Source of the DNA: Okeania sp. SIO3I5
GTDB lineage: Bacteria > Cyanobacteriota > Cyanobacteriia > Cyanobacteriales > Microcoleaceae
Length of the DNA: 55,189 nt
Assembly: GCF_010672085.1 (NCBI RefSeq)
Contig: NZ_JAAHHT010000025.1
Span: 1-55,189 of the forward strand
Direction: 5' to 3'
Under the pieces are notes generated by a model. The model had not been told where the DNA came from, searched no databases, and saw nothing but the letters and a program-made list of their open reading frames with translations. Below are positions 1-55,189 of the stretch, in pieces; the first letter of the stretch is position 1, and each line of letters opens with the position of its first letter. The position numbers and the translations under genes are program-made.

Positions 1-120
1 TCGGCAGATCGTAAAGTAGTCCCAAACGCTATTAGCAATGGGATAGAGGGTGTTGTAGTTCATCCAAGATTAATTAATTTGGTCTGAACTGAATATTAGA
101 ATATTTTTCTATATATTTAG
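1..120. repeat. Dispersed repeat, copy 1, at the window edge
   Basis: This segment is similar to 21447-21565. Both share a nearly identical stretch beginning with AAGTAGTCCCAAACGC and a second block, GAATATTTTTCTATA followed by ATTTAG. On the minus strand, bases 63-1 read as a start codon and 21 codons (MNYNTLYPIANSVWDYF...) running off the window edge. It may therefore be the beginning of a truncated gene carried by the repeat. I do not recognise the protein. Confidence 0.5.
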
Positions 121-224
121 AAACTATAGAATATCTTGCCGTTAGTATCGGTTCCCACAACAACCACTTTGCCTTCATGGGCAATAGTGTTGATATGAGC
201 CAGCTTTTCTTGTTGTAGTAGCAT
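117..224 (-). pseudogene. 35-codon ORF, probably a gene fragment
   Basis: The minus strand encodes 35 residues (MLLQQEKLAHINTIAHEGK, then VVVVGTDTNGKIFYSF) ending in TAA. Composition and codon pattern look protein-like, and the ORF ends abruptly inside the repeated block that recurs at 21540-21565. This suggests a longer gene cut short by a rearrangement. The family is unknown to me. No ribosome-binding site is evident. Confidence 0.3.
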
Positions 225-354
225 AGTCAAATTATTCGTTTTTATTTTTGCAGTTCTGAGATGTCAGACAATTTCTCTAACAGGAGTTAGGCAAAGGGAA
301 TAACAGTAATGGAGATATCTGAAATAATCAAATAAAACACATCATAGTATAGGG

Positions 355-480
355 GTTTGCGTGTCTAGACTAAAATTGTGGGTGTTTGAGCGAGCAACGA
401 GCGAAGACCTCTCTCCAAACCTCTCTCCTGGGAGGAGAGAGGCTTTGAAACCCCGCTTCCCTATCCCCCCTTTCAAAGCT
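355..480. repeat. GC-rich inverted-repeat element (family 2), degenerate copy
   Basis: This is a degenerate member of a family found again at 815-992, 6898-7012 and 8088-8455. Members begin near GTGTCTAG or CAAGCTT, followed by a gcgagcaac/gaagacctctccc block and C-rich/G-rich arms that can pair into a long hairpin. No transposase is encoded, so it looks like a non-autonomous element. Confidence 0.5.
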
Positions 481-495
481 ATGCTTTATAAACAT

Positions 496-586
496 CAGGA
501 CTTACGCAAAATACGAAATTATACACCACCTGTAGGGGCGAATGGCATTCGCCCTAACTATATATAGTGGTTCTGCGTAAGTCCTG
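496..586. mobile_element. 91-bp MITE, copy 1, with 5-bp target-site duplication
   Basis: The terminal inverted repeats are CAGGACTTACGC and GCGTAAGTCCTG. The core contains the palindromic GGGGCGAATGGCATTCGCCC stretch. It is flanked by a perfect AACAT duplication (491-495 and 587-591). The surrounding sequence recurs without the element at about 7015-7130, giving a natural empty site. Confidence 0.85.
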
Positions 587-814
587 AACATATTTCTTAA
601 CATAAGACTTGGGCATTAGTCAGAAGTTATGTATAAGTCGTTTGAGAGGCTTTTTCATCAGAAAAGTGTATTGAAAAATACGTTTTTTTGAAGATTCTTC
701 CTCCCCATCTTCCCCACCCTCCCCACAAGGTTTTCAGGAGTTCCTGATCAGGGATAGCTTTGAAAGGGGGGTAGGGGGGTTAGGTTTTTTAACCCACATT
801 TTCAAGCTAGACAC

Positions 815-992
815 GCTCGTACTGGCGTGTCAAGCTTAAAATGGTGAGTTAGGAGCGAGCAACACACGAAGACCTCTCCCCCAACCCCTCTCCTGCAAGG
901 AGAGGGGAGAAATCCCCCCCTTCCCTTGCAGGGAAGGGGGTTGGGGGTTAGGTTTTTTAACCCACATTTTCAAGCTAGACACGCTAATACTC
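815..992. repeat. GC-rich inverted-repeat element (family 2), complete copy
   Basis: It starts at GCGTGTCAAGCTTAAAATG and ends with the inverted counterpart CATTTTCAAGCTAGACACGC. Between them are paired CCCCAACCCCTCTCC and GGGGTTGGGGG tracts. A partial second right arm lies just upstream at 763-810. It has no coding capacity. Confidence 0.6.
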
Positions 993-1110
993 TTTTAGTA
1001 CCCTGAATAATAAACCGTTTTTTTGATCTCTGTCAATAGCTTTATATCAGGAAGTCTTACTGGGGATATAGGGAGATGGGAGGGGGAGAAAAGCCTATTT
1101 TTAAATACAT

Positions 1111-1213
1111 CAGGACTAAAGCCATGCGAACCCAGAAACCCGGTTTCTCGTAGATGTTTATTGTCAAAAACAACAATTTATCGTAGAAACCGGGTTTCTT
1201 TGCGTAAGTCCTA
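1111..1213. mobile_element. 103-bp MITE of the CAGGACTT family with a different core
   Basis: The left end is CAGGACTA and the right end is GCGTAAGTCCTA, both one base off the consensus. A perfect TACAT duplication flanks it (1106-1110 and 1214-1218). The core carries AGAAACCCGGTTTCT and AGAAACCGGGTTTCT instead of the GGCGAATGGCATTCGCC palindrome of the other copies. Confidence 0.7.
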
Positions 1214-1378
1214 TACATTATATTCTCCCGAAATATCTATAAAATGACAAGTATATAATTTCTCTGTTTTGTCAAGTTTTATGTTAGTGAAGTTTAGAAT
1301 AATTAATGTTGAATCTGAACCTGAATTTGTGTTAAAAAAATATATTTGGTGTATAAACGTTCATGTAATTTCTCAATT

Positions 1379-1621
1379 ATGGTCACTCAAAAAGTGAGTA
1401 TGTGGGATAATTCCCTTGGAGTGAGATTTCCACAAGCGATCGCCCAAGAGATCGGCTTAATAGAAGGAACGATAGTTTCTATTTCTACTCATGGCAATAA
1501 AATTATTCTCTCCCCTATAAAACCTAAATACAGTCTTGACGAGCTACTCAAAGATGCTACTCCAGATATGCAGCATGATCAATTGGATTGGGGAGAATCA
1601 GTGGGAGCAGAAAATTGGTAA
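1379..1621 (+). CDS. mazE: MazE/AbrB-type antitoxin
   Basis: An 80-residue protein with the swapped-hairpin AbrB/MazE fold signature: WDNSLGVRFPQAIAQEIGL (about residues 8-26), then a GTIVSIS strand and a KIILSP strand. The tail SLDELLKDATPDMQ...DWG is typical of MazE antitoxins, which bind MazF through this region and autoregulate their operon. I start at ATG 1379, which begins directly with the fold. An upstream in-frame start at 1346 would add 11 residues lacking family similarity. A MazF toxin should follow immediately, but only a short MazF-like remnant is present (1612-1662), so this is probably an orphan antitoxin. Family assignment is confident; pairing history is inferred. Confidence 0.8.
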   Translation: MVTQKVSMWDNSLGVRFPQAIAQEIGLIEGTIVSISTHGNKIILSPIKPKYSLDELLKDATPDMQHDQLDWGESVGAENW

Positions 1622-1662
1622 AAATTGATGGAACTGTTCCCGAACAGAGTGACATTATTCAA
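1612..1662 (+). pseudogene. Possible MazF toxin N-terminal remnant
   Basis: This frame overlaps the end of the antitoxin gene, as MazF genes usually do, and reads KLVKIDGTVPEQSDIIQ. That resembles the start of PemK/MazF proteins (a VPEQGDI-type strand). It then runs without a stop into the start of the hydrolase at 1663, so no complete toxin remains. The similarity is short and rests on memory of the family. Confidence 0.3.
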
Positions 1663-3054
1663 ATGACTAATAAAAATAATCATAAACAGGACTTACGCGG
1701 AGACTCTACATATAGGGAGGGCGAATGCCATTCGCCCCTACAGATGGTGTGTAATTTCATTTTTTGCGTAAGTCCTGAGAAATTAAAACGATTAAAAATA
1801 TGGCTAGTAGTGGGAGTAGCGATCGCTCTCCTCTCTATTTCCCTATACGCAATAGTAACTCCAACAACTCCAGTCACCGCAAACGCTACACCAGGAAAAA
1901 AAGAAGTGCGGGGAGTCTGGATAACCAACGTCAGTAGTAACGTATTATTCACTCCGTGGGCAATAAATCGCGCCCTCCGTCAACTTTCTCTACTCAATTT
2001 CAACACTGTTTATCCCGTAACCTGGAACCGAGGTAACACCTTTTACCCCAGTGATGTCGCCCAAAAAGTCACAGGCCAACCTCAAGATCCCACTCTGACT
2101 GTATTTCGCCTTAGTAAAGATGTACTCAAAGAAATATTTAAACAGTCTCATCGTCAAGGTTTACGAGTTATCCCTTGGTTTGAATATGGTTTCATGGCCC
2201 CAATAAATTCTGTGTTAGTCAAACGTCATCCTCAGTGGGTGACAACGAGTTTTGATAAAAATAGAAATTTTTCTGAGGGTTTCTTTGAACTAGAATTAAA
2301 AGATTTGCTCCCAGAATCAGATGAACAGTCTTTATTAACCCAACTGCGGCAGTCCCTCTCCATCCAAAATGTTTGGCTTAACCCCATTCATCCCCAGGTG
2401 CAAAATTTTATTCTCGATCTCATATTAGAAGTTGTCAAAAAATACGATGTCGATGGCATTCAAATAGACGATCGCTTTGGAATGCCAGTACAATTTGGCT
2501 ACGATCCGATTACAGTTTACCTCTATCGACAACAACATCAGGGCAAAATGCCTCCAGAAGATTTTACAGATCCAGAATGGGTGCAATGGCGGGCAAATCA
2601 AATAACTGCTTTCATGGAGAGAATTTACAAATCTATCAAAGCTGTTAAACCAAACTGTATTGTATCTGTATCTTCTAATCCTTATGATTTTGCATACAAA
2701 TTATATCTACAAGACTGGCAAACTTGGATCGAGAGAGGTTTAGTAGATGAATTTATTTTGCAGGTGTATCGAGAGGAGCTACCCTCATTTGTAGAAGAGT
2801 TGGAACAACCTGCCGTCAAAATTGCTAAAAATAAAATTCCTTTCAGCATTGGTATTCTCGCAGGAACCTTGAAAACATTTATGACAATTGAAAAAATTCA
2901 ACAACAGGTAAAAGCAGTTCGCGATCGCAACTTTGCTGGAGTATCTTTTTTCTATTGGGAAACTTTATGGAGTTATATGACTCCAGACTCACCCCAAGAG
3001 CGGCGTGTTGAATTTAAAAAAATGTTTCCCACTGCTGTATCTCGCCCGAAATGA
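1663..3054 (+). CDS. GHL10-family glycoside-hydrolase-like protein, membrane-anchored
   Basis: A 463-residue protein. After a short N-terminus there is one hydrophobic segment (about residues 44-62), then a Thr/Pro linker, then the GHL10 (PF02638-type) domain starting at KKEVRGVWITNVSSNV. Further motifs are NFNTVYPVTWNRG, the acidic DVDGIQIDDRFG segment expected to hold catalytic carboxylates, and a C-terminal FAGVSFFYWETLW strand. The family acts on extracytoplasmic polysaccharide or peptidoglycan-like substrates; the substrate is unknown here. Residues 9-40 are encoded by a MITE (1687-1777) plus its target duplication. Removing them gives MTNKNNHKLKRLKIW. The reading frame is open further upstream, but that part belongs to the MazF remnant, so I prefer ATG 1663. 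There is no strong Shine-Dalgarno site. Confidence 0.8.
   Translation: MTNKNNHKQDLRGDSTYREGECHSPLQMVCNFIFCVSPEKLKRLKIWLVVGVAIALLSISLYAIVTPTTPVTANATPGKKEVRGVWITNVSSNVLFTPWAINRALRQLSLLNFNTVYPVTWNRGNTFYPSDVAQKVTGQPQDPTLTVFRLSKDVLKEIFKQSHRQGLRVIPWFEYGFMAPINSVLVKRHPQWVTTSFDKNRNFSEGFFELELKDLLPESDEQSLLTQLRQSLSIQNVWLNPIHPQVQNFILDLILEVVKKYDVDGIQIDDRFGMPVQFGYDPITVYLYRQQHQGKMPPEDFTDPEWVQWRANQITAFMERIYKSIKAVKPNCIVSVSSNPYDFAYKLYLQDWQTWIERGLVDEFILQVYREELPSFVEELEQPAVKIAKNKIPFSIGILAGTLKTFMTIEKIQQQVKAVRDRNFAGVSFFYWETLWSYMTPDSPQERRVEFKKMFPTAVSRPK
1687..1777. mobile_element. 91-bp MITE, copy inserted in frame in the hydrolase gene
   Basis: Ends are CAGGACTTACGC and GCGTAAGTCCTG, with the GGCGAATGCCATTCGCC core. 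Flanks are ATAAA (1682-1686) and AGAAA (1778-1782), a 4/5 match as a decayed 5-bp duplication. Element plus duplication is 96 bp (32 codons) and has no stop in the hydrolase frame. Confidence 0.8.
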
Positions 3055-3060
3055 AGAGAA

Positions 3061-3106
3061 ATGTTGGGAGTGTGGGAAGTGTGGGGAGTGTGGGAAGTGT
3101 GGGGAG
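3061..3106. repeat. Short tandem repeat, GTGTGGGAA/GTGTGGGGA units
   Basis: Roughly 9-bp units (GTGGGAAGT/GTGGGGAGT) are repeated about five times just after the hydrolase stop codon. The complementary sequence (CCCACACTTCCCAC) recurs at 3776-3812. Confidence 0.8.
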
Positions 3107-3123
3107 ATTGAAGTAATTATAGA

Positions 3124-3215
3124 CAGGACTTACGCAGAACCACCATATCTTGTAGGGGCGAATGGCATTCGCCCCCTAGGGATAGCGTGTTGTCTAAGAA
3201 TTTGCGTAAGTCCTG
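3124..3215. mobile_element. 92-bp MITE with perfect ATAGA duplication
   Basis: Ends are CAGGACTTACGC and GCGTAAGTCCTG. The flanks 3119-3123 and 3216-3220 are both ATAGA. The core holds GGGGCGAATGGCATTCGCCC. Confidence 0.85.
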
Positions 3216-3289
3216 ATAGAATTATAAACACATTTTGGTAGTGGTGTACAAGTAGTGATTTTGGCATTTTTATATAAAATCCTGTTGAA

Positions 3290-3372
3290 CACTTGTCATT
3301 GCGACGATAGGAAGCAATCTCCTAAACATAAGAGATTGCTTCCTTCCACGGAGTGTAAGTCGCAATGACGTA
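3290..3372. repeat. Inverted repeat with TCATTGCGAC ends
   Basis: TGTCATTGCGACGA on the left pairs with GTCGCAATGACG on the right. An inner pair, GGAAGCAATCTC and GAGATTGCTTCC, also matches. It could fold as one long hairpin, typical of a small dispersed palindromic element. Confidence 0.7.
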
Positions 3373-3403
3373 AGCTATAGTAATTATCCGGGTTTTATAT
3401 TAT

Positions 3404-3610
3404 CAGGACTTACGCAGAACCGCTATATCTAGTAAGGGCGAATGCCATTCGCCCCTACATACAGCGGTTTTCATATGAATAAACCACAATCATACTGACT
3501 CCTTACTCATTACTCCTTACTCATTACTCATTACTCCTACAACAGTTTTGTGGTCTACTCAACTGAAAAGCACTGTAAGGTGTATGATTTATAATTTTGC
3601 CTAAGTCCTG
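3404..3610. mobile_element. 207-bp MITE copy with an enlarged core
   Basis: The left end is CAGGACTTACGC and the right end is GCCTAAGTCCTG, flanked by a perfect ATTAT duplication (3399-3403 and 3611-3615). The core has the usual GGCGAATGCCATTCGCC palindrome plus about 115 extra bases, including ACTCCTTACTCATT repeats. Confidence 0.75.
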
Positions 3611-3669
3611 ATTATATCAAATCCGCTTAACTCGGTATAAAAAAATATTCCATCTTCAAGCATTGCCAA

Positions 3670-3755
3670 CAGGACTTGCGCAGAATCACCATATCTAGCG
3701 AATGGCATTCGCCCTCTACGGATAGCGTATTGTTTGAGAATTTGCGTAAGTCCTG
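3670..3755. mobile_element. 86-bp MITE copy
   Basis: The left end is CAGGACTTGCGC and the right end is GCGTAAGTCCTG. Flanks are GCCAA (3665-3669) and ACCAA (3756-3760), a 4/5 target duplication. The core has lost a few bases of the GGGGCGAATGGCATTCGCC palindrome. Confidence 0.8.
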
Positions 3756-3816
3756 ACCAAATCTTTCTATAATCTCCCCACACTTCCCACACTTCCCACC
3801 CTTCCCACACTCTTTT

Positions 3817-3948
3817 TATATCAAATCCGCTCGGGTTCGGTATAAAAAAATTTTCATTTTTAGCAAAGAGTAAATCTTTCTAAGTTCTGTTCCCTCCTGA
3901 CTCCTAGATTAACTATCTAATTATACTGATGCTACCGGATTTGATATA
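3817..3948. repeat. Inverted-repeat element with TATATCAAATCCG ends
   Basis: TATATCAAATCCGCT at 3817 is inverted as ACCGGATTTGATATA at 3948. A related element lies at 52791-52910, and single ends occur at 3614, 4674 and 50810. It is probably a non-autonomous palindromic element. No target duplication is obvious. Confidence 0.65.
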
Positions 3949-3987
3949 ATTATCCATTATCCATTATCCATTATCCATTATCCATTA
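3949..3987. repeat. Heptanucleotide tandem repeat (TTATCCA)n touching a start codon
   Basis: Five copies of TTATCCA end directly at ATG 3988 of the next gene. No ribosome-binding site lies between, so the repeat forms the translation initiation region. The same heptamer recurs at about 33908-33955. Confidence 0.85.
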
Positions 3988-4590
3988 ATGAACAGGTTGT
4001 ACTATCATCCCTCCCGCACTAAACCCCAAAAAATAGGATGGGGTTTTTGCTTGCAGTGGGTATTTTTTACTGTTGTCGGTTTTTTCCTCAGCTTAATATT
4101 TGTGGAAGTAGGTGTAAGACCTTATATTGGGGCCTTATCAGGAGCTATCGGTGGTGCTGTGGTGGGATTAGCACAATGGTTGGTACTGAGAAATCGGATT
4201 TTCCAAAGCAAATGGTGGGTGGTAGTGAGTATTGTAAGTTGGTTATTGATCGGAGCGAGTAGTTTAGGAGCATTAGGTTGGATAGCTCCAAGAACAGAAC
4301 AAATTTGGCTGAGGTTGTTTTACGGATTAATTAATGGTGCTATTGTGGGAGGTATCTTGGGATTAGCTCAATGTTTTGTACTCAAAAAGCAAATTTATCG
4401 GGAGGAGTTGTGGATAATTGCAAATATTATTGCTTGGGCAATTGGTTTGCCCTTGGGTTGGTTAGTCGGTGGCTTAATTTATCGGGTAATAGGTTTATTT
4501 ATTAGTGAAGTGATTGGTTTATTTGTGACATGGTTTTTTGTCGCTGTAATTACAGGTATTGCTTTGATGCGATCGCTACACGTTCAGTAG
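3988..4590 (+). CDS. Hypothetical polytopic membrane protein
   Basis: A 200-residue protein that is mostly hydrophobic. About six membrane segments can be drawn (roughly residues 17-38, 43-66, 72-92, 108-130, 142-160 and 165-195). Two related halves each contain GGA(V/I)VGLAQ or GGILGLAQ followed by a short basic loop (LRNRIFQSKWW and LKKQIYREELW), suggesting an internal duplication. No catalytic motif or signal peptide was recognised and no family is assigned. The start is the ATG immediately after the TTATCCA repeat. A GCGATCGC octamer lies near the 3' end. Confidence 0.6.
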   Translation: MNRLYYHPSRTKPQKIGWGFCLQWVFFTVVGFFLSLIFVEVGVRPYIGALSGAIGGAVVGLAQWLVLRNRIFQSKWWVVVSIVSWLLIGASSLGALGWIAPRTEQIWLRLFYGLINGAIVGGILGLAQCFVLKKQIYREELWIIANIIAWAIGLPLGWLVGGLIYRVIGLFISEVIGLFVTWFFVAVITGIALMRSLHVQ

Positions 4591-4865
4591 TTGTTTATTA
4601 TAGCATTTAGCTCAAGACTGAGATTGAGATTTCAACTAAACTTAAACCGTGAGAAAATCTGAACAGCTCAGATGATATCAAATCCGCTAGTATCCTTACA
4701 ATTAATGCCTTGTATGGGTTTGGTCACCAAACCTAAACCAAACTTGGAGTTTTTGCCAATACTGATAATAGAACCTGATTCTCAGTGTGGCAAGCGGACA
4801 TGATATGATTAGTCTTGCTTAGGCTGTGTCCTTTGGTTTGTTGCTAGAGCGATCGCTACTCATGT

Positions 4866-4935
4866 AGGTTGGGTTGAGGAACGAAACCCAACAACTCTAT
4901 ACATAGAGTGTAGGTATTTGTTGGGTTGCGCTTCG
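4866..4935. repeat. Inverted repeat GTTGGGTT ... AACCCAAC
   Basis: GTAGGTTGGGTTGAGGAACG is followed by AAACCCAACA and then a second TTGTTGGGTTGCG. This matches a palindromic repeat common in cyanobacterial spacers. The rest of 4591-4977 shows only a single TATCAAATCCGCT end at 4674. Confidence 0.6.
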
Positions 4936-4977
4936 ACGCTTAATATAGAATCCGGTTATATAGTATATGTTCATTAT

Positions 4978-6078
4978 TCAATCTCCCCCATCTCCCCATC
5001 TCCCCATCTCCCCCAACAATACACTCTTGTATTCAACCTCTTTGCTCACATTTACCAATACTTTGTCACCTCGCATCAAACTATACTCACCTCTCCATTT
5101 ACCTTTAGCAAGAGACTGAGAATTATTGCGTTTACCCACATATCCCATCCATGTCTTTTTAGCAGATTTAATTTCCTTCTTATTGTCTATCACTCGATCG
5201 CCGTTAGGAGCAAATAATTGATAATGTTCCTCATCCCCAGGCAACACCCCATAAATTTGAACCCAAAATATTAATGCAGGACTATTCCCTGGTAAAACCG
5301 TATCGTAAAATTTCCCAGACCACAAATCATCCATAGTTGGTGCAGTAGCAGCGAACCCACTCCGAATAAAACCAGTCGGTTTATAACTCAAAGGTTGTTG
5401 CCAAATTGAATTACGAGCAGTATTACAACCACTCTTAGCATTCCGTCCCACAAATGGATCGACAATTTCTCCCTGATATCGAAAGCTCAAATGTACATGA
5501 GGAAAGGAAGCTAAACCCGACTCTCCCACCAACCCCAATTGAGTACCTATTTTGACAACTGTTCCTGGTTTCACAACCACACTACCATTGCGGAGATGGC
5601 AATATTGAGTTTCCCAACCATTACCATGATCTATAACCATTCCGTTACCACATTCAATATTTTTAACGGCATCCTTATCTGCTTGATTTTTGACTCGGCG
5701 ATCTGGTATTCCATCTCGCACTCGTAGCACTTTACCAGGAGCTACCGATTCCACAGCTACACCTTTCGCCATAATTTTCTCATCAGATATGGCAAAATCT
5801 GTTCCTTTGTGAGTGTCATAAGTTTGCCTCCCGCAACCAAAATCTACCGCTTTCGGACTGGGGTCGCGATCGCTATACAATAAAATAAAGCAGTCTTTGT
5901 CTAGCTTACATTCAACAGGTATGGCAAACTTGGGATTATTTGGAACTTGAGCAATATAATTGTCAATGCCAGAATTTTGAAATAGTGGGGTATGACCATT
6001 AGCAGTCAGCACGTAGTTAGTTGCTAATACTATTACTAATGCGGTAAGAAAACCGTAAAAATAATTTTTGAGTTTCAT
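4978..6078 (-). CDS. M23-family (LytM-like) peptidase, membrane-anchored
   Basis: A 366-residue protein with a single N-terminal membrane segment (about residues 7-26) and an M23 metallopeptidase domain (about 78-215). The zinc ligands are visible: H90 and D94 in THKGTDF, H161 in the YCHLRNG segment, and the HVH pair at 194-196 (FPHVHLSFR). Peptidases of this type cut peptide cross-links of peptidoglycan, so it likely acts in the periplasm on the cell wall. Six cysteines (57, 63, 82, 143, 160, 218) may form disulfides. The last residues (GEMGRWGDGGD) are encoded by a CCCCATCTCCCCATCTCCCC simple repeat at 4981-5015, which also supplies the sequence up to the stop. The C-terminus has therefore been remade by a repeat. 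Confidence 0.85.
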   Translation of the reverse strand: MKLKNYFYGFLTALVIVLATNYVLTANGHTPLFQNSGIDNYIAQVPNNPKFAIPVECKLDKDCFILLYSDRDPSPKAVDFGCGRQTYDTHKGTDFAISDEKIMAKGVAVESVAPGKVLRVRDGIPDRRVKNQADKDAVKNIECGNGMVIDHGNGWETQYCHLRNGSVVVKPGTVVKIGTQLGLVGESGLASFPHVHLSFRYQGEIVDPFVGRNAKSGCNTARNSIWQQPLSYKPTGFIRSGFAATAPTMDDLWSGKFYDTVLPGNSPALIFWVQIYGVLPGDEEHYQLFAPNGDRVIDNKKEIKSAKKTWMGYVGKRNNSQSLAKGKWRGEYSLMRGDKVLVNVSKEVEYKSVLLGEMGRWGDGGD

Positions 6079-6107
6079 ATTTTTTCTTTAGTTATCATCC
6101 TGTAATA

Positions 6108-6452
6108 TTACAAAGGCAAGAAAGTAACACGATTAGCAAATTCCTCTAAAGTGCCTACTTTGGCAATAATTTCTAGATCGCTAATACAATCACCAATAGA
6201 AATCCGAGATTGACGGCAGTAAATTACACCTGGAAAATGATAACCTTCAATTTGACGCCGTTTTGCCTCTATTAAAAAATCTCTGTCCTGTGAAAATATA
6301 ATATATCCAAGTTCGACTGCGCGATCGAATATTATTGGCTCAGATTCTCCAGATCAACCATCTTCTTGAACTGTCAACACATCTATCCCTCGGCGACGCA
6401 ACCCCTCTGTAATGAGTCTTGATACGTTTTCATCCATGTAGAAAAAACTCAT
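6108..6452 (-). pseudogene. DUF5615 PIN-like toxin with in-frame stop
   Basis: The frame reads MSFFYMDENVSRLITEGLRR...VLTVQEDG, then TGA, then SGESEPIIFDRAVELGY, IIFSQDRDFL and SISIGDC-type segments to a TAA at 6108. It is 115 codons with no frameshift. The family carries the DENV motif and a DRDFL motif expected of DUF5615 PIN-like nucleases. The stop replaces what is usually a charged residue in the EDG-R-SGE segment; a CGA to TGA transition would explain it. The start overlaps the antitoxin stop as ATGA. Unless the stop is read through or is a sequencing error, the toxin is dead. Confidence 0.8.
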
Positions 6453-6763
6453 TTTAAGCCCATTTCCCTAATTCTAATAGCAAAAGGTGAAATCCCGGCC
6501 TCTAGTTCTGCTTGTTTTACATACTCTTCTCGTTCTTCCATATCTGCATCTATTTCTGCCTGATTATCCCAATAATAAGCTAGAGCAGAATAAATTTGAC
6601 TCATGCTCAAATGAGGATAACTTTCGTGCAACTCTTCTGCTGTCCAACTGTAAGCTTTAACCGAGGTGATTAACTCGACTACTTTCATCGTGCTACCTGT
6701 AATCATAGGGACATTTTTTTCGTCAAGATGCACATATTTATATTCGGTATTAGTCGTTGTCAT
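6449..6763 (-). CDS. DUF433-family antitoxin
   Basis: A 104-residue protein of the DUF433 type: a short N-terminal strand (YKYVHLDEKNVPMITGSTMKV) followed by a winged helix-turn-helix-like region (WTAEELHESYPHLSMSQIYSALAYYWDNQAEID). In this family the protein is the antitoxin and likely autorepressor, encoded just before a DUF5615 toxin. Here the pair overlaps by ATGA. Because the partner is interrupted, the gene may survive as a solitary repressor. It is preceded by GCGATCGC octamers at 6787 and 6841. Confidence 0.85.
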   Translation of the reverse strand: MTTTNTEYKYVHLDEKNVPMITGSTMKVVELITSVKAYSWTAEELHESYPHLSMSQIYSALAYYWDNQAEIDADMEEREEYVKQAELEAGISPFAIRIREMGLK

Positions 6764-6897
6764 AGTTTTAATTGATAAATAGAGAGCGATCGCTCTGTTT
6801 ACTATTCTATGATAATTCAGTTTTCAAATTTTTGTCAAAAGCGATCGCTCTTAATTTCATCCTCTTCAAAGGTAGGAATTATTCACCCAAACTACTA

Positions 6898-7140
6898 GTG
6901 CGTCTAGCTTGAAAATGTGGGTAAAGAGCGAGTCAATGAAGACCTCTCCCCCAACCCCTCTCCTGCTTTTGAGAAGGGAGAAATACTCCCCCTTCCCTTC
7001 TTCCCCCTTTCAAAGCTATGCTTTATAAACATCTTTCTTAACATAAAACTTGGGCATTATTGACAAGTTATGATTTTGTCTTGAATCGGCTTTTTCAGGA
7101 GAAAAGTGTATTTTTCAATACACTTTTTTATCAATGTAGA
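6898..7140. repeat. Family 2 element with an empty MITE site
   Basis: It begins GCGTCTAGCTTGAAAATGTG and carries the gacctctcccccaacccctctcc block. From 7010 to 7130 it parallels 473-680, but it lacks the 91-bp MITE and its AACAT duplication. It ends in an inverted AAAAGTGTATT/AATACACTTTT hairpin. The remainder of 6764-7347 holds GGATTCTTACGG and (TCCTCCCCA)n tracts only. Confidence 0.65.
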
Positions 7141-7347
7141 CAGGATTCTTACGGACCATCCTCCCCATCCTCCCCATCCTCCCCATCCTCCCATTCATCG
7201 GTTCCATGCAGTACTTCTCAAACAGTTTCTTAGTAAATTACCTCAAGTCAAAACCATAATGCTTATACGGATATTCCATTTCTTAATCTTCAGTTTTCAT
7301 ATTGTTTACTTTCACAAATTATCGCTTTACTCAGAAAAATCTAGTAA

Positions 7348-8034
7348 TTAAAGACTTTTCTCCAATTGATAAATAGCATAAGGAGCTATCCTAATCTCAT
7401 CTTTCCATTGAAGTCGATCTGAGCTATTTCCCAGAGGTCTAAATTCCTGTTTTACCCTCAAACCTGCTTGGAGAAATGCCATCTTGTAGTCGTTGTCGCT
7501 CCAAAAATAATCAGTTACATCAATGTTTTCCGGGAGCAGGCGAGCCTTAACTTGTTGCCCCGAATGCAGAGGTGGCTTATTCTCTGGAAAATCTACTAGA
7601 CAAGATAGCCAATTTCCTTGGTAAAACTCCTCTGTATTAGTAACTACTATACCAACGCCAGATGAGCAGATAATTCTAGCCATCTCTCGTACAATTAAAT
7701 TGAGCTCGATCTGGTTGCCTATTTCCAGTAACATCCAGTTTGAGAAAAAAGCCTGAAAATATCCATCCACAAAAGGCAAAGACTGGCTCGGTTTGAGCAG
7801 ATGGTAGTCACCTTTTGGATCTGCTCTCCTAGCCTGCTGTGCAATCATCTCGGTACTGATGTCTCCACCCACAACATGATTTCCCAAGGCCTTCAAGAAA
7901 CGACTGGAACGCCCTGTACCGCAGCCAAGAACTAGAATAAAGGAGTCCTGCAACAAATAGAGTGTTAATGTTCGCTGGGTTACGGCGTAGTGCGGGCATC
8001 TTGCCCGCGAAAAGTGTAATTCCGATTCACGCAT
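7348..8034 (-). CDS. Class I SAM-dependent methyltransferase
   Basis: A 228-residue protein. The SAM-binding motif I is FILVLGCGTGRSSRF (about residues 32-46), followed by the acidic GGDIS (motif II) and LPFVDGYFQAFFSNWML (motif IV region). This is a UbiE/Methyltransf_11-type Rossmann methyltransferase; the substrate is unknown. The N-terminus is shorter than usual. The residues before motif I (SRARCPHYA) are encoded by a GCGGGCATCTTGCCCGC palindrome that is a dispersed repeat, so the original start may have been lost or replaced. No downstream partner is in the same orientation. Confidence 0.75.
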   Translation of the reverse strand: MRESELHFSRARCPHYAVTQRTLTLYLLQDSFILVLGCGTGRSSRFLKALGNHVVGGDISTEMIAQQARRADPKGDYHLLKPSQSLPFVDGYFQAFFSNWMLLEIGNQIELNLIVREMARIICSSGVGIVVTNTEEFYQGNWLSCLVDFPENKPPLHSGQQVKARLLPENIDVTDYFWSDNDYKMAFLQAGLRVKQEFRPLGNSSDRLQWKDEIRIAPYAIYQLEKSL

Positions 8035-8087
8035 TATTGCCGACTAACCGACCCTACTCCCTGTCAAGTCAAGTCTTAAATTGTAGA

Positions 8088-8455
8088 TTAGGATGGAGCA
8101 ACGAGGGAATACCTCTCCCCCAACCTCTCTTCTGATGAATGAGAGGGGAGTTTCTCCCCCTTCCCTCCTCCTCCCTTGGAAAGGGCAGGGCTAATTCTTT
8201 GTCTGAGCTAGAATATTTAGGGAGAGCATGGGGAGGATGGGGAGGATGGGGAGGATGGGGATACGTAAGCTGCATGAATAAAAGTGGACTTTTCTGCCAC
8301 ACGGATCACACGGACCACACGGACCCACCCTCTCCTACTTTTTTCTCTGATGACAATAAATTGACCCTGCCTTTCCAAGGGGGGCAAGGGGGGATAGTTG
8401 TGGGGTTGGGGGGTTAGGCTTTTCAACCTACATTTTCAAGCTTGACGCGCTACTA
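8088..8455. repeat. Family 2 inverted-repeat element with (GGATGGGGA)n insert
   Basis: The left part carries gagcaacgagggaatacctctccc. The right part ends in CATTTTCAAGCTTGACGCGC. Inside are four GGATGGGGA units (8229-8262) and CACACGGA-type units (8298-8325). Reading frames across it are proline/glycine repeats and are not credible genes. Confidence 0.55.
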
Positions 8456-8461
8456 CTAATG

Positions 8462-9130
8462 TTATTTTTGACTATGAAATGGGCAAGCACCAGCAGTTAA
8501 ATCTTTGATAAATTTACTATTATCGAAATAATGTTCTACAGATAAAATCTTTAAATCTTCAGTTAATTTAGCAATACTAATTCCCACAATTTCAACTGTT
8601 TCACCAGTAGGTTGATACTCTTTAAAATTACCCTGGAAAGTTCCCCAATGCCGCCATTTAAAAGTAACATTTGGCGGTCCTGAAAGCACTTCTATTACTT
8701 CCCAAAGAAACCCATTAGGAAAAGCTGTATGAAAAACTTCAAAGGATGATTCAAAAGTTTCTTCTTCAGGATTATAATGTTTATTTTTATCAATAAAAAG
8801 ATTGTATGTTCCTTGTTCTGCTGTTTCTTGAGCAGTGTACTCTTTGCCTCCATTACTACTCATGCGAAACTTATCGGCAACAACAGATAACCACTGTTGA
8901 GGATTAGTTTTATTAGATGCTTCCATCTCAAAAGTTCGCACTAAGTTATGAGCGATCGCTTCTAAAGATCCTTCTGGATGATGATATTTGCTTTCTTCTT
9001 GGAAAACTCGATCATTGTGAGAATAATCTGGTCGTGTTCCACCTCGCCATTCAACTCCTTCATCATTAGCAATTACTTGTTTTCTATCTTGTACCCAAAG
9101 TGGTAGTTCTGTAGAATTAGTATTACTCAT
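8462..9130 (-). CDS. SnoaL-like/ester-cyclase-type protein
   Basis: A 222-residue cone-like alpha+beta protein. Features such as HNLVRTFEMEASNKT, TFESSFEVFHTAFPNGFLWEVIEVLSGPPNVTFKWRHWGTFQGNF and TGETVEIVGISIAKL are typical of the SnoaL-like (polyketide cyclase / ester cyclase) superfamily, which binds small hydrophobic ligands. No reaction can be predicted. I start at ATG 9130 (MSNTNS); the frame is open to a TTG at 9142 with no better signal. The C-terminal tail ends in ACPFHSQK. It stands alone, with spacers on both sides. Confidence 0.6.
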   Translation of the reverse strand: MSNTNSTELPLWVQDRKQVIANDEGVEWRGGTRPDYSHNDRVFQEESKYHHPEGSLEAIAHNLVRTFEMEASNKTNPQQWLSVVADKFRMSSNGGKEYTAQETAEQGTYNLFIDKNKHYNPEEETFESSFEVFHTAFPNGFLWEVIEVLSGPPNVTFKWRHWGTFQGNFKEYQPTGETVEIVGISIAKLTEDLKILSVEHYFDNSKFIKDLTAGACPFHSQK

Positions 9131-9410
9131 ATTTATTGTCAATTATTGATTTTCATAATTTAATTTACTAGATAATTTTTGGGGAACAATAGCTATTACA
9201 TAATTATTTAATTCTTTTTGATTAAAAGTAAAATGTAATACCTATTTAACAAATATTGACGACAAGTAGCTAGGGAATTTTTTAGGAGTCAGGAATCAGG
9301 AGTCAGAATGAATAGATTTGATACCATTTCTTAGTTCATAATTTATCTTATTAATCAAAAAGACATCTTCTTTAAAGTCTTTTGAACGCCATTATTATTC
9401 GTACTCTTTT

Positions 9411-9986
9411 CTAGGAATGTCTAATAAAATCTTCTCTACTCAAAGCATATTTAACACCTGCTTGCTGAGACTCTGAATAAACAAAATTGCGTTCAAATTT
9501 TAATCCAACTTTTTCTATAACTCGAATAGACGCTTTATTTTCTGACAAAGCACTAGCAACTACTTTCTCTATTCCTAACTCTAAAAAACCTTTCCGAATT
9601 AAAGCTTTTGAACCTTCAGTTGCATATCCTTTTCTCCACATTTTTCTTTGTAACCGATAACCAAGTTCAATATCATCGACTTCATACAAAGTTGCTCCCA
9701 TATAACTATCTAAACCTGGGCGAAAATGAAACCAACCAATAAATTTATTACTTAACTTTTCAATAGCTGCCCAAAAACCATAACCTGGATATTGTTGGTA
9801 ATATCTGAGAACTTTAGGCAAAAATTCATTTTTAATCTCATTGTATGAAGTCGGTGTTCCAGAGCGATCGCCTAATTTTGTAAATCTAGTTACTTCTGGA
9901 TCACTATCTAACTCAAATAATAATTCTGCATCAGCTTCGGTAAACTGTCGTAAAATTAATCTTTCTGTCTCTAAAAAAATCTTCAT
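9411..9986 (-). CDS. GNAT-family N-acetyltransferase (RimJ/RimL-like)
   Basis: A 191-residue protein with the family start LETERLILRQFTEADAELL, a strand near FIGWFHFRP, and the acetyl-CoA loop RKMWRKGYATEGSKALI (Q/RxxGxA type). It then has NKASIRVIEKVGLKFE, the classic RimJ/RimL ending. It transfers an acetyl group from acetyl-CoA to an amine; whether the target is a ribosomal protein or a small molecule cannot be told. The start ATG at 9986 gives the expected N-terminus. No operon partner is visible; about 380 bases of repeats separate it from ribE on the same strand. Confidence 0.85.
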   Translation of the reverse strand: MKIFLETERLILRQFTEADAELLFELDSDPEVTRFTKLGDRSGTPTSYNEIKNEFLPKVLRYYQQYPGYGFWAAIEKLSNKFIGWFHFRPGLDSYMGATLYEVDDIELGYRLQRKMWRKGYATEGSKALIRKGFLELGIEKVVASALSENKASIRVIEKVGLKFERNFVYSESQQAGVKYALSREDFIRHS

Positions 9987-10174
9987 TATTTGAAAATCAT
10001 ATCGAAGGGAAGAGGGAACAAGGAACAGAGAACAGGGAGAAATAATTGGTAATTTATGGATAATAATTGATGTTATTTTTGATTTTTGGATATCTCTCGT
10101 TGAATAGTTATCAATTAGACAGAAAGGAATCAGAAATCAGCAGTTAGGAAGAAAGAAAATTTAACATTAAAAGA

Positions 10175-10370
10175 ACTCAGAAGTTGCTTTGAAAAGGGAG
10201 ATAGCGAGCAACACTCCAAAAACATTTCGCCAGTCAAGACAGGGTTGCACGACCCAATTATAATTATTTCGATTAAAAAAGGAGAAAGTTCTTTCCCATC
10301 TCCCCACACCTCCTACACTTCCCACACCTCCCACACTCCCCATCTCCCCATCTCCCCATCTCCCTATTTT
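10175..10370. repeat. Family D repeat plus CCCACACCTCC/CCCCATCT simple repeats
   Basis: 10180-10275 is one copy of a dispersed repeat (gagcaac..CTCCAAAAAC..TTCGCC..CAAG..GGGTTGC..CGACC..AATTAT). Copies also lie near 14585, 20885, 34090 and 38035. 10300-10367 is a run of CCCACACCT and CCCCATCT units that stops two bases before the ribE stop codon. Confidence 0.65.
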
Positions 10371-11094
10371 AAATAAAACCATTTTCTACCAAAAATTCTG
10401 GTGTAATATCTTTTAAACTATTAACAGTAGAAGTTGCTGTTAAAGCAGGTGGTAAAACCGAATAATTATTAGATCCATGACGCAGAAATTTAGCTACATA
10501 TTTACCAAGAATATCTGCCTCAATATTTACTAAACTACCTGGTTTTAAATGACTCAGATTTGTTTCATTAAAACTGTGGGGAATAACTGCTACTTGAAAC
10601 CAGTTGCCATCCACATCACAATCAGCCACAGTTAAACTAATACCATTAACTGCTATACTCCCTTTCGGCACAATATAGGGTGCTATCTGACGCTGCCACC
10701 TTTCATCTGTTGTGTGTGGAGCTGTAAATTTCATTTCCCAGGCATTGGTTGTTTCAATAGAGCTTTTCAAGCATCCAACCCCATCAATATGACCCGTGAC
10801 AAAATGGCCTCCTAGTTTACTACCTGCTCGTAATGAAGTCTCAAGATTAACATACCTATCCGATAATTTGCCTAGCGTACTACGTTGTAAGGTCTCAGGT
10901 GATACGATCGCCAAAAATCCTTCCGTTAAAATACTTATTACTGTCAGACACACACCGTCTACAGCTACACTATCACCAATGGCCAAATCTTCTAAGATAA
11001 TTTGCCTGTTGCTTGATGATGCCAGAGAAACTAAAACTTGGCTTTCTTCTAAAAGCTGAATTTTTCCTAAATTTTGAACTAATCCTGTAAACAC
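10369..11094 (-). CDS. ribE: Riboflavin synthase, alpha subunit
   Basis: Dismutates two 6,7-dimethyl-8-ribityllumazine to riboflavin plus a pyrimidine, the last step of vitamin B2 synthesis; cytosolic trimer. Two lumazine-binding barrels are seen. The first begins MFTGLVQNLGKI with GDSVAVDGVCLTV (about residues 41-53). The second has GCLKS and GSIAVNGISLTVAD (about 146-159). The total of 241 residues is some 20 longer than usual, because of a C-terminal tail after KYVAKFL. The start is GTG at 11094, supported by the invariant MFTGLV N-terminus and an AGAGGA site six bases upstream. No FMN riboswitch is recognisable in the 11095-11387 spacer. Confidence 0.95.
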   Translation of the reverse strand: MFTGLVQNLGKIQLLEESQVLVSLASSSNRQIILEDLAIGDSVAVDGVCLTVISILTEGFLAIVSPETLQRSTLGKLSDRYVNLETSLRAGSKLGGHFVTGHIDGVGCLKSSIETTNAWEMKFTAPHTTDERWQRQIAPYIVPKGSIAVNGISLTVADCDVDGNWFQVAVIPHSFNETNLSHLKPGSLVNIEADILGKYVAKFLRHGSNNYSVLPPALTATSTVNSLKDITPEFLVENGFI

Positions 11095-11387
11095 TGTTTT
11101 TCCTCTGATTAATTAATTAAAGTTTAGTTAAATTTTATGAGTAGTTACAGCAATATAACCCTTGAGATGACGTTATTTGTATCATCTGGTAAGGTATAGG
11201 TCAAGGTAGACACTATACAAAATATCGAAAATAATAAAATAAATAAGTGTAAAAATAACTCATATATCATATATAGGTAAATACCAGGGTATAGGTAAGA
11301 TTCACTTGCTCTTTACCTATAATTATTCATATATATCCTATACAGCTTGACAAAAATAATTTACAAAATAACAATGAGGCAGAGTCG

Positions 11388-11885
11388 ATGATTGAAATGA
11401 AAGTCGCTGGAATAGCATTGGATGCAGCAACACGCAATCCAATTGTATTGTTAAGAGATAGTACAGAACGGCGTGCCTTGCCTATCTATATAGGTCAAGA
11501 TCAGGCCAAGGCAATTATTAGCGCTCTGGAAAACCATCAACCACCACGTCCATTGACTCACGACCTTACGGTTAATATACTAGATTCGCTGAATGGGGTT
11601 CTAGAAAAGGTGGTAATTCATTCATTGCAAGATAATACTTTCTATGCAGTGCTAATTGTGAAGCAAGGGGAAACTAGGAAAGAAATTGATGCTCGCCCTA
11701 GTGATGCTATATCTATTGCCCTGCGTACAAATAGTCCTATTTGGGTCATGGAAGAGGTAATAGCAGATGCTTCGATTCCAGTAGACCGAGATGCAGATGA
11801 AGCTGAAAGGCAAGCATTTAGAGACTTTGTGTCAAAACTTCGCCCTGAAGATTTAATCAAACGTGGTGGATCTACCACTGGTTGA
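11388..11885 (+). CDS. Bifunctional-nuclease-domain (DUF151/BFN) protein
   Basis: A 165-residue single-domain protein: MIEMKVAGIALDAATRNPIVLLRD, then LPIYIGQDQAKAI, LTHDL, and the conserved DARPSDAISIALRTNSPIWV block that defines the BFN domain. Homologues have been described as nucleases in plants and are widespread, poorly characterised proteins in bacteria; the cellular role here is unknown. The start ATG 11388 follows GAGGCAGAG. It is divergent from ribE across a 293-bp AT-rich spacer in which I see no clear promoter. Confidence 0.85.
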   Translation: MIEMKVAGIALDAATRNPIVLLRDSTERRALPIYIGQDQAKAIISALENHQPPRPLTHDLTVNILDSLNGVLEKVVIHSLQDNTFYAVLIVKQGETRKEIDARPSDAISIALRTNSPIWVMEEVIADASIPVDRDADEAERQAFRDFVSKLRPEDLIKRGGSTTG

Positions 11886-11889
11886 GTAT

Positions 11890-12245
11890 CTTGATACCAC
11901 TTCGGAGGAAGTCAAAATTCAAAATACCGCTTCGCGGAAGTCAAAATTCAAAATTCAAAATTCAAAATCAAAAAGATTGATTGGGCTCAAAACTTGAAAA
12001 AACAATGATGCATAACAATTAGCACTATACCGCTTCGCGGAATTCAAAATTCAAAATTCAAAAGTTAATTAGTCATCAGCCATCTTCTTTCTACTCCTTT
12101 TCTATTTGATGCCAGATTATAGGTGGTTTGATGTATTGAACTTACAGGTAAACCACTACTATATTTATTAATTATAGATTTTCAGAGCGATCGCTATAGC
12201 GCTACGCGCAAGTCAGAAGTCAGAAGTCAGAAGTCAGAAGTAATC
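11890..12245. repeat. Spacer of simple repeats (TCAAAAT, CAGAAGT units, CCGCTTCGCGGAA)
   Basis: AAGTCAAAATTCAAAAT units (11910-11972), three CCGCTTCGCGGAA or related palindromes (11898-12045), TAGCGCTACGCGC near 12197, and AAGTCAG heptamers (12209-12240) fill the gap. No gene is seen in 11886-12390. Confidence 0.7.
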
Positions 12246-12390
12246 TCTGACTGAGTTTTTAGTGGGTCCATGCTTCCCTACAGGATGCTTTGCGTCTACA
12301 AAAACACAAACAGCATTTAGTCATATCCGCGCCCTTTGCTTCGATTGCTATAATTAACTATAACTAAAAACTAAAAACTAAAAAATACAG

Positions 12391-13506
12391 GTGCATTACC
12401 GCAGGTTTGGCAAAACGAATTTAAACCTTTCAGTGTTTTCCTTGGGAACTATGCGATACTTAGTATCTGAAGAAAATGCTGTGCAAACAATACGGCAAGC
12501 TGTAGATATGGGTATTAACCATATTGAAACAGCTAGAGGTTATGGTAAAAGTGAAAAGTACCTGGGTAAAGCCTTGGTATCTGGGTTGCAGCGTGACCAA
12601 CTTTATATAACAACAAAAATTACACCGACAAAAGATGTTAATGCTATAGAAAGCTGTATAGATGAATCATTGAAAAATCTCAATATTGACTATTTAGATT
12701 TTCTGGCTATTCATGGCATTAATACTTGGGAACATTTAGAAACCACCCGTCATGGAGTAAGAGCGCTCCATAAAGTAGTGGATGATGGGCGAGTCAAACA
12801 TATTGGTTTCTCTACTCATGGGCCATTAGAGGTCATCCTAGCAGCCATTAATACAGACTTTTTTCAATTTATTAATTTACATTACTACTACTTTTTCCAA
12901 CGTCATGCTCCTGCAGTGGAGTTGGCCTCCCAAAAAGATATGGGCATTTTTATTATTTCTCCAGCAGATAAAGGTGGGCAGTTATACACCCCATCCCCTA
13001 CTCTTCAAGAGTTGTGTCAGCCTTTTTCTCCGCTGGAATTAAATTATCGCTTTTTGTTAAGCGACCCTAGAATTACAACTTTAAGTGTGGGTGCTGCTAG
13101 GCCACAAGAATTAGAATGGCCTTTGACCATGAGCGATCGCACAGAACCTCTAACTTCTCAAGAAATAGAAATATTTCAGCGTTTGGAAACCGAAGCTTTA
13201 AAGCGTTTGGGAACCGAGAAATGTAGTCAATGTTATGCTTGTTTACCTTGTCCAGAGGATATTAATATTCCAGAAGTCCTAAGATTAAGGAATTTAGGGA
13301 TAGCCTACGACATGATAAATTTCGGTAAATACAGATATGGGATGTTTGAAAATGCTGGTCATTGGTTTCCTGGTAACAAGGCCAACCGATGTACTGAATG
13401 TGGCGAATGTTTACCCAGATGCCCGGAAAAATTGGATATACCAAGTTTGCTGAAAGATACCCATCAAAGATTTAAAGGTACATCTGGTCGTCGGTTGTGG
13501 GACTAA
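12391..13506 (+). CDS. Aldo/keto reductase with C-terminal 4Fe-4S ferredoxin domain
   Basis: A 371-residue protein. The aldo/keto reductase barrel spans about 1-270: HYRRFGKTNLNLSVFSLGTMR, ETARGYGKSEKYLG with the catalytic Tyr, TTKI with the Lys, and FLAIHG. The C-terminus carries two cysteine clusters, CSQCYACLPCPEDINIP and CTECGECLPRCPEKLDIP, which bind 4Fe-4S centres. It is therefore a redox enzyme that can exchange electrons with NAD(P)H or ferredoxin-like partners; the substrate is unknown. The usual Asp before TARGYG is Glu here, which occurs in this subfamily. The start is GTG 12391. The DNA just upstream is an ACTAAAA tandem repeat (12359-12386) with no good ribosome-binding site. Confidence 0.85.
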   Translation: MHYRRFGKTNLNLSVFSLGTMRYLVSEENAVQTIRQAVDMGINHIETARGYGKSEKYLGKALVSGLQRDQLYITTKITPTKDVNAIESCIDESLKNLNIDYLDFLAIHGINTWEHLETTRHGVRALHKVVDDGRVKHIGFSTHGPLEVILAAINTDFFQFINLHYYYFFQRHAPAVELASQKDMGIFIISPADKGGQLYTPSPTLQELCQPFSPLELNYRFLLSDPRITTLSVGAARPQELEWPLTMSDRTEPLTSQEIEIFQRLETEALKRLGTEKCSQCYACLPCPEDINIPEVLRLRNLGIAYDMINFGKYRYGMFENAGHWFPGNKANRCTECGECLPRCPEKLDIPSLLKDTHQRFKGTSGRRLWD

Positions 13507-13781
13507 ATTTTTTAGGTACTGCTGAATAAGTTTATTATTACTCCCCACACTCTCTCTACCATTACCAAATTTCTTTTGGTTTTACTTTTACTGTTTGTTT
13601 ACCTACAGAAGTTGCAAATATTAAAAGTTAATATTTATTACTAACAAGAATATCAAAATATTACTTGAGGGAAGCTTAAAAGATGCAATCTTTTTAGGCA
13701 TAGCTTGCCGTAGATATTCCAGTTAAATATTCCTGGAATTTCAAAGATATACTAACTCAGAACCTCTAATCAACAACTAAG

Positions 13782-14333
13782 ATGAACAAGCTAATTTCTA
13801 CAGAGAAAAAGTTTTACTACTTTGCTTATGGTTCTTGTATGTGTCCTGTAGATTTAAAACGAACTTTTGCTGAAAATACTTATCCTTATGTTATTGGTCC
13901 TGGGAAACTTAAAGGATACAGAATTGGGTTTTATCGTTATTCAGAAAAGCGTAAGTGTGGAGTATTAGATGTAGTAAAAGACCCAAATTCTACTGTGGAA
14001 GGAGTGCTTTATAATTTGCCTTTGAGGTTGCGCGATCGCCTAGACGAAAGAGAGGGTGTAAAATTTGATTTTATTAAGGAAATTCATTGTGGTGTTTATC
14101 GACCAGAAACAGTTGAAGTTTATAGTCGAGGTGAATTATATAGTGGAGTTAGTACCTATGTAGTTGTAGATAAATCATCTCAAGAATTAGCTCCTAATGA
14201 TTGGTATTTTAACGTTGTACTTCGAGGTGCTGTAACTTGTGGACTTTCTGAAGAATATTGTTGGAAATTGTTTGAACATATGTACAATTTACAGCATCAA
14301 AAAAGACCCAAAAACATCTTAGCTATGGCATAG
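13782..14333 (+). CDS. Gamma-glutamylcyclotransferase-like (AIG2/GGCT fold) protein
   Basis: A 183-residue protein with the GGCT signature YFAYGSCMCPVDL (about residues 13-25, the glycine-serine substrate loop). It continues with LKGYRIGFYRYS, VEGVLYNLP, and LDEREGV, where a glutamate at the expected catalytic position is seen. Such enzymes cyclise gamma-glutamyl amines to 5-oxoproline; the exact substrate is uncertain. Tandem cysteines and a basic C-terminal tail add nothing diagnostic. The start ATG 13782 is preceded by CAACTAAG only. It stands alone in its orientation; the next genes are on the other strand. Confidence 0.75.
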   Translation: MNKLISTEKKFYYFAYGSCMCPVDLKRTFAENTYPYVIGPGKLKGYRIGFYRYSEKRKCGVLDVVKDPNSTVEGVLYNLPLRLRDRLDEREGVKFDFIKEIHCGVYRPETVEVYSRGELYSGVSTYVVVDKSSQELAPNDWYFNVVLRGAVTCGLSEEYCWKLFEHMYNLQHQKRPKNILAMA

Positions 14334-14579
14334 ATATAGTATTATTTTTAGGAGTTTGCTGAAAAAGTCTCAAAGTTCTATAGCAATCATATTTGAGTTG
14401 TGAGATTTTAGTAGTAATTAGGAGTTAGGAGTAGTAGGGGCGGTTTCCTGCGGAATGCTGCTAATTGCGCGAATCGCCCTTACAGGAGTCAGAATATAAA
14501 AGGGTTTTGATTTATCTGAATCGTTTTTAAATTCTATCAAAATCATTCCTGATTGCTATATCTTGATTAATATCAAGTT

Positions 14580-14765
14580 TGGATCGACAGTTATCAAACT
14601 GGATTGGGTCGTGCAACCCCACTTTCACTTTGATCCGGGAAACTTTTTTGGAGCGTTGCTCTAATCCCCTACTTCCCCTCCTGGGATGAGTTAGGGGTGG
14701 GTTCCCTATTCCCTGTTCCCTGTTCCCTGTTCCCTGTTCCCTGTTCCCTGTTCCCTGTTCCCTCT
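14580..14765. repeat. Family D repeat (inverted) and (TTCCCTG)n heptamers
   Basis: 14583-14667 is an inverted copy of the CTCCAAAAAC..GGGTTGC..CGACCCAAT repeat. 14703-14764 holds about eight TTCCCTG heptamers ending 14 bases before the protease stop codon. A GGGGCGGTTTC..GCGAATCGCCC inverted repeat lies at 14438-14484. No gene is seen in 14334-14778. Confidence 0.7.
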
Positions 14766-14778
14766 TTTCTGGAGAGAT

Positions 14779-15624
14779 TTACTGATGAAAAAACATAGTA
14801 ATTAAAGGTAAAAAATTCAACAATATCCAACTCCAAAACCAGTAATTATTTTGCTGCATAGAAAAATCTGGTTCTGCTAATAGGGCATCAATTCTTTCTG
14901 TCAAACGATTAGGGGGAGTCGTGCAACTAAATGCTGCATAAAAGTTATTTGCTTCAGTCAAGCGATCGCTCACCATTAACAATAAAGTCTCCGCCAATAA
15001 TAACCCATCCACTTGTTTTTTTGCCCACTGATCGGCACGAATTTCTCGCAGAGTCAAAAGTTCATGCCACAAAACTTCAGTATTTGGTAAAAAAGGAACT
15101 ATTTTTCCCAACCAACCTAACCAGAAAAACCAAAAAGTATCTCGATAATAATAGTGAGCTTGTTCGTGATTTAAAACTGCATAAAGTTGATCAGAATTTA
15201 ATCTTTCTAAAAGTCCTTTACTAACAACTAACTTAGAATGCCAAAAGCCTATTTGAGCAATAAATAAAGTGGAATTATCAAGTAAAAATACAGATTTACC
15301 TTTAATATTTATTTGAGGATAATCATTAACTTTTTGCACAGATTGCCAACCTTGATAGCCTAAAACTAAACCGAGGATGACTGTCCATCCGCAAAAACTC
15401 CAGGCCAATACATAACTAACCCATCCAGTTGAGAATCCTAGCATTTCTCCTTCAGGCCCCATACAAATCATTGCAATGGCCGTTGCGATTAAAAGTAGGG
15501 GCGGAGAAATAAATAATAGTAAACAACGCTGCCAACGGACTAACCAATTAGGAGAAATAAAAAAATCCACACATCTCAGACTATAAGCTAAACCTAGAGC
15601 CAAAAATATAATAATTAGGTGCAT
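14779..15624 (-). CDS. petP: BlaR1/M56-type membrane protease, PetP-like
   Basis: A 281-residue membrane protein: three or four N-terminal membrane segments, a soluble zinc-protease region with HEQAH at 153-157 and a LREIRADQWA helix supplying the third ligand, then a C-terminal membrane segment. M56 proteases sense a signal and cleave a BlaI-type repressor. In Synechocystis the PetP protease lowers PetR levels in a copper-dependent way and so controls the plastocyanin/cytochrome c6 switch. Position directly after the BlaI-like gene (ATG overlapping its stop by one base, TAATG) and next to petE makes the same role likely here. The name rests on context and family, not on experiment. Confidence 0.8.
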   Translation of the reverse strand: MHLIIIFLALGLAYSLRCVDFFISPNWLVRWQRCLLLFISPPLLLIATAIAMICMGPEGEMLGFSTGWVSYVLAWSFCGWTVILGLVLGYQGWQSVQKVNDYPQINIKGKSVFLLDNSTLFIAQIGFWHSKLVVSKGLLERLNSDQLYAVLNHEQAHYYYRDTFWFFWLGWLGKIVPFLPNTEVLWHELLTLREIRADQWAKKQVDGLLLAETLLLMVSDRLTEANNFYAAFSCTTPPNRLTERIDALLAEPDFSMQQNNYWFWSWILLNFLPLITMFFHQ

Positions 15625-16046
15625 TATTTTTGATCCTCCCTAGCTTTGCGTAAAGCTTTTAGCTTTTGGGCGATCGCCTCTATTTGCTCTATACTGGCAG
15701 AGTCTAAACTATCGGCAAAAGCGGCCACTACATCAGGATTTCCTACTTCCAAAAATTGATTTAGTTGTTGGTGCGCTCTTAAAATTTGGGCTTCTCGACG
15801 AGAAATTAAAGGTCGCCAGACAAAAGCACGACTACTTTCATCACAACCTAACCAACCTTTTTGAGTTAGGCGACGCAGCACTGTTGTTACTGAAGTATAA
15901 GCTAACTCTCGGTCAGGGTCAGCTAGAATAAGTTCATGTACCTGTTTGACTGTGGCACAACCCAAATCCCAAAGAATGTTTAAAATTTCTGCCTCCAGAG
16001 GGCCAAGGGACATTTGTTGTGGACGGTAATTTGGTAAACTACTCAT
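15624..16046 (-). CDS. petR: BlaI/CopY-family regulator, PetR-like
   Basis: A 140-residue protein with the winged helix-turn-helix LGPLEAEILNILWDLGCATVKQVHELI (about residues 14-40) and AYTSVTTVLRRLTQKGWL recognition helix and wing. The C-terminus is a dimerisation helix. In Synechocystis PetR represses petE and activates petJ and is degraded through PetP when copper is present. Here it is encoded with the protease and divergently from petE across a 142-bp spacer, so it probably controls petE, petJ and itself. Start ATG 16046; no strong ribosome-binding site is seen. A GCGATCGC octamer lies inside the gene near the 3' end. Confidence 0.82.
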   Translation of the reverse strand: MSSLPNYRPQQMSLGPLEAEILNILWDLGCATVKQVHELILADPDRELAYTSVTTVLRRLTQKGWLGCDESSRAFVWRPLISRREAQILRAHQQLNQFLEVGNPDVVAAFADSLDSASIEQIEAIAQKLKALRKAREDQK

Positions 16047-16111
16047 AATTTTTGATTTTTCGATTTTTGCTTGTCCTAGCTAAAAATTTCCTGTTCTTAT
16101 GGTAAATTATT

Positions 16112-16135
16112 TAAGTATGACATTCTGTCTTATTA
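16112..16135. promoter_or_regulatory. Candidate PetR operator overlapping the petE -35
   Basis: The core GACATTCTGTC (16119-16129) is a perfect GACA-N3-TGTC palindrome. Extended arms AAGTATGACA and TGTCTTATTA match at 7 of 10 positions. The same core occurs before petJ. Overlap with the -35 hexamer fits a repressor site. Confidence 0.6.
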
Positions 16136-16144
16136 GTGTATAAT
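16117..16144 (+). promoter_or_regulatory. petE promoter
   Basis: ATGACA (16117-16122, one off TTGACA) and TATAAT (16139-16144) are 16 bases apart. Transcription would start near 16151, leaving about 38 bases before the ATG with AGGAG at 16177-16181. Confidence 0.6.
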
Positions 16145-16188
16145 TACCTAATAGATACTAAATAATCTAAAAAAACAGGAGTTTAAAG

Positions 16189-16590
16189 ATGCGTTTCATA
16201 TCATCATTTTCCAAGTCTATAGCAATGCTGGCTTCCGTAGTAATGCTAGTTATTGGTAGTCTAGTATTCTCTAGTCCAGCAGAAGCAGCAAACTACGAAG
16301 TAACAATGGGTGCTGGTGGACTAGCATTTGGTCCTCAGAAAGTAACTGTTAAGCCTGGTGATACAGTTACATTTAAGAATGGTATGCTTGCACCTCATAA
16401 TGTATTGTTTGATCCTGCTAAATCACCTGATGCAAAACTGGCAAAATCACTTTCTCACAAACAAATGGCATTTCAAGCTGGAGAGAGCTTTGATGTAGAA
16501 ATTCCAGCAGATGCTAAGGCTGGTGATTATATGTTTTTCTGTGCTCCTCACCGTGGTGCAGGTATGGTTGGCCATCTAATTGTAGAATAA
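16189..16590 (+). CDS. petE: Plastocyanin
   Basis: A 133-residue precursor of the type 1 copper protein that carries electrons from cytochrome b6f to photosystem I in the thylakoid lumen. The signal peptide covers about residues 1-33 and is cut after AEA, leaving ANYEVTMGAGG. Copper ligands are H70 (APHNVLFD), C118, H121 and M126 (FFCAPHRGAGM). The ribosome-binding site AGGAG is seven bases before ATG 16189. Expression is probably held off by the PetR-like protein when copper is scarce, through the GACA-N3-TGTC site over the -35. Length and all ligands are normal, so it should be functional. Confidence 0.97.
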   Translation: MRFISSFSKSIAMLASVVMLVIGSLVFSSPAEAANYEVTMGAGGLAFGPQKVTVKPGDTVTFKNGMLAPHNVLFDPAKSPDAKLAKSLSHKQMAFQAGESFDVEIPADAKAGDYMFFCAPHRGAGMVGHLIVE

Positions 16591-16724
16591 TAGCAAAACT
16601 TAACTAATACATCACAAGCTTAAACCAGCTAGGTTGATATTAGTTCATTGCCATTAGCCATGACGAAAATATCTTTGTCTTAGCCTAATCACAAATAGTT
16701 ATTTATTTGGAAAAAAACTCTAGG

Positions 16725-16742
16725 GACGTACCATGGTACGTC
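16725..16742. repeat. Perfect 18-bp palindrome GACGTACCATGGTACGTC
   Basis: The palindrome is flanked by AG..CT pairs that extend the stem. It matches a palindrome dispersed in many cyanobacterial genomes. It lies 135 bases after petE, so it may also act as a hairpin in the petE transcript, but it lacks a T-tract. Confidence 0.6.
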
Positions 16743-16757
16743 TCTACAATGCATTAA

Positions 16758-17022
16758 CTTTCCTGGCGGGAAGTCCCGCGCTCTCCATCCCCCCTAACCC
16801 CCCTTTCCAAGGGGGGAGGGGGAGCGTCGGGATGAAAGCCAGGGCCAGGATTCGGATACCTTCATAAGCTAAACGTTCATATCCCCTTGACACAAGCTAG
16901 GAGCATTTTGTTATTATCAATGTCAACACAGGGGGAGGACATCACCTCTGTCATGCGCAGCGGTCAGGGTTTCCCAGACTGAATAATCCCTATAATTCCC
17001 GTAAGGGCAACGTCGGGAGTAT
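16758..17022 (+). mobile_element. 265-bp IS200/IS605-like non-autonomous element, copy 1
   Basis: It is nearly identical to 20996-21259. The left end has a subterminal palindrome GCGGGAAGTCCCGC. The right end has CCCGTAAGGGCAACGTCGGGAG, resembling IS200/IS605 ends. No transposase or TnpB frame is present. The middle carries CCCCTAACCCCCCTTTCCAA and a conserved stretch through CAGCGGTCAGGG. Confidence 0.5.
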
Positions 17023-17366
17023 GTCAAGAAAAAGCAGATATAGCAATCCTAAATAGGTTGTAAGATTTGCTCGTAGGGGTTTGACCTCCAAACCCAAGTG
17101 CCAAGGGTTTTGGTCTACAAAACCCTACAGTTTTTTCTCACAAATGATTTCTTATGGCTATATAATTTTGGGAGATATTTTATAGTGTAAGATAAATTGT
17201 CAAATCAATTCAAAATTATTAATTCAAAATTATTAATTCGCTAATTATAACCTCTGCCTAAAGTCAGAGGCTTGAAATAAGGAAAATATTTTTGATTTTT
17301 TCACTCTTTGAAGAACGAGGCTAGAATACTTAATTAAACAATTATTGAAATTCACTTAGAACCAAA

Positions 17367-17405
17367 ATTTTTGAATTTTGAATTTTGAATTTTGAATTTT
17401 GAATT
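17367..17405. repeat. (AATTTTG)n heptamer repeat
   Basis: About five units of AATTTTG. The rest of 17023-17600 shows a TAGGGGTTT..AAACCCTAC inverted repeat (17075-17130) and a CCTCTGCC..GGCAGAGG-like hairpin near 17250-17275, and no gene. Confidence 0.8.
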
Positions 17406-17601
17406 GAAAAAATGGTCAAACCTTTAACTAATTAAGGTTGAAATTGATTACCGTTAGATATTCCTCTCTCTAAAAGTTGAGTATTTTAGGGAGAGGATAA
17501 TTTTTTTAATAAGTAACTTTAAAATCTTGTAAAATCTTAGTACAAATAAAAAATGTAGCATTAAAAACTCTTTGATAATCATTAATTTAATTTTTATGTT
17601 T

Positions 17602-17612
17602 GACAGGCTGTC
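17602..17612. promoter_or_regulatory. Candidate PetR site upstream of petJ
   Basis: GACAGGCTGTC is the same GACA-N3-TGTC palindrome as at petE, again preceded by T. It lies 84 bases before the petJ start and just upstream of TTGACG (17615-17620), a possible -35, with AGAATA (17639-17644) as a weak -10. That position suits an activator. Confidence 0.55.
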
Positions 17613-17695
17613 GTTTGACGTAGTGCTTGACTTAATTCAGAATAGGAAGCGCAAGTTTAATCATCATCAGTATTCGCATTGAGAGAGAAGAACAA

Positions 17696-18049
17696 ATGAA
17701 AAAATTACTATCAATTGTGCTATTGGCCATAATGTTTGTTGTTGTTGCGGTACAACCTCCAGCTTTAGCTGCTGATACAGCTAATGGAGCAAAGATATTC
17801 ACAGGTAATTGTGCAGCTTGCCATGCGGGAGGCAAGAATACAATTATGCCTATGAAAACTCTGAAAAAGGAAGCCTTAACAAAATACCTTAAGGATTTTG
17901 AAGCAAAAGGTGTAGAGGCAATTGTTTATCAAGTAACAAATGGTAAGGCATCTATGCCAGCTTTTAAAAGACTTGGAGACACTGCCATTGCTGATGTTTC
18001 AGCTTATGTTTTAGAGCAAGCTGAAGCAGACTGGAAAAAGAAAAAGTAA
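17696..18049 (+). CDS. petJ: Cytochrome c6
   Basis: A 117-residue precursor of the haem protein that replaces plastocyanin between cytochrome b6f and photosystem I when copper is low; thylakoid lumen. The signal peptide (about 1-25, ending ALA) precedes [10 protein letters not shown]. The haem site is CAACH (C39, C42, H43) and the distal ligand is M87 in ASMPAF. The C-terminus has the [10 protein letters not shown] helix expected of the family. AGAGAAG lies eight bases before ATG 17696. It probably belongs to the PetR regulon through the palindrome at 17602. Confidence 0.96.
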
Positions 18050-18229
18050 TATAAAACTAGGAAAAGATAGAATAGAAAAGTTTTCTACTTTACAAATGAA
18101 AGTTTTCTGTTCTTGATAATATATTCCTTGATAGTTGGGGTGAATTTTAGAGCTAGGGAAAATATCAAATCTATAGCTCTATGTATTCGCCCCAATATTA
18201 GTATTGGAAGTAAATACATACGGTGACAA

Positions 18230-19159
18230 ATGAATAGCTTTTATCGATTTCTATTCAGCATTGGTATAGTTGTTACAGTCCTATTTTTGTCATTCTCTCC
18301 ACCGATGAAAATTGCAACTGCTAACCCAGATATAGGCAATGCTAAAAAATTCTTCACTGAAGGTATAGCTAATACTAAAAACAAAAACTATGAGCAAGCA
18401 GTTGACAATTTTAGCAAAGCAATAGAACTTAATACTAACTTTGCCAGTGCTTATAGTAATAGATGTTTAGTTTATCTTCAATGGGGAAAATATGAGCAAG
18501 CGATCGCTGACTGTCATCAAGCAATAAAACTCAACCCAGAAAATTTAGAAGCAAATCTCAATCTAGGTTTAGCTTACTACGAAATCGGTAATTACCAACA
18601 GGCAGTCACAGAATATACTCAAGTGCTTAACCAAAGTTATAATGATTTTCGTGCCTTATATAACCGAGGATTAGCTAATTTTGAATTGAATAATTATCAA
18701 GAAGCAATAGCAGACTATAACTTAATTTTAGCCAATACTCAACAAGATGCTAATTTTAATCAAGCAGATATTTATAATGAAAGGGGTTTAGCATATTTAA
18801 TGTCAAAAAATATGCACAAAGCAATGGCAGATTTTAGTTATGCTATTTATATAGATTCTGGTAACTCTAGAGCTTATTACAACAGAGGTTGTGTTTGTAG
18901 CAAGATGGGAAATATTGAAGGAGCAATGGCAGACTTTAGCAAAACTCTAAAACTTAATCCCCATGAAGCTCAAGCATATTTAAACCGAGGTTTATTGCGT
19001 CAAGAGTCTGGACTTTATCAAGCAGCAATGCAAGATTTACAAGCTGCTGCCAAGTGTTTTGGCGATCGAGATAATATGGCAGCTTATCATCACACTCAAG
19101 CGTTGATTGATGGATTACAAAAATGGCTGTTATTATCTAATCAAACTGCTATTGGTTAA
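18230..19159 (+). CDS. Exported TPR-repeat protein
   Basis: A 309-residue protein with an N-terminal signal peptide or anchor (about 1-31, ending ATA-NP) and about seven tetratricopeptide repeats, for example NYEQAVDNFSKAIELNTNF, KYEQAIADCHQAIKLNPEN, NYQEAIADYNLIL and NIEGAMADFSKTLKLNPHE. TPR domains bind other proteins, so this is likely a lumenal or periplasmic scaffold or assembly factor. Position 180 bases after petJ on the same strand allows co-transcription, but no GACA-N3-TGTC palindrome lies before it. A partner cannot be named. The spacer before it has only weak AT-rich promoter-like sequence. Confidence 0.8.
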   Translation: MNSFYRFLFSIGIVVTVLFLSFSPPMKIATANPDIGNAKKFFTEGIANTKNKNYEQAVDNFSKAIELNTNFASAYSNRCLVYLQWGKYEQAIADCHQAIKLNPENLEANLNLGLAYYEIGNYQQAVTEYTQVLNQSYNDFRALYNRGLANFELNNYQEAIADYNLILANTQQDANFNQADIYNERGLAYLMSKNMHKAMADFSYAIYIDSGNSRAYYNRGCVCSKMGNIEGAMADFSKTLKLNPHEAQAYLNRGLLRQESGLYQAAMQDLQAAAKCFGDRDNMAAYHHTQALIDGLQKWLLLSNQTAIG

Positions 19160-19189
19160 ACAGTTTTTGATATTTAGTCAGTAGGAAGG

Positions 19190-19600
19190 AAGGCAGAGGG
19201 CAGAAGACAGAAGGCAGAAGGCAGAAGGCACAAGGGAATATTGTTTCAGGTTCAAAGGGAGAAGGTTTGTGGGGCGCGATCCTAAGCGCAACGGAGTTCT
19301 ATCGCTGATTATCCGGACATGATATTATATAAAATCCGGTAGTATCAGTGCAAAAAAGCAAAGAAACCGGGTTTATATTAAATACCTGACTACACTAACA
19401 TCTACCTCCCATAAACCGGGTTTCTCGCTTCACCTGCGTAATATCATGTCCGGTACCATCGGTATTGTACAGAGAAGAGTAGGGGCGAACGGCCGTTCGC
19501 CCCTACAAGATCAGGAAAAACCTTACATGAGGGTAAATATTTCCCCAATTTTTACACAAACAATACCAACGGACATGATATAAGTCCTGATAAATAAAAA
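19190..19600. repeat. Spacer with GGCAGAA repeats and an inverted-repeat element
   Basis: AGAAGGC units occupy 19194-19232. 19313-19453 is bounded by CCGGACATGATATTA and TAATATCATGTCCGG and contains two ACCGGGTTT blocks in inverted orientation. GGGGCGAACGGCCGTTCGCC at 19483-19502 is a 20-base palindrome. No gene was found in 19160-19819. Confidence 0.65.
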
Positions 19601-19819
19601 AAAGTTGGGAAATAATATATTCCCCAACCCAAAAGGAGACGAACTGATATGCAAACAAAAAAACTTTTTATAGATGTGATCCGATGATGCTGTTTTCGTC
19701 TCAACAGCGATCACCACGAAAATTGGCTGCCAGATTTCCCAATTTGAGATTTAGAGAAATCTTTGACAGTCAAAATTTTTCCTAGCGTTGCTTATTTGAT
19801 GTTAGAGAAGTTTCGCTAT

Positions 19820-20368
19820 CTAAGCAGATACTAAGACACGACTTTCTTCGCCTACAAAAATGGGGCGTAGCGTTTCCAACCACTCTGTAATTCTCTCTTC
19901 AGTTAGATCGCTTTGATTAATCTCATCAAGTGGTAATCCTACAAATTTACCATTACGTACGGCAGGAGAATGCTCAAAAGTGTAACCATCAGTAGGAAAC
20001 TCTCCAACTACAGTTGCACCAAGCTTCTCGAATTGGTCGCACATAAGTTGCAATGCGCCAGCAAAGTGCTTTCCATGATTAACTTGATCTGCTGCACCAA
20101 ACAAAGCAATAGTTTTTCCTGTAAAATCAGGCTTTTCGATATCCATGTCAAAAAGTGGTTCGCGCCAGGCATTCTGCACTTCCCCAGCTCCCCAAGTTGA
20201 ACAACCCAATAATAAATAATCGTACTCAAGAAGTTGATTAAAGTCGTCGTAATCTTCTTCCATATCTATGATATCACAAAGTTCTTCGCCTAATTTTTCG
20301 TGGATTGCTTCGGCGATTTCTGCTGTTACGCCGGATGTGCTGCCATAAAATATGCCAATTTTTGCCAT
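19820..20368 (-). CDS. isiB: Flavodoxin (long-chain), iron-stress electron carrier
   Basis: A 182-residue FMN protein that substitutes for ferredoxin as photosystem I acceptor under iron limitation. The phosphate loop is GIFYGSTSGVTAEIA (residues 4-18). The isoalloxazine-stacking loops are CSTWGAGEVQNAW and the FGAADQVNHGKHF region. The DGYTFEHSPAVRNGKFVGLPLD insertion marks the long-chain type. The C-terminal tail RPIFVGEESRVLVSA is about ten residues longer than usual. ATG 20368 is preferred because AGGAGT sits eight bases upstream; an in-frame GTG at 20377 lies inside that site. Iron regulation by Fur is expected for the family, but I cannot point to a convincing Fur box. Confidence 0.95.
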   Translation of the reverse strand: MAKIGIFYGSTSGVTAEIAEAIHEKLGEELCDIIDMEEDYDDFNQLLEYDYLLLGCSTWGAGEVQNAWREPLFDMDIEKPDFTGKTIALFGAADQVNHGKHFAGALQLMCDQFEKLGATVVGEFPTDGYTFEHSPAVRNGKFVGLPLDEINQSDLTEERITEWLETLRPIFVGEESRVLVSA

Positions 20369-20799
20369 TATCAACACTCCTGATGAGTTATACGTCTAAA
20401 TATAAAGTTGATTGAATCTACTGGGGATTGCCAATCACAGTAGTTTGACCAAGATGTTTGAGGGTATCTAGGTGGTTTCTACAAGTTAATTTGAACAAGT
20501 TAGTCGATTTTATCCCCAAGCTAAATCAAATAACAAAGGCTAATAGAGACAAATAGTTCAGATAGCCTTGGATATAGACATAGCTTTTTGTCTGAATCCT
20601 ATCTATTTTTGAATATATAGGCTAAATTAATTGAAATCTGTATCAATTGTAGTTGATAATTTTTTGAATTTAGTTTATAATCACAAATAATTCTACTACA
20701 CATTTTTTAGTCTTAAAGATTATATATTAGTTTTTACATAAGCTCTAACTAATTAATAAAGTTTTCAATAAATTTAGTTTGGATTGAAAAAAAGCATTT

Positions 20800-20965
20800 G
20801 TGTGGGTGCGATCGCTCCATAAATATGAAGTCAGAAGTCTGTAGGGGCGATTCGCTTGCTCGCCCCTACAGAAGTTGTTTTTTGTCACGGGGATTAGAGC
20901 AAACCTCCAAAAACGTTTCGCCGATCAGCGCGGGGTTGCCCGACCGAATTATTTTGATAATTTTA
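20800..20965. repeat. Short palindromes and family D repeat
   Basis: TAGGGGCGATTCGC..GCTCGCCCCTA lies at 20841-20871. 20880-20965 is a copy of the CTCCAAAAACGTTTCGCCGATC..GGGGTTGCCCGACC repeat. 20378-20800 upstream of isiB is AT-rich and shows nothing else I can name. Confidence 0.6.
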
Positions 20966-20995
20966 TTGCCAAATCATCTTTTAGTTATTAATTAG

Positions 20996-21259
20996 CTTTC
21001 CTGGCGGGAAGTCCCGCGCTCTCCATCCCCCCTAACCCCCCTTTGGAAGGGGGGAGGGGAGCGTCGGGATGAAAGCCTGGGCCCGGATTTGGATACCTTC
21101 ATAAGCTAAACGTTCATAGGCCCAAGACACAAGCTAGGAGCATTTTGTTATTATCAATGTCAACACAGGGGGAGGACATCACCTCTGTCATGCGCAGCGG
21201 TCAGGGTTTCCCAGACTGAAGAATCCCGCGTTGTCCCGTAAGGGCAACGTCGGGAGTAT
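20996..21259 (+). mobile_element. 264-bp IS200/IS605-like non-autonomous element, copy 2
   Basis: It has the same ends and orientation as 16758-17022, with about 20 scattered differences, mostly in the middle (for example CTTTGGAAGG for CTTTCCAAGG). The GCGGGAAGTCCCGC and GGGCAACGTCGGGAG subterminal palindromes are intact. No coding capacity. Confidence 0.5.
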
Positions 21260-21446
21260 TGTAAAGTTTTATTAATTTTATAGAAAAACATAGGAAAACA
21301 ACTAAAAATATCTTAGACTGAGAAAGGATTGCAGAACAGCTCGTTAAATGTTTACAGGAGGGATAATACAGTTAGTAGAACGTACTATTATTAAAAAAAA
21401 TAATCTGGTGTCAAATACAATGAGTCATGTCAATGTTCGTTTAAAT

Positions 21447-21565
21447 ACCGATAAGAAAAGTAGTCCCAAACGCTTTTAGCAATGGGATAGAGGGTGTTGT
21501 AGTTCACCCCGTTAAGGTAACACTTAATTAAAACACTTGTCTAGGAATATTTTTCTATAGATTTA
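21447..21565. repeat. Dispersed repeat, copy 2 (see 1-120)
   Basis: The AAAGTAGTCCCAAACGC..GTAGTTCA block and the GAATATTTTTCTATA..ATTTAG block are shared with 1-120. The ORF fragment of copy 1 is lost here and its start codon has become GTG. Confidence 0.5.
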
Positions 21566-21711
21566 GTAACTATTTTATAATTTAACTAAAAATTGCTTTG
21601 ATGCAATTTCCACCTATGTGTTTGTAAAAAAGTCTTTAAGTAATTAATGCCTTTAAAGTTTAAGTAAAGTTGGTTTTTTTAGCATTTATAAAGAAGCAGT
21701 CAGGACTCAGC

Positions 21712-21759
21712 ACCAACCCCCATCCCCTCCCAGGAGGGGATGGGGGTTGGTTATTTTTT
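21712..21759 (+). terminator. Strong hairpin with T-tract
   Basis: ACCAACCCCCATCCCCTCC pairs perfectly with its inverted copy across a CA loop (21712-21751) and is followed by TATTTTTT. It would end transcripts on the plus strand, where no gene lies directly upstream. It may also cap the 3' end of infB RNA from the other side, but without a T-tract in that direction. Confidence 0.55.
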
Positions 21760-21924
21760 GAGCGATTTATAGAAGACGTAAGTGTATCTCTAGAGAAGAG
21801 GGAATAGCAGCAAAGAGCGAATTGCCTGTACGGGAGTAGATGAAAAGAATTTAAACGTGGCCTTCAAACTATGGAACTTCTTTCGTATTACTTTTGATTA
21901 AGGACTACTTTGATACTCACTACT

Positions 21925-24900
21925 TTAGGTAGATAGTTTCCGACGCTTAGTTACCATTTGATAACCTTCAATTATATCACCTTCACTCCAATCATTAAAC
22001 CGATCAAAACTAATACCACATTCATAACCTGCATTTACTTCCTTAACATCATCCTTCATACGTCTGAGGGAGTCTAATATACCTTCATGTATAACTTCTC
22101 CATTGCGACGTACTCGCACTTTACAATTACGGACAACTTTACCAGACAGAACATAGCAACCTGCAACAGCACCACGGCCAATCGCAAACACAGCACGAAC
22201 TTCCACCTCACCTAACGCTTCTTCTACCAGCTCAGGATCTAACAGACCTTCCATGGCCCCTTGGATATCATCCAAGAGTTTGTAGATAACATCGTATTCT
22301 CTAACATCTACTCCCGCTGCATCTGATGCCTGACGCGCTCCTGATGCCATAGTCGTATTAAAGCCAATAATCACGGCCTCACTCGCTGCTGCTAAGTCAA
22401 TATCTGTTTCTGTAACTTCCCCAGCTCCAGATAACAACAACCTTAGTTGCACTTCCTTTTGAGGTAGTTGTCGTAGAGCTGCAACAATAGCCTCTATAGA
22501 ACCTTGAACATCCGCTTTTAGTATCAAATTAAGTTCTTTGAGTTCTCCCTCCTGGGCACGAGCTGAAAAAGTACCCAAAGTAGTTCCGCCACCCATAATC
22601 CGCGATTGTCTTTTCGCATCTGCTCTTTTCGTAGTAATAGCTGAAGCTTCTTTTTCATTCTCAAACACTTCAAACTCATCACCAGCTTCAGGCACATCTC
22701 TAAGACCAAGAACTTCTACAGCAAAAGATGGACTAGCTTTCTCTACTCGATCGCCCCGATCATCGATCATTGCCCGTACTTTTCCATAGACTGAACCTGC
22801 TACTACAATATCTCCTACTTTTAAAGTCCCATTTTGTACTAATAAAGTAGCTACTGGTCCTCTAGCTTTATCTAAATTGGCCTCAATTATCGTACCTCTA
22901 GCCAAACGTTCTGGATTAGCTTGCAGGTCTTCTACCTCCGACACCAGCAAAATCATTTCCAGTAAGCTATCTAAATTTTGTTTCTGGATAGCACTAACTG
23001 GAACCATAATTGCATCTCCACCCCACTCTTCAGGCACTAGACCATGTTCCATCAATTCTTGTTTAACACGGTCTGGGTTAGCTTCTTCCTTGTCTATCTT
23101 ATTAATAGCTACTATCAAAGGTACTTCTGCAGCTTTAGCATGGCTAATAGCTTCTATAGTTTGTGGTTGTACCCCATCATCTGCAGCTACAACTAAAATA
23201 GCAACATCCGTAACTCTTGCCCCCCTAGCTCGCATTGCAGTAAAAGCTTCGTGACCAGGAGTATCTAAAAATACTACTTGCTGCATCTGGCCTTCATGTT
23301 CCACATCAACATGGTAAGCTCCAATATGTTGAGTAATACCACCTGCTTCCCCTGCTGCTACCTTAGTTGTACGAATCGAATCTAGAAGACTGGTCTTTCC
23401 ATGATCGACGTGTCCCATAATTGTTACAACTGGAGGACGACGTTGAAGACTTTCCATATCTGCATCTTCCAGCATTTCAGTAGTTTTCTTAGCTGCTGAC
23501 TCCTCTTCTGGAATTTCTATCGGTATTCCTTCATCTTGTACAACCATTTCTATGGTAGGAATATCCAAGCTTTCAGTAATATTGACTGCTATGCCTTTCA
23601 TAAACAGTCTTCTGATAATCTCTGTTTCAGGCACTGCTAAAGCTAATGCCAATTCCTGAACAGTCATTGATGCACTAATGACTAACTTTTCAACAGGTTT
23701 TAGTTCAGCAGGTTGAGTTTGTTCGCTACTTTCAGACTTGACAGATTCACGGGATTGACTAGATTTCTTCTTAACAGTGGAAGCATTGCTACCAGACTGA
23801 GGCTTATTTTGTTCAGCAAAACTTTTTGGTTTTGCTGGACGAGCTAAAGATAAGCTCATTGTTACTGGTGCAGGTTTATTCAAAAGTTCTGCTAATTCTT
23901 CATCTTCATCTTCTAGCAACGGCTTTGGACGACGTTTAGCCTTAACAGCAGATTTCGTATTTTTCTGAAGAATATCGCTGGTTTCTTCTTCTTCTTCTTC
24001 TTCCCACTTTGAACCTTTCTTCGGTTTCGTTAAAGTCGGCTTATTTGGAGCTATAGCTTTTCGCCTTGGTTTTTCTAAATCATAATTTATAGTTTCTACT
24101 GCATTATCTTCTTGGCCTTTTTCTTCTACATCTAAATCTAAGTCAATATCTGTTGATTCTTCTGTAGCAGGTGTTGTTAGTTTCGGCTTTGGTGCAAGTT
24201 GAGGCTTTGGTTCTTGCTTGAGTTCTTGCTTTAGTTTAACTGTCGGCTTATCTCTATGTTTTGGCTTTAATTGAGGAGCAGTTTCAGGAGCCGAAGGAGA
24301 TGTTTTTACACCTTCTCTTTTTTGGGGAGTATCTTTATTTTCTGTTTTAGATACAATAGCAGGTTTGGCAACATGAGTATCTTTATTTTCTGTTTTAGAT
24401 ACAATAGCAGGTTTTTCTTCCTTCTCTTTTCTTTTTTTACCTTCTTGCTTTGGTTTTTTATTTTTTTGATTTGGCTTGCTAATGCTAGTATTTCGTTGAT
24501 TTCGATTCAAGCTAGGGGGAGTTGGCCTTGCAGGTGGGGCCACTAACTTTGGTACTTCTTCTGTTACCTTTTCACTGGTATCCGTTTTCTCAGGAGTATG
24601 ATTTTTATTTAATGGTCTATTGGGAGATTGAACTGGAGAATTATCACCTACTTCTGAGCCAGATTTATTTTTTGGTGTCTCTGACTTTAGAGATGGGTTT
24701 GGCCTTAGTCTACCAACTGGTTGAACTTGATTATCTAATACTGAGGGATTTGGAGGAGTTGCCACTAAATTATTATGTATTTTGCTGTGATTTTTCTGTT
24801 GAGATTTTTCTACTAATGATTTGGGTTTGCGTACTTCTAGTATCTGCTGTTTTTTCTGTTCGTTATGGTTACTAGGTGCATCTTGATTTTGAGAGTTACT

Positions 24901-25101
24901 TTTTTCTGGAGCAGCAGACTGACTAGGAGACTGGGGTAAGTTTTCTGCTCTAGTGCGAATTAGTTCTGCTTCTGATTCTGTGATAGTGCTACTATGACTC
25001 TTCACTGATATGTTGAGCCTTTGACAAACTGCTAATATATCTTTGTTGTCCAAATTCAATTCCTTTGATAATTCGTAAATTCTTACTTTTCCATTGTTCA
25101 T
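21925..25101 (-). CDS. infB: Translation initiation factor IF-2
   Basis: A 1058-residue GTPase that brings initiator tRNA to the 30S subunit. The N-terminal IF2-N motif ([20 protein letters not shown]) is followed by about 450 residues rich in Pro, Lys, Glu and Ser, then a second IF2-N-like segment ([20 protein letters not shown]). The G domain has GHVDHGKT (about residue 562), DTPGHEAF and NKIDKE. Beta-barrel and C-terminal domains end in [10 protein letters not shown]. The long linker contains a perfect 39-bp repeat (24328-24366 and 24376-24414) encoding [13 protein letters not shown] twice. It is the last gene of the rimP-nusA-ylxR-infB order but is separated from ylxR by 1 kb, so it may have its own promoter. 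Confidence 0.97.
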
Positions 25102-25217
25102 CCACTCTACCCCCTCTTTAAAAAACTTATTTTTACATTGCTATAATATTGATTTAAGGATTACACTATAATTATACCATATTTCTATTCAGTTTTGTTG
25201 CTAAAAATATTTTTTTT

Positions 25218-25355
25218 AGTTTTCACCGCTCAACTAAACTTACTCAAACTGAACGAGAAAAACTGAAAGCTTAGTTGAACGCAAGTGGAGCGACCACTAC
25301 AGGGTTTAACGGCAAGCCCTTTATTCCTTGGTCAAAGACATCAGGAATTACATGA
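25218..25355 (+). pseudogene. Possible short gene remnant
   Basis: One frame reads STKLTQTEREKLKA, then TAG, then LNASGATTTGFNGKPFIPW to a TGA. A CAG to TAG change would restore it. The wording looks protein-like but no family is recognised. The rest of 25102-26104 is AT-rich and holds nothing I can name. Confidence 0.2.
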
Positions 25356-26104
25356 ATAATTGATAATTGATAATTTTTAATTAATAATGAAAGAGTTTTT
25401 TTAATCTCTAATTTTCTATTCCTATTTCTATCTAACTTGTTTATCTGCTCTAATTATCCATTAATGAATCGGCATTTAATAATTTATTTTCCCTGGTTTT
25501 ATACAACCCTCTTGTTACTCCTTTTCCACTAAATTTAGTTTTTTTATATCTATATTTCGGTAAATTATCCCCATCTAAACAGCTTGATTAAGATGTATAA
25601 TAGACTTCTGTAATTCTGAATTTTATTCCTTTTAATTGAGCTTTATACCTTAACATCTCTATTAACTTATAATGAGGGATCTTCACAAATTGTTGATTGT
25701 TCTTTTTCCCTAATTTTATTTCTTGTTTCCAGGTCTAATCATGCCCAATAATTAAGACTCCTATTTGAGGATTTTTAGTTCTATGAGAGCATTAATTATA
25801 CAAAAATAATTTAATTTTAATGGAGTTTATTATTTATTTTAGTTTTGACGGTAGTTGCTTTTTTGAAATAGTTTTACTACTCCAAACTTTATACTAGCAT
25901 TATTTGTAATTTTTCACTGGTCTCAATACTATCATAGTTATCTATATATCTATACATCTATAGTTAGACTAAATTAGAGCATAAATGTCTAACTGCTATA
26001 GAATATACAAATTAATAATTCCTTTCAATTTGTTTGGTTATTTTAGATAAATTTTGCTTGATTGACTTATGCTCCTATTAAACTATTTTAAGTATTATTT
26101 GTAG

Positions 26105-26359
26105 TTATTTCAGTTTTTCTAATCTTTGCCATAGCAATCGATATATTTCTGGTGGCACATAAGCTTTAAGTGAACGGCCTAACTTATTTTTTTGCTCGGC
26201 AACTTTCAAACATTCGATTTTTTCACAAATGTAAGCTGAACGACCTTCGCCTTGATCTAATTTAATACTATCAGATTTTTTGCTCCGAACAACTCGCAAA
26301 AATTCTTCTTTAGGAGCAACTTTTTTGCAACTAATACACCGACGGTAATTGGGTTTCAT
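26105..26359 (-). CDS. ylxR: YlxR family (DUF448) RNA-binding protein
   Basis: An 84-residue protein with the family opening MKPNYRRCISCKKVAPKEEFLRVVR, then DQGEGRSAYIC and a C-terminal NKLGRSLKAYVPPEIYRLL helix. YlxR is a small basic protein, normally encoded between nusA and infB, linked to RNA binding and transcription or RNase P control in other bacteria. I prefer ATG 26359; an in-frame GTG at 26389 would add ten residues. It keeps the conserved gene order but with long spacers on both sides. Confidence 0.9.
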   Translation of the reverse strand: MKPNYRRCISCKKVAPKEEFLRVVRSKKSDSIKLDQGEGRSAYICEKIECLKVAEQKNKLGRSLKAYVPPEIYRLLWQRLEKLK

Positions 26360-26393
26360 TTTAACTCTATTTGTAACAATTTTTTTCACTCAA

Positions 26394-27200
26394 TTATTCA
26401 GATTTTTATCGTAATAATTAGTTAAATGGTGAGTTTTTTTTCCTTCGGTTCCGAAGGAAAGCCCATTCCAATCGACTAAGAGAAAATTAAAAATTTTCCT
26501 TTCGGTGAATCCTCTTTTTTGTAAAAAGAAGTCATTGTTAATTGTTAATTACTGAACTTTTTGTCTTCAATATTGATTCGAGATTTTTCAAAATACAATT
26601 ATACAAATTAATACCTAGAAAAGATATTATTACATAGTAAAGTCGTTCTCAACTAACAAAATCTTTTCTGAATAATAAATCTTAATTATTTCATCAAATG
26701 TAAGGGGATTAAATTAATTAGATTAATTGTGATTTTAATTAATTACCTTCAACACTAACATTATTACCATAATATAGCAATCGCTAGGGCAATTAGGACA
26801 TTCTTGCTCCTCTCAAATATAGTAGTCGAAGCAAAGGGCGCGGACACTACTAGATGCTCAAACTCAGTCAGAGGTGACTTCTGACTTCTGACTGTACGTC
26901 GGCAATCCGACAGTTCCCCTATCTGACTTGCGCGTAGCGCTATATAGTCCGTGCCGCGAATGTAGGGGCGAATGGCCAACAAACCCCTACTATACATCGG
27001 CAATCTGACCGAAAAATTTTGGTTTCAAACCTCCTCTTTCAAGAGGATAAAAAGCGGTCGAGGGATGGCGAGGAAACCTCGCCATATCCAATCGACCAAG
27101 AGAAAAGTTCAATTCCGTATTTTCAAGCCTCCTGGTTTCCTACGGAATTCTGGGCAAACAGCAGGAGGTAGTGATAACTGATAACTGATAACTGAAATTA
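26394..27200. repeat. Spacer with two family C repeats and heptamers
   Basis: 26410-26535 is a decayed family C copy (GGTTCCGAAGGAAAGC..CAATCGACTAAGAGAAA..TTTCC..AATCCTC). 27007-27110 is a better one (CCGAAAAATTTTGGTTTCAA..CCTC..AGCGGTCGAGGGATGG..CCAATCGACCAAGAGAAA). ACTTCTGACTTCTGACT lies near 26877. GATAACT heptamers lie at 27173-27194. No gene is seen in 26390-27228. Confidence 0.55.
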
Positions 27201-27228
27201 CGGCTTCCCTATCTGACTTCTGCTATAC

Positions 27229-28560
27229 CTAACTTAATTCTAGAGGATATTCAGTTTCACTCTCATCAACCTCCAAAGAATCATCTGGTTCATCAAAATT
27301 TTTGTCAAAAGTATTTTCTATTACCTCTAACTCTGGTTCCTCAGTTTCATTTTCTTCTTCTTCAGCTTGTTCAGCTAATGCTTGACGATAAGAGACTTCA
27401 GCCGCAATTTTGCTATCTTCTTCAGCATGGTCATATTTATCCGTATCCTTAATATCAATTTTCCACCCTGTTAGGCGAGCAGCTAAACGCACATTTTGTC
27501 CTTCCTTACCGATCGCCAGACTAAGTTGGTCCTCAGACACCAAAATATGAGACCTCCTTTCCTCTGGATCGATCAAACGAACTTCATCTACTCTAGCTGG
27601 ACTAAGAGAATTAGCGATATATATAGAAGGATCTGGAGACCACCGAATCACATCTATTTTTTCACCCCTCAATTCATTCACCACTACCTGAATTCTCGAT
27701 CCCCTTGCACCAATGCAAGCTCCCACAGGATCTACATCCCTTTCTAGAGTATCAACAGCAATTTTAGTTCGGGGACCAACGTGCCGGGATGGGGGATTGG
27801 CCTCTCTCGCCACTGCCACAATTCTCACTATTTCGTCTTCAATTTCTGGGACTTCATTTTCAAATAAATAAACCACTAAACCAGCATCAGCTCTGGACAC
27901 AAGTAACTGCGGTCCACGAGTTGAGCCTTCACATACCCGTTTCAGATAGACTTTGAAAGTAGCATTAGCACGGTAGTTATCATTAGGTAGTTGTTCTCGT
28001 TTCGGTAGTTCTGCTTCTACTTCTGGCCTACCAAAGCCACTACTTACAGCTAAGATAACTGACTGTTTTTCAAATCTCAAAACTCTAGCTTGAAGAACTT
28101 CTCCTTCTAAATCTTGAAATTCTTCTTGAATCATCTTTCGTTGTTGATCCCGTAGCTTTTGAGCTAATACTTGTTTAGTTTGGATAGCAGCCATACGACC
28201 AAATTCATTTTTATTGGGTGTCACATCTGACAATACTGTGTCATTTAACTGAGCTACTGAGACTACTTCTAGAACTTCTTGTAGAGCTATATGGTGATCT
28301 GGATTAGCTACTGTCTCAACAATGGTTTTAGTAGCTAATACTCGATAACCTTCTTCTTCAATATCTAACTCTATTTCAAAGTTGTCAAAGTAATCATCTG
28401 TAAAATGGACTCCATCTATAGATTGAGTCCGTCTGTAGCGTTCATATCCTTTTAATAAAGCTTCTCGTAAAGCAGACTGAACTGCTTGTTTAGGTAAATT
28501 GCGCTCTTTACTAATACTTTCGATTAACTCTTTCAGTCCAGGCAAACTAACCATTGACAT
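27229..28560 (-). CDS. nusA: Transcription termination/antitermination factor NusA
   Basis: A 443-residue protein that binds RNA polymerase and nascent RNA and controls pausing and termination. The N-terminal polymerase-binding domain ([30 protein letters not shown]) is followed by an S1 domain ([19 protein letters not shown]), KH1 ([18 protein letters not shown]) and KH2 ([26 protein letters not shown]). A very acidic tail (about 395-443, [14 protein letters not shown]...) ends the protein. Cyanobacterial NusA lacks the E. coli C-terminal repeats, as here. It follows rimP in order but 1.15 kb away. Confidence 0.97.
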
Positions 28561-29710
28561 AATTTTTTATCCTCTAAATTTTTATGAATTGTAGTTATTG
28601 AAGCTAATTGGTTTAAATCTTGGTGAGATTAGGGTATTAATTATTTAGGCATTCAAGTGCGATATTTTTTTGTTTTTTTGAGAGCTTAGATGTTGGAGAT
28701 AGAAAAAAACTAGGAAAAAGAACAAACATGAAGTATTGGTATTGGACTTGTATTTACTTAGGGTTTGCGCTTAAAAGTCTTCTTGCTGTTCTCTAGTAGT
28801 CAGTAGAAATGGTAGATTGAGAGAATGTAATCGGAACAATTATTTCTCAAAATTTCCCCTGTTATCTGCTCATAATCCTTACTTTTTGTAGTTCACGAGA
28901 GGCAAAAAATGGTATTTTTTTTCACACAGATAATAGCTCAAATTTTAACTTTATCAGCTTTTAATATTTATTCAGCAAGCCCTACTGAAAACAAATTTAT
29001 TTTCACGAAACTATTAGGATAGTAAAGACAAAAAGGAATAGAGACGGTATATGGTAAATGATTTGACCTACCCAGAGTATTAGGTATAAAAGCTTTGCGC
29101 TGCCCAAAACACCCACTGCCAATTGCCTAGTGCCACTACGCGGAATTAAAAATTCATGCATTATTGGTTAGTAAGGCTTTTAAGATTTTGTAACTGGTCA
29201 GTTATTTCTGCCATCCTGCAGCAGTTATATCAGACTTATTCTATTGGAAGAGGAAGTGAAAAGCAAATAATCCCAGTAGATTTCATTCAACAAAAATACT
29301 GTTGTTAAATAAGCTTTTTCCCGTTAACTCTCCCGAAGGGATTTGATATTTTTTATATAGAATCTCAAACCCTAATTTTTAATTCTGGATGTGTAATTCC
29401 TATAAATTATCAAACAAAAAATTTAGACCATAATATCTGTCCCTACAACATTTTCTATTTTCCTTTAATTTAATTTAGAGATGTTTTACCGAAAAATTTT
29501 GGTTTAAAGCCTCCCCTTTTAAGGGGATAAGAAATAAAAATTTTCCTTCGAGTCAATCCTCTTCTTTTCAAGGAGAGGTAATTATTCATTATTCATTATT
29601 CATTGTTGAAATACTCATTTCTTTCCTTGGTAATGCTCCCTAAACAGCGTTTTCTTTTAAAATCTTAAAAATCTGATTGCTGAGTTTTGAGCATTACCAC
29701 TTTTTAATTT
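28561..29710. other. Gene-free spacer between nusA and rimP
   Basis: AT-rich DNA of 1150 bases. 29492-29580 is a family C repeat (ACCGAAAAATTTTGGTTTAA..CCTCCCCTTTTAAGGGGATA..AATCCTC..GAGAGG). ATTCATT heptamers lie at 29582-29607. A 22-codon plus-strand frame at 28728 (MKYWYWTCIYLGF...) is too short to support. A promoter for nusA is likely here, but I cannot locate it. Confidence 0.5.
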
Positions 29711-30172
29711 CTACCTTCCTTCTTGTAATTCAACGGTACTAATAAGAGAACGTGGAATACTTACTTGTCGCCCTTTTTGGTTTATGTAAACACATATTTG
29801 ATCCCGACGAACCAGTTGTCCTGTCCAGTTATTTTTACCTTTATAGGGTTCGGAAGTATTTACAGTGACACTAAAGCCTTTAAAGGCAATGAAATCTCGG
29901 TCATTATCCAAAAATTTAGAAATACCAGGACTGGATATTTCTAGTAGATATGGTTCAGGAATTATATTTACTGCATCTAGTTGTTCTTCTATCGCATGAC
30001 TCATTCGTTCACAGTCATCTAAACCTGTGTCTTGATGAGGGTGTCGAATGTCCAATCGTAGAACTGGAGGATGCTGGTTTGTATGAAATACTGCTCCTAC
30101 TAATTCCAATCCTAGTGATTCAGCAATAGGGGTAGCAAATTTGATGATTTGTGGTATTAATGGGTGACTCAT
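29711..30172 (-). CDS. rimP: Ribosome maturation factor RimP
   Basis: A 153-residue protein needed for 30S subunit maturation. The N-terminal alpha/beta domain ([30 protein letters not shown]) has the [17 protein letters not shown] helix and the hallmark [16 protein letters not shown]-terminal SH3-like barrel ([15 protein letters not shown]) follows. I start at ATG 30172 (MSHPLIPQ). The upstream GTG at 30208 lies within a terminator hairpin. It heads the nusA-ylxR-infB gene order. Confidence 0.93.
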
Positions 30173-30186
30173 GGGACAAATGCAAC

Positions 30187-30209
30187 AAAAAAAGTGGGCT
30201 TTACCCACT
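30187..30209 (-). terminator. Intrinsic terminator in the rimP leader
   Basis: On the minus strand AGTGGG-TAAAG-CCCACT forms a six-pair stem followed at once by a run of seven T. It ends about 15 bases before the rimP ATG. It either closes a transcript coming from the upstream element or acts as an attenuator for the rimP operon. Confidence 0.65.
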
Positions 30210-30239
30210 CCCCGTTGACAATTTTGACATTCTCTCCGC

Positions 30240-30595
30240 CGTATAACGGACAGAGATTACTACAGATTGACACTCTGCCCTCTCAAGAGACGCAGATTCT
30301 TCAGGAAGTACCTGAAAGGGTCTGTCAAAAGGCATTTGGAGCCACCGACCCTCTACCCTGTTGCTTTCGCTTCAGGCTACTTGTTTTTTTTCTTTGCAGG
30401 GGATTACCACGCATGCTTCTCATCGCTCTACAACCTGCCATTGTTTGCCCCAATGAATGTCGCTGAAGCACTTAAAAAGCCGTCGGTTCTCAGGTGGGGC
30501 CGGAATTTCTCCGTACTAGGATGCTTCAACACGCAGGCATCTACCCTTACTAAGTTTTTAAGTATAACATAAGGCGACTAAAGTCCCGCGAGTAA
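30240..30595 (-). mobile_element. IS200/IS605-like remnant, GC-shifted
   Basis: This block is visibly richer in G+C than its surroundings. Read on the minus strand it begins with the imperfect palindrome GCGGGACTTTAGTCGC and ends with CTCTTGAGAGGGCAGAGTGTCAA, both resembling IS200/IS605 termini. A second GTCAA-type end follows near 30215. No intact TnpA or TnpB frame is present. It could alternatively be a structured non-coding RNA; I could not match it to tmRNA or RNase P RNA. Confidence 0.4.
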
Positions 30596-30613
30596 TAAAA
30601 AATCAGAAGATAT

Positions 30614-30646
30614 TACTATCAAAAAGTGAGCTATTTTTTGATAGTA
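30614..30646. repeat. Inverted repeat TACTATCAAAAA ... TTTTTTGATAGTA
   Basis: A 12-base stem with an eight-base loop, AT-rich, close to the end of the remnant above. Possibly a transposon end or a weak terminator. Confidence 0.6.
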
Positions 30647-30734
30647 AAATAAATTATGATTCTCTGCAACAATTAAGAATTAAACAATAAGCTTAATTAC
30701 TATGTGATAGAAGTGGTTTACGAATCCGTTGAAG

Positions 30735-30863
30735 TTAAATTAGATTTGTATAAATCTCAATTTCTTGAAGCAGATCATCAACTTCATCTGGTGACGAAAC
30801 TTTTGAATGCAAAAATGATTTGAGACTAGCTCTATATTTTGACCATATTTCTTCAAACTTCAT
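30735..30863 (-). pseudogene. Truncated ECF sigma factor (SigZ-like N-terminus)
   Basis: The frame starts MKFEEIWSKYRASLKSFLHS and continues KVSSPDEVDDLLQEIEIYTNLI before TAA. This corresponds to the first part of sigma-70 region 2 of ECF factors, where an (I/V)W..Y...L..FL..(R/K)V....A/VDDLLQ(D/E) pattern is typical. The remaining region 2 and all of region 4 are missing, so it cannot be functional. Confidence 0.6.
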
Positions 30864-31076
30864 GGAAATAACTAAGAGGAATAATTGGCTTTGGTAATTT
30901 TAGCTATGATTTTTCTTGAAATGGTAATTGCCTAATTCCTAATTAAAATAAAAAGCATTTTATATTTTACAAATTTTAGATTTCATAGCTTGATTCACCA
31001 ACGTCGAATAATTATTTATTAATTTATTATCTCACCCATTTAGGTGATATTTACAAGAGAGTGTAATGGATAGAAA

Positions 31077-31291
31077 ATGCCATACTCAAGTAGCTTGATA
31101 GACGAGAAGTGGGTTATAATTGAATTCTATTTACCGAAAAATAAAAAAACTAAACCCCCAAAATAGACTACAAAGAGAAATATTTATATCGTGTTCTCTA
31201 CTAACTTAAGAATGGTTGTAATTGGTTTGATTTACCCAAGGATTTACCTCCTTATTCGACGGTATTTTGGCACTACAAATTTAAGTTATAG
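31077..31291 (+). pseudogene. IS5-type transposase fragment (DUF4096 region)
   Basis: It begins MPYSSSLIDEKWVIIEFYLP with KPPK, then hits an in-frame TAG. After a frameshift it continues LKNGCNWFDLPKDLPPYSTV and FWHYKFK. This is the N-terminal helix-turn-helix-like (DUF4096) segment of IS5-family transposases. The DDE catalytic part is absent. It is a relic of a formerly complete insertion sequence. Confidence 0.8.
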
Positions 31292-31546
31292 TATTTTGGT
31301 CGCAGTTAGGAGTCAGGTAGGGAAGGTCGGATTGGAGACGTAAAGAATTTACTCATGTTTTCAGCTCAAATCAACTATTAGAAAAATTGTCACAACCAAT
31401 TTATAATTGCTATATATGGGTTCTAAATTTATTCAGAAGACCATATTTAGCTACTTAAAAATATTTATACTATCAATTTTTTTGTTAACACGCAAAGTTA
31501 TTTTTTTCTCTAGTCATTTTTGATGCTCTTTTCCAGTTATAGCATC

Positions 31547-32980
31547 TTAATATTTATTAGCTCTAAGCTGTAATTGTCTGGTTTCTTCTAAAATTTTCTC
31601 GACATCTTCCTCACTCATTCCCATCACATAGTTAACCTTTACTTCTTCAAGAAATGCTGATACTAAGGATTGAAGTTCTTCTAAAGTCTGTTCCTCTTGT
31701 AATTCTTTACTTAACGATTTGCTGAAGTGTTGAACTAATTGTTCGGATAATTTTGTTCCTTCTGGATCTGCCATTGCAGCTTTAACTGTCTCGTAGGCAT
31801 TTTGGGGTACTTCAGTAGCAATATTGGATAATTCTTTGACTAATCTTTCCGATAATTGATTTGCTAAGTTTTCTACTCCTGGTATTTGCTGAAATCTCTG
31901 AAAAGTGGGTGATTCTGCAACTATTTTTTCTACACTATAACGGATTAAAGCTTCTAAGTCTGATTGAACTTCAGGTATGACTTTACAGACAGTTATTTGT
32001 ACTAATTTACTAGCGATAGCTTCAATTTCATTTATGTTATTTAGATCGATATAAGTTCGATCTTGAGAGGAAAATATTCGCTTTGCTAATTCACCGTTTT
32101 TTACATCTTTTTGTACCTGATTAATTACTTGCATTATGACTACTTCTGTTAGTTCTTGAGCAATGGAAGCAAGAAAACCTCGGCTAGCTTGTGCCCTGAT
32201 TGTTTCTAGGTTAATAATTTGAGCATCATTGAGGCGAATTGTCACAGGAATTATTCGTAAAAACTGAAGAAATGGCAGTAGTAAAAAAATATCGTACCAA
32301 CGCCATAGCATTGCTTCTAGCCAGTTAACGCTAGGATAACGGCGACTAATTGAAAATGTTCTGCCTAAAAATTCTAAACCAAATATAATGATAAATGGGA
32401 AGTCAATTATGCTGAAATAATCAGTTAGTCCTCCACTTTCACCAATGCCTCGATAATAATTTTTAGCAATTAATGGTACTATCTCTGCTTCAAACCAATC
32501 ACGTTTTTCAATCCACCTATTTTCTGTTAAGTATTCAACACTCCAAAAAGTTCTAAATGATTCTTTTGCAGAATCTTCTGGATTACGAATTTTATCCCTC
32601 ATGCGATTTTTTATTTTTTCTAAAGAGCCACTTTTATTCGCAACTTCAAAAGGATTTTGATTGATCATATCTATAGAAAGTTCTCGTAGATATTTTAATT
32701 GTTCTTTTACTGCTACAGACTCAGGATCTTCATTGATTTTTGTTTTTAATTCTTCAAAACTATCTAGGTATTTTTTTGTATCTCTATTAGGTATAATTCC
32801 TTTAATAGGGTCGTATATTTTTATGAGACTAGGAATATAATCGAAATAAAAATCTCTCAAAGTAACATAGGTAATATTAAATAAGACTAGGGTAAAATTT
32901 AATAGTGCTAAAAGTGCCATTATTCTTTCAAATATTGGTACTTTACGAGTCTTGCGGCGGATATATTTTGTAGTTGCCAT
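31547..32980 (-). CDS. Conserved cyanobacterial membrane protein of unknown function
   Basis: A 477-residue protein. A basic N-terminus (TTKYIRRKTRK) precedes a membrane segment (about residues 19-41). A charged helical loop runs to about 185. Then come segments near 188-205 and 228-247 (WRWYDIFLLLPFLQFLRIIP), where the WLEAMLWRWYDIFLLLPF..RIIPVTIRL pattern recalls the S3-S4 region of voltage-sensor-like proteins in cyanobacterial ion-channel relatives. The C-terminal half is long, soluble and helical with repeated coiled-coil-like stretches (LEEVKVNYVMGMSEEDVEKIL). I know of no assigned function. It stands alone; the upstream spacer is AT-rich. Confidence 0.7.
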   Translation of the reverse strand: MATTKYIRRKTRKVPIFERIMALLALLNFTLVLFNITYVTLRDFYFDYIPSLIKIYDPIKGIIPNRDTKKYLDSFEELKTKINEDPESVAVKEQLKYLRELSIDMINQNPFEVANKSGSLEKIKNRMRDKIRNPEDSAKESFRTFWSVEYLTENRWIEKRDWFEAEIVPLIAKNYYRGIGESGGLTDYFSIIDFPFIIIFGLEFLGRTFSISRRYPSVNWLEAMLWRWYDIFLLLPFLQFLRIIPVTIRLNDAQIINLETIRAQASRGFLASIAQELTEVVIMQVINQVQKDVKNGELAKRIFSSQDRTYIDLNNINEIEAIASKLVQITVCKVIPEVQSDLEALIRYSVEKIVAESPTFQRFQQIPGVENLANQLSERLVKELSNIATEVPQNAYETVKAAMADPEGTKLSEQLVQHFSKSLSKELQEEQTLEELQSLVSAFLEEVKVNYVMGMSEEDVEKILEETRQLQLRANKY

Positions 32981-32999
32981 TTATGATTTACTGGTTTAT

Positions 33000-33960
33000 A
33001 TATTTGCAATAGTTAATATTCTATATTTTTTGAGATTCCTACAAATTATTAGAATTAAATTTTTAACAATATCTAAAAAGCACTAAGAAAATAGTAAATC
33101 TAGTTTATCTAAAACCAGCATTTTCCCATTAACTATGGATAATTTTCTCGGAAAAATAATTTTTGACTAACTCAATATAAATAAAAAATTGAAAGCTTAA
33201 TTATATTTATCTTGCTTTTGCCATTGAGGTTGTCTGTAATAGTATAGTGCTATATATTAAGGTTAGAATTTTTCTACATCCTGAAACCCTTTGACAGTCT
33301 ACTGTTTCCTATTCCCTATTCCCTAGCGCGTAGCGCTATAGTGCTATAGTTTTGACTAACTATATTTCATCAAGATTTTCGCGTCAGTTTGCACACAAAG
33401 GAATATCCAATTCACTATAGAAATGTCTTGGGAACAATAATTTTTGACTCAAAACAAAGTGAATTTAAATTGAAAACTTAATTAGATTTACACTTGCTTT
33501 AACTATTTAGGTTGTTTGTAATAGTAGTGCTATAGTTTTGACTAATTATATTTCATCAAGATTTTGGCGTAGGTCTTAACACAATAGTTGCATCCTCAAC
33601 CCAGTTTCTGGAACGACTTTCTAATCTTAACAAACTAGAAACTTTCCCATTAACCATGGATAATTTTTTGAATAGAAATAAAAATTGAAAACTTAATTAG
33701 ACTTACCGAAATAATTAATAATTAAACAATTAAATAATTAAATAATTCAGGTTTAAATCCTCCCCAATAAAGGGGAAAAAAGCGGTTGGCAAGCGGAGCA
33801 TTCCCTTATGATGGGATGGATAGGTGACCGGCGCCATATCCAATCAACCAAGAGAAATAAATCTTTTCCTTTTAGCCAATCCTCTCCCTTTTAGGGAGAG
33901 GTAATTATCAATTATCCATTATCAATTATCCATTATCCATTATCCATTATCCATTAATGA
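33000..33960. repeat. Degenerate direct repeats, family C copy and TTATCCA heptamers
   Basis: A unit with CCCATTAAC..ATGGATAATTTT, TTGAAAACTTAATTAGA and TTGTAATAGTAGTGCTATAG occurs in decayed form at about 33110-33260, 33410-33545 and 33640-33705. 33745-33905 is a family C repeat with an AGCGGTTGG..CCAATCAACC arm. TTATCCA units cover 33908-33955. No gene is seen. Confidence 0.5.
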
Positions 33961-34084
33961 AGCCTGTTTCAACCATTCATCCTACATATACAGTAGTGCT
34001 ATAGTTTTGATTGACTATAATTTGATAATTTTGGCGTAAGTCTTCAAAAGTAGATTAATTGGTAAAGCTAGAAATCAGAAGTTG

Positions 34085-34715
34085 TTTTTGTAATGGAGAT
34101 TTTGAGCAATGCTCCAAAAACACTTCGCCAATCAAGGTAGGGTGCCGTGACTTTGTTTGTTTGATAAATCCTACTTAGGTTTTGCTCTCTTAATCTCAAA
34201 GGATTGACAGATTAAGGTAAGCGCCTTTTTAGGTCTGGAAAAAGTACCTGGTTTTCAGTTCTTAATTGTCAAAAAGTTAGTATTAACGGCAAGAATTGGA
34301 CAGAAAAATTGAGGAATAAATATATCCGACTACCTCCTTTAAATTCCCATTTCTCCTGACTACTAACTACTGACTACTGACTACTAACTACTGACTACTG
34401 ACTACTGACTACTGACTACTATAAAAAGTACCTGGTTTTCAGCTCTTAATTGTCAAAAAGTTAGTATTAACAGCAAGAGTTGGACAGAAAAATTGAGGAA
34501 TAAATATATCCAACTACCTCCTTTAAATTCCCATTTCTCCTGACTACTGACTACTGACTACTGACTACTATAAAAAGTACCTGGTTTTCAGCTCTTAATT
34601 GTCAAAAAGTTAGTATTAACAGCAAGAATTGGACAGAAAAATTGAGGAATAAATATATCCGACTACCTCCTTTAAATTCCCATTTCTACTGACTACTGAC
34701 TACTGACTACTACAA
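34085..34715. repeat. Family D copy and three tandem copies of a ~150-bp unit
   Basis: 34085-34170 is a family D copy. A unit beginning AAAAAGTACCTGGTTTTCAG and ending in GACTACT heptamers is present at 34237-34420, 34423-34569 and 34572-34713. Length differences come from the number of GACTACT heptamers. The copies are near-identical outside them. No gene is seen. Confidence 0.8.
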
Positions 34716-34746
34716 AAAGCAAAAAGACTTTGTCACCAAGTCCTAC

Positions 34747-36135
34747 TTAAACAGTCACCCCTTCTTGACGAGCTGCATGGGCTACAGCGCCAGCAACAGC
34801 CGTAGCTACCCTTGTATCAAATACTGAAGGAATAATATGCTCCTTGTCAAGGTCTGAAGTTTTGACTAAAGAAGCGATCGCTCTAGCAGCTTCTAAATAC
34901 ATTGTCGAAGTGAGGGTAGTTGCCCGACAATCTAGAGCGCCCCGAAATATCCCAGGAAATGCTAAAACGTTATTAATTTGATTTGGATAATCACTCCTAC
35001 CTGTGGCCATAACTGCCACATCTCCTGTTACTAATTCTGGCTGTATTTCGGGAATAGGATTAGCCATGGCAAATACTATTGGATCTTTGGCCATAGAACG
35101 TACCATTTCTGGAGTAACAACTCCTGGCACACTAACACCTAAGAATACATCAGCTCCCACTAAAGCATCTGCGAGGGTACCTGAAGACTCAACGGCAAAT
35201 TCTTGTTTTTCGGGATTTAAACCTGTACGACTTTTTGAGACTATACCTTTAGAATCACATAACCAAATTTTATTAGTCCCTGCTTTGCGTAACAAACGAG
35301 CGATCGCTATTCCTGCAGCACCAGCACCATTAATAACGATACGAATATCTTCTATAGATTTTTTGACCAATTTTAAACTATTGATTAAGGCAGCTAAACT
35401 AACAATTGCTGTGCCATGTTGGTCATCGTGAAATACTGGAATATCTAATATTTTTCTTAATTTGGCTTCTATTTCAAAGCAACGAGGGGCAGCAATATCT
35501 TCTAAGTTAACTCCTCCAAAAACAGGAGCAATATTTTTAACTGTTTCTACAATAGCATCAGTATCTTGAGTCGCCAGGCAAACTGGAAAAGCATCTACTC
35601 CAGCAAATTCTTTAAATAACATAGCTTTACCTTCCATCACTGGCAAAGCTCCTCCGGGGCCAAGATTTCCTAGTCCTAAAACGGCACTACCATCTGTGAC
35701 AATGGCAACTGTATTTTGTTTAATAGTTAGGTTGTAGATTTGTTCGGGGTCTTCGGCAACTGCTTTGGAAATTCTGCCTACTCCTGGAGTATAAGCCATT
35801 GATAGATCGGCTTGGGATTTGAGGGGTATTTTGCCTTGGACTGTTATTTTACCACCACGATGTAAATTGAAGGTTCGGTCATACAGATCGACTACTTTGA
35901 TTTCTGGTAAAGCTTTGACAGCTTGGACGATTTTGTCACTATGTTCTGTACTGTAGGCGTCAACTGTAATTTCTCTAAGTGTAATTTGGCGACTTTGTTC
36001 GAGTAAGTCAATATGGCCGATATTGCCTCCTTCTGATGCGATGGCTTGGGTGACTTTGGCCAACATTCCGGCACGGTTAGGAGTTTCGAGGCGAATTGTT
36101 AAACTAAATGAGGGATTTGGTGTTAGTTGTACCAT
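34747..36135 (-). CDS. Malic enzyme (malate dehydrogenase, decarboxylating) with N-terminal ACT domain
   Basis: A 462-residue enzyme converting malate to pyruvate plus CO2 with NAD(P). The N-terminal ACT domain (about 8-90; FSLTIRLETPNRAGMLAKVTQAI...GNIGHIDL) is a likely amino-acid or effector sensor. The catalytic region has SMAYTPGVGRIS with the catalytic Tyr, VMEGKAMLFKEF with the Lys, metal-binding EDIAAPRCFEIE and FHDDQHGTAI, and the nucleotide motif VINGAGAAGIAIARLL. The C-terminal part has NQINNVLAFPGIFRGALD. All catalytic elements are intact. NAD versus NADP preference cannot be judged safely. It is transcribed alone; the upstream spacer contains a GCGATCGC octamer. Confidence 0.92.
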   Translation of the reverse strand: MVQLTPNPSFSLTIRLETPNRAGMLAKVTQAIASEGGNIGHIDLLEQSRQITLREITVDAYSTEHSDKIVQAVKALPEIKVVDLYDRTFNLHRGGKITVQGKIPLKSQADLSMAYTPGVGRISKAVAEDPEQIYNLTIKQNTVAIVTDGSAVLGLGNLGPGGALPVMEGKAMLFKEFAGVDAFPVCLATQDTDAIVETVKNIAPVFGGVNLEDIAAPRCFEIEAKLRKILDIPVFHDDQHGTAIVSLAALINSLKLVKKSIEDIRIVINGAGAAGIAIARLLRKAGTNKIWLCDSKGIVSKSRTGLNPEKQEFAVESSGTLADALVGADVFLGVSVPGVVTPEMVRSMAKDPIVFAMANPIPEIQPELVTGDVAVMATGRSDYPNQINNVLAFPGIFRGALDCRATTLTSTMYLEAARAIASLVKTSDLDKEHIIPSVFDTRVATAVAGAVAHAARQEGVTV

Positions 36136-36467
36136 ATTAGGTTTGTTTGAGGTCTTGAGTCCTAAATTTTTGTGTCATCGTAGTTCATCGTAAGTTGTCG
36201 GTGAGCATTTCTTGGGTTTAGGAAGGAATTTCTTTATCTAAACTTTTTGAGGCGATCGCTAGATTTGGCATTGCTGTGAAATCTAATAGTTAAGTTCTTT
36301 GCGGTGAGTCCAAGATTTCTGGTTCTCTGTACCCTAAAACTTTGTTTTCTTAACATTCTTTTATCAAATCTAAACATTTAATAACAATTAAGAGCTACCT
36401 TTTATTCTTTATTCTAAAATTTCAGGATAGGATTCACTACATCCGTATAATTTCTGAAGGAACCATT

Positions 36468-37181
36468 ATGAAAGCAATCAATAAAGTATTGACAGGTCTT
36501 TTGGGTAGTTTACTTTTAACTACAATTGCCAAACCATCGAATGCAATTACATTTAGTCTTGGGGGTACATCTGTTCCAGGGGAAGGTCAATTCTCCAGTA
36601 TGCCAGGGGTGACAACTATAGATTTTAACTCAGGTGCGGCACCGACATCGGGTCCTATAGTTTATTCTGCTAGTGGTGGTAGTCCAACAATTGTTGAAGG
36701 TACTGTATGGGGTTCTGCAGCACCACTTGACGATTCATCAAAGTATCTAGTAGTTTCTCCTTTTCGTGTTGGAGATCCTGGTAATTTTGGAACTAGCCCT
36801 GTTACAATCAACTCTAATAACGGACTACTAGATTATTTTGGTCTTTATTGGGGATCAATGGATTACGGAAATCGGATTGATTTCTACCAAGGCAATACAT
36901 TACTTCAATCATTTACAGGTGGAGACATTATTACCTCATTTCCAGTTAATCGAGGTGGTGAATACGTTAATTTCTCTGCTACTGGAGCAAGTGACTATTT
37001 TGACAAAATAGTTCTATCTCCCTCTCTACCTTTTGAATCAGACAATCATGCTATCAAATGTGTTGAAGTTGAAGATTGTCCCCCTAGTTCAATTCCTGAA
37101 CCTACTTCTGCCATCGGTTTATTAGTATTTGGTGCTTTTGCTTATGGTTTGAGGAAAGGCGAAAAGGTAGCAAATAAGTAA
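36468..37181 (+). CDS. PEP-CTERM sorting-domain protein
   Basis: A 237-residue exported protein. The signal peptide covers about 1-26 (ending PSNA). The body is rich in Gly, Ser and Thr strands (SLGGTSVPGEGQF...YFGLYWGSMDYGNRIDFYQGN...). The C-terminus carries the sorting signal PEPTSAIGLLVFGAFAYG followed by basic residues. PEP-CTERM proteins are processed by an exosortase and usually reach the cell surface or extracellular matrix. The DYFGLYWGS..NRIDFYQG pattern occurs in many such cyanobacterial proteins. No exosortase gene is in the window. Start ATG 36468 follows GAAGGAACC. Confidence 0.85.
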   Translation: MKAINKVLTGLLGSLLLTTIAKPSNAITFSLGGTSVPGEGQFSSMPGVTTIDFNSGAAPTSGPIVYSASGGSPTIVEGTVWGSAAPLDDSSKYLVVSPFRVGDPGNFGTSPVTINSNNGLLDYFGLYWGSMDYGNRIDFYQGNTLLQSFTGGDIITSFPVNRGGEYVNFSATGASDYFDKIVLSPSLPFESDNHAIKCVEVEDCPPSSIPEPTSAIGLLVFGAFAYGLRKGEKVANK

Positions 37182-37224
37182 TTTATACCACAGAATAATT
37201 AGGGAAGGCAAACGCTATTTAAGT

Positions 37225-37350
37225 CACCGAATAATTAATAATTAATAGTTAAACGATTCAGATTTAAAGCCTCCCCTTTTAAGGAGATAAAATCAAACAA
37301 TTTCCTTTTAGTTAATCCCCTTCTTTTAAGAAAGGAGAATTGTTAATTAT
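37225..37350. repeat. Family C repeat
   Basis: CACCGAATAATTAATAATTAA..GATTTAAAGCCTCCCCTTTT, then TTTCCTTTTAGTTAATCC and a CTTCTTTTAAGAAAGG hairpin, flanked by TTAATTA units. Confidence 0.65.
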
Positions 37351-37371
37351 TAATTATTAATTGCTGATGGT

Positions 37372-37452
37372 ATGTTTTTAAAACTCAGGCTAAAAAAATT
37401 TATAAAATTATCTATACTAGGAAGTTTAATATTAGTTTTTATATTTGTCTAG
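37372..37452 (+). pseudogene. N-terminal fragment of a DUF2330 gene (paralogue of 45518-46723)
   Basis: 26 codons (MFLKLRLKKFIKLSILGSLI, LVFIFV, stop) match the first residues of the DUF2330 protein at 45518 (MFLKFRLKKFIKLSIVGSLI) almost residue for residue, with matching DNA. The match ends after the signal segment, so this is a broken duplicate. Confidence 0.85.
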
Positions 37453-38000
37453 GTGAAAAATAGTTGGGAAATTTACTTGTTTTTGGGGAGATGAAAAATT
37501 TGAGATAAAAATTATGAATGGTTGGTTAAAAATTATTCAGAAGTGGCTATAACTCATCTCAAGAAACTGTATTATTAGATCAAAAATTTATAATTTTTAG
37601 CTGGAGAGAAGTTATCAATTTATATTAGGAATTTTCCGAGCTAGCATGATGGAATTTGAAAAGGTTTCGTGGGTATGATTTTCTGAAAAATATTCTAGAA
37701 TTTTGCCGAGTTTTAGGGAAATGAAAATTTGGAGACTGAGGATTGGTTTGGTTCTTTGTGATGAAAAATATTTGGGAGATTTACGGATTTTTGGGTAGAT
37801 GAAAATTATGAATGGTTGGTAAAAAATTATTCGATGGAATTTGAAAAGGTTTCGTGGGTATGATGTTCTGAAAAATACTGTGGAATTTTGCCGAGTTTTG
37901 GGGAGATGAAAATTTTGAGGATAAATATAGTTTCTCTCTTGAATCGGGATGAAAAATAGTTGGGAGATTTACGGATTTTTGGGGAAAAGCTGAACGCTTA
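37453..38000. repeat. Degenerate interleaved repeats
   Basis: A unit GTTGGGA.ATTTAC..TTTTTGGGGAGATGAAAA occurs near 37460, 37766 and 37958. A second unit GATGGAATTTGAAAAGGTTT..GAATTTTGCCGAGTTTT occurs near 37648 and 37832. No reading frame survives. Confidence 0.7.
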
Positions 38001-38027
38001 CCCCTATTAACGAAGTTAGAAGTCAGA

Positions 38028-38115
38028 AGTTATTTTTGTAACGGGGATTTGAGTACCGCTCCAAAAATATTTTGCCGATCAAGGCGAGGTTTTCGACGCA
38101 ATTATTTTGATAATG
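38028..38115. repeat. Family D repeat
   Basis: A copy of the GGGGATTTGAG..CTCCAAAAA..TTGCCGATCAAGGCG..CGACGCAATTATTTTGAT repeat, ending close to the PLP-enzyme gene. Confidence 0.65.
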
Positions 38116-38167
38116 GGAGTTCTTAAAAAAATTCCAGAATTTTCCAGAACTTATTTAATTCTCATTC

Positions 38168-39301
38168 CTAACTTCGTCCTCCAGTTAACATCAGCAAGCA
38201 TTTTTCTGATGAGGAAATCCATCCGTCAACAATTAACTTTTTACAGGCCGCTAAAGATAACGCCGCAGTATGACAAGCGGAAATACCAGTCTCTTGTAAA
38301 ATCTCGTAACTCTCCAAAAGTTCTGCTTGAGTTGGAGCAACCACAGTTCCCTGAGTCTCTAGAATTAAATCCCGCAAATAAGGGTAACTAGCGGTAGGAT
38401 TACCTCTAAGAATTGCCTCAGCCTTCCCTTTAGGATTCCGGACAATATCCTCATCGGCAATTTGTTCTCGATCGCTATGAAATGCTGTATAAACAGGAGG
38501 GCAGGTATCTTGCTGGACAGCAACAAAACGAGGCATTTTCTCAATGTACCCATTAGCTAAAAGCTGCTTAAATCCAAAATATCCGCCATAAAAACCCATC
38601 CCACTACTGATAGGTTGAAAGACTACATCAACTTGGAAATCTAGTTGGGTGGCTCCTTCCATATAGCCAGTTTTCAGACCTTCGCGACGAAAGAAATTGA
38701 AAAATCCTCCTTCCCAGAAAAGATTATTTTCTAAAGCATATTCTTTGGCTAATTTGCCAGTTTCCACAAAATCTACATTTGTTTCATGTATGGTCGCATA
38801 GGGATTATCAAACTTTAACCGATGCCGATGGGTTGATGGAACAAAAACATGAAGCCTAATTAGACCTTCAAGTTTTTTAGCCCAGTACATGAAACTTGAA
38901 GAGGAGTTGCCTGTAGAAGAGACGACAAATTCTTTAACTCCGCCCCATAACAATCCTGGCGTTGCCATACAACTCTGTCGGTATTTTGTATTTCCTGTGG
39001 CTAAAGCTCCTTCAACTTTACAGTAAATCCCATCATGGTCAACATATTGAGGATTGTCCAATCGAATCAGAGGAGTTTCTGGACAGTCAAATTCTGGGAG
39101 GGGTTGAATTGGAACAAAGTCTTCAAAGCGCGAAAGTCCAGAACCAGATTTTAACGTTTGAGTGCTGCTGTAGACAACATTTAAGACACCTCCATCACAA
39201 GCCTGGCAACGATAACGTAGTTCTAAGGGATATTCCTCTCCACAAACGGCACATTTGAGGTAAGCTTGAGGGTTAAGTTGAATTTTTTCTGGTATGAACA
39301 T
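38168..39301 (-). CDS. Threonine-synthase-like PLP enzyme with N-terminal zinc ribbon
   Basis: A 377-residue fold-type II PLP enzyme (PF00291 type). A zinc ribbon is formed by C17, C20, C32 and C35 (KCAVCGEEY..RCQACDGG). The PLP lysine is probably K106 in ATGNTKYRQS, followed by SSTGNSSSSFMYWAKK, the phosphate loop, and a GTVVAPTQAELLESYEIL...TGISACHTAAL C-terminus. The usual threonine synthase PTGSFKDR is altered, so the reaction may be a beta- or gamma-replacement on another substrate, as in cysteate-synthase-like or 2,3-diaminopropionate-forming relatives. ATG 39301 is chosen over a TTG at 39331. It is divergent from the opine dehydrogenase gene across the first repeat array. Confidence 0.8.
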   Translation of the reverse strand: MFIPEKIQLNPQAYLKCAVCGEEYPLELRYRCQACDGGVLNVVYSSTQTLKSGSGLSRFEDFVPIQPLPEFDCPETPLIRLDNPQYVDHDGIYCKVEGALATGNTKYRQSCMATPGLLWGGVKEFVVSSTGNSSSSFMYWAKKLEGLIRLHVFVPSTHRHRLKFDNPYATIHETNVDFVETGKLAKEYALENNLFWEGGFFNFFRREGLKTGYMEGATQLDFQVDVVFQPISSGMGFYGGYFGFKQLLANGYIEKMPRFVAVQQDTCPPVYTAFHSDREQIADEDIVRNPKGKAEAILRGNPTASYPYLRDLILETQGTVVAPTQAELLESYEILQETGISACHTAALSLAACKKLIVDGWISSSEKCLLMLTGGRS

Positions 39302-39390
39302 AAGACAAGCAATGATATTTTTTGCAAGCAATAATTAACCGAACTTTACCAAAAAATACTTTAAAAATAGTATTAACGGTTGACAAATTA

Positions 39391-39416
39391 TATGTATGAT
39401 TATTTTAAGACTGCTT
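39391..39416 (+). repeat. 26-bp segment copied from the opine dehydrogenase gene
   Basis: It matches 41591-41616, inside the dehydrogenase reading frame, at 25 of 26 positions (shared ATGATTATTTTAAGACTGC). It sits exactly at the left border of the first repeat array. Confidence 0.75.
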
Positions 39417-40700
39417 GAAGTAATTTTCCATCAGTCTCTCAGACCGGAATCTGAAATTTCTATCTATAAACTTTAAAGTCAAATAACTAAGACGTTGTAG
39501 TTAGACGAATTTTCTATCAATATCTCAGACCGGAATCTGAAATTTATATCTATAACTTTAAGTCAAACAACTAAGACGTTGCAGTTAAAATAATTTTCTA
39601 TCAATATCTGAGATTTCTATCTATAAACTTTAAAGTCAAATAACTAAGACGTTGTAGTTAGACGAATTTTCTATCAATATCTCAGACCCGAATCTGAGAT
39701 TTCTATCTATAACTTTAAGTCAAACAACTAAGACGTTGTAGTTAGACGAATTTTCTATCAATATCTCAGACCCGAATCTGAGATTTCTATCTATAAATTT
39801 AAGTCAAATAACTAAGACGTTGTAGTTAAAGTAATTTTTAATCAATATCTCAGACCTGAATCTGAGATTTCTATCTATAAACTTTAAAGTTAAATAACTA
39901 AGACCTTGTAGTTAAAGTAATTTTTCATTAATATCTCAGACCCGAATCTGAGATTTCTATCTATAAACTTGAAAGTCAAATAACTAAGACGTTGCAGTTA
40001 AAATAATTTTCTATCAATATCTCAGACCCGAATCTGAGATTTCTATCTATAAACTTGAAAGTCAAATAACTAAGACGTTGCAGTTAAAATAATTTTCTAT
40101 CAATATCTGAGATTTCTATCTATAAACTTGAAAGTCAAATAACTAAGACGTTGCAGTTAAAGTAATTTTTCATCAATATCTCAGACCCGAATCTGAGATT
40201 TCTATCTATAAACTTTAAAGTCAAATAACTAAGACGTTGCAGTTAGACTAATTTTCCATCAATATCTCAGACCCGAATCTGAGATTTCGATCTATAAACT
40301 TTAAAGTCAAATAACTAAGACGTTGCAGTTAAAGTAATTTTCTATCAATATCTGAGATTTCTATCTATAAACTTGAAAGTCAAATAACTAAGACGTTGTA
40401 GTTAAAGTAATTTTCCATCAATATCTCAGACCCGAATCTGAGATTTCTATCTATAAACTTTAAAGTCAAATAACTAAGACGTTGCAGTTAAAATAATTTT
40501 CTATCAATATGTCAGACCCGAATCTGAGATTTCTATCTATAAACTTTAAAGTCAAATAACTAAGACGTTGCAGTTAAAATAATTTTCTATCAATATGTCA
40601 GACCCGAATCTGAGATTTCTATCTATAAACTTGAAAGTCAAATAACTAAGACGTTGCAGTTAGACTAATTTTCTATCAATATCTCAGACCCGAATCTGAT
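39417..40700. repeat. Tandem array 1: 15 units of an ~86-bp hairpin repeat
   Basis: Each unit holds ATAACTAAGACGTTGCAGTT, a variable AT-rich joint (AATTTTCTATCAATA), the hairpin TCTCAGACCCGAATCTGAGA, and TTTCTATCTATAAACTT. The core appears 15 times between 39485 and 40660. Some units are about 72 bp because the left hairpin arm is deleted. There are no unique spacers, so it is not a CRISPR array. The array ends about 115 bases before the dehydrogenase start and may reach into its promoter or leader. Confidence 0.95.
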
Positions 40701-40814
40701 ATTTTTGGTTTCTTGTTCCCTACAACCAAAGTCTTGTAACATTATTTTATCGAATTGGTATAAAGAAATTGTCAAGTTTTAATAAATTCCAGTAAATTGA
40801 GAGGAAACTTTTTC

Positions 40815-41885
40815 ATGTCACAAGATAGTTACCTAGTCGTGGGTGGCGGAGATGTAGGTTTAGCTACAGCTGTTCACCTTAGTTCTCAAGGGTGTCTGGT
40901 TTATTTATTTTCTCGTCGTTATTCTGTAATAAATAAAACTAAGATTGTTCGTTCAACTGGTCTATTTTTACCTGGTAATTATCCAATTGCAGCTTGTTCT
41001 AATAATATTCAGAAAATTGCAGTCGCCAATGATGGAAAATTGCCCAGGAATATTATTATTTGCTGTCGAGGTCAGGATATTGAATCTTATGCCAGTATTT
41101 TAGGTGAATATATTCACTCTCAAATGAATATTCTAATAATTTGCGCTAGTCGTTTTTCTGGTCGAGTTTTTGGCAAAGTTTTGTACAGAGAATTTGGGAT
41201 AATTGAAACGCAATTACCGGCAATTGCAGATGTAAATAATAGCCCTTTTGCTTGCCGAGGCAATGCTGATGACCAAGTTGCTATTAAAAGGTTTAAAAAA
41301 CAGTTTAAGGTGGCTGCTCAAAACTCAGAAATGACAGAGCGTATTTTGGTTACTTACCAAAGTTTATTTGAGAATTTGCGTCCTGCTATTTCTAGTTTAG
41401 AAGTAAATTTAGATAAATGTAATGATATTTTTCATATACCTTTAATCTTAGCTACTTTAGAAAAGTGGGAGCTTGGAGAAAGTTATAACATTTACCGAGG
41501 TTTTAGTCCTCGTACTGGTGATTTAATTGCTGATTTAGATAGCGATCGCTTAATTATTGCTAAGGCGTTAGGGTTTCCTAATCTCAGTAATATATATGAT
41601 TATTTTAAGACTGCTTATGGAACTTCTGGGCCATCTATTTACGAACATATTCATCAGATTAAGGCATTGGACAATGCTACTGTTAGGAATCTCCATCATC
41701 GCTATCTTTCGGAGGAGTTACCTTTTGGAGCTTTTCCACTACAGGTTTTAGCTCGTCTTGTAGGAGTGGATACTCCATTTTTAGATAGCTGTGTTACTCT
41801 GGGAAGCAAGTTTGTAGATGAACCTTTGAGGTGGAATGCTGAGTTTCTGGAATTGGATACCCAATGGTTGAATAGCCAACTCTAG
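40815..41885 (+). CDS. Octopine/opine dehydrogenase-family NAD(P)-dependent enzyme
   Basis: A 356-residue protein. The Rossmann domain starts SYLVVGGGDVGLATAVHLSS. The C-terminal octopine-dehydrogenase domain has NDIFHIPLILATLEKWELG (H207 fits the catalytic His of the family), a DSDRLIIAKALGFP helix, and the typical end YLSEELPFGAFPLQVLARLVGVDTPFLDSC. Family members reductively join a 2-oxo acid to an amino group, making N-carboxyalkyl amino acids (opines, staphylopine-type metallophores). ATG 40815 has GAGGAAA seven bases upstream; a TTG at 40797 lacks one. It lies between the two repeat arrays, with an EamA exporter and a dioxygenase downstream. Substrates are unknown. Confidence 0.8.
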   Translation: MSQDSYLVVGGGDVGLATAVHLSSQGCLVYLFSRRYSVINKTKIVRSTGLFLPGNYPIAACSNNIQKIAVANDGKLPRNIIICCRGQDIESYASILGEYIHSQMNILIICASRFSGRVFGKVLYREFGIIETQLPAIADVNNSPFACRGNADDQVAIKRFKKQFKVAAQNSEMTERILVTYQSLFENLRPAISSLEVNLDKCNDIFHIPLILATLEKWELGESYNIYRGFSPRTGDLIADLDSDRLIIAKALGFPNLSNIYDYFKTAYGTSGPSIYEHIHQIKALDNATVRNLHHRYLSEELPFGAFPLQVLARLVGVDTPFLDSCVTLGSKFVDEPLRWNAEFLELDTQWLNSQL

Positions 41886-41931
41886 CAAAGTTCAGAAGTT
41901 ATATTTTTGGGCTAAACGCTAGATTTCGAGC

Positions 41932-43550
41932 TAGAAAATTCCCGTCAAATAACTAAGACGTTGCAGTTAGACTAATTTTTGATTAATCTCTGACGCCGGA
42001 ATTTGAAATTTCGAGCTAGAAAATTCCCGTCAAATAACTAAGACGTTGCAGTTAGACTAATTTTTGATTAATCTCTGACGCCGGAATTTGAAATTTCGAG
42101 CTAGAAAATTCCCGTCAAATAACTAAGACGTTGTAGTTAGACTAATTTTTGATCAATCTCTGACGCCGGAATTTGAAATTTCGAGCTAGAAAATTCCCGT
42201 CAAATAACTAAGACGTTGCAGTTGGACTAATTTTTGATCAATCTCTGACGCCGGAATTTGAAATTTCGAGCTAGAAAATTCCCGTCAAATAACTAAGACG
42301 TTGCAGTTGGACTAATTTTCCATCAATCTCTCAGAGCTGAATTTGAGATTTCGATCTATAAACTTGAAAGTCAAATAACTAAGACGTTGCAGTTGGATTA
42401 ATTTTTCCTCAATCTCTCAGAGCTGAATCTGAAATTTCGAGCTATAAACTTGAAAGTCAAATAACTAAGACGTTGCAGTTGGACTAATTTTCCATCAATC
42501 TCTCAGAGCTGAATTTGAGATTTCGAGCTATAAACTTGAAAGTCAAATAACTAAGACGTTGCAGTTGGACTAATTTTCCATCAATCTCTCAGAGCTGAAT
42601 CTGAAATTTCGAGCTATAAACTTGAAAGTCAAATAACTAAGACGTTGCAGTTGGACTAATTTTCCATCAATCTCTCAGAGCTGAATTTGAGATTTCGAGC
42701 TATAAACTTGAAAGTCAAATAACTAAGACGTTGCAGTTGGACTAATTTTCCATCAATCTCTCAGAGCTGAATCTGAAATTTCGAGCTATAAACTTGAAAG
42801 TCACATAACTAAGACGTTGTAGTTGGATTAATTTTTCCTCAATCTCTCAGAGCTGAATTTGAGATTTCGATCTATAAACTTGAAAGTCACATAACTAAGA
42901 CGTTGTAGTTGGACTAATTTTTCCTCAATCTCTCAGAGCTGAATTTGAGATTTCGATCTATAAACTTGAAAGTCAAATAACTAAGACGTTGCAGTTGGAC
43001 TAATTTTCCATCAATCTCTCAGAGCTGAATTTGAAATTTCTATCTATAACTTTCAGTCAGATAACTAAGACGTTGCAGTTGGACTAATTTTCCATCAATC
43101 TCTCAGAGCTGAATCTGAAATTTCGAGCTATAAACTTGAAAGTCACATAACTAAGACGTTGTAGTTGGATTAATTTTTCCTCAATCTCTCAGAGCTGAAT
43201 TTGAGATTTCGAGCTATAAACTTGAAAGTCACATAACTAAGACGTTGCAGTTAGACTAATTTTCCATCAATCTCTCAGACCAGAATCTGAAATTTCTATC
43301 TATAACTTACAAAATCTCAGGTCGGAATCTGAGATATCGATCTATAATTCAAGTCAAATAACTAAGACGTTGCAGTTGGACTAATTTTGCCTCAATATCT
43401 CAGACCCGAATCTGAAATTTCTATCTATAACTTTAAGTCAGATAACTAAGACGTTGCAGTTAGACTAATTTTATATCAATCTCTCAGAGTAGAATCTGAG
43501 ATTTCTATGTATAACTTAAGTCAGATAACTAAGACGTTAAGTCCTAGATT
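41932..43550. repeat. Tandem array 2: 19 units of the same ~86-bp repeat
   Basis: The core AACTAAGACGTTGCAGTTGGA recurs 19 times from 41951 to 43530. The first five units have CCGGAATTTGAAATTTCGAG and AGAAAATTCCCGTC. The others have TCTCAGAGCTGAATTTGAGA and CTATAAACTTGAAAGTC. Between about 42460 and 42800, units alternate in pairs, a 172-bp higher-order period. The last unit is truncated (GACGTTAAGTCC) about 40 bases before the exporter ribosome-binding site. Confidence 0.95.
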
Positions 43551-43586
43551 TCCATTTATCTAAAATCTTATAACAAGGAGTCAATA

Positions 43587-44519
43587 TTGAAAGTCCTACA
43601 AGAAATAGTTTCTGGATCGGGCAATTCAAGAGCGATCGGATTTTTAGGTCTTGCAATATTTGCTCACTCTTCGCTTCCAATCTTTTACCGATTACTTGAA
43701 GGAGAAATCGGTCCATTTTCAACCGCATTTCATCGTGTTTGGCTTGCCACTTTGCTCCTAGGTCTCTGGAATGGAGCACAATATCTCAAAAACCAGTTTT
43801 CCCCAGATAAATCCGTCAAACAAAATCCCTATACCCGTTTAGTTATATTACAACTATTGGTTGCTGGAATCAGTTTTGCGGGTAATCAACTCCTATTAGC
43901 TTGGTCCTTGAGTCAAATGACTGTTGCCAATACCACAATATTAACGAATATGACTCCAATTTGGACAGTTCTTTTGGGTTGGCTGATCTGGAATCAAACC
44001 TTTGATAAGGTCTTTTTAATTGGCATGGCAGTTGCTGTTGTAGGCGCTTGTATGATTGGCCTTCAAGACTGGCAATTGGCGACAGGAAATTTACAAGGGG
44101 ATGGCGTTGCGATAATGGCTGCACTCTTCAATAGTACCTATCTGCTTCCTGTAGAATCTTTGCGCTCCCAATTGAGTTCGATAGCAATTCTTTCATGGAC
44201 TTGTGTAATATCGACTCTATTTATATTGCCTATTGCTTTGATGACAGAAACTCAAGTATTTCCCCACACTTGGTCAGGATGGCTTTTTGTGATTTTGTTG
44301 GGGTTAATCTGTCAACTTTTAGCGGTGGGACTTGTCACCTATTGCCTCAAGAAAATATCTTCTGGGTTAATAGCGGTCTCCAAGCTACTTATCCCTATTA
44401 TCAATGCTTTCTTAGCTTGGTTATTTTTTAGCGAAATTTTAAGTTTCTGGAACTATGTAGCATTTACTGTGGTTATCTTAGGTCTCTATATCTCCAAATA
44501 TAGTAAAATTTCGGAGTAA
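43587..44519 (+). CDS. EamA-family (DMT) transporter
   Basis: A 310-residue protein with about ten membrane helices in two EamA halves: AIGFLGLAIFAHSSLPIFYRLL...FSTAFHRVWLATLLLGLW, then NTTILTNMTPIWTVLLGWLIWNQTF, VAIMAALFNSTYLLPVE and a final SKLLIPIINAFLAWLFFSE.. helix pair. EamA proteins usually export amino acids or small metabolites, and one exports the opine metallophore in Pseudomonas. The start is TTG 43587, chosen because AAGGAG lies six bases upstream and no useful ATG exists. It ends 19 bases before the dioxygenase gene, so the two are surely co-transcribed. Confidence 0.85.
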   Translation: MKVLQEIVSGSGNSRAIGFLGLAIFAHSSLPIFYRLLEGEIGPFSTAFHRVWLATLLLGLWNGAQYLKNQFSPDKSVKQNPYTRLVILQLLVAGISFAGNQLLLAWSLSQMTVANTTILTNMTPIWTVLLGWLIWNQTFDKVFLIGMAVAVVGACMIGLQDWQLATGNLQGDGVAIMAALFNSTYLLPVESLRSQLSSIAILSWTCVISTLFILPIALMTETQVFPHTWSGWLFVILLGLICQLLAVGLVTYCLKKISSGLIAVSKLLIPIINAFLAWLFFSEILSFWNYVAFTVVILGLYISKYSKISE

Positions 44520-44538
44520 AGCGTTTGAAATTAGACAG

Positions 44539-45369
44539 ATGAACCTAGAATCGGAACAATTACAGACCTATCAAGACCAAGGATATCTCTTGGTAGAAAA
44601 TTGTTTTTCTCCAAAAGAGATTGAGGTAATGAAAGCCGAATTGCCGGGAATATATGCAGAAGGAAAACCCGGTAAAATTACCGAAAAAGATGGCACGACA
44701 ATACGCGCAATTTATGGAGCGCACACCTATAATCCAGTGTTCGAGTGTTTGTCAAAACAAGCAAGAATTATTGAACCTATTCAACAGATTTTGGGGAGTT
44801 CGGTCTATGTTCACCAATTTCATATTAATGCTAAAAGAGCATTGACTGGAGATGTCTATTTATGGCATCAGGATTATGCTTATCATTTGAAAGAAGACTC
44901 AATTCCCACTCCGAGAGTCGGAATCGCGATTGTTTTTTTAGATGAAGTCCACGAATTTAATAGCCCTCTGATGGTTATTCCTGGTTCTCATCAAGAAGGT
45001 CTTATTGCTGAAAAGAGCGATCGAAAACAACATGAAACTTATCAAGGTTATGACTCATGGATTGCTAATGTGACTAGCAATATTAACTATGCTGTTGATG
45101 AACCAACTCTGAAAAGATTGACTAAAAAATATGGCACAGTTGCTCCGAAAGGAAGTGCAGGCTCGATATTATTTCTTCATCCGAATTGTGTTCATGGGTC
45201 AACTGCTAATATCTATCCTTTTGATCGAGCAGTTGTTGTGATTGTCTACAACAGTATTGAAAATATTCCGCTCCCTATGGAAAAACCGCGTCCAGATTTT
45301 CTGGCTAGTCCCAATCATACAGCGATCGAGCCTTTGTCAGGAGATGCTTTTTTGGCTAATAAATATTAG
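44539..45369 (+). CDS. EctD-like Fe(II)/2-oxoglutarate dioxygenase (phytanoyl-CoA dioxygenase family)
   Basis: A 276-residue PhyH-type protein. The iron triad is H and D in YLWHQDYAYH (about residues 114-116) and the distal His in PNCVHGSTANIY (about 219), with DRAVVVIVY supplying the 2-oxoglutarate Arg. The stretch KEDSIPTPRVGIAIVFLDEV and FNSPLMVIPGSHQEG strongly recall ectoine hydroxylase (EctD), so it may hydroxylate a free amino acid or imino acid derivative. No ectoine synthesis genes are nearby. Most likely it modifies the product of the preceding genes or its precursor. It overlaps no other gene and closes the transporter-dioxygenase operon. Confidence 0.82.
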   Translation: MNLESEQLQTYQDQGYLLVENCFSPKEIEVMKAELPGIYAEGKPGKITEKDGTTIRAIYGAHTYNPVFECLSKQARIIEPIQQILGSSVYVHQFHINAKRALTGDVYLWHQDYAYHLKEDSIPTPRVGIAIVFLDEVHEFNSPLMVIPGSHQEGLIAEKSDRKQHETYQGYDSWIANVTSNINYAVDEPTLKRLTKKYGTVAPKGSAGSILFLHPNCVHGSTANIYPFDRAVVVIVYNSIENIPLPMEKPRPDFLASPNHTAIEPLSGDAFLANKY

Positions 45370-45382
45370 TAGACCGACACAG

Positions 45383-45406
45383 ACAAGTCTGGCAACCATA
45401 ACGTAG
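45383..45406 (-). pseudogene. Fragment resembling the PLP-enzyme zinc-ribbon coding sequence
   Basis: It matches 39197-39220 at 22 of 24 positions in the same orientation. On the minus strand it reads LRYGCQTC, against LRYRCQAC in the intact enzyme. It lies 14 bases after the dioxygenase stop, with no further similarity upstream. Confidence 0.5.
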
Positions 45407-45517
45407 TAGTTCATCAATTTTGTCTTGAGGGATAGCAATTTGCCAGAATAATTTTATTTAGCAGTTTTTTTGATCGACTATCCCTTACTTCCACCTCCCA
45501 AAGTAAGCACCACTAAT

Positions 45518-46723
45518 ATGTTTTTAAAATTCAGGCTGAAAAAATTTATCAAATTATCTATAGTAGGAAGTTTAATCTTGGTTTCTCTGTCTATAGATGT
45601 CAAAAAAGTTAGAAGTTTTTGTGGCTTTTTTGTGGCAAAAGTTGATGCTGAAATGTTTAATAACCGCTCACAAGTGGCGATCGCTCATCAAGACAATCAA
45701 ACAACTTATAGTTTAGCTTTTGATTATAAGGGGGAACCTGAAGAGTTTGCTTTAATTTTACCTGTACCAGTTGTACTAAAAAAACAAGATGTAAGAGTTA
45801 TTTCTCCAAAACTTTTTCAACGCTTAGATGATTTTACTGCTCCTAGATTAGTTAACTATGATTTTGATAGTAATCCAGCTCTTAGAGGTGGGGGAGCAAG
45901 AAGTGAGTCTCCTCGCCAAAATGTAAGAGTTATAGAAAGCTTCACCGTGGGAGAATATGACATTGTTATTTTAAGTGCAACAGAGTCTAATTCTTTGGAA
46001 AGTTGGTTAAGGGAAAATCAGTATAAAATTCCTAGAGGTGCTGCTAAATATCTACAACCTTATATTGATAAAAAACTTTTCTTTTTTGTAGTAAGAGTTA
46101 ACTTAGAAGCGCAAGAGAAACTAGGTTTTCAAAATTTAAGACCTCTTCAGTTTACTGTTAAGAATTATCCTCAGATTATGTTACCTTTTCAATTGGGAAA
46201 AATTAACTCAGAGGATACTCAGAATATTATCGTTTATTTTTTGAGTAAAACTGGTCGTGCTGAAGTTAGTAATTATGAAAATGTAATGATTCCTAGTAAT
46301 TTTGATGTTCCACAAAACATAGAATTAAAATTTGGCGAATTTTATCGAGAATTGTTTGTTTCAACTATTCAATCTACAAAGAAAGAAATTGTAGTTACAG
46401 AATATGCCTGGGATACAGGTTCTTGTGACCCTTGTAATACAACACCGTTAAATTCTCAAGAGTTGAATGAGTTGGGTATGAATGACGAAAAAGCACAAAC
46501 ATTTATCACTAGATTACATCTACAATATACAAAAAATACTTACAATCAGGATTTAGAATTTACGATTACCTCCGATCAAACTCTCTATCAAGGAAGATAT
46601 ATCTTGTTACCAATTGACTACAATGAAGGTAGCAATTATTTCGACGAGAAAGTTGAAATTAAAAACCCTTCTGGTAAAGTTATTTCGGAGGTTAAACTAA
46701 AAAAAATATTGAAAAAATTTTAG
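45518..46723 (+). CDS. DUF2330 domain protein, exported
   Basis: A 401-residue protein with a basic hydrophobic N-terminal signal (MFLKFRLKKFIKLSIVGSLI...). The DUF2330 domain starts near SFCGFFVAKVDAEMFNNRSQVAIAHQDN, with YKGEPEEFALILPVPVV, TVGEYDIVILSATESNSLESWL and YIDKKLFFFVVRVNL as landmarks. A CxxC-containing SCDPCNTTPL segment follows. The family is found in many bacteria as a predicted cell-envelope protein without known activity. ATG 45518 is supported because the broken duplicate at 37372 begins at the same codon. It lies 148 bases after the dioxygenase gene. Confidence 0.8.
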   Translation: MFLKFRLKKFIKLSIVGSLILVSLSIDVKKVRSFCGFFVAKVDAEMFNNRSQVAIAHQDNQTTYSLAFDYKGEPEEFALILPVPVVLKKQDVRVISPKLFQRLDDFTAPRLVNYDFDSNPALRGGGARSESPRQNVRVIESFTVGEYDIVILSATESNSLESWLRENQYKIPRGAAKYLQPYIDKKLFFFVVRVNLEAQEKLGFQNLRPLQFTVKNYPQIMLPFQLGKINSEDTQNIIVYFLSKTGRAEVSNYENVMIPSNFDVPQNIELKFGEFYRELFVSTIQSTKKEIVVTEYAWDTGSCDPCNTTPLNSQELNELGMNDEKAQTFITRLHLQYTKNTYNQDLEFTITSDQTLYQGRYILLPIDYNEGSNYFDEKVEIKNPSGKVISEVKLKKILKKF

Positions 46724-46754
46724 ATATCAGAAGTATCTAAATTAGATGGAAAAA

Positions 46755-47180
46755 TTAATCTAGATTTTGATTAGATAAATCTATAGGAAAAATTTTACAC
46801 ATCATATACCGTGGCATAAATTCTTGGTCTTTATCAACACAGTCTCTAGATTTTTCTAATTCTTTCTGATTGTGATAATTATTCTCTACTTCCTTTTTCG
46901 TGGGATCTACACAGATAGCAAGTTTTCCTACTCCTGGCATTAGTGAAATTATTCGATTTTTGAGACTTTCAATATCTTGACCTAATTTATCTGCATCTAA
47001 TATAGAAGGAGTAATAATGAAAAAAGTTTTGACTCCAACTGAATCTGGGGCAAAGCCAAAACTACATTCATTTAATAGGGATTGAGTGGAAAAACTCAAA
47101 GCTTCATAAAAGTGATTAATTAATGCTTGATAGAAAGATTCACTCAGGGAATGATCGTCGAAAGTCCGTCTAGATAACAT
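46755..47180 (-). CDS. Hypothetical protein
   Basis: A 141-residue protein, MLSRRTFDDHSLSESFYQALINHF..., with a central region FAPDSVGVKTFFIITPSILDADKLGQDIESLKNRII resembling an alpha/beta fold and a Lys/Glu-rich stretch near 104-120. No known domain was recognised. The start ATG 47180 is well supported by GAGGA seven bases upstream; an upstream TTG is not. It converges on the DUF2330 gene with about 30 bases between them. Confidence 0.6.
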   Translation of the reverse strand: MLSRRTFDDHSLSESFYQALINHFYEALSFSTQSLLNECSFGFAPDSVGVKTFFIITPSILDADKLGQDIESLKNRIISLMPGVGKLAICVDPTKKEVENNYHNQKELEKSRDCVDKDQEFMPRYMMCKIFPIDLSNQNLD

Positions 47181-47304
47181 GATAAATTTCCTCAAGTTGT
47201 ATTTTATTCTGTATTTTAGCCTATCTTAACATTTCTTAAAATTATATATCTATATATTATCCGATCTTCATTATCTAAATCACAAAACTATAAGATAATA
47301 ATTA

Positions 47305-47535
47305 CTAATCTAAGTGTCTTGAATCACACATAAGAGTTTGTAAGTTTATAGACAAATATTCATCTATTATCAACTCACTTTTCCAGGTGTTTCCGTATGG
47401 GGAATTACTCAAAGGTCCCTCTATTCCATCGGCATAAGCATGATTGAACTGCTTCTTTGATAAAAAGCATAATTTATCTATTTCTTGATAATTAGAATGG
47501 TGCTTGCTAATTATATGTTTTTCAATTAGTTTCAT
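47305..47535 (-). CDS. Short hypothetical ORF, doubtful
   Basis: A 76-codon frame from ATG 47535 (MKLIEKHIISKHHSNYQEID...PYGNTWKSELIIDEYLSINL...). A TTG at 47577 would add 14 residues. It has no recognised domain and no ribosome-binding site. The composition is not clearly coding. It may be a remnant. Confidence 0.25.
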   Translation of the reverse strand: MKLIEKHIISKHHSNYQEIDKLCFLSKKQFNHAYADGIEGPLSNSPYGNTWKSELIIDEYLSINLQTLMCDSRHLD

Positions 47536-48023
47536 ATAGAAACAAGGATTATGATAATTAAGTTTTAGTTCCGACAAGAATCAAATAGCAGTAAACAGGA
47601 GAAAAATTTCAGCAATTTACAACTGTGGCTTTTGTTTCATGTCCTATATTTTTTTTTACTTAAGCTACAATAAAGTACATTTATGTTACGCAAGCCACGT
47701 TAATCGGGAAAAATTATACAGCAGATTAGGTGATTAATGTTGTACAACTAACAAGGTAAATATTTTAGTAATCCTGCTCACGTAATGGTCTTGAACAAAC
47801 TTGGTATTCATGTAAATTCTCAATTCCTCTAAATATCCTGGATTTTTGCCCGTGAAAAAATCATAACCCTCCTGCTCCTAGTAGACTGATACATATTCAA
47901 TAGTGCAATAAACTGTAAATTTGGTTCCTCAAGATTCAGAATATTCGAGTAGGAGTTGATCAGATACTAATTTTTTTTCTCATGGCAAAAGGCTATTATT
48001 TGTAAAAGTTGAAAATATTAAAC

Positions 48024-49787
48024 ATGACAATGGAATCTACCCTTGAAAAACTCAAAAGTAAATTTGACAAAGCTTTAGTTGCTGCTTTTAGTCAAAATTT
48101 AGCAGGTACAGATCCAATGGTTGTTCCTGCTAGTAATCCCAAATTTGGAGATTATCAATGTAATGTAGCAATGTCTTTAGCTAAAAAATTAAAGGATAAA
48201 CCAAGGGCGATCGCTACTCAAATTATCGACAATCTTGACATTACCGACCTTTGTCTTCCACCAGAAATTGCTGGACCTGGTTTTATCAATCTTAGTCTTA
48301 AACCAGAATATCTCCAAATCTGTCTAGAGGCAATAATTAAGGATGAACGACTGAATATTTCCCCGACTAAAAATCCTCAGCGAGTTGTTATAGATTTTTC
48401 TAGTCCTAATATTGCTAAAGAAATGCACGTTGGACATTTACGCTCAACAATTATTGGAGATTCTTTGGCAAGGGTACTAGAATTTCAGGGACATGATGTA
48501 TTAAGGCTAAATCATGTGGGTGACTGGGGTACTCAGTTTGGAATGTTAATTACTTATTTACGGGAAGCTTTTCCGGAGGCTTTAATAACTGCTGATGTTT
48601 TAGATATAGGAGATTTAGTTGCTTTTTATAAGCAGTCAAAAAAACGGTTTGATGAGGATGAAAATTTTCAGGAAAAGTCTAGAAAAGAGGTAGTAAGTTT
48701 ACAAGGAGGTGCGGAGGATAGTCGTTATGCTTGGCAACTTTTATGTAATCAATCTCGGCGCGAATTTCAAGTTATTTATGACTTACTTGATATTAAGTTA
48801 AATGAGCGGGGAGAGTCTTTTTATAATTCGATGTTGCCTGGGGTTTTGGAAGGGTTAAATAAGTTAGGTTTATTGGAAGAAAGTGATGGTGCTCAATGTG
48901 TATTTTTGGAGGGATTTATTAATAAGGAAGGTGAACGTTTACCTTTAATTGTACAGAAGTCTGATGGTGGTTATAATTATGCGACGACTGATTTAGCTGC
49001 CCTAATTCATCGGATTGAAAAAGAGGAGGCAAGGCGATTAATTTATGTTACTGATTCTGGTCAAGCTAATCATTTTTCTCAAGTTTGGCAGGTGGCAAAA
49101 AAGGCTGATTGGATACCAGAAAATGTAGAGGTTGTTCATGTTTCTTTTGGTTTGGTTTTGGGAGAAGATGGGAAAAAATTAAAGACTCGTTCTGGAGAAA
49201 CTGTAAGGTTGAGAGAGTTATTAGATGAAGCGATAAATAGGGCGCGAAATGATTTGGAAAAAAGATTAAAAGAGGAAAATCGTTCTGAGAGTGAAGAGTT
49301 TATTGAAAATGCTGCTGGAGTTGTTGGTTTAAGTGCGGTTAAATATGCAGATTTGAGTCAAAATCGGAATAGTAATTATGTGTTTAGTTTCGATAAGATG
49401 TTGGCTTTGCAAGGCAATACTGCTCCTTATTTGTTATATGCTTATGTGCGTGTTCAAGGAATTGCTCGGAAGGGAGAAATTGATTTTGAAAAGTTGAGAA
49501 AGGATGCCAAAATTATTTTGCAGGATGAGCAAGAGTTGGTTTTAGGAAAACATTTATTACAGTTGAATGAAGTATTGAATATTGTGTCTGTTGAATTGTT
49601 GCCTAATCGTCTTTGTGAATATTTGTATGAGTTGAGCGAAAAGTTTAATAAGTTCTTTGAAAATTGTCCGGTTTTGAAGTCGGAAGAACCTTTGCGTACT
49701 TCTCGATTATTGTTGTGTGATGTAACGGCAAGAACTTTAAAATTGGGTTTGTCTTTATTGGGAATTTCTGTTTTAGAAAGGATGTAA
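48024..49787 (+). CDS. argS: Arginyl-tRNA synthetase
   Basis: A 587-residue class I synthetase charging tRNA-Arg. The N-terminal additional domain ([34 protein letters not shown]) precedes the HIGH-type motif [12 protein letters not shown] (about residues 124-135), [14 protein letters not shown], and the [19 protein letters not shown] region that replaces KMSKS in many ArgRS. The C-terminal anticodon-binding helices end [27 protein letters not shown], the standard end. ATG 48024 (MTMEST) is preferred over a TTG at 48009. It stands alone. No tRNA-like leader was found upstream. Confidence 0.96.
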
Positions 49788-50280
49788 TTTGTACCTGAAT
49801 TTAATTTTTTTGTCTTTCTCGCTCTGGGAGAGTTTGATTTAGCAAAGTCAGAAAAATTAAAATTTTTAGTTAGTGCTTTAATTTGCTGATTTACTATGGA
49901 GAGTGGGGAAACTTTAACAGAAAAAAGAGGTAAGCATTCAGTAGTCAACTAACAGCTATAAGTTACTAAGTGATTATCACACTCTCTGGAGGAATTAGTC
50001 GCATAAGAAAATTCAAACTTATCAATAATACTGTTCCCTTTAGCTAACCAAAGTCAAGTTATTACATTGAAAAGCTGTTTGCGCAGTATTCTGTAGGAAA
50101 AGCTAAATGCTAATAGCTAAATGCTTACAAAAAGAGAGTCTTTTCAATTCAGAGTTTCAAAGGAAAAGTATTTAGAAATTATTTGACTTTTTCGAGGGAA
50201 AATCACTACTTTTACAGCACTAATAATTTTCCATTTTATCAAAAAAAATATTAGGACTTACCGACAGCAAAAACTCAAAG

Positions 50281-50695
50281 TATTTTCAAATTTTAAGAAT
50301 ATTTTTCCATCGTGTAAGTTCTACATATTTAGGTAAGTAGTTGTGCTTTTAGGAATTTCCTAATTGAGAATTTGAATAGGCAAAGATACAATTATTTGTA
50401 ATTATTTTTCACCAAGAAATTCACCATAACTTCAGGAGTATCAATACCGATAAATCCTCCCCTGTAGACTGATTTCAATCTCTTTATTTTCAAATTTTAA
50501 GAATATTTTTCCATCGTGTAAGTTCTACATATTTAGGTAAGTAGTTGTGCTTTTAGGAATTTCCTAATTGAGAATTTGAATAGGCAAAGATACAATTATT
50601 TGTAATTATTTTTCACCAAGAAATTCACCATAACTTTAGGAGTCTAAATACCGATACCTCTAACCCTGTAGACTGATTTCAATCTCTGGCATTAT
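50281..50695. repeat. Two tandem copies of a ~205-bp sequence
   Basis: The sequence from TTTTCAAATTTTAAGAATA to GTAGACTGATTTCAATCTC is present at 50282-50478 and 50487-50685, nearly identical except near the end (TAAATCCTCCC against ACCTCTAACC). The rest of 49788-51335 shows no gene. Confidence 0.9.
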
Positions 50696-51335
50696 TGCAC
50701 CTTAAAGATTTAGTTCCTCAACAAATCTCTTAATAGCTATTTGACAAATAGTTTTTCAAGAAAATTTGGAAGTTTAGCTAACTAACCTAAGCGGATTTGA
50801 TATAACTGTGTAAGTATTTAGCTAGCTTGCATTTAGCATTTTCTGCGGAATCGACGCAAACATATGAGTAAATATCTTTAAAGAAAAGAACTACTAAGTT
50901 TTGGTTGATAACCAATTTCATTCTTATGTCACTTCTTGGAGACTAATTCCTCCTTCTTATGATAATAAGTTAATAACCCATAGCTGATAGCTGATAGCTA
51001 ATAGCTGAACGCTGAATGCTTACATAACTGCTTTAAACTTTCGCCTCAATATTTAATCTTAAATATTTCTTTGCTTAAGGCATAAATATAGATTGATATG
51101 GTAAAATTTTTTATAAGTACCACAAAATTTTGAAACTAAATCAGCAATTTTAATAAACTTTTGCTGAAAAACAAAATCTTTAACTGATTAAGTAAATTGA
51201 ACCTGCAAGTGGGAAAAATACTCAGAGGTGCAAGTATTAGATAGCTCAATTCAGGTCAAGATACTTATGGAAGTGAATATCAATCAATATCTCAATTAAA
51301 TTTGACTTCAGATCCATAGTTTTACTTTAATAGTT

Positions 51336-51776
51336 ATGTTTAATAAAAAAGTCTTAATCGTAGATGACTCCGAAGTTGTTAGAACAATATGTTCAGAGAT
51401 CCTTGCCAAGATGGGATTCAATGTTAAATTAGCAAGTAATGGTTTAGAGGCATTAGAAAAAGTCAAACTATACCATCCCGACTTAGTTCTTTTAGACATT
51501 ATTATGCCGAAAATGAATGGGTATCAAGTTTGTCGTCAAATTAAATCTGATACTCAAACTATGAATATACCTGTAGTTTTTTGCTCTGGTAAAAGTGCAG
51601 AAGTTGATGTATATTGGGCAATGAAACAAGGTGCTGATGGCTATCTTAGTAAACCTGTAAAAAAGGATGAATTAATGGAATTAATGGCGAGGTTTCATAT
51701 TATTAAGAATGTGAGTGAAAAATATAGTAATCAGTGTTTTTATAAACAAGGTCGTGTCAGAATTTTACCTGCATAA
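51336..51776 (+). CDS. Stand-alone response regulator (CheY/PilH type)
   Basis: A 146-residue REC-only protein. The acidic pair is D10 and D11, the phospho-acceptor D54 (LVLLDIIMPKMNG), the switch Ser S84 (VFCSGKS) and the conserved K106 (LSKPV). All are present, so it should be phosphorylated. A short basic C-terminal extension (NQCFYKQGRVRILPA) carries no output domain. Proteins like this act in twitching or phototaxis pathways (PilH/PilG) or phosphorelays in cyanobacteria; the partner kinase is not encoded here. It is surrounded by gene-free DNA on both sides. Confidence 0.88.
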   Translation: MFNKKVLIVDDSEVVRTICSEILAKMGFNVKLASNGLEALEKVKLYHPDLVLLDIIMPKMNGYQVCRQIKSDTQTMNIPVVFCSGKSAEVDVYWAMKQGADGYLSKPVKKDELMELMARFHIIKNVSEKYSNQCFYKQGRVRILPA

Positions 51777-51939
51777 ATAAAACCTAATTCAATTAGAAAT
51801 CTTTTTTGCATCTCTAATTCAATTGGAAATATTTTTTCCATCATTAAACCCTGAATATCTGGAAAAAATATTTGATTAGGGTTAATTTACCGCTCCACTA
51901 GAAATAAATTTACTGGGAAGTTTTGATTACCGAATAATT

Positions 51940-52640
51940 AATAATTAATCAGTAAGCATTCAGCTATTAACTTTCAGCTCTTCCTGCGGAATGCTACGCA
52001 AACAGCTTTTTAATAAATGAAGCAAGCATCAGCTTTTACCCATACTTTGAATTATTTGAAATCATAAAGATGCCAATTCCTGCTCTCAAGATAATGAAAT
52101 TGATAGTTGAATACTGACTGGTGAATGCTGACATTAATAATTAAATAATTCATCTTTAAAGCTTCCCCTTAAAAGGGAAAAAAATCAATTTTTTCCTTTT
52201 AGTTAATCCTCTCTATTGTTAAGTAAGCATTCAGCTATTAACTCTCAGCTCTCAGCTTTTTAATAAGTGAAGCAAGCATGAGCTTTTACCCATACTTTTA
52301 ATTCTTTGAAATCATAAAGACGCCAATTCCTGCTCTCAAGATAATAAAATTGATAGTTGAATACTTACTGGTGAATGCTGACATTAATAATTAAATAATT
52401 CACCTTTAAAGCTTCCCCTTAAAAGGTAAAAAAATCAATTTTTTCCTTGAGCGTCAATCCTCTCTATTTTTAAGTAAGCATTCAGCTATTAACTGTCAGC
52501 TCTCAGCTTTTTAATAAATGAAGCAAGCATCAGCTTTTACCCATACTTTCTAATTCTTTGAAATCATAAAGACGCCAATTCCTGCTCTCAAGATAATAAA
52601 ATTGATAGTTGAATACTGACTGGTGAATGCTGACATTAAT
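51940..52640. repeat. Three tandem copies of a 250-bp unit
   Basis: The marker AAGCAAGCAT(C/G)AGCTTTTACC recurs at 52021, 52271 and 52522, giving a 250-bp period. Each unit joins a family C element (TTTAAAGCTTCCCCTTAAAAGG), AGCATTCAGCTATTAACT and TCCTGCTCTCAAGATAAT. The first copy is incomplete at its left side. Confidence 0.9.
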
Positions 52641-52910
52641 AATTAAATAATTCACCTTTAAAGCTTTCCCTTAAAAGGGAAAAAAGCGGTTGAGGGATGG
52701 ATAGATGACCTAACCATCCCTCAACCAAGAGAAATAAATTTTTTCCTTTTAGTAAATCCTCTCTCTTTTAGGGAGAGGTAATATCAAATCCGCTCGCGAA
52801 AGGAGTGATAATTCTACCATCAGAAAAGAGTGAAAAATCCTAGTTGGTGGAGGGTTTGGAGACCAAACCCCTACAGTCTTGAATTCTACTGATACTACCG
52901 GATTTGATAT
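52640..52910. repeat. Family C element followed by a TATCAAATCCG inverted-repeat element
   Basis: 52650-52785 is the fullest family C copy, with the pairing arms GCGGTTGAGGGATGG and CCATCCCTCAACC and the terminal AATCCTCTCTCTTTTAGGG hairpin. 52791-52910 is bounded by ATATCAAATCCG and CCGGATTTGATAT. No gene is seen in 52911-53167. Confidence 0.65.
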
Positions 52911-53167
52911 AATTATCAATTATCCATTAATGAACTGCAGTTATCTATAAAGACTTACGATTCAAAAACACGGCAGGAATAAAATCAAAATATTACAGAC
53001 TAAAACTTTAACTTGGGATGGGGTATTTTCTTTCTATCTACTCTGTTGAAGTTTGATTTTTGTCATATTTAGCCTCAAAAATATCAAAGTTTCTTTCTGG
53101 AAAAAAGACAAATAATTGGCATTGCTAAACAAAGTAGACTCCTGATTAAAACTAATTAAATTTTGGG

Positions 53168-54085
53168 CTAACAAAAGACACTTAAGTGTGAATTTCTAGA
53201 AATTTCTCCTAAGAGAAATAAACCTGCTACAGAATTTCCTTGTTGATCGAGAGGAGGACTATAACAAACAATTACTCCTCCACTAGGAACTACTCCCAAA
53301 ATAATTCCACTAACGCTAGATTTAGTTGGAATTCCTATTTCTTTTGCATAAATATTTGATGCTTCATATAAACCACAAGTAGTCATTAATTCTTGAACTG
53401 TAGAAGAGTATTTTTTCCAGTCATAGTTAGATGGCTTTACTAATAACATTCCGAGATTAGCTATATCAAAAATTCTGCCAGATAAACAACAGATTCGATT
53501 ATAAGTATCTAAAGTAATTTCTGCATCTTTTATATAACCACATTCTACTAACTTTTTAGCAATAGCTTGATTATTCTGATTCGGTAAAGAACGAACCGAA
53601 GCCAACATATTTTCATCTAAAAACAATTGACAATTTCCTTGGTTATTCAGCCAAAAACAAAAATTTTTACACCTTTCAGTAGCAGTATTTCCTAGTAACA
53701 AAGATGATAAAGCGATCGCTCCACTATTAATCATAGGATTTCTCGGCCATCCTCCATCAACTTCTAATTGTTCTAAAGAATTAAACGGCTTTTCTGAAGG
53801 TTCTCTGCCAACTTTTTGAAATACAGATTTATTGCCAAATTTAGATAACAAATAAAATAGCAAAAATGGTTTAATTAAACTCATTAAAGGTATCTTAGTC
53901 TCCAGATTTCCTAATGAAAGAATCTGATTATCAATAGTTTGTAAAACAACTGCAAAACTTTTCGGGTTAGCCTCAGCAAGTAAAGGGATATAATTAGGTA
54001 GTTTACCCAAACTACTTTTAGCTAATGCTTGTTCTACCCAGTTTGTTAGTTGTTGTTGATTAATATTTGATAAACTGTTCGACAT
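53168..54085 (-). CDS. glsA: Glutaminase (serine-dependent, GlsA family)
   Basis: A 305-residue enzyme hydrolysing glutamine to glutamate and ammonia. The family fold and motifs are clear: the catalytic S69 and K72 in PLMSLIKPF, GREPSEKPFNS, PRNPMINSGAIALSSLL, and the VSGIILGVVPSGG segment near the C-terminus. The length matches the family (about 300-310). It carries an unusual number of cysteines (for example ICCLSG). It is followed and preceded by repeat-rich spacers and has no obvious operon partner. A GCGATCGC octamer lies inside the gene. Confidence 0.92.
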   Translation of the reverse strand: MSNSLSNINQQQLTNWVEQALAKSSLGKLPNYIPLLAEANPKSFAVVLQTIDNQILSLGNLETKIPLMSLIKPFLLFYLLSKFGNKSVFQKVGREPSEKPFNSLEQLEVDGGWPRNPMINSGAIALSSLLLGNTATERCKNFCFWLNNQGNCQLFLDENMLASVRSLPNQNNQAIAKKLVECGYIKDAEITLDTYNRICCLSGRIFDIANLGMLLVKPSNYDWKKYSSTVQELMTTCGLYEASNIYAKEIGIPTKSSVSGIILGVVPSGGVIVCYSPPLDQQGNSVAGLFLLGEISRNSHLSVFC

Positions 54086-54091
54086 AAATAT

Positions 54092-55189
54092 CTAGTAGGG
54101 AATAGGGAATAAGGAATAGAGAAGAATTAAAAAACTGTATCTTCTGAAAAAGATAACTGCTCTATTCTAGATTTATTTTCAGGAATAGTAAAATTCTCAC
54201 ATCTGATTCCTGATTGCTATATTTGTTTGTCTACAAAGTTGGAAAATTTTCTAGTAGGAGATTTTTCATCGCCAAATATCTATCTAAATAGATATTAGGG
54301 AGTAGGGAATAGGGAATAAGGAATAGAGAAGAATTAAAAAACTGTATTTTCTGAAAAAGATAACTGCTCTATTCTATGTTGATTTTCAGAAATAGTAAAA
54401 TTCTTACATCTGATTTATGATTGCTCTATTTGTTTGTCTACAAAGTTGGAAAATTTTCTAGTAGGAGATTTTTCATCGCAAAACATCTATCTAAATAGAT
54501 AGTAGGGAATAGGGAACAGAGAGGAATTAAAAAACTGTATCTTCTGAAAAAGATAACTGCTCTATTCTATGTTGATTTTCAGGAAGAGTAAAATTCTCAC
54601 ATCTGATTCCTGATTGCTATATTTGTTTGTCTACAAAGTTGGAAAATTTTCTAGTAGGAGATTTTTCATCGTCAAATATCTATCTAAATAGATATTAGGG
54701 AGTAGGGAATAGGGAATAAGGAATAGAGAAGAATTAAAAAACTGTATTTTCTGAAAAAGATAACTGCTCTATTCTATGTTGATTTTCAGAAATAGTAAAA
54801 TTCTTACATCTGATTTATGATTGCTCTATTTGTTTGTCTACAAAGTTGGAAAATTTTCTAGTAGGAGATTTTTCATCGCAAAACATCTATCTAAATAGAT
54901 AGTAGGGAATAGGGAACAGAGAGGAATTAAAAAACTGTATCTTCTGAAAAAGATAACTGCTCTATTCTATGTTGATTTTCAGGAAGAGTAAAATTCTCAC
55001 ATCTGATTCCTGATTGCTATATTTGTTTGTCTACAAAGTTGGAAAATTTTCTAGTAGGAGATTTTTCATCGTCAAATATCTATCTAAATAGATATTAGGG
55101 AGTAGGGAATAGGGAATAAGGAATAGAGAAGAATTAAAAAACTGTATTTTCTGAAAAAGATAACTGCTCTATTCTATGTTGATTTTCAG
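54092..55189. repeat. Higher-order tandem repeat, ~400-bp period, to the window edge
   Basis: A unit starting GAATTAAAAAACTGTAT occurs at 54124, 54331, 54523, 54731, 54923 and 55131, with alternating spacings of about 207 and 192. The two sub-unit types differ consistently (TATCTTC against TATTTTC, CACATCTGATTCC against TACATCTGATTTA). Each contains the palindrome ATATCTATCTAAATAGATAT or a variant. The array continues beyond the window. Confidence 0.92.

Follow-up and report, generated by a model that had tools for sequence, protein, structure and literature searches.

The stretch of Okeania sp. SIO3I5 DNA that was analysed (the window, 55,189 bases) carries a plastocyanin gene, petE, and a cytochrome c6 gene, petJ, together with the genes of a BlaI/CopY-family regulator, petR, and of a BlaR1-like membrane metalloprotease, petP (Table 1). 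PetR matches the profile of the BlaI/CopY/MecI regulators (Penicillinase_R), and the closest named relative found is that of Okeania sp. SIO2F4 (92%). The petP and petR reading frames overlap by one base, and a petP relative adjoins petR at other loci too. HExxH is directly visible in the translation of PetP, which matches the Pfam profile Peptidase_M48 (1.6e-6) and gave no match to M56 among the Pfam profiles. With petR and petP adjacent and petE and petJ in the same genome, the arrangement is that of the PetR/PetP system. The TPR-repeat gene downstream is possibly co-transcribed with petJ; TPR-like genes, judged by eye, come after petJ at two other loci (L016 and L273), and at L010 a similar gene has its own copy of the petJ element with one mismatch. 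A flavodoxin gene (19820-20377, minus strand; TIGR01752, 184 bits, above the cut-off) lies 1.8 kb from petJ, and three swap-type electron carriers therefore cluster in the window. Head-to-tail TTCCCTG repeats occupy approximately 14702-14763, downstream of petP.

Table 1. Features of the petE/petJ locus, in positions of the window
Feature	Positions	Strand	Basis or remark
petP, BlaR1-like membrane metalloprotease	14779..15624	-	ORF; HEQAH motif
petR, BlaI/CopY-family regulator	15624..16046	-	Pfam PF03965 Penicillinase_R, 2.3e-29
petE -35-like hexamer ATGACA	16117..16122	+	pattern match
putative petE operator GACATTCTGTC	16119..16129	.	overlaps -35 and spacer
petE -10 TATAAT	16139..16144	+	begins 20 bp past the G of GACA
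petE, plastocyanin	16189..16590	+	TIGR02656, 105 bits (cut-off 87.85)
petJ element TTTGACAGGCTGTCGTTTGAC	17599..17619	+	palindrome 17602-17612 plus third half TTTGAC 17614-17619
petJ -35-like hexamer TTGACG	17615..17620	+	pattern match
petJ -10-like hexamer CAGAAT	17638..17643	+	36 bp past the G of GACA
petJ, cytochrome c6	17696..18049	+	NF045930, 141 bits (cut-off 135)
TPR-repeat secreted protein	18230..19159	+	Pfam TPR matches

A scan of the window for TGACA-N3-TGTC returned just two matches against 0.22 expected, one at petE (TGACATTCTGTC, 16118-16129) and one at petJ (TGACAGGCTGTC, 17601-17612); two or more matches were reached in 4 of 100 shuffles of the window. The initial annotation had placed one such palindrome over the petE -35 (ATGACA at 16117, TATAAT at 16139) and another just upstream of the petJ -35, and the scan confirms both placements: the petJ palindrome (GACAGGCTGTC, 17602-17612, GACA-N3-TGTC) stops 2 bases short of the -35 hexamer TTGACG, which begins at 17615. 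The putative petE operator also stands upstream of petR, 72 bp from its start. Of the 13 promoter-like pairs in 16000-18200 (mean of 7.6 in shuffles), the petE pair ATGACA/TATAAT is the best match (spacer 16, 11/12 matches) and the petJ pair TTGACG/CAGAAT is weaker (spacer 17, 9/12 matches); all -10 and -35 assignments, here and below, are pattern matches. The longer petJ element is the sole match in the window at up to three mismatches, and the genome match is exact.

In the whole assembly of the window (10.5 Mb) the bare palindrome is not enriched, with 41 copies as against 71 of a reversed control, which rules out a generic genome-wide word; the argument is therefore carried by position and context alone. 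The probability that the 142 bp between petR and petE and the 300 bp preceding petJ would each contain a palindrome by chance comes to ~6e-7, a figure that is arithmetic from the genome counts for regions picked after the fact, and the strong evidence is comparative rather than the count in a single window.

The comparison covered 386 genomes of the phylum, of which 109 gave a PetR match at 1e-15, 156 a plastocyanin match at 1e-12 and 166 a cytochrome c6 match at 1e-20. From PetR-containing genomes 140 regions were fetched, hand-picked to give roughly one or two genomes for each genus, and 20 regions from genomes without PetR served as controls; one region (L200) went unused as neither petE nor petJ lay in it. 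To the fetched regions we added the window, L037 and eight named loci (7 petE and 7 petJ rows), giving a total of 200 promoters. Gene starts were set by rule, with an assumed start in 3 of the 200 rows (petE of L113, petJ of L005 and L016), rows with less than 60 bp upstream were left out of the per-genome counts, and main and second copies of petJ were labelled from the profile listing before the DNA was inspected.

The best match to GACANNNTGTC within 300 bp upstream was exact at 41 of 70 petE promoters of PetR-containing genomes (13 with one, 9 with two and 7 with three mismatches) and at 45 of 71 main petJ promoters (17, 7 and 2, respectively). Second petJ copies (n = 38) gave 5 exact matches and 3, 15 and 15 with one, two and three mismatches, and genomes without PetR gave no exact match, either at petE (n = 9; 1, 5 and 3) or at petJ (n = 12; 0, 7 and 5). 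Counted per genome or named locus with PetR, the petE palindrome is present at up to one mismatch in 54 of 69 (41 exact) and absent within 300 bp of petE from the other 15, while the form GACAN3TGTCNTTTGAC precedes at least one fetched petJ in 64 of 71 (45 exact), leaving 7 without it at this threshold; both sites occur in 51 of the 59 for which both genes were fetched. In the genomes without PetR the corresponding numbers are 1 of 8 for petE, a small control, and 0 of 12 for petJ, and the single petE match, in L210 at -291 with one mismatch, was judged out of place. The genomes are related, and none of these counts represents independent events. The initial annotation had made its model depend on the palindrome being conserved upstream of petE and petJ in other cyanobacteria; it is kept in most of the fetched genomes with PetR, and almost all controls are without it. 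That the likeness of the petE and petJ sites is accidental can draw on the unenriched copies scattered through the genome, but with the palindrome conserved at both promoters and coupled to PetR (see below) we regard this as having practically no chance of being right.

The spacer of the palindrome is strict: 3 alone is used, and spacers of 0-2 and 4-7 between GACA and TGTC are found in 0 to 2 of 70 or 71 promoters. When all words of the form 4+gap+4 were enumerated, taking one promoter per genus for genomes with handles and the named loci singly, GACA-N3-TGTC tied for first place at petE (35/60) with its own overlapping variant and was the top word common to petE and petJ (37/58 at petJ). Of the 41 exact petE sites, 33 fall between -60 and -100 and 8 outside this range, two of the latter beyond -140. 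At three loci (L090, L092 and L093) a divergent petE and petJ have one palindrome in common, which is the model of the initial annotation in a single site. In G087 and G300 the site-bearing petJ is the copy labelled second, and the petJ of L002 (Hydrocoleum) has two upstream palindromes, at -94 and -265. G070 (L211, L285), where no PetR match was found at 1e-15, has a divergent petE/petJ and degenerate sites with two to three mismatches at petJ and MbnP; it may hold a diverged PetR.

At the level of whole genomes, the 21-mer TTTGACANNNTGTCNTTTGAC is present at up to one mismatch in 100 of the 109 genomes with PetR as compared with 8 of the 277 without it (Fisher 3e-71, ignoring relatedness), and its reversed control matches in 20 of 386. 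The 8 genomes that have the 21-mer without PetR are all outside the class of the window, and the nine that have PetR without the 21-mer are G002, G062, G131, G135, G177, G185, G253, G332 and G374. Within genus g2, the genomes with PetR (G039, G203 and G336) hold 4, 4 and 2 elements and those without it (G099, G195 and G354) hold none; including these three, the element is found in 0 of 9 genomes without PetR from the order of the window. Four genomes with PetR that lack a petE match (G039, G129, G197 and G296) have a fetched petJ without the site, one petJ having been fetched from each and the second petJ of G039 left out, and carry the element elsewhere in the genome. The palindrome could in principle be the site of another regulator that merely co-occurs with PetR. 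The tracking of PetR by the element within genus g2, its absence from the order's genomes without PetR, and the agreement of its copies in a Synechocystis-like genome with the targets published for PetR all speak against this, and we consider it very unlikely.

The primary study of the PetR/PetP copper switch, in Synechocystis PCC 6803, is reportedly that of Garcia-Canas et al. 2021. In Synechocystis petE is repressed and petJ activated by PetR, and the protease PetP acts on PetR when copper is present (PMC7896320), an account with which the accessible portions of PMC13421787, PMC12382314 and PMC12292863 agree. According to the same four sources, the last three as far as their accessible text goes, the promoters of both genes are bound by PetR, whose degradation in the presence of copper proceeds via PetP; the mechanism by which its binding has opposite outcomes is called unknown (PMC7896320).

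The Synechocystis-like genome, G076, encodes a PetR relative with 59% identity over query residues 1-140. Its plastocyanin aligns closely to the PDB chains 1m9w and 1j5c and also matches 1pcs, all of which we take to be from Synechocystis 6803; G014 was set aside as a candidate for Synechocystis, the best match in its plastocyanin search being 1bxu. The whole G076 genome holds two elements only at up to two mismatches. One precedes petJ, and the other precedes the genes of a 126-aa GLTT-repeat protein and a 138-aa protein, a two-gene unit with the gene for the N-terminal portion of DNA polymerase III alpha (DnaE-N) behind it. We assume that slr0603 is dnaE-N and hence that the pair is presumably slr0601-slr0602, although a literature search for the identity of slr0603 with dnaE-N found nothing. 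The petE of G076 has the palindrome with one mismatch. This set of sites fits the published PetR regulon, which comprises the genes of four proteins (PMC7896320; also PMC12382314, in its accessible portion).

The presence of the palindrome, its conservation and spacing, its coupling to PetR and its gene neighbours can be read directly from the genomes, and we infer that PetR binds this exact GACA-N3-TGTC directly. We propose, with a probability of roughly 0.85, that it is the PetR operator, repressing petE from within the core promoter and activating petJ from upstream.

The petJ element has the form (AAG)TTTGACA-N3-TGTC-N-TTTGAC, with the last half overlapping the -35. In a reduced set of promoters this TTTGAC stands at +12 to +17 in 47 of 50 petJ and 0 of 45 petE promoters, and over all aligned promoters it occupies this fixed place in 59 of 62 and 0 of 52, respectively. 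Such near invariance at petJ, with absence from the same place at petE, would also be expected if the sign of regulation were set by the third half-site, by way of an additional PetR dimer or a change in the PetR-DNA complex, and not mainly by distance to the -35/-10. Three genomes with petE and no petJ match at 1e-20 (G147, G183 and G268) point the same way, as the full 21-mer persists beside petE; it faces away from that gene (in G147 at L310:501) and is perhaps the relic of a lost divergent petJ. These three belong to one genus, however, and the loss may be recent; at L090, L092 and L093, moreover, the intergenic region with the shared site contains the third half, facing petJ. The TTGAC also occupies the place expected of a -35, often with a -10-like hexamer at the right spacing, and the conservation is therefore explained without a second contact. 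We thus regard a sign set by the third half-site as possible but rather doubtful, and retain the position of the operator as the preferred basis of the opposite responses.

Counted from the G of GACA, the -10-like hexamer of petJ is most frequent at 36 and 37 bases (18 of 50 promoters each, against a 95% level of 7 in shuffles). In the full set it is present at +36/37 in 44 of 62 promoters and absent from the rest, and only 3 of these 44 hexamers begin with the T of TATAAT. Across the compared promoters the palindrome covers the -35 and spacer at petE and abuts the -35 from upstream at petJ, the opposite promoter positions that had been claimed from the window. The -10-like hexamer of petE starts at +20 in the window and in about 4 of 6 of its group, at +32/33 in family f6 (about 25 of 26), and at scattered offsets in the other 20 promoters (mode +22, about 4.5 of 20). 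On these pattern matches, the petE offsets +22 and +32/33 would be about one helical turn apart and the petJ offset +36/37 about 0.4 turn off the petE +32/33. As the petE offsets are scattered outside the two groups, a helical-phase rule is weak; a strict one was dropped, and phase stays a suggestion only.

In the mechanism that we propose, GACA-N3-TGTC would be bound by a PetR dimer, and PetR would build up at low copper. The petE operator covers the -35 and spacer inside the core promoter, and bound PetR would therefore shut out RNA polymerase. The petJ operator is placed directly upstream of a near-invariant -35 (TGTC-N-T-TTGAC), with its centre ~44 bp before the probable start; since it abuts the -35, bound PetR would contact the polymerase and could so offset the poor -10, in a class-II-type activation. 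With copper present, PetP would degrade PetR and both effects would reverse. The simplest reading combines core-promoter repression at petE with class-II-type activation at petJ, and the idea of the initial annotation, that one regulator site stands in a repressor position at petE and in an activator position at petJ, gains support from conservation and position in the compared sequences. Beyond that idea, the present analysis brings in the third half-site of petJ (TTTGAC), the PetR/PetP system known from the literature and a wider regulon.

Most BlaI-family proteins are repressors, and the activation of petJ could accordingly be indirect, with PetR displacing or blocking another repressor there. 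The fixed spacing to the petJ -35 and the occurrence of the element before many unrelated genes argue that direct activation fits better, and each of the 12 most frequent gapped words at petJ is a piece of this element; we therefore judge an indirect route improbable and keep to direct activation by PetR.

The wider regulon was assessed from 76 distinct copies of the element (up to one mismatch, gene start within 420 bp downstream) in 30 automatically chosen loci, 40 hand-chosen regions and 9 further loci, with the neighbour reference set drawn from those same loci. The downstream gene is petJ for 25 copies, a DsbD_2/Ferric_reduct fusion for 12, a GLTT-repeat protein for 8, a TonB-dependent receptor for 6, MbnP for 3, a His-rich secreted protein for 3, DsrE for 2, and ExbB, MbnH, PepSY, TonB and an ABC ATPase for one each; for 12 copies it is outside the reference set. 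As a check on a sample drawn independently of the element, we took every MbnP match in the phylum at 1e-20 (20 in all). The element (up to one mismatch) lies upstream of MbnP at 11 of 12 loci with PetR, two of these 12 being partial matches below the family cut-off, as against 0 of 8 loci without PetR; at L284 one 145-aa reading frame lies between element and MbnP. At L263 MbnH (TIGR04039) comes after MbnP (TIGR04052) behind the element. The MbnP/MbnH pair is known from methanotrophs; the likeness is that some genomes with PetR carry MbnP (TIGR04052) behind the element, and the difference is that here the pair stands under a PetR-type element.

The only other copy of the element in the genome of the window, G000:C556:22508-22528 (L256:2509), is exact and lies 98 bp before an ABC transporter ATPase gene; the two next reading frames resemble pieces of one interrupted gene. 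At L275:1793-6545 petJ is followed by a TonB gene and a TonB-dependent receptor with its own element, and at L273:13345-17475 by a TPR-like gene and a TonB-dependent receptor with its own element. At L265:1032-5584 an exact element precedes a DsbD/ferric-reductase fusion, and ~770 bp later come the genes of cytochrome bd oxidase, a copper-free oxidase.

The family names suggest that the extra targets are copper-uptake genes, which the petJ-type element would switch on in many species. PetR is likely, in our view, to be a general copper-starvation activator of many cyanobacteria, beyond a two-gene electron-carrier switch: one 21-bp element with a third half-site at a fixed promoter distance would turn on cytochrome c6 and copper acquisition genes (TonB-dependent receptor, TonB, ExbB, MbnP/MbnH and DsbD/ferric-reductase type), and the palindrome inside the core promoter would repress plastocyanin.

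The copper switch itself is already known; an operator with a non-CopY spacer and many candidate targets extend it. The operator, the positional logic and the wider PetR regulon are undescribed in the literature searched, as far as its accessible text extends, and the primary study may hold the motif. Since both promoters, petE and petJ, serve as copper-controlled tools, the operator is also of practical value. A precise operator and two promoter positions address the gap in the mechanism of the known switch by making the opposite outcomes testable, and the additional targets suggest a route by which cyanobacteria take up copper. CtaA is described as the only well-characterised protein known as an exclusive copper importer across the plasma membrane (PMC12292863, accessible portion), and TonB and ExbB do not appear in the accessible main text of that paper.

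Among known systems, BlaI/MecI with BlaR1/MecR1 resembles PetR/PetP in joining a regulator and a membrane metalloprotease in one unit, and by sequence similarity PetR appears related to 2g9w (1.8e-6) and, weakly, to MecI (1okr, 8.5e-4). The signal of BlaI/MecI is beta-lactam, whereas the published signal of PetR is copper. BlaI/MecI also differs in its half-site, TACA as against GACA here (PMC7253601, accessible portion), and PetR is both activator and repressor. CopY/CopR shares with PetR the protein family, ACA/TGT half-sites and a link to copper, but its cop-box, RNYKACANNYGTMRNY, has a spacer of 2 (PMC7253601, accessible portion) in place of the PetR-type 3, and the CopY-type spacer of 2 was found at 0 of 70 petE and 0 of 71 petJ promoters. 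PetR scores 41.5 bits against the CopY_TcrY model TIGR02698, below the cut-off of 121.95, and its 140-aa sequence is without the C-terminal CxC that is the CopY metal site; in the published system copper acts via the protease, and PetR also activates. The PetR/PetP system of Synechocystis shares with the locus described here petR and petP beside petE and petJ, with opposite control of petE and petJ published; what sets the present case apart is a defined element, two promoter positions and many extra candidate targets elsewhere.
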